Shown one piece after another: positions 1-10,435 of a DNA stretch of 10,435 bases. Under the pieces are notes generated by a model, which saw only the letters and a program-made list of their open reading frames with translations, was not told the origin of the DNA and did not search any database. A program made the translations under genes and the position numbers. This stretch comes from an uncultured Eubacteriales bacterium. GTDB lineage: Bacteria > Bacillota > Clostridia > Oscillospirales > Acutalibacteraceae. Position 1 is the stretch's first letter; the number at the start of each line of letters is the position of its first letter. Where the stretch lies: positions 1 to 10,435 of the forward strand of contig CAKSKO010000021.1 of the NCBI GenBank assembly GCA_934465125.1. Direction: 5' to 3'.

Positions 1-704
1 GTAATATATCTTGCGTCGTTTGACGCCAAAAATAAAACAGTCCCAGCGATATCATCCGGCGTTCCGAAGAAGCCCAATGGAATATTTCTTTTCATTTCCT
101 GTTTGATTTCGTCTTTGAGCTGATCGGTCATATCCGTTTCGATAAAACCGGGAGCTATGGCGTTGACTGTTACCCCCCGCGACGCGAACTCTTTTGCCGC
201 AGATTTTGTAAGGCCAATCACCCCCGCTTTCGATGCAGCATAATTTACCTGTCCTGCATTCCCAGAGAGTCCAACAACACTCGTCATATTGATAATACGT
301 CCGCTTCTTTGTTTTGTAAAAATGCGGCTGACATGCTTGATGCAATGAAACGTCCCTTTTAAATTGACGTCGAGTACCTTATTAAAATCTTCCTCGCTCA
401 TCCTCATCAGCAGTCCGTCGCAGGTAATCCCCGCGTTGTTGACTAGGATATCGAGTCTTCCGAATGTAAGAATCGTCGCCTTGATCATATCCATACATTG
501 CTTGTCGTCTGAAACATCCGCATGAATTACCTCTACTTTTGCACCGTGCTCTTCACAAAGACGTTTTGTTTCGAGCGCTGCACTTTCGTTTCCCGCATAA
601 TTGATCATCACATTTGCGCCTTTTTCAGCGAACCGCACACAGATCGCGCGCCCGATCCCACGGCTACCGCCTGTTACAAGCACCGTTTTTCCTGTATAAT
701 CCAT
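1..704 (-). CDS. fabG: 3-oxoacyl-ACP reductase FabG, C-terminus cut by window edge
   Basis: NADPH-dependent reductase of the 3-ketoacyl-ACP group, the first reduction of each FASII cycle; cytosolic short-chain dehydrogenase/reductase. The frame is open from ATG at 704 to the left edge, giving 234 residues; FabG is usually about 245-250, so roughly a dozen C-terminal residues are missing. Visible motifs are the Rossmann glycine motif TGGSRGIG (11-18), NNAG (89-92), and the catalytic set Asn114, Ser142, Tyr155 and Lys159 (YAASK), then the APGFIETDM segment near 184-192. AAGGGG at 714-719, inside the end of fabD, lies nine bases before the ATG. Only one base separates the fabD stop from this start, so translation is probably coupled to fabD. 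It is the last visible gene of the acpP-to-fabG operon. Family and role are certain within the SDR/FabG group because of the operon context. Confidence 0.96.
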   Translation of the reverse strand, partial: MDYTGKTVLVTGGSRGIGRAICVRFAEKGANVMINYAGNESAALETKRLCEEHGAKVEVIHADVSDDKQCMDMIKATILTFGRLDILVNNAGITCDGLLMRMSEEDFNKVLDVNLKGTFHCIKHVSRIFTKQRSGRIINMTSVVGLSGNAGQVNYAASKAGVIGLTKSAAKEFASRGVTVNAIAPGFIETDMTDQLKDEIKQEMKRNIPLGFFGTPDDIAGTVLFLASNDARYI

Positions 705-705
705 C

Positions 706-1638
706 TCAAAGTTCCCCTTTCAGCGCTTTTACTGTTTCAAAAAATCCCGGGACGTCTTGAATTTGATATAATCTAATCGATCGTGCTGTCTTTTTGATAA
801 ATCCGGAAAGTACCTTTCCCGGCCCGATTTCTACGATTGTATCGATCCCCATCGATTCCATCGTTTTGATCGATTGTTCAAAAAGTACCGACGATTTGAT
901 CTGCTTGACAAGAAGCTCCCTGATTTTTGTACTGTCGGCTAATGCTTCTCCTGTTGCATTAAATACAACAGGAAACTGCATCGGAGAAATTGTTACTTCA
1001 TCTAGCTTTTCAGCAAGCTTTTCAGATGCTTTTTCCATCAAACTGGTATGAAACGGTCCACTGACATTTAAAGAAACGCACCGTTTTGCCCCAAGTTTTT
1101 TTGCATGCTCAGCGGCTATTTCGACTGCATTCTTTTCTCCACCGATGACGATCTGTCCTGAGCAGTTGCGGTTTGCGATCTCGCAAACGCCGAGATCTTT
1201 CGCTTGAGCGACCGCCTGCTGCACCGCTTCTTCAGAAAGACCTAAAATCGCAATCATTTCGCTCTTGATTCCTGCTGTACTCTCTTCCATAATTTTACCG
1301 CGGTAAGCCGCTATAGAAAGGACTGTTTCTAAATTGAACGCCCCTGCAGCATAAAGTGCAGAATATTCCCCTAAGCTGAGCCCCGCTGCCGCAGAAGGAA
1401 CAATTTCTTCCCTTTTCAAAAGATCCGTTACCGCCGCTGCAAACGCAACCATACAAGGCTGTGTATATTTTGTCTGCGATAGTATTGTCTCAGGTCCTTC
1501 AAAGCAGAGCTTTTTTAAATCAAAATCGACCGGCGCGTTGTCAAACACATTCCTAACAGATAAAAATTGTTCATAAAAATCTTTTCCCATCGAGACCTTC
1601 TGGCTGCCCTGACCGGCATATACAAACGCTAATTTCAT
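706..1638 (-). CDS. fabD: Malonyl-CoA:ACP transacylase FabD
   Basis: Moves the malonyl group from malonyl-CoA, made by the carboxylase encoded upstream, to acyl carrier protein. The 310 residues match the usual family length. Visible motifs are the N-terminal GQGSQ (9-13), the nucleophile elbow GLSLGEY with Ser88, Arg113 in AYRGKIM, and catalytic His197 in GPFHTSLM. Gln246 corresponds to the oxyanion-region glutamine known from E. coli FabD. The ATG overlaps the fabK stop by four bases (ATGA), and GGAGGA at 1644-1649 is placed five bases before it, still inside the fabK frame. This arrangement predicts coupling to fabK translation. The upstream TGA in fabK could therefore also reduce FabD output, although the strong ribosome site may allow independent initiation. 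No damage is seen in fabD itself. Confidence 0.97.
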   Translation of the reverse strand: MKLAFVYAGQGSQKVSMGKDFYEQFLSVRNVFDNAPVDFDLKKLCFEGPETILSQTKYTQPCMVAFAAAVTDLLKREEIVPSAAAGLSLGEYSALYAAGAFNLETVLSIAAYRGKIMEESTAGIKSEMIAILGLSEEAVQQAVAQAKDLGVCEIANRNCSGQIVIGGEKNAVEIAAEHAKKLGAKRCVSLNVSGPFHTSLMEKASEKLAEKLDEVTISPMQFPVVFNATGEALADSTKIRELLVKQIKSSVLFEQSIKTMESMGIDTIVEIGPGKVLSGFIKKTARSIRLYQIQDVPGFFETVKALKGEL

Positions 1639-2582
1639 ATTTGTCCTCCAATCGACATATGCAGTGACTCTAAAACTGCCTTACTTTCCGATACCATCGA
1701 TTCAAAGATCTCTTTAATCGGACGGATTTCTTTTAATTGTCCGCTGACTTGCCCCGCCATCAGAGAACCCGTGTCAGTATCGCCGTCGAAAACAGCTCTT
1801 CTGAGCGCGCCCAATGTGTATTGTTCAAGCTCCATCTTATCGGCGCCCTCTTTTTCCCGCTTGAGATACTCCCTAGCCATTTTATTTTTTAGGATTCTAA
1901 CAGGAACTCCCGCTGTTCTTCCTGTTACGGTTGTTCCGGTATCCGATGCTTTTCAAACGGCTTTCTTATAATTTTCGTGAATCGGGCATTCGTTTGATAC
2001 CAAAAGACAAGTCCCAACCTGTACTCCAACTGCCCCTAGCGCAAACGCCGCCGCCATTTGCCTGCCGCTTGCAACTCCGCCCGCCGCAATGACCGGGATA
2101 TGAAGTGCATCGACAACCTGCGGAACAAGCGCCATCGTAGTAAGCTCTCCAACATGCCCACCGCTTTCTGTTCCTTCCGCAATGACTCCATCAACCCCTG
2201 CGCGCTGCATTCTTCTTGCGAGCGCAACACTCGGGACAACCGGCAATACAACGATTCCCTCTCTCTTAAACGATTCTACATACCGCTCCGGACTCCCCGC
2301 CCCGGTTGTTGCAACCGGAACCTTTTCTTCTACAACAATCTTTGCAATCTCATCGACTTTTGGGTGCATTAGCATAATATTGACACCAAACGGTTTATCA
2401 GTCTGTTCCCTTGCTTCTTTGATATGTTCACGCAGTTTTTCGGGGGTCATCCCTCCCGACGCAATCAATCCTAATCCACCTGCATTCGAAACCGCCGCTG
2501 CAAATTTTCCTGTTGAGATATTCGCCATTCCGCCTGCGATGATTGGATATTTGATTCCCAATAATTCTGCTATACTTTTCAT
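1635..2582 (-). pseudogene. fabK: Enoyl-ACP reductase FabK (FMN type), interrupted by an in-frame TGA
   Basis: FabK is the FMN- and NAD(P)H-dependent enoyl-ACP reductase that completes each FASII elongation cycle. The gene would encode 315 residues, a normal family length, but codon 210 is TGA (1953-1955). The first 209 residues form most of the FMN-binding TIM barrel: PIIAGGMA (13-20), GGLGLI, DKPFGVN, TTGAG, PVVPSVALA, the GGHVGELTT segment with His143, and VIAAGGVASG. After the TGA the same frame stays open for 105 codons and keeps family motifs (VTGR, GALRRAVFDGD, GSLMAGQVSG). From remembered FabK sequences, the TGA falls where a Leu is usual (Tyr-Lys-x-x-x-Leu-Lys-Ala); TTA to TGA is a single change. 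The ATG at 1880 in the C-terminal part has no ribosome site, so a separate second polypeptide is unlikely. Start at 2582 is chosen over an ATG at 2600 because GAGGAG (2590-2595) is seven bases before it. Sequencing error is the main alternative. Confidence 0.88.
1953..1955 (-). other. Premature in-frame TGA in fabK
   Basis: The codons read GTT TGA AAA GCA on the minus strand. The downstream stop of fabK, at 1635-1637, is in exactly the same frame, so this is a substitution and not a frameshift. Nearby genes (fabD, fabH, accD, and the fabK end itself) use TGA as their true stop directly before or within the next gene's start, which argues against TGA being a sense codon here. Confidence 0.9.
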
Positions 2583-2589
2583 CGTAACG

Positions 2590-2595
2590 CTCCTC
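2590..2595 (-). promoter_or_regulatory. fabK ribosome binding site that fixes the start
   Basis: GAGGAG seven bases upstream of ATG 2582. It lies across the fabH stop codon (2594-2596), so the fabK start at 2582 sits 11 bases after fabH and the ATG at 2600 is rejected. Confidence 0.8.
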
Positions 2596-3565
2596 ACCAT
2601 TTTAGCTGTACCGCACCATAAGTGAGTCCGCCTCCGAACCCGGCGCAGATGAGTTTCATGCCTTCTTTTAAAAGCCCCTTCTTTTCCATCTCATTAAGCG
2701 CTACCGGAATGCTGGCAGCCGAAGTGTTTCCACAGTGCTCAAGATTCGTATAGAATTTCTTCTCCTCTACACCGAGTTTTTTTGCTGCCGAAGACAAAAT
2801 CCGGTAGTTCGCTTGATGACATACAAAATAATCGATGTCTTCGATACTGCTATTTGACTGCACCAACAATTGCCGTACTGACTTCTGAATGCTATCAACA
2901 GCAAACCGGAATACTTCTCGTCCATTCATAAAGATATAGTGCTCTGGTTCCTTCTTTTGTTTTCCACCGAACGGCGTTCCCTTGTTTTGAACGCCTTTGC
3001 AGTAAATCGTTTCATCGGAACCCTGAACGCCGCAGAAAAAGCTTGAATCATACCCTTCCTGAAGCGTTAAAACAACTGCTCCGGAACCGTCTCCGAATAA
3101 TACGCATGTGTTTCGATCATGAAAATCGGTTACTTTCGAGATTGTTTCACTTCCGACTACGAGCGCATATTTCCCGGGCATACTCCGAAGTAAACTCTCG
3201 GCTGTATGCAGCGCATAGATAAACCCACTGCACGCCGCGTTCAGATCAAACGCGATTATCTGTTCTGGAAGCTCTAATTCCTTTTGAACAATACAAGCAG
3301 TCGACGGCGTCATATAATCCGGGGAAAACGTCGCGACAATCAAAACGCCGATCTTTTCTTTCTCAATTCCATTCTTTAGTGCATTTTTTGCCGCCTTGAC
3401 CGCCATTGTCGATGTATCTTCATCGACCACAAAATTTCTGCTTCGTATTCCTGTTCTCGATGAAATCCATTCATCGCTTGTGTCGACAATCTCTGACATC
3501 ATATCATTCGTAACCTTTTTCTCTGGAAGGTAGCTGCCTGTCGACAATATTTTTATTCCGTCCAT
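2594..3565 (-). CDS. fabH: Beta-ketoacyl-ACP synthase III FabH
   Basis: Condenses an acyl-CoA primer with malonyl-ACP to start fatty acid chains. The 323 residues match the family. The catalytic triad is visible: Cys112 in NAACSGF, His250 in CHQANYRI, and Asn280 in GNTSAAS. Other hallmarks are the N-terminal SSRTGIRSR (35-43), GDGSGAVVL near 158-166, and the C-terminal GFGGGLTYG. AAGGAG at 3571-3576 lies five bases before the ATG and overlaps the accA stop codon; the gap to accA is only nine bases. It lies directly downstream of the four carboxylase genes, so substrate production and chain initiation are co-transcribed. Acyl-CoA preference (acetyl or branched) cannot be read from the sequence. 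No anomalies. Confidence 0.97.
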   Translation of the reverse strand: MDGIKILSTGSYLPEKKVTNDMMSEIVDTSDEWISSRTGIRSRNFVVDEDTSTMAVKAAKNALKNGIEKEKIGVLIVATFSPDYMTPSTACIVQKELELPEQIIAFDLNAACSGFIYALHTAESLLRSMPGKYALVVGSETISKVTDFHDRNTCVLFGDGSGAVVLTLQEGYDSSFFCGVQGSDETIYCKGVQNKGTPFGGKQKKEPEHYIFMNGREVFRFAVDSIQKSVRQLLVQSNSSIEDIDYFVCHQANYRILSSAAKKLGVEEKKFYTNLEHCGNTSAASIPVALNEMEKKGLLKEGMKLICAGFGGGLTYGAVQLKW

Positions 3566-3574
3566 ATTTTCTCC

Positions 3575-4420
3575 TTATTTAAAATTCACCGCACCAATCT
3601 TCCGGTACTTTTCATACCGAAGACGCGGCAAATCACTTCGTTTCAGTTTCAGTAGTTCCATCAGCTCTTCTCTTACCGCAGATGAAACATCCACAATCGT
3701 TTTTGTACTGTTTTCCTGCGCGCCACCCTTCGGTTCTTCAATCACTCGATCACAAATCCCAAACTCCAATAAATCAAATGCAGTAAGTTTCATGATTTCA
3801 CTCGCTTCTCCGCTCCTACTTGAATCTTTCCATAAGATCGATGCAAATCCTTCTGGCGACAAGACAGAATAAATCGAATTTTCGAGCATGATCATCCTGT
3901 CGGCAACGCCCAGCGCCAGAGCACCACCGCTTCCACCTTCTCCAATTACAATTGATACAATCGGAACAGTAAGCGCACTCATCTCAAAAAGGTTTTTCGC
4001 GATCGCTTCGCCCTGCCCGCGTTCTTCAGCCTCCATCCCGGGATACGCGCCCGGCGTATCGATAAACGTAATGATTGGGCGCTTAAATTTTTCGGCCTGT
4101 TTAAAAAGACGTAGCGCCTTTCTGTACCCTTCTGGGTTCGGCATTCCAAAATTACAGTTTATATTCTCGTCAAGGTTTCTTCCCTTTTGGTGGCCGACAA
4201 TTGTAACGGGGATCTCGCAAAATGTCGCGATTCCGCCAACGATCGCGTGGTCGTCGCCAAACGCCCTGTCGCCATGCAACTCAAAGAAATCCGAGAACAT
4301 CGCATCGATATACTGCCTGATGTTCGGGCGCTTAGGATGTCTTGCCAATGCGACACGTTCTTGCGGGGTTAAATTTCTATTATTTAAAAACCGGAACCGG
4401 TTATTGTTCAACTTGTTCAC
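3575..4420 (-). CDS. accA: Acetyl-CoA carboxylase carboxyltransferase alpha subunit AccA
   Basis: The alpha half of the carboxyltransferase, which with AccD moves CO2 from carboxybiotin on AccB to acetyl-CoA. The product has 281 residues, shorter than the roughly 319 of E. coli because the N-terminal helical extension is reduced. Visible motifs are [12 protein letters not shown] (27-38), [11 protein letters not shown] (47-57), GHQKGRN (76-82), [13 protein letters not shown] (90-102), [10 protein letters not shown] (119-128), and the oxyanion-region [11 protein letters not shown] (160-170). The start given is GTG at 4420, which overlaps the accD TGA by four bases (GTGA); the ribosome site before it is weak (GGGCGG right next to the start), so initiation probably depends on coupling to accD. 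A TTG at about 4412 is a possible alternative start, so the first few residues are uncertain. Confidence 0.95.
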
Positions 4421-5286
4421 CGCCCATTCGTGTGAAAATTTAATAGTCTCGCAATCGTCTCTCTCATTTCTTTTCGCGAAACGATATGATCAACGAATCC
4501 ATGCTCCAAAACAAACTCCGCTCTTTGAAAGCCTTCTGGGAGTTTTTGATGGATTGTCTGCTCAATTACTCTTGGTCCTGCAAATCCGATCAGCGCTCCT
4601 GGCTCTGCTAAGATAATATCTCCTAAACTTGCAAAGCTCGCTGTTACTCCACCTGTTGTTGGATTTGTAAGATACGAGAGATAAAATCCTCCTTCATCGG
4701 AAAACCGCTTGAGTGCCGCTGAAGTCTTTGCCATCTGCATCAGAGAAAAAATTCCTTCCTGCATTCTAGCCCCACCGCTTGCTGAAAAAATAATCAGCGG
4801 TAACTTATTTTTTTTCGCGTATTCGACGCTTTGGGTAATCTTTTCCCCAACAACAGAGCCCATACTTCCCATTAAGAAGGAGCAGTCAAGAACCGATACA
4901 ACCGTTTTTTTGCCTGAAATCATACCAACCGCTGTAACCGCCGCCTCGCTCAGACCGCTTTTTTTCGATAAGCCTTCGAGTTTCTTTTCATACTCCGGAA
5001 AGGAGATCGGATTGTATCTTACCGTCTTTTTTAAAACTTCCTTATAGTTCCCGTCATCAAAAATCATCGAAAATCTCGTATGCGCTCCAATTTTTAAATG
5101 ATTTCCGCATTTCGGGCAAACATAACAATTATCTTTTAAAATAGACTTCGGATGGCCGGTATGGCATCCATCGCACCGAACAAATAAACCTTCAGGCGGA
5201 TCAATCGACTTTTGGTTGACTTTCTGAGGCCGCAAACTCTTGAGCAACTCAAGCGCACCCTTACGCTGAGAAAAAATTGAATCCAT
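4417..5286 (-). CDS. accD: Acetyl-CoA carboxylase carboxyltransferase beta subunit AccD
   Basis: The beta half of the carboxyltransferase, partner of AccA. The 289 residues match the family. An N-terminal four-cysteine zinc ribbon is present: Cys38 and Cys41 (CDGC), then Cys57 and Cys60 (CPKC), with an extra Cys54. The crotonase-fold core has the CoA-site segment [11 protein letters not shown] (168-178), [18 protein letters not shown] (206-223), and [15 protein letters not shown] (227-241). GGAAGG (5295-5300) lies eight bases before the ATG, and 15 bases separate it from accC. Its stop overlaps the accA start, fitting equal synthesis of the two subunits of the alpha2-beta2 enzyme. Confidence 0.97.
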
Positions 5287-5301
5287 AGTATCCGCCTTCC
5301 T

Positions 5302-6681
5302 TTACAAAATTGCAGAACGGATCGTATCTTCCGACAACAGCTCTTCGCTGTGTTTTTCGATAAATCCAGTGTCGTATCTTCCTTTGACGAAATCGAAGTT
5401 GTGTAAAATCAAGTAAAGCAGTCCGTGATTCGTTTTAACGCCATCAATTAAAAATTCCTCGAGTGCACGGCGCATCCGATAAATCGCCTGCATTCTTGTT
5501 GTCCCTTTAACAATAATTTTTGCTACCATCGAATCATAATGCGGGCTGATTTGATACCCTGCAAAAAGCGCGGTATCAACACGAACGTTATATCCACCCG
5601 GAAGATGCAGAAAGTTTACTGTTCCAGGGCACGGTATAAACCCATGAAGCGGGTCTTCCGCATTGATTCTGCATTCGATGGCATGTCCGGAAAGCTTGAC
5701 GTCCTCCTGCTTATAATCAAGCGCAAGACCCGACGCAATTCGAATCTGTTCTCTGACGATATCGATCCCTGTTACCATCTCCGTTACCGCATGTTCGACC
5801 TGAATCCTTGTATTCATCTCAATAAAATAAAAATTCTCATTCTGATCTACAACAAATTCAACCGTCCCGGCATTTGTATATCCAGAAGCCTTAGCCGCTA
5901 AAACAGCGGCCTTCCCCATTTTATCTCGCATCTTATCATCGATTGCTTTCGAGGGGGACTCCTCGATTAGCTTTTGATTCTTTCGTTGGATAGAACACTC
6001 CCGTTCTCCCAGATGAATCACATTTCCGTGGGTATCCGCCAAGATCTGAAATTCAATATGCTTTGGGTTTTCTATTAACTTTTCTAAGTAAACGCTGTCA
6101 TTTCCGAAACAAGACTTTGCCTCACTCTTAGCTGTTTGGTACGCATACTGTAAATCGTCCCTCGTATAAGCAATGCGCATTCCTCGTCCACCGCCGCCGG
6201 CTGTTGCTTTAATCAAAACTGGATATCCGATTTTCTCTGCTATTTTCTCTGCTTGATCGGCAGACTCGACAATCCCATTAGACCCCGGTACAACCGGCAC
6301 CCCATTTTCGAGCATCATTTCTCTGGCTGTTGATTTATCGCCCATCATCTTAATCACTTTGGCGCTCGGACCAATAAAATGGATACCACATTTTTTTAAA
6401 ATATCTGCAAACGCTGCGTTTTCAGACAACAAACCAAACCCCGGATGGACCCCATCACAATTGGTTTTGAGCGCTGCAGTAATGATATTCTGCATATTAA
6501 GGTAACTGTCTGCAGTCTTTGCAGGTCCAATACAAACAGCTTCATTTGCCAATTTTACATGCAGTGCGTCTTTATCGGCTAAAGAATAAACAGCCACCGT
6601 TTCAATATTCATTTCGCGGCATGCCCTAATGATGCGAACAGCTATTTCTCCGCGGTTTGCAACTAAAATTCGTTTCAGCAT
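5302..6681 (-). CDS. accC: Acetyl-CoA carboxylase biotin carboxylase subunit AccC
   Basis: ATP-grasp enzyme that carboxylates the biotin on AccB using bicarbonate and ATP. The product has 459 residues; the family is usually about 445-455. Visible features are the N-terminal ILVANRGEIAVRIIRAC (5-21), HPGFGLLSEN (79-88), Lys116 in MGDKS, Lys158, the glycine-rich ATP loop GGGGRGM (162-168), His208, Glu275 and Glu288, and EMNTRIQVEHAVTE (288-301) with Arg292. Where E. coli has RRHQK this protein has RKNQK (233-237), so the His is Asn; I recall Asn here in other Firmicutes, so I do not treat it as damage. GGAGAG (6688-6693) overlaps the end of accB and lies six bases before the ATG; three bases separate it from accB. 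Confidence 0.98.
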   Translation of the reverse strand: MLKRILVANRGEIAVRIIRACREMNIETVAVYSLADKDALHVKLANEAVCIGPAKTADSYLNMQNIITAALKTNCDGVHPGFGLLSENAAFADILKKCGIHFIGPSAKVIKMMGDKSTAREMMLENGVPVVPGSNGIVESADQAEKIAEKIGYPVLIKATAGGGGRGMRIAYTRDDLQYAYQTAKSEAKSCFGNDSVYLEKLIENPKHIEFQILADTHGNVIHLGERECSIQRKNQKLIEESPSKAIDDKMRDKMGKAAVLAAKASGYTNAGTVEFVVDQNENFYFIEMNTRIQVEHAVTEMVTGIDIVREQIRIASGLALDYKQEDVKLSGHAIECRINAEDPLHGFIPCPGTVNFLHLPGGYNVRVDTALFAGYQISPHYDSMVAKIIVKGTTRMQAIYRMRRALEEFLIDGVKTNHGLLYLILHNFDFVKGRYDTGFIEKHSEELLSEDTIRSAIL

Positions 6682-6684
6682 AGC

Positions 6685-7125
6685 TTACTCTCCAATTTCA
6701 AACAGAGGTTTTCCAAATTCGGTTAAATCTCCGTCTTCAAACAAAATCGATAAAATCGTACCGTTCCGGGGAGCTGTTATATCATGAAACATCTTCATCG
6801 CTTCAATCACACAAAGCTTCTGACCCTTTTTTACAGTTTGCCCAACCGATACGAACGGCGCGGCCCCTGGTTCAGGCGCCCGATACGCAACTCCGACAAT
6901 CGGTGATGTGACGATTTCTCCGGTAGACGGGTTCGTTTCGTTTTCATCTTCTTGTTTGATAACAGGAAAACAGTCGAGTTCTTCTTTCATCGTCGGCCCT
7001 ACAATTACTCTCTCGACAGTATCTTTCTTTAGTTCAATCTTCCCATTTTCATCCTTCATACAAAAAGAAGTCACCGACGATGCGTCAAACGCTTTGATTA
7101 GTTCTTTGATATCGTCTATTTTCAT
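6685..7125 (-). CDS. accB: Biotin carboxyl carrier protein AccB
   Basis: Carries the biotin that shuttles CO2 from AccC to AccA/AccD. The product has 146 residues: an N-terminal helical segment starting MKIDDIKELIKAF, an acidic, Asn-rich linker (about 55-75), and a biotinyl domain from about residue 73 to the end. The biotinylation motif is EAMKM with Lys111 as acceptor, and the conserved PMVG-type turn is present as SPIVG (74-78). ATG 7125 is preferred over the in-frame GTG at 7143 because GGAGGA (7132-7137) is six bases upstream of it and would lie inside the coding part of the longer form. Thirty-two bases separate it from acpP, the largest gap in the operon. Confidence 0.96.
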   Translation of the reverse strand: MKIDDIKELIKAFDASSVTSFCMKDENGKIELKKDTVERVIVGPTMKEELDCFPVIKQEDENETNPSTGEIVTSPIVGVAYRAPEPGAAPFVSVGQTVKKGQKLCVIEAMKMFHDITAPRNGTILSILFEDGDLTEFGKPLFEIGE

Positions 7126-7131
7126 CTTACT

Positions 7132-7137
7132 TCCTCC
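7132..7137 (-). promoter_or_regulatory. accB ribosome binding site that fixes the start
   Basis: GGAGGA, six bases before ATG 7125, within the longer purine run GGAGGGAGGAAG. It rules out the GTG at 7143 as the main start. Confidence 0.85.
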
Positions 7138-7157
7138 CTCCACATTTCTATCACATC

Positions 7158-7388
7158 TTATTTCTGAGAATCAATAAACGAAACAATATCCTTCACCGTT
7201 TTAAACTCCGCCATATTATTGTCATCAATTGTTATCGAGAATTCCTCTTCAATTGCCATGCTTAGTTCCACCGCGTCTAGCGAGTCTGCTCCAAGATCTT
7301 CTGATAAATTTGCTTGAAGCGTTACTTCTTCTAAATCACAGTTAAATGTCTCAACAATAATCTCTTGTACTTTTTCAAATGTGCTCAT
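7158..7388 (-). CDS. acpP: Acyl carrier protein
   Basis: Small acidic protein that carries the growing chain on 4'-phosphopantetheine. The product has 76 residues, typical for ACP. The attachment motif GADSLDAVEL is present with Ser36 as the modified residue; the first helix (about 3-15), the long acidic helix II after Ser36, and the C-terminal VKDIVSFID helix are all recognisable. Start 7388 is chosen because GAGGAG (7396-7401) is seven bases upstream; an in-frame ATG at 7403 would place this ribosome site inside the gene. It is the first gene of the operon, behind a consensus-like promoter. Being first and having the strongest site fits the high ACP demand of FASII. Confidence 0.97.
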   Translation of the reverse strand: MSTFEKVQEIIVETFNCDLEEVTLQANLSEDLGADSLDAVELSMAIEEEFSITIDDNNMAEFKTVKDIVSFIDSQK

Positions 7389-7395
7389 TTTTATT

Positions 7396-7401
7396 CTCCT
7401 C
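7396..7401 (-). promoter_or_regulatory. acpP ribosome binding site that fixes the start
   Basis: GAGGAG with a seven-base spacer to ATG 7388. It excludes the in-frame ATG at 7403. Confidence 0.85.
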
Positions 7402-7410
7402 ATAAAACAC

Positions 7411-7424
7411 TTAAAAATTTTTAA
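7411..7424 (-). repeat. Perfect 14-base AT palindrome in the acpP leader
   Basis: TTAAAAATTTTTAA is its own reverse complement and lies between the predicted transcription start (about 7437) and the acpP ribosome site. That is a suitable place for an operator. It does not match the FapR or FabT consensus as I know them, and such AT palindromes arise by chance in AT-rich spacers, so function is open. Confidence 0.4.
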
Positions 7425-7443
7425 CTAAATTCACTCCTTATAG

Positions 7444-7471
7444 ATTTAACAGATTTTTTGTTCTTTGTCAA
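7444..7471 (-). promoter_or_regulatory. Sigma-A-type promoter of the acpP-acc-fab operon
   Basis: A perfect -35 TTGACA (7466-7471) is followed after 16 bases by TTAAAT (7444-7449) as -10. The overlapping hexamer TAAATC at 17 bases, preceded by TG, is an alternative extended -10. Transcription would start near 7437, leaving a leader of about 50 bases to acpP. No other good promoter is seen between the tightly packed genes downstream, so it probably drives the whole operon. Confidence 0.72.
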
Positions 7472-7632
7472 TCGAACGAACTCCCATCCTACAAGAAATC
7501 GCATACTCCCTGTAACTTCTGCAAATTTTTTCTGCTTGTATACCCGCTTATATCATTCTTATCTTCACTACTTTTATTTACCAGAAGAAGATATCATTTA
7601 AAAAATTTAATCTCTCACTTTCCATAAATTCA

Positions 7633-7661
7633 TTCTATTTTTTGTAGTAAAATCATATATT
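7633..7661 (+). promoter_or_regulatory. Possible sigma-E (sporulation) promoter of the GH18 gene
   Basis: TTCTATT (7633-7639) and CATATATT (7654-7661) are 14 bases apart and resemble the sigma-E -35 (kmATATT) and -10 (CATACA-T) elements. Initiation about seven bases later would leave a leader of about 20 bases containing the ribosome site GAGAGG (7670-7675). The B. subtilis relative yaaH/sleL is a sigma-E gene. The region is AT-rich, so a chance match is possible; a TAAAAT at 7648-7653 lacks a good sigma-A -35. Confidence 0.4.
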
Positions 7662-7687
7662 GGGAGCGCGAGAGGATGGTGTAATCC

Positions 7688-8965
7688 ATGATAATTCATG
7701 TAGTAAAAAGCGGTGAAACAGCTTATACGATTGCAAATCAGTACGGTGTTTCCCCAAGACGATTTATTTTTGACAATCAGCTTTCTCATCCAAACAATCT
7801 TGTAATTGGGCAATCACTGTTAGTCTTATTTCCAGAAACAGTTCATCGCGTGCAGGAAAATGAAACTCTTTACTCCATTGCAAACTCCTATAGCGTCTCT
7901 GTTATGGATATTATCAGAAATAACCCTTATCTCATTACAAACAGATACTTAGAACCCGGGTCATTCTTGATCATCCACTACACCGATGATAAGCTCGGAA
8001 CACTGAATATCGGCGGTTATGCATACCCGTATATTGAACAACCTGTTCTTAGGGAAACCCTTCCTTATCTCACACGTCTGCTTTTATTTTCCTATGGATT
8101 TACAACCTCCGGAGAACTGGTCCCACTGGAAGACAATGCGCTAATAGAATCTGCAGAGACCTTCGGAGTCTCACCAATTCTGGTACTGACGCCGTTGGAT
8201 CAAGAAGGGAAATTTAATAACCGGCTTGTCAGCGCAATTGCAAATGACCCTTCCGCCCGCCAAACTCTCATTGGCAATTTACTTGAAACTGTCCGCAGTA
8301 AGGGATACTCCGGGGTCGACGTCGATTTCGAATATATTTTGCCAGAGGATAAAGACGCTTATGCGTCTTTTGTCTCGGAGCTGACTACCGCAATGAATCG
8401 AGAAGGGTATGGGGTATCTGTAGCACTTGCGCCAAAAATATCGTCTGAACAAGAAGAACTTCTCTATGCCGGAATGGATTATCAAAAATTGGGGCAAAGC
8501 GCCAACAGCGTGCTGCTGATGACTTATGAATGGGGATATACTTATGGTCCTCCGATGGCTGTCGCACCGATCAATAAGGTCCGTGAGGTGCTCGATTACG
8601 CTGTTACCCAGATCCCCAGAGAAAAAATTGATATGGGGATCCCGAATTACGGGTACGACTGGATTTTACCCTTTGTCAAGGGGACAACAAGAGCTACTTT
8701 AATCGGAAATGTGCAGGCAGTAGAGATTGCATTCCAAAATAATGCGCAGATCAAATTCGATCTAACCGCGATGTCTCCCTACTTTGAGTATACAAAAAAC
8801 GGACTTTCCCATATCGTTTGGTTCGAAGACGTTCGCAGCATCAACGAAAAGCTCCGTACCATTTCTGAATATGGATTCCGCGGCGCTGGGTACTGGAACA
8901 TTATGCGCCCGTTCCGGCAAAATTGGTTGCTCGCCAACGCGTTATTCGATATCGTATCAGAATAA
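7688..8965 (+). CDS. LysM-LysM-GH18 spore peptidoglycan hydrolase (SleL/YaaH-like)
   Basis: Predicted N-acetylglucosaminidase-type hydrolase of spore cortex peptidoglycan, probably held in the spore coat and active at germination. The 425 residues contain two N-terminal LysM domains (about 3-48, starting IHVVKSGETAYTIANQYGV, and about 52-97, HRVQENETLYSIANSY) and a GH18 barrel (about 105-425). The catalytic motif is GVDVDFEY with Asp211, Asp213 and the proton-donor Glu215. There is no Sec signal peptide; the protein starts directly with LysM, as SleL/YaaH proteins do. The ribosome site AGAGG (7671-7675) is rather far, 12 bases, from the ATG; GGTG at 7678-7681 is closer but weak. It is divergent from the fatty-acid operon, with its own promoter candidate. 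It could be named sleL, yaaH or ydhD; the exact paralogue cannot be decided here. Confidence 0.9.
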   Translation: MIIHVVKSGETAYTIANQYGVSPRRFIFDNQLSHPNNLVIGQSLLVLFPETVHRVQENETLYSIANSYSVSVMDIIRNNPYLITNRYLEPGSFLIIHYTDDKLGTLNIGGYAYPYIEQPVLRETLPYLTRLLLFSYGFTTSGELVPLEDNALIESAETFGVSPILVLTPLDQEGKFNNRLVSAIANDPSARQTLIGNLLETVRSKGYSGVDVDFEYILPEDKDAYASFVSELTTAMNREGYGVSVALAPKISSEQEELLYAGMDYQKLGQSANSVLLMTYEWGYTYGPPMAVAPINKVREVLDYAVTQIPREKIDMGIPNYGYDWILPFVKGTTRATLIGNVQAVEIAFQNNAQIKFDLTAMSPYFEYTKNGLSHIVWFEDVRSINEKLRTISEYGFRGAGYWNIMRPFRQNWLLANALFDIVSE

Positions 8966-9007
8966 AAAATCAGACGAATATTTCATTTTATCAAAATCGC
9001 AAAAATA

Positions 9008-9037
9008 AAAAAGAGCCGCCATTGGGCAGCCCTTTTT
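9008..9037 (-). terminator. Rho-independent terminator, better formed in minus-strand RNA
   Basis: The arms 9008-9020 and 9025-9037 enclose a four-base loop. In minus-strand RNA all 13 pairs form (two of them G-U) and the hairpin is followed by a U run (CUCUUUUUUAUUUUU). In plus-strand RNA the same two positions are A-C mismatches, although a U run (CUUUUUAUU) also follows. It may serve the GH18 gene, which ends 42 bases before it, but the pairing favours the minus-strand repeat gene, whose decayed tail points towards it. Confidence 0.7.
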
Positions 9038-9150
9038 ATTCAAGTTTTCACTCTTTGTCTACCATTCACAGAATTTCTCTTAATAAACAGATAAAAAGGT
9101 ACTGTATTAAAACACCCCTTTATCAAAAAATTACCAATATATTTATTCTA

Positions 9151-9199
9151 TGATTTGCCCTGTGTATCAATAGGTTTTCTTTTGATACACAAAAAATCA
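9151..9199. repeat. Imperfect 16-bp inverted repeat
   Basis: TGTGTATCAA (9161-9170) pairs perfectly with TTGATACACA (9182-9191) around an 11-base loop. An outer TGATTT (9151-9156) pairs with AAATCA (9194-9199) after a small internal loop. No U run follows on either strand, so it is not an ordinary terminator. It sits at the far end of the decayed repeat region. Function unknown. Confidence 0.55.
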
Positions 9200-9439
9200 C
9201 GAAAGTTTCATATCCTGCGCAGAGCCACCCGACCCTAATGTTATACAATTACGCATTCAAAAAGTCTCTTAGGATATTTTCCCTGCAAAGCAATGGACGG
9301 TATAATCTCCAAACAGGTTGAGGTTTTTCTGAAAATTGTTTTGGCTGAATACGAAACTAAACACCCAACTCTTAAAACTCATCCCCCTTCCGGCCATTCT
9401 TCATACAACGCCCGCTGTGCAAGCTTTTAAGTTTCATGG
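9190..9439 (-). pseudogene. Decayed 3' extension of the 28-residue repeat gene
   Basis: This stretch lacks a real gene but continues the repeat pattern of its right-hand neighbour in a shifted frame. Translating from 9438 leftwards gives NGRKGDEF-stop-ELGV-stop (9357-9398), matching the intact unit NGWKGGDLVELGV with Trp changed to Arg. The same frame later gives DFLNA-stop-LYNIRVGW and then ETFVIFCV, matching DQFDACNINLAIRFGW and DDFVALGV. The Gly-Trp-position codons lie at 9390-9392 (CGG), 9309-9311 (TGG) and 9225-9227 (TGG), spaced 81 and 84 bases, the period of the intact array. At the DNA level ATTAGGGTCGGGTGG here and ATTAGGTTCGGCTGG in the last intact unit differ at two of 15 bases. 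Two units are convincing; the middle one is weak apart from spacing. Left of about 9190 the match fades. Confidence 0.75.
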
Positions 9440-10435
9440 TCACCTTCTAATGCCAAGCGCCTCAAAGTCCTCATCTGTCCAGCCGAACCTAATCGCAAGA
9501 TTGATGTTGCATGCATCAAATTGGTCACCACGAACGCCAAGCGCCACAAAGTCATCTACTGTCCAGCCGTGCTTAAGCGCATGATCGATTTCGAGTTTAC
9601 TAAAATAGTCACCACGAACGTCAAGCGCCACAAAGTCATCTACTGTCCAGCCGCAAGTAAGCGCACTATGGATGCAGTTCCAATCAAAATGGTCGCCACG
9701 AATGCCAACCGCCTGAAAGTCATCTACTGTCCAGCCTTCTCGAATCAAAAGACTCTTGAACTGCCGATCAAAATGGTCGCCAGGAACGTGAAGCGCCTGA
9801 AAGTCAGCTCCTTTCCATCCGTACGTAATCACAAGCTGGTAGTTGAGCCGCCCATTAAAACAGTCGCCAGGAACGCCAAGCGCCACAAAGTCAGCTACTG
9901 TCCAGCCTTGTTCAAGCGCACTCCAGATGTTGCTCCCATTAAAACAGTTGCCAGGAACGTGAAGCGCCTGAAAGTCAGCTACTGTCCAGCCGTTTCGAAG
10001 CAAACGACCGATGTGAAGGTCAAAATAGTCGCCAGGAACGCCAACCGCCACAAAGTCATCTACTGTCCAGCCTTGGTCAAGCGCATGATCGATGTTGTTT
10101 ATATCAAATCGGTTACCACGAACGCCAACCGCCTGAAAGTCAGCTCCTTTCCAGCCGTGTTCAAGCGCATGATCAATGTTGGTTGCATTAAAGCCACGAA
10201 CGCCAAGCACCTGAAAGTTCTTTACTGTCCAGCCTTGGTCAAGCGCATGCTCGATGTTGGTTTCACTAAATCGGTTACCAGGAACGCCAAGCTCCACCAA
10301 GTCACCTCCTTTCCAGCCGTTTCGAATCAAAAAACTGATTTGATCCCCATTAAAATGGTCACCACGAACTCCAATCGCCGCAAAATCATCTCCGTTCCAG
10401 CCGCGCTCCCAAGCACAAAAATTGATCTGCTCTAC
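9440..10435 (-). CDS. Unrecognised protein made of 28-residue tandem repeats, N-terminus off window
   Basis: I do not recognise the family. The frame is open from the right edge to TGA at 9440-9442 (331 codons); an internal TTG at 10330 is not a convincing start because the same repeat continues upstream of it to the edge. The visible protein is entirely repeats: a segment GWTVDDFVALGV (or GWKGADFQALHV), a short RGDxF or PGNxF turn, then DxxNIDHALxx leading to the next GW. This pattern suggests two short helices per unit and an alpha solenoid, as in binding scaffolds. There are no catalytic motifs, and membrane or signal sequences cannot be judged without the N-terminus. The C-terminus, ALGIRR, stops mid-unit at the point where an extra base breaks the frame, so the protein appears truncated relative to its ancestor. 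Neighbours give no functional clue; it faces the spore hydrolase tail to tail. Confidence 0.85.
   Translation of the reverse strand, partial: VEQINFCAWERGWNGDDFAAIGVRGDHFNGDQISFLIRNGWKGGDLVELGVPGNRFSETNIEHALDQGWTVKNFQVLGVRGFNATNIDHALEHGWKGADFQAVGVRGNRFDINNIDHALDQGWTVDDFVAVGVPGDYFDLHIGRLLRNGWTVADFQALHVPGNCFNGSNIWSALEQGWTVADFVALGVPGDCFNGRLNYQLVITYGWKGADFQALHVPGDHFDRQFKSLLIREGWTVDDFQAVGIRGDHFDWNCIHSALTCGWTVDDFVALDVRGDYFSKLEIDHALKHGWTVDDFVALGVRGDQFDACNINLAIRFGWTDEDFEALGIRR
9448..10435 (-). repeat. Tandem repeat array, 84-base period, 12 visible units
   Basis: The Gly-Trp codon pair that marks each unit has left ends at 9479, 9563, 9647, 9731, 9815, 9902, 9986, 10067, 10151, 10229, 10313 and 10397. 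The steps are 84 bases except for 87, 81 and 78, always multiples of three. Copies are near-identical in patches: AAAGTCATCTACTGTCCAGC on the plus strand recurs at four units (ending about 9567, 9651, 9735 and 10071), and the GGAACGTGAAGCGCCTGAAA patch recurs at two. Patchwork identity suggests recent duplication or gene conversion between units. Confidence 0.95.

Follow-up and report, generated by a model that had tools for sequence, protein, structure and literature searches.

The repeat gene and its neighbourhood

The window (the whole stretch of DNA analysed, 10,435 nucleotides) ends inside a gene for a repeat protein, encoded on the minus strand by a frame that ORF listing and translation show to be open for 331 codons from 10435 down to a stop codon at 9440–9442 (9440–10435 in all, the 5′ end lying outside the window). 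Twelve units had been announced in the original prediction, and twelve Gly-Trp starts do stand in this frame, but 11 of them open a complete unit and the last opens a half unit of just 14 residues. By unit delimitation and alignment, the complete units occupy, in protein order and all on the minus strand, 10319–10402 (unit 1, 28 residues), 10235–10318 (unit 2, 28), 10157–10234 (unit 3, 26, lacking alignment positions 15–16), 10073–10156 (unit 4, 28), 9992–10072 (unit 5, 27), 9908–9991 (unit 6, 28), 9821–9907 (unit 7, 29), 9737–9820 (unit 8, 28), 9653–9736 (unit 9, 28), 9569–9652 (unit 10, 28) and 9485–9568 (unit 11, 28). The half unit, GWTDEDFEALGIRR, lies at 9443–9484 (−), is modelled with a helix at residues 321–326, and may serve as a cap.

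At the other end, the last 11 residues of a preceding unit (10403–10435, −; modelled as a helix at residues 2–10) stand at the window edge, so the array extends past the window, which truncates the gene. The earliest possible in-frame start that the window offers, a TTG at 10330, falls inside unit 1; the true start is therefore probably upstream of the window edge. With a pI of 4.75, the visible protein is acidic: Asp and Glu number 36 and 11, Lys and Arg 7 and 18.

The periodicity of the array is far beyond chance: base identity reaches 0.572 at a lag of 84, whereas 500 base shuffles, each scored at the best of lags 78–90, never exceed 0.309, and TRF returns the same array with period 84 and a score of 461. 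Contrary to what had been claimed, the period is not exact but holds for 8 of the 11 units; the three that depart from 28 residues do so by whole codons (−6, −3 and +3 bases), such that the frame is kept.

The array gene converges on a LysM-GH18 gene (7688–8965, +; Pfam), which has at least 590 tblastn-confirmed relatives among genome contigs, the nearest among the matches listed sharing 57–62% identity and lying in Ruminococcus, Lachnoclostridium, Diplocloster and Candidatus Pelethocola contigs. The DNA retrieved around 80 of these at least 590 loci, several of them short contigs, carries no array copy. Downstream of the closest GH18 relative among the matches listed (locus L001, 62% identity) stands another gene, which by eye looks Ig-like and InlB-like. 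Beyond the LysM-GH18 gene and divergent from it lies a compact fatty-acid synthesis cluster (3–7403, −) with Pfam matches to acyl carrier protein, biotin carboxyl carrier, biotin carboxylase, two carboxyltransferase subunits, ketoacyl-ACP synthase III and acyl transferase; where this cluster meets the window edge sits an SDR-type reductase that by eye resembles FabG. Within it, a gene matching NMO (1635–2600, −), which we take to be fabK-like, is split over two ORFs (1953–2600, E 2.3e-58; 1635–1880, E 0.0006, below the cut-off) that match different parts of one Pfam profile; the gene may truly be disrupted, or the split may stem from an error in sequencing.

A scan of 8900–10435 lists a terminator-like hairpin downstream of the array (9090–9124, −) among three such sites, where 1.8 would be expected (sd 1.3; not significant), and returns no promoter-like site. 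A second terminator-like hairpin (9008–9037, listed as −), in the stretch that separates the GH18 gene from the array, has A/T tracts on both sides and possibly acts bidirectionally. The neighbourhood offers no hint of the function of the array protein.

Repeat unit, predicted fold and searches for relatives

Alignment of the 11 full units (29 columns) bears out the pattern of shared positions that had been proposed for the unit, with G1, W2, G14 and F17 invariant and D6, F7 and V12 conserved in at least 90%. Columns 23, 26 and 27 are hydrophobic in 10, 11 and 11 of the 11 units, and these conserved positions of the second helix (helix B) are spaced as for a buried face. Variability is highest in eight columns (16, 19, 21, 22, 24, 25, 28 and 29), all in and around helix B.

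A single-sequence AF2 model of the array (pLDDT 88.0, pTM 0.77) contains 24 helices of at least four residues and no strand (DSSP), although one of the five models reached a pLDDT of just 59.0. Each unit is modelled with helix A at approximately positions 4–9 and helix B at approximately 19–27, and most with a helical turn at 14–16; this three-residue turn, which the original prediction had not foreseen, is separate in 9 of the 11 units. The two helices per unit and the stacked superhelix that it did foresee are both present in this model, in which all-helical tandem units stack into an elongated superhelix, the arrangement that defines an alpha-solenoid. Nor did the visible array come out as something other than a regular solenoid, the outcome named in advance as counting against the idea. 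It is a known weakness of AF2 that, given no alignment, it may produce confident but mistaken models of repeats; the antisense control, likewise modelled without an alignment, gave an all-beta solenoid (pLDDT 72.0, pTM 0.76), and confident yet unrealistic beta-solenoids predicted by AF2 from perfect random repeats are described in PMC11795689, which also reports that AlphaFold3 and ESMFold assign much lower confidence to beta-solenoids of random repeats. On the strength of the model, an all-helical alpha-solenoid is the probable fold of the array.

Searches for relatives were made at the level of proteins, contigs and genomes. Among approximately 5.8 billion proteins, 2758 candidates were scored at E 0.001 and, at E 1, the 7994 and 7996 candidates sharing most words; none was accepted as an array relative, in searches that covered lengths of approximately 170–1740 residues, required shared five-residue words and did not recover the window's own protein either. 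The back-translated pattern matched 32 stretches in genome contigs and 98 in viral contigs, none confirmed by tblastn; a single-protein query matched no stretch of the viral contigs, and tblastn of phage and plasmid records gave zero matches to the array up to E = 1. The only match of a two-motif pattern, on viral contig L091, was judged by eye to be a different and unrelated repeat. At 2380–2908 this contig encodes a large predicted protein with an 84-base repeat of its own, rich in Gly-Tyr and Gly-Trp.

A two-unit profile found an array relative in 0 of 6, 0 of 397, 0 of 200 and 0 of 394 genomes. In a further set of 391 it gave 0 matches at E 0.001 and 49 at E 1 (best 0.0049), and the eight of these with loci examined lack two good tandem copies. 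In 2 of 398 genomes it matched at E 0.001, each time a single short stretch with no tandem copies; both were rejected as chance, being single stretches in proteins without tandem repeats (presumably ferredoxin-type DUF362 proteins). These 1786 genome searches drew on partly overlapping sets (six genomes from which loci came; the family and the class to which the L002 genome belongs; the family, order and phylum of the L001 genome) and included no known positive, such that their empty result shows little. That no relative was found in the sets searched does not mean that none exists, and the array is known from one truncated copy.

Coding strand and divergence among units

Both in-phase strands are open across the array, as is common where a repeated unit lacks stops and keeps the frame. 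The GC content by codon position in the minus frame is coding-like (0.627/0.392/0.473), and its codon-usage score per codon is the best of the six frames (−0.007, with −0.072 for the plus in-phase frame and −0.249 or lower for the other four). It falls below all eight neighbouring-gene stretches (0.099 to 0.276), in a comparison that favours those stretches, since the codon table was derived from them. Over their first 18 codons, units have a residue identity of 0.564 in the minus frame, which does not exceed that in the other two sense frames (0.567 and 0.578).

The 11 units share on average 71% of their DNA (0.711 over all pairs) and 49% of their residues. In the gene frame, dN/dS between units is 1.99 (Nei–Gojobori; bootstrap over codon columns 1.11–4.13, P(≤1) 0.009) and remains at 1.89–2.32 when any one unit is omitted. 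Third codon positions are less variable there than a randomly drawn third of the columns (P = 0.016). For the remaining five frames the ratio is 0.81, 0.65, 0.80, 1.96 and 0.47. The 1.96 comes from the one-shifted antisense frame, whose third positions coincide with those of the gene frame but which is interrupted by 15 or 16 stops; dN/dS alone therefore picks out no single frame. If the minus frame codes, the excess suggests that amino-acid diversity has been selected on one face of the protein, as read from few columns, with a simple method, and from units that share descent and may have exchanged sequence. DNA identity between units hardly changes with their distance (0.721 at lag 1, 0.731 at lag 4 and 0.684 at lag 5), which is compatible with the suggestion that the repeats recombine or exchange units, though it does not prove it.

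We weighed two accounts in which the minus frame would not encode a functional protein. In one, the plus strand codes, through an ORF at 9521–10435 that is open for 305 codons, runs off the window and would yield a very basic protein. In its favour, its dN/dS is 0.80, its model has a pTM of 0.76 and, over whole units, the mean entropies of codon positions 1, 2 and 3 are 0.435, 0.714 and 0.732, a pattern that mild constraint would give. Against this, the dN/dS interval (0.55–1.20) includes 1, second positions are as variable as third and more so in the first 18 codons (308 versus 259 differences), the codon score is lower than that of the minus frame, the pI would be 10.71, and the all-beta model with its pLDDT of 72.0 belongs to the class of AF2 artefact described in PMC11795689; we consider this account very unlikely.

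The other, which we consider unlikely but less so, is that the array is a non-coding or incidentally open 84-base minisatellite, perhaps a newborn gene, whose stop-free unit opens both strands without serving any function. The openness of both in-phase strands, the weak codon usage of the minus frame, the lack of array relatives in the searches made, and inter-unit residue identities that are alike in all three sense frames (0.564–0.578 in the first 18 codons) speak for it. It sits poorly with the retention of hydrophobic positions while others vary, with third positions being the least variable, with length changes that are whole codons in three cases of three, and with AF2 being surer of the minus frame than of its antisense (pLDDT 88.0 versus 72.0). 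From these several indirect lines, we hold with good but not complete confidence that the minus strand is the coding strand.

A candidate binding scaffold and its comparison with known systems

We lean, if only slightly, towards a reading in which the frame is the 3′ portion of a gene and its product an acidic alpha-solenoid that serves as a binding scaffold, diversified on the surface of helix B. Between units, the core would be built from the conserved Gly-Trp, Phe, Ile and Leu positions. From unit to unit, the outer side of helix B, together with what flanks it, would line up into an unbroken ribbon to which a protein or peptide partner binds; duplicated or exchanged units would then diverge through selected amino-acid changes on this ribbon. 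The variable positions would be surface-exposed on this reading, which uses no measured coordinates, and the low pI (4.75) leads us to infer a protein rather than a nucleic-acid partner. The surplus of differences that change an amino acid lends some support to the earlier description of the array as a binding scaffold, although binding itself is still an inference. A bolder extension, which we put forward as speculative and doubtful, is that the protein founds a new alpha-solenoid family, lineage-specific and perhaps arisen when an 84-base unit was amplified, with a helix B surface that positive selection diversifies as a partner, for example a phage, a competitor or a host molecule, changes. 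Were the protein to face such a partner, the variable ribbon would mark the place where the partner binds; an orphan array with an inter-unit dN/dS near 2 would also be a case for how repeat proteins arise.

Profile searches place the unit in no described family. Seven Pfam families are listed for the whole protein up to E = 10, none above its own cut-off, and the best Pfam score of ten two-unit pieces is E 0.03; NCBIfam profiles reach only E 1.5, PDB sequences give zero matches up to E = 10, PADLOC anti-phage defence profiles give only a HicA-like match (E 0.23, no single passing stretch), and PHROGs hold no family with a passing stretch that survives in two-unit pieces. Two candidates were rejected: DUF5609 (Pfam; E 0.00042, 20.5 bits against a cut-off of 25), in which no single stretch passes and which is absent from the two-unit pieces, and phrog_30481 (PHROGs; E 5.9e-06), again with no passing stretch and matched by 2 of 10 two-unit pieces at 0.066 at best. 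As no single stretch passes in either, both scores look summed over units. Pfam includes models of TPR, Sel1, HEAT, LRR, PPR, Pumilio, TAL and pentapeptide repeats, and all of these are absent from the list up to E = 10; ankyrin families are likewise missing, both for the whole protein (up to E = 10) and for 10 of 10 two-unit pieces (up to E = 1). The original prediction's view that the array cannot be assigned to TPR, ankyrin, Sel1, HEAT, LRR or pentapeptide repeats is supported, and the strong profile match to a described repeat family that it had named as grounds for abandoning it did not appear in the libraries searched. The titles and abstract openings listed by literature searches, for which the motif itself was not a text query, hold no description of this motif.

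Structural comparison of the array model gave matches with E-values and TM-scores at odds: the best Foldseek match in the PDB is a designed protein at E 3.0e-05 but TM 0.12, the best in a viral library has E 6.3e-04 and TM 0.22, and the top TM-score among the viral matches listed is 0.38 (E 8.2e-03). None of these matches is convincing as the same fold, and all were rejected.

Among the closest known systems is the ankyrin repeat. It tops the structural re-alignment rows for the model, the modelled unit has two short helices, and the array carries Gly-x-Thr ahead of the first helix, which is an ankyrin pattern. The array could be supposed to be a diverged, shortened ankyrin-type solenoid whose ancestral unit lost its beta-hairpin finger and drifted past sequence recognition. 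Ankyrin units carry such a finger between them, whereas the array model, by DSSP of a prediction and not of a structure, has no strand. The ankyrin unit is given as 30–34 residues in PMC11514114, against 26–29 in all 11 full units here. The invariant Trp after Gly and, in most units, the additional helical turn between the helices are further differences. With no profile match, a short unit and no strands in the model, membership in the ankyrin family fails, and we consider descent from it improbable, more so than the minisatellite and less so than a coding plus strand.

Armadillo proteins (importin-alpha and designed armadillo) take rank 2 and several more places among the best Foldseek matches, at TM-scores of 0.10–0.26 and E 0.022 or worse among the matches listed. 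Armadillo repeats are modular peptide-binding solenoids, with a unit of approximately 42 residues and three helices. TAL-type and other sequence-reading helical repeats resemble the array, by analogy only, in being related units with a few variable residues; TAL repeats vary at two positions, whereas the eight most variable columns of the array spread over half the unit, its protein is acidic (pI 4.75), and it has no accepted Pfam match. The array unit matches no family in the libraries tested, while alpha-solenoid scaffolds are themselves well known; among them, a natural 28-residue helical repeat that combines a constant core with a face that varies would make a compact scaffold, of a use comparable to that of DARPins.
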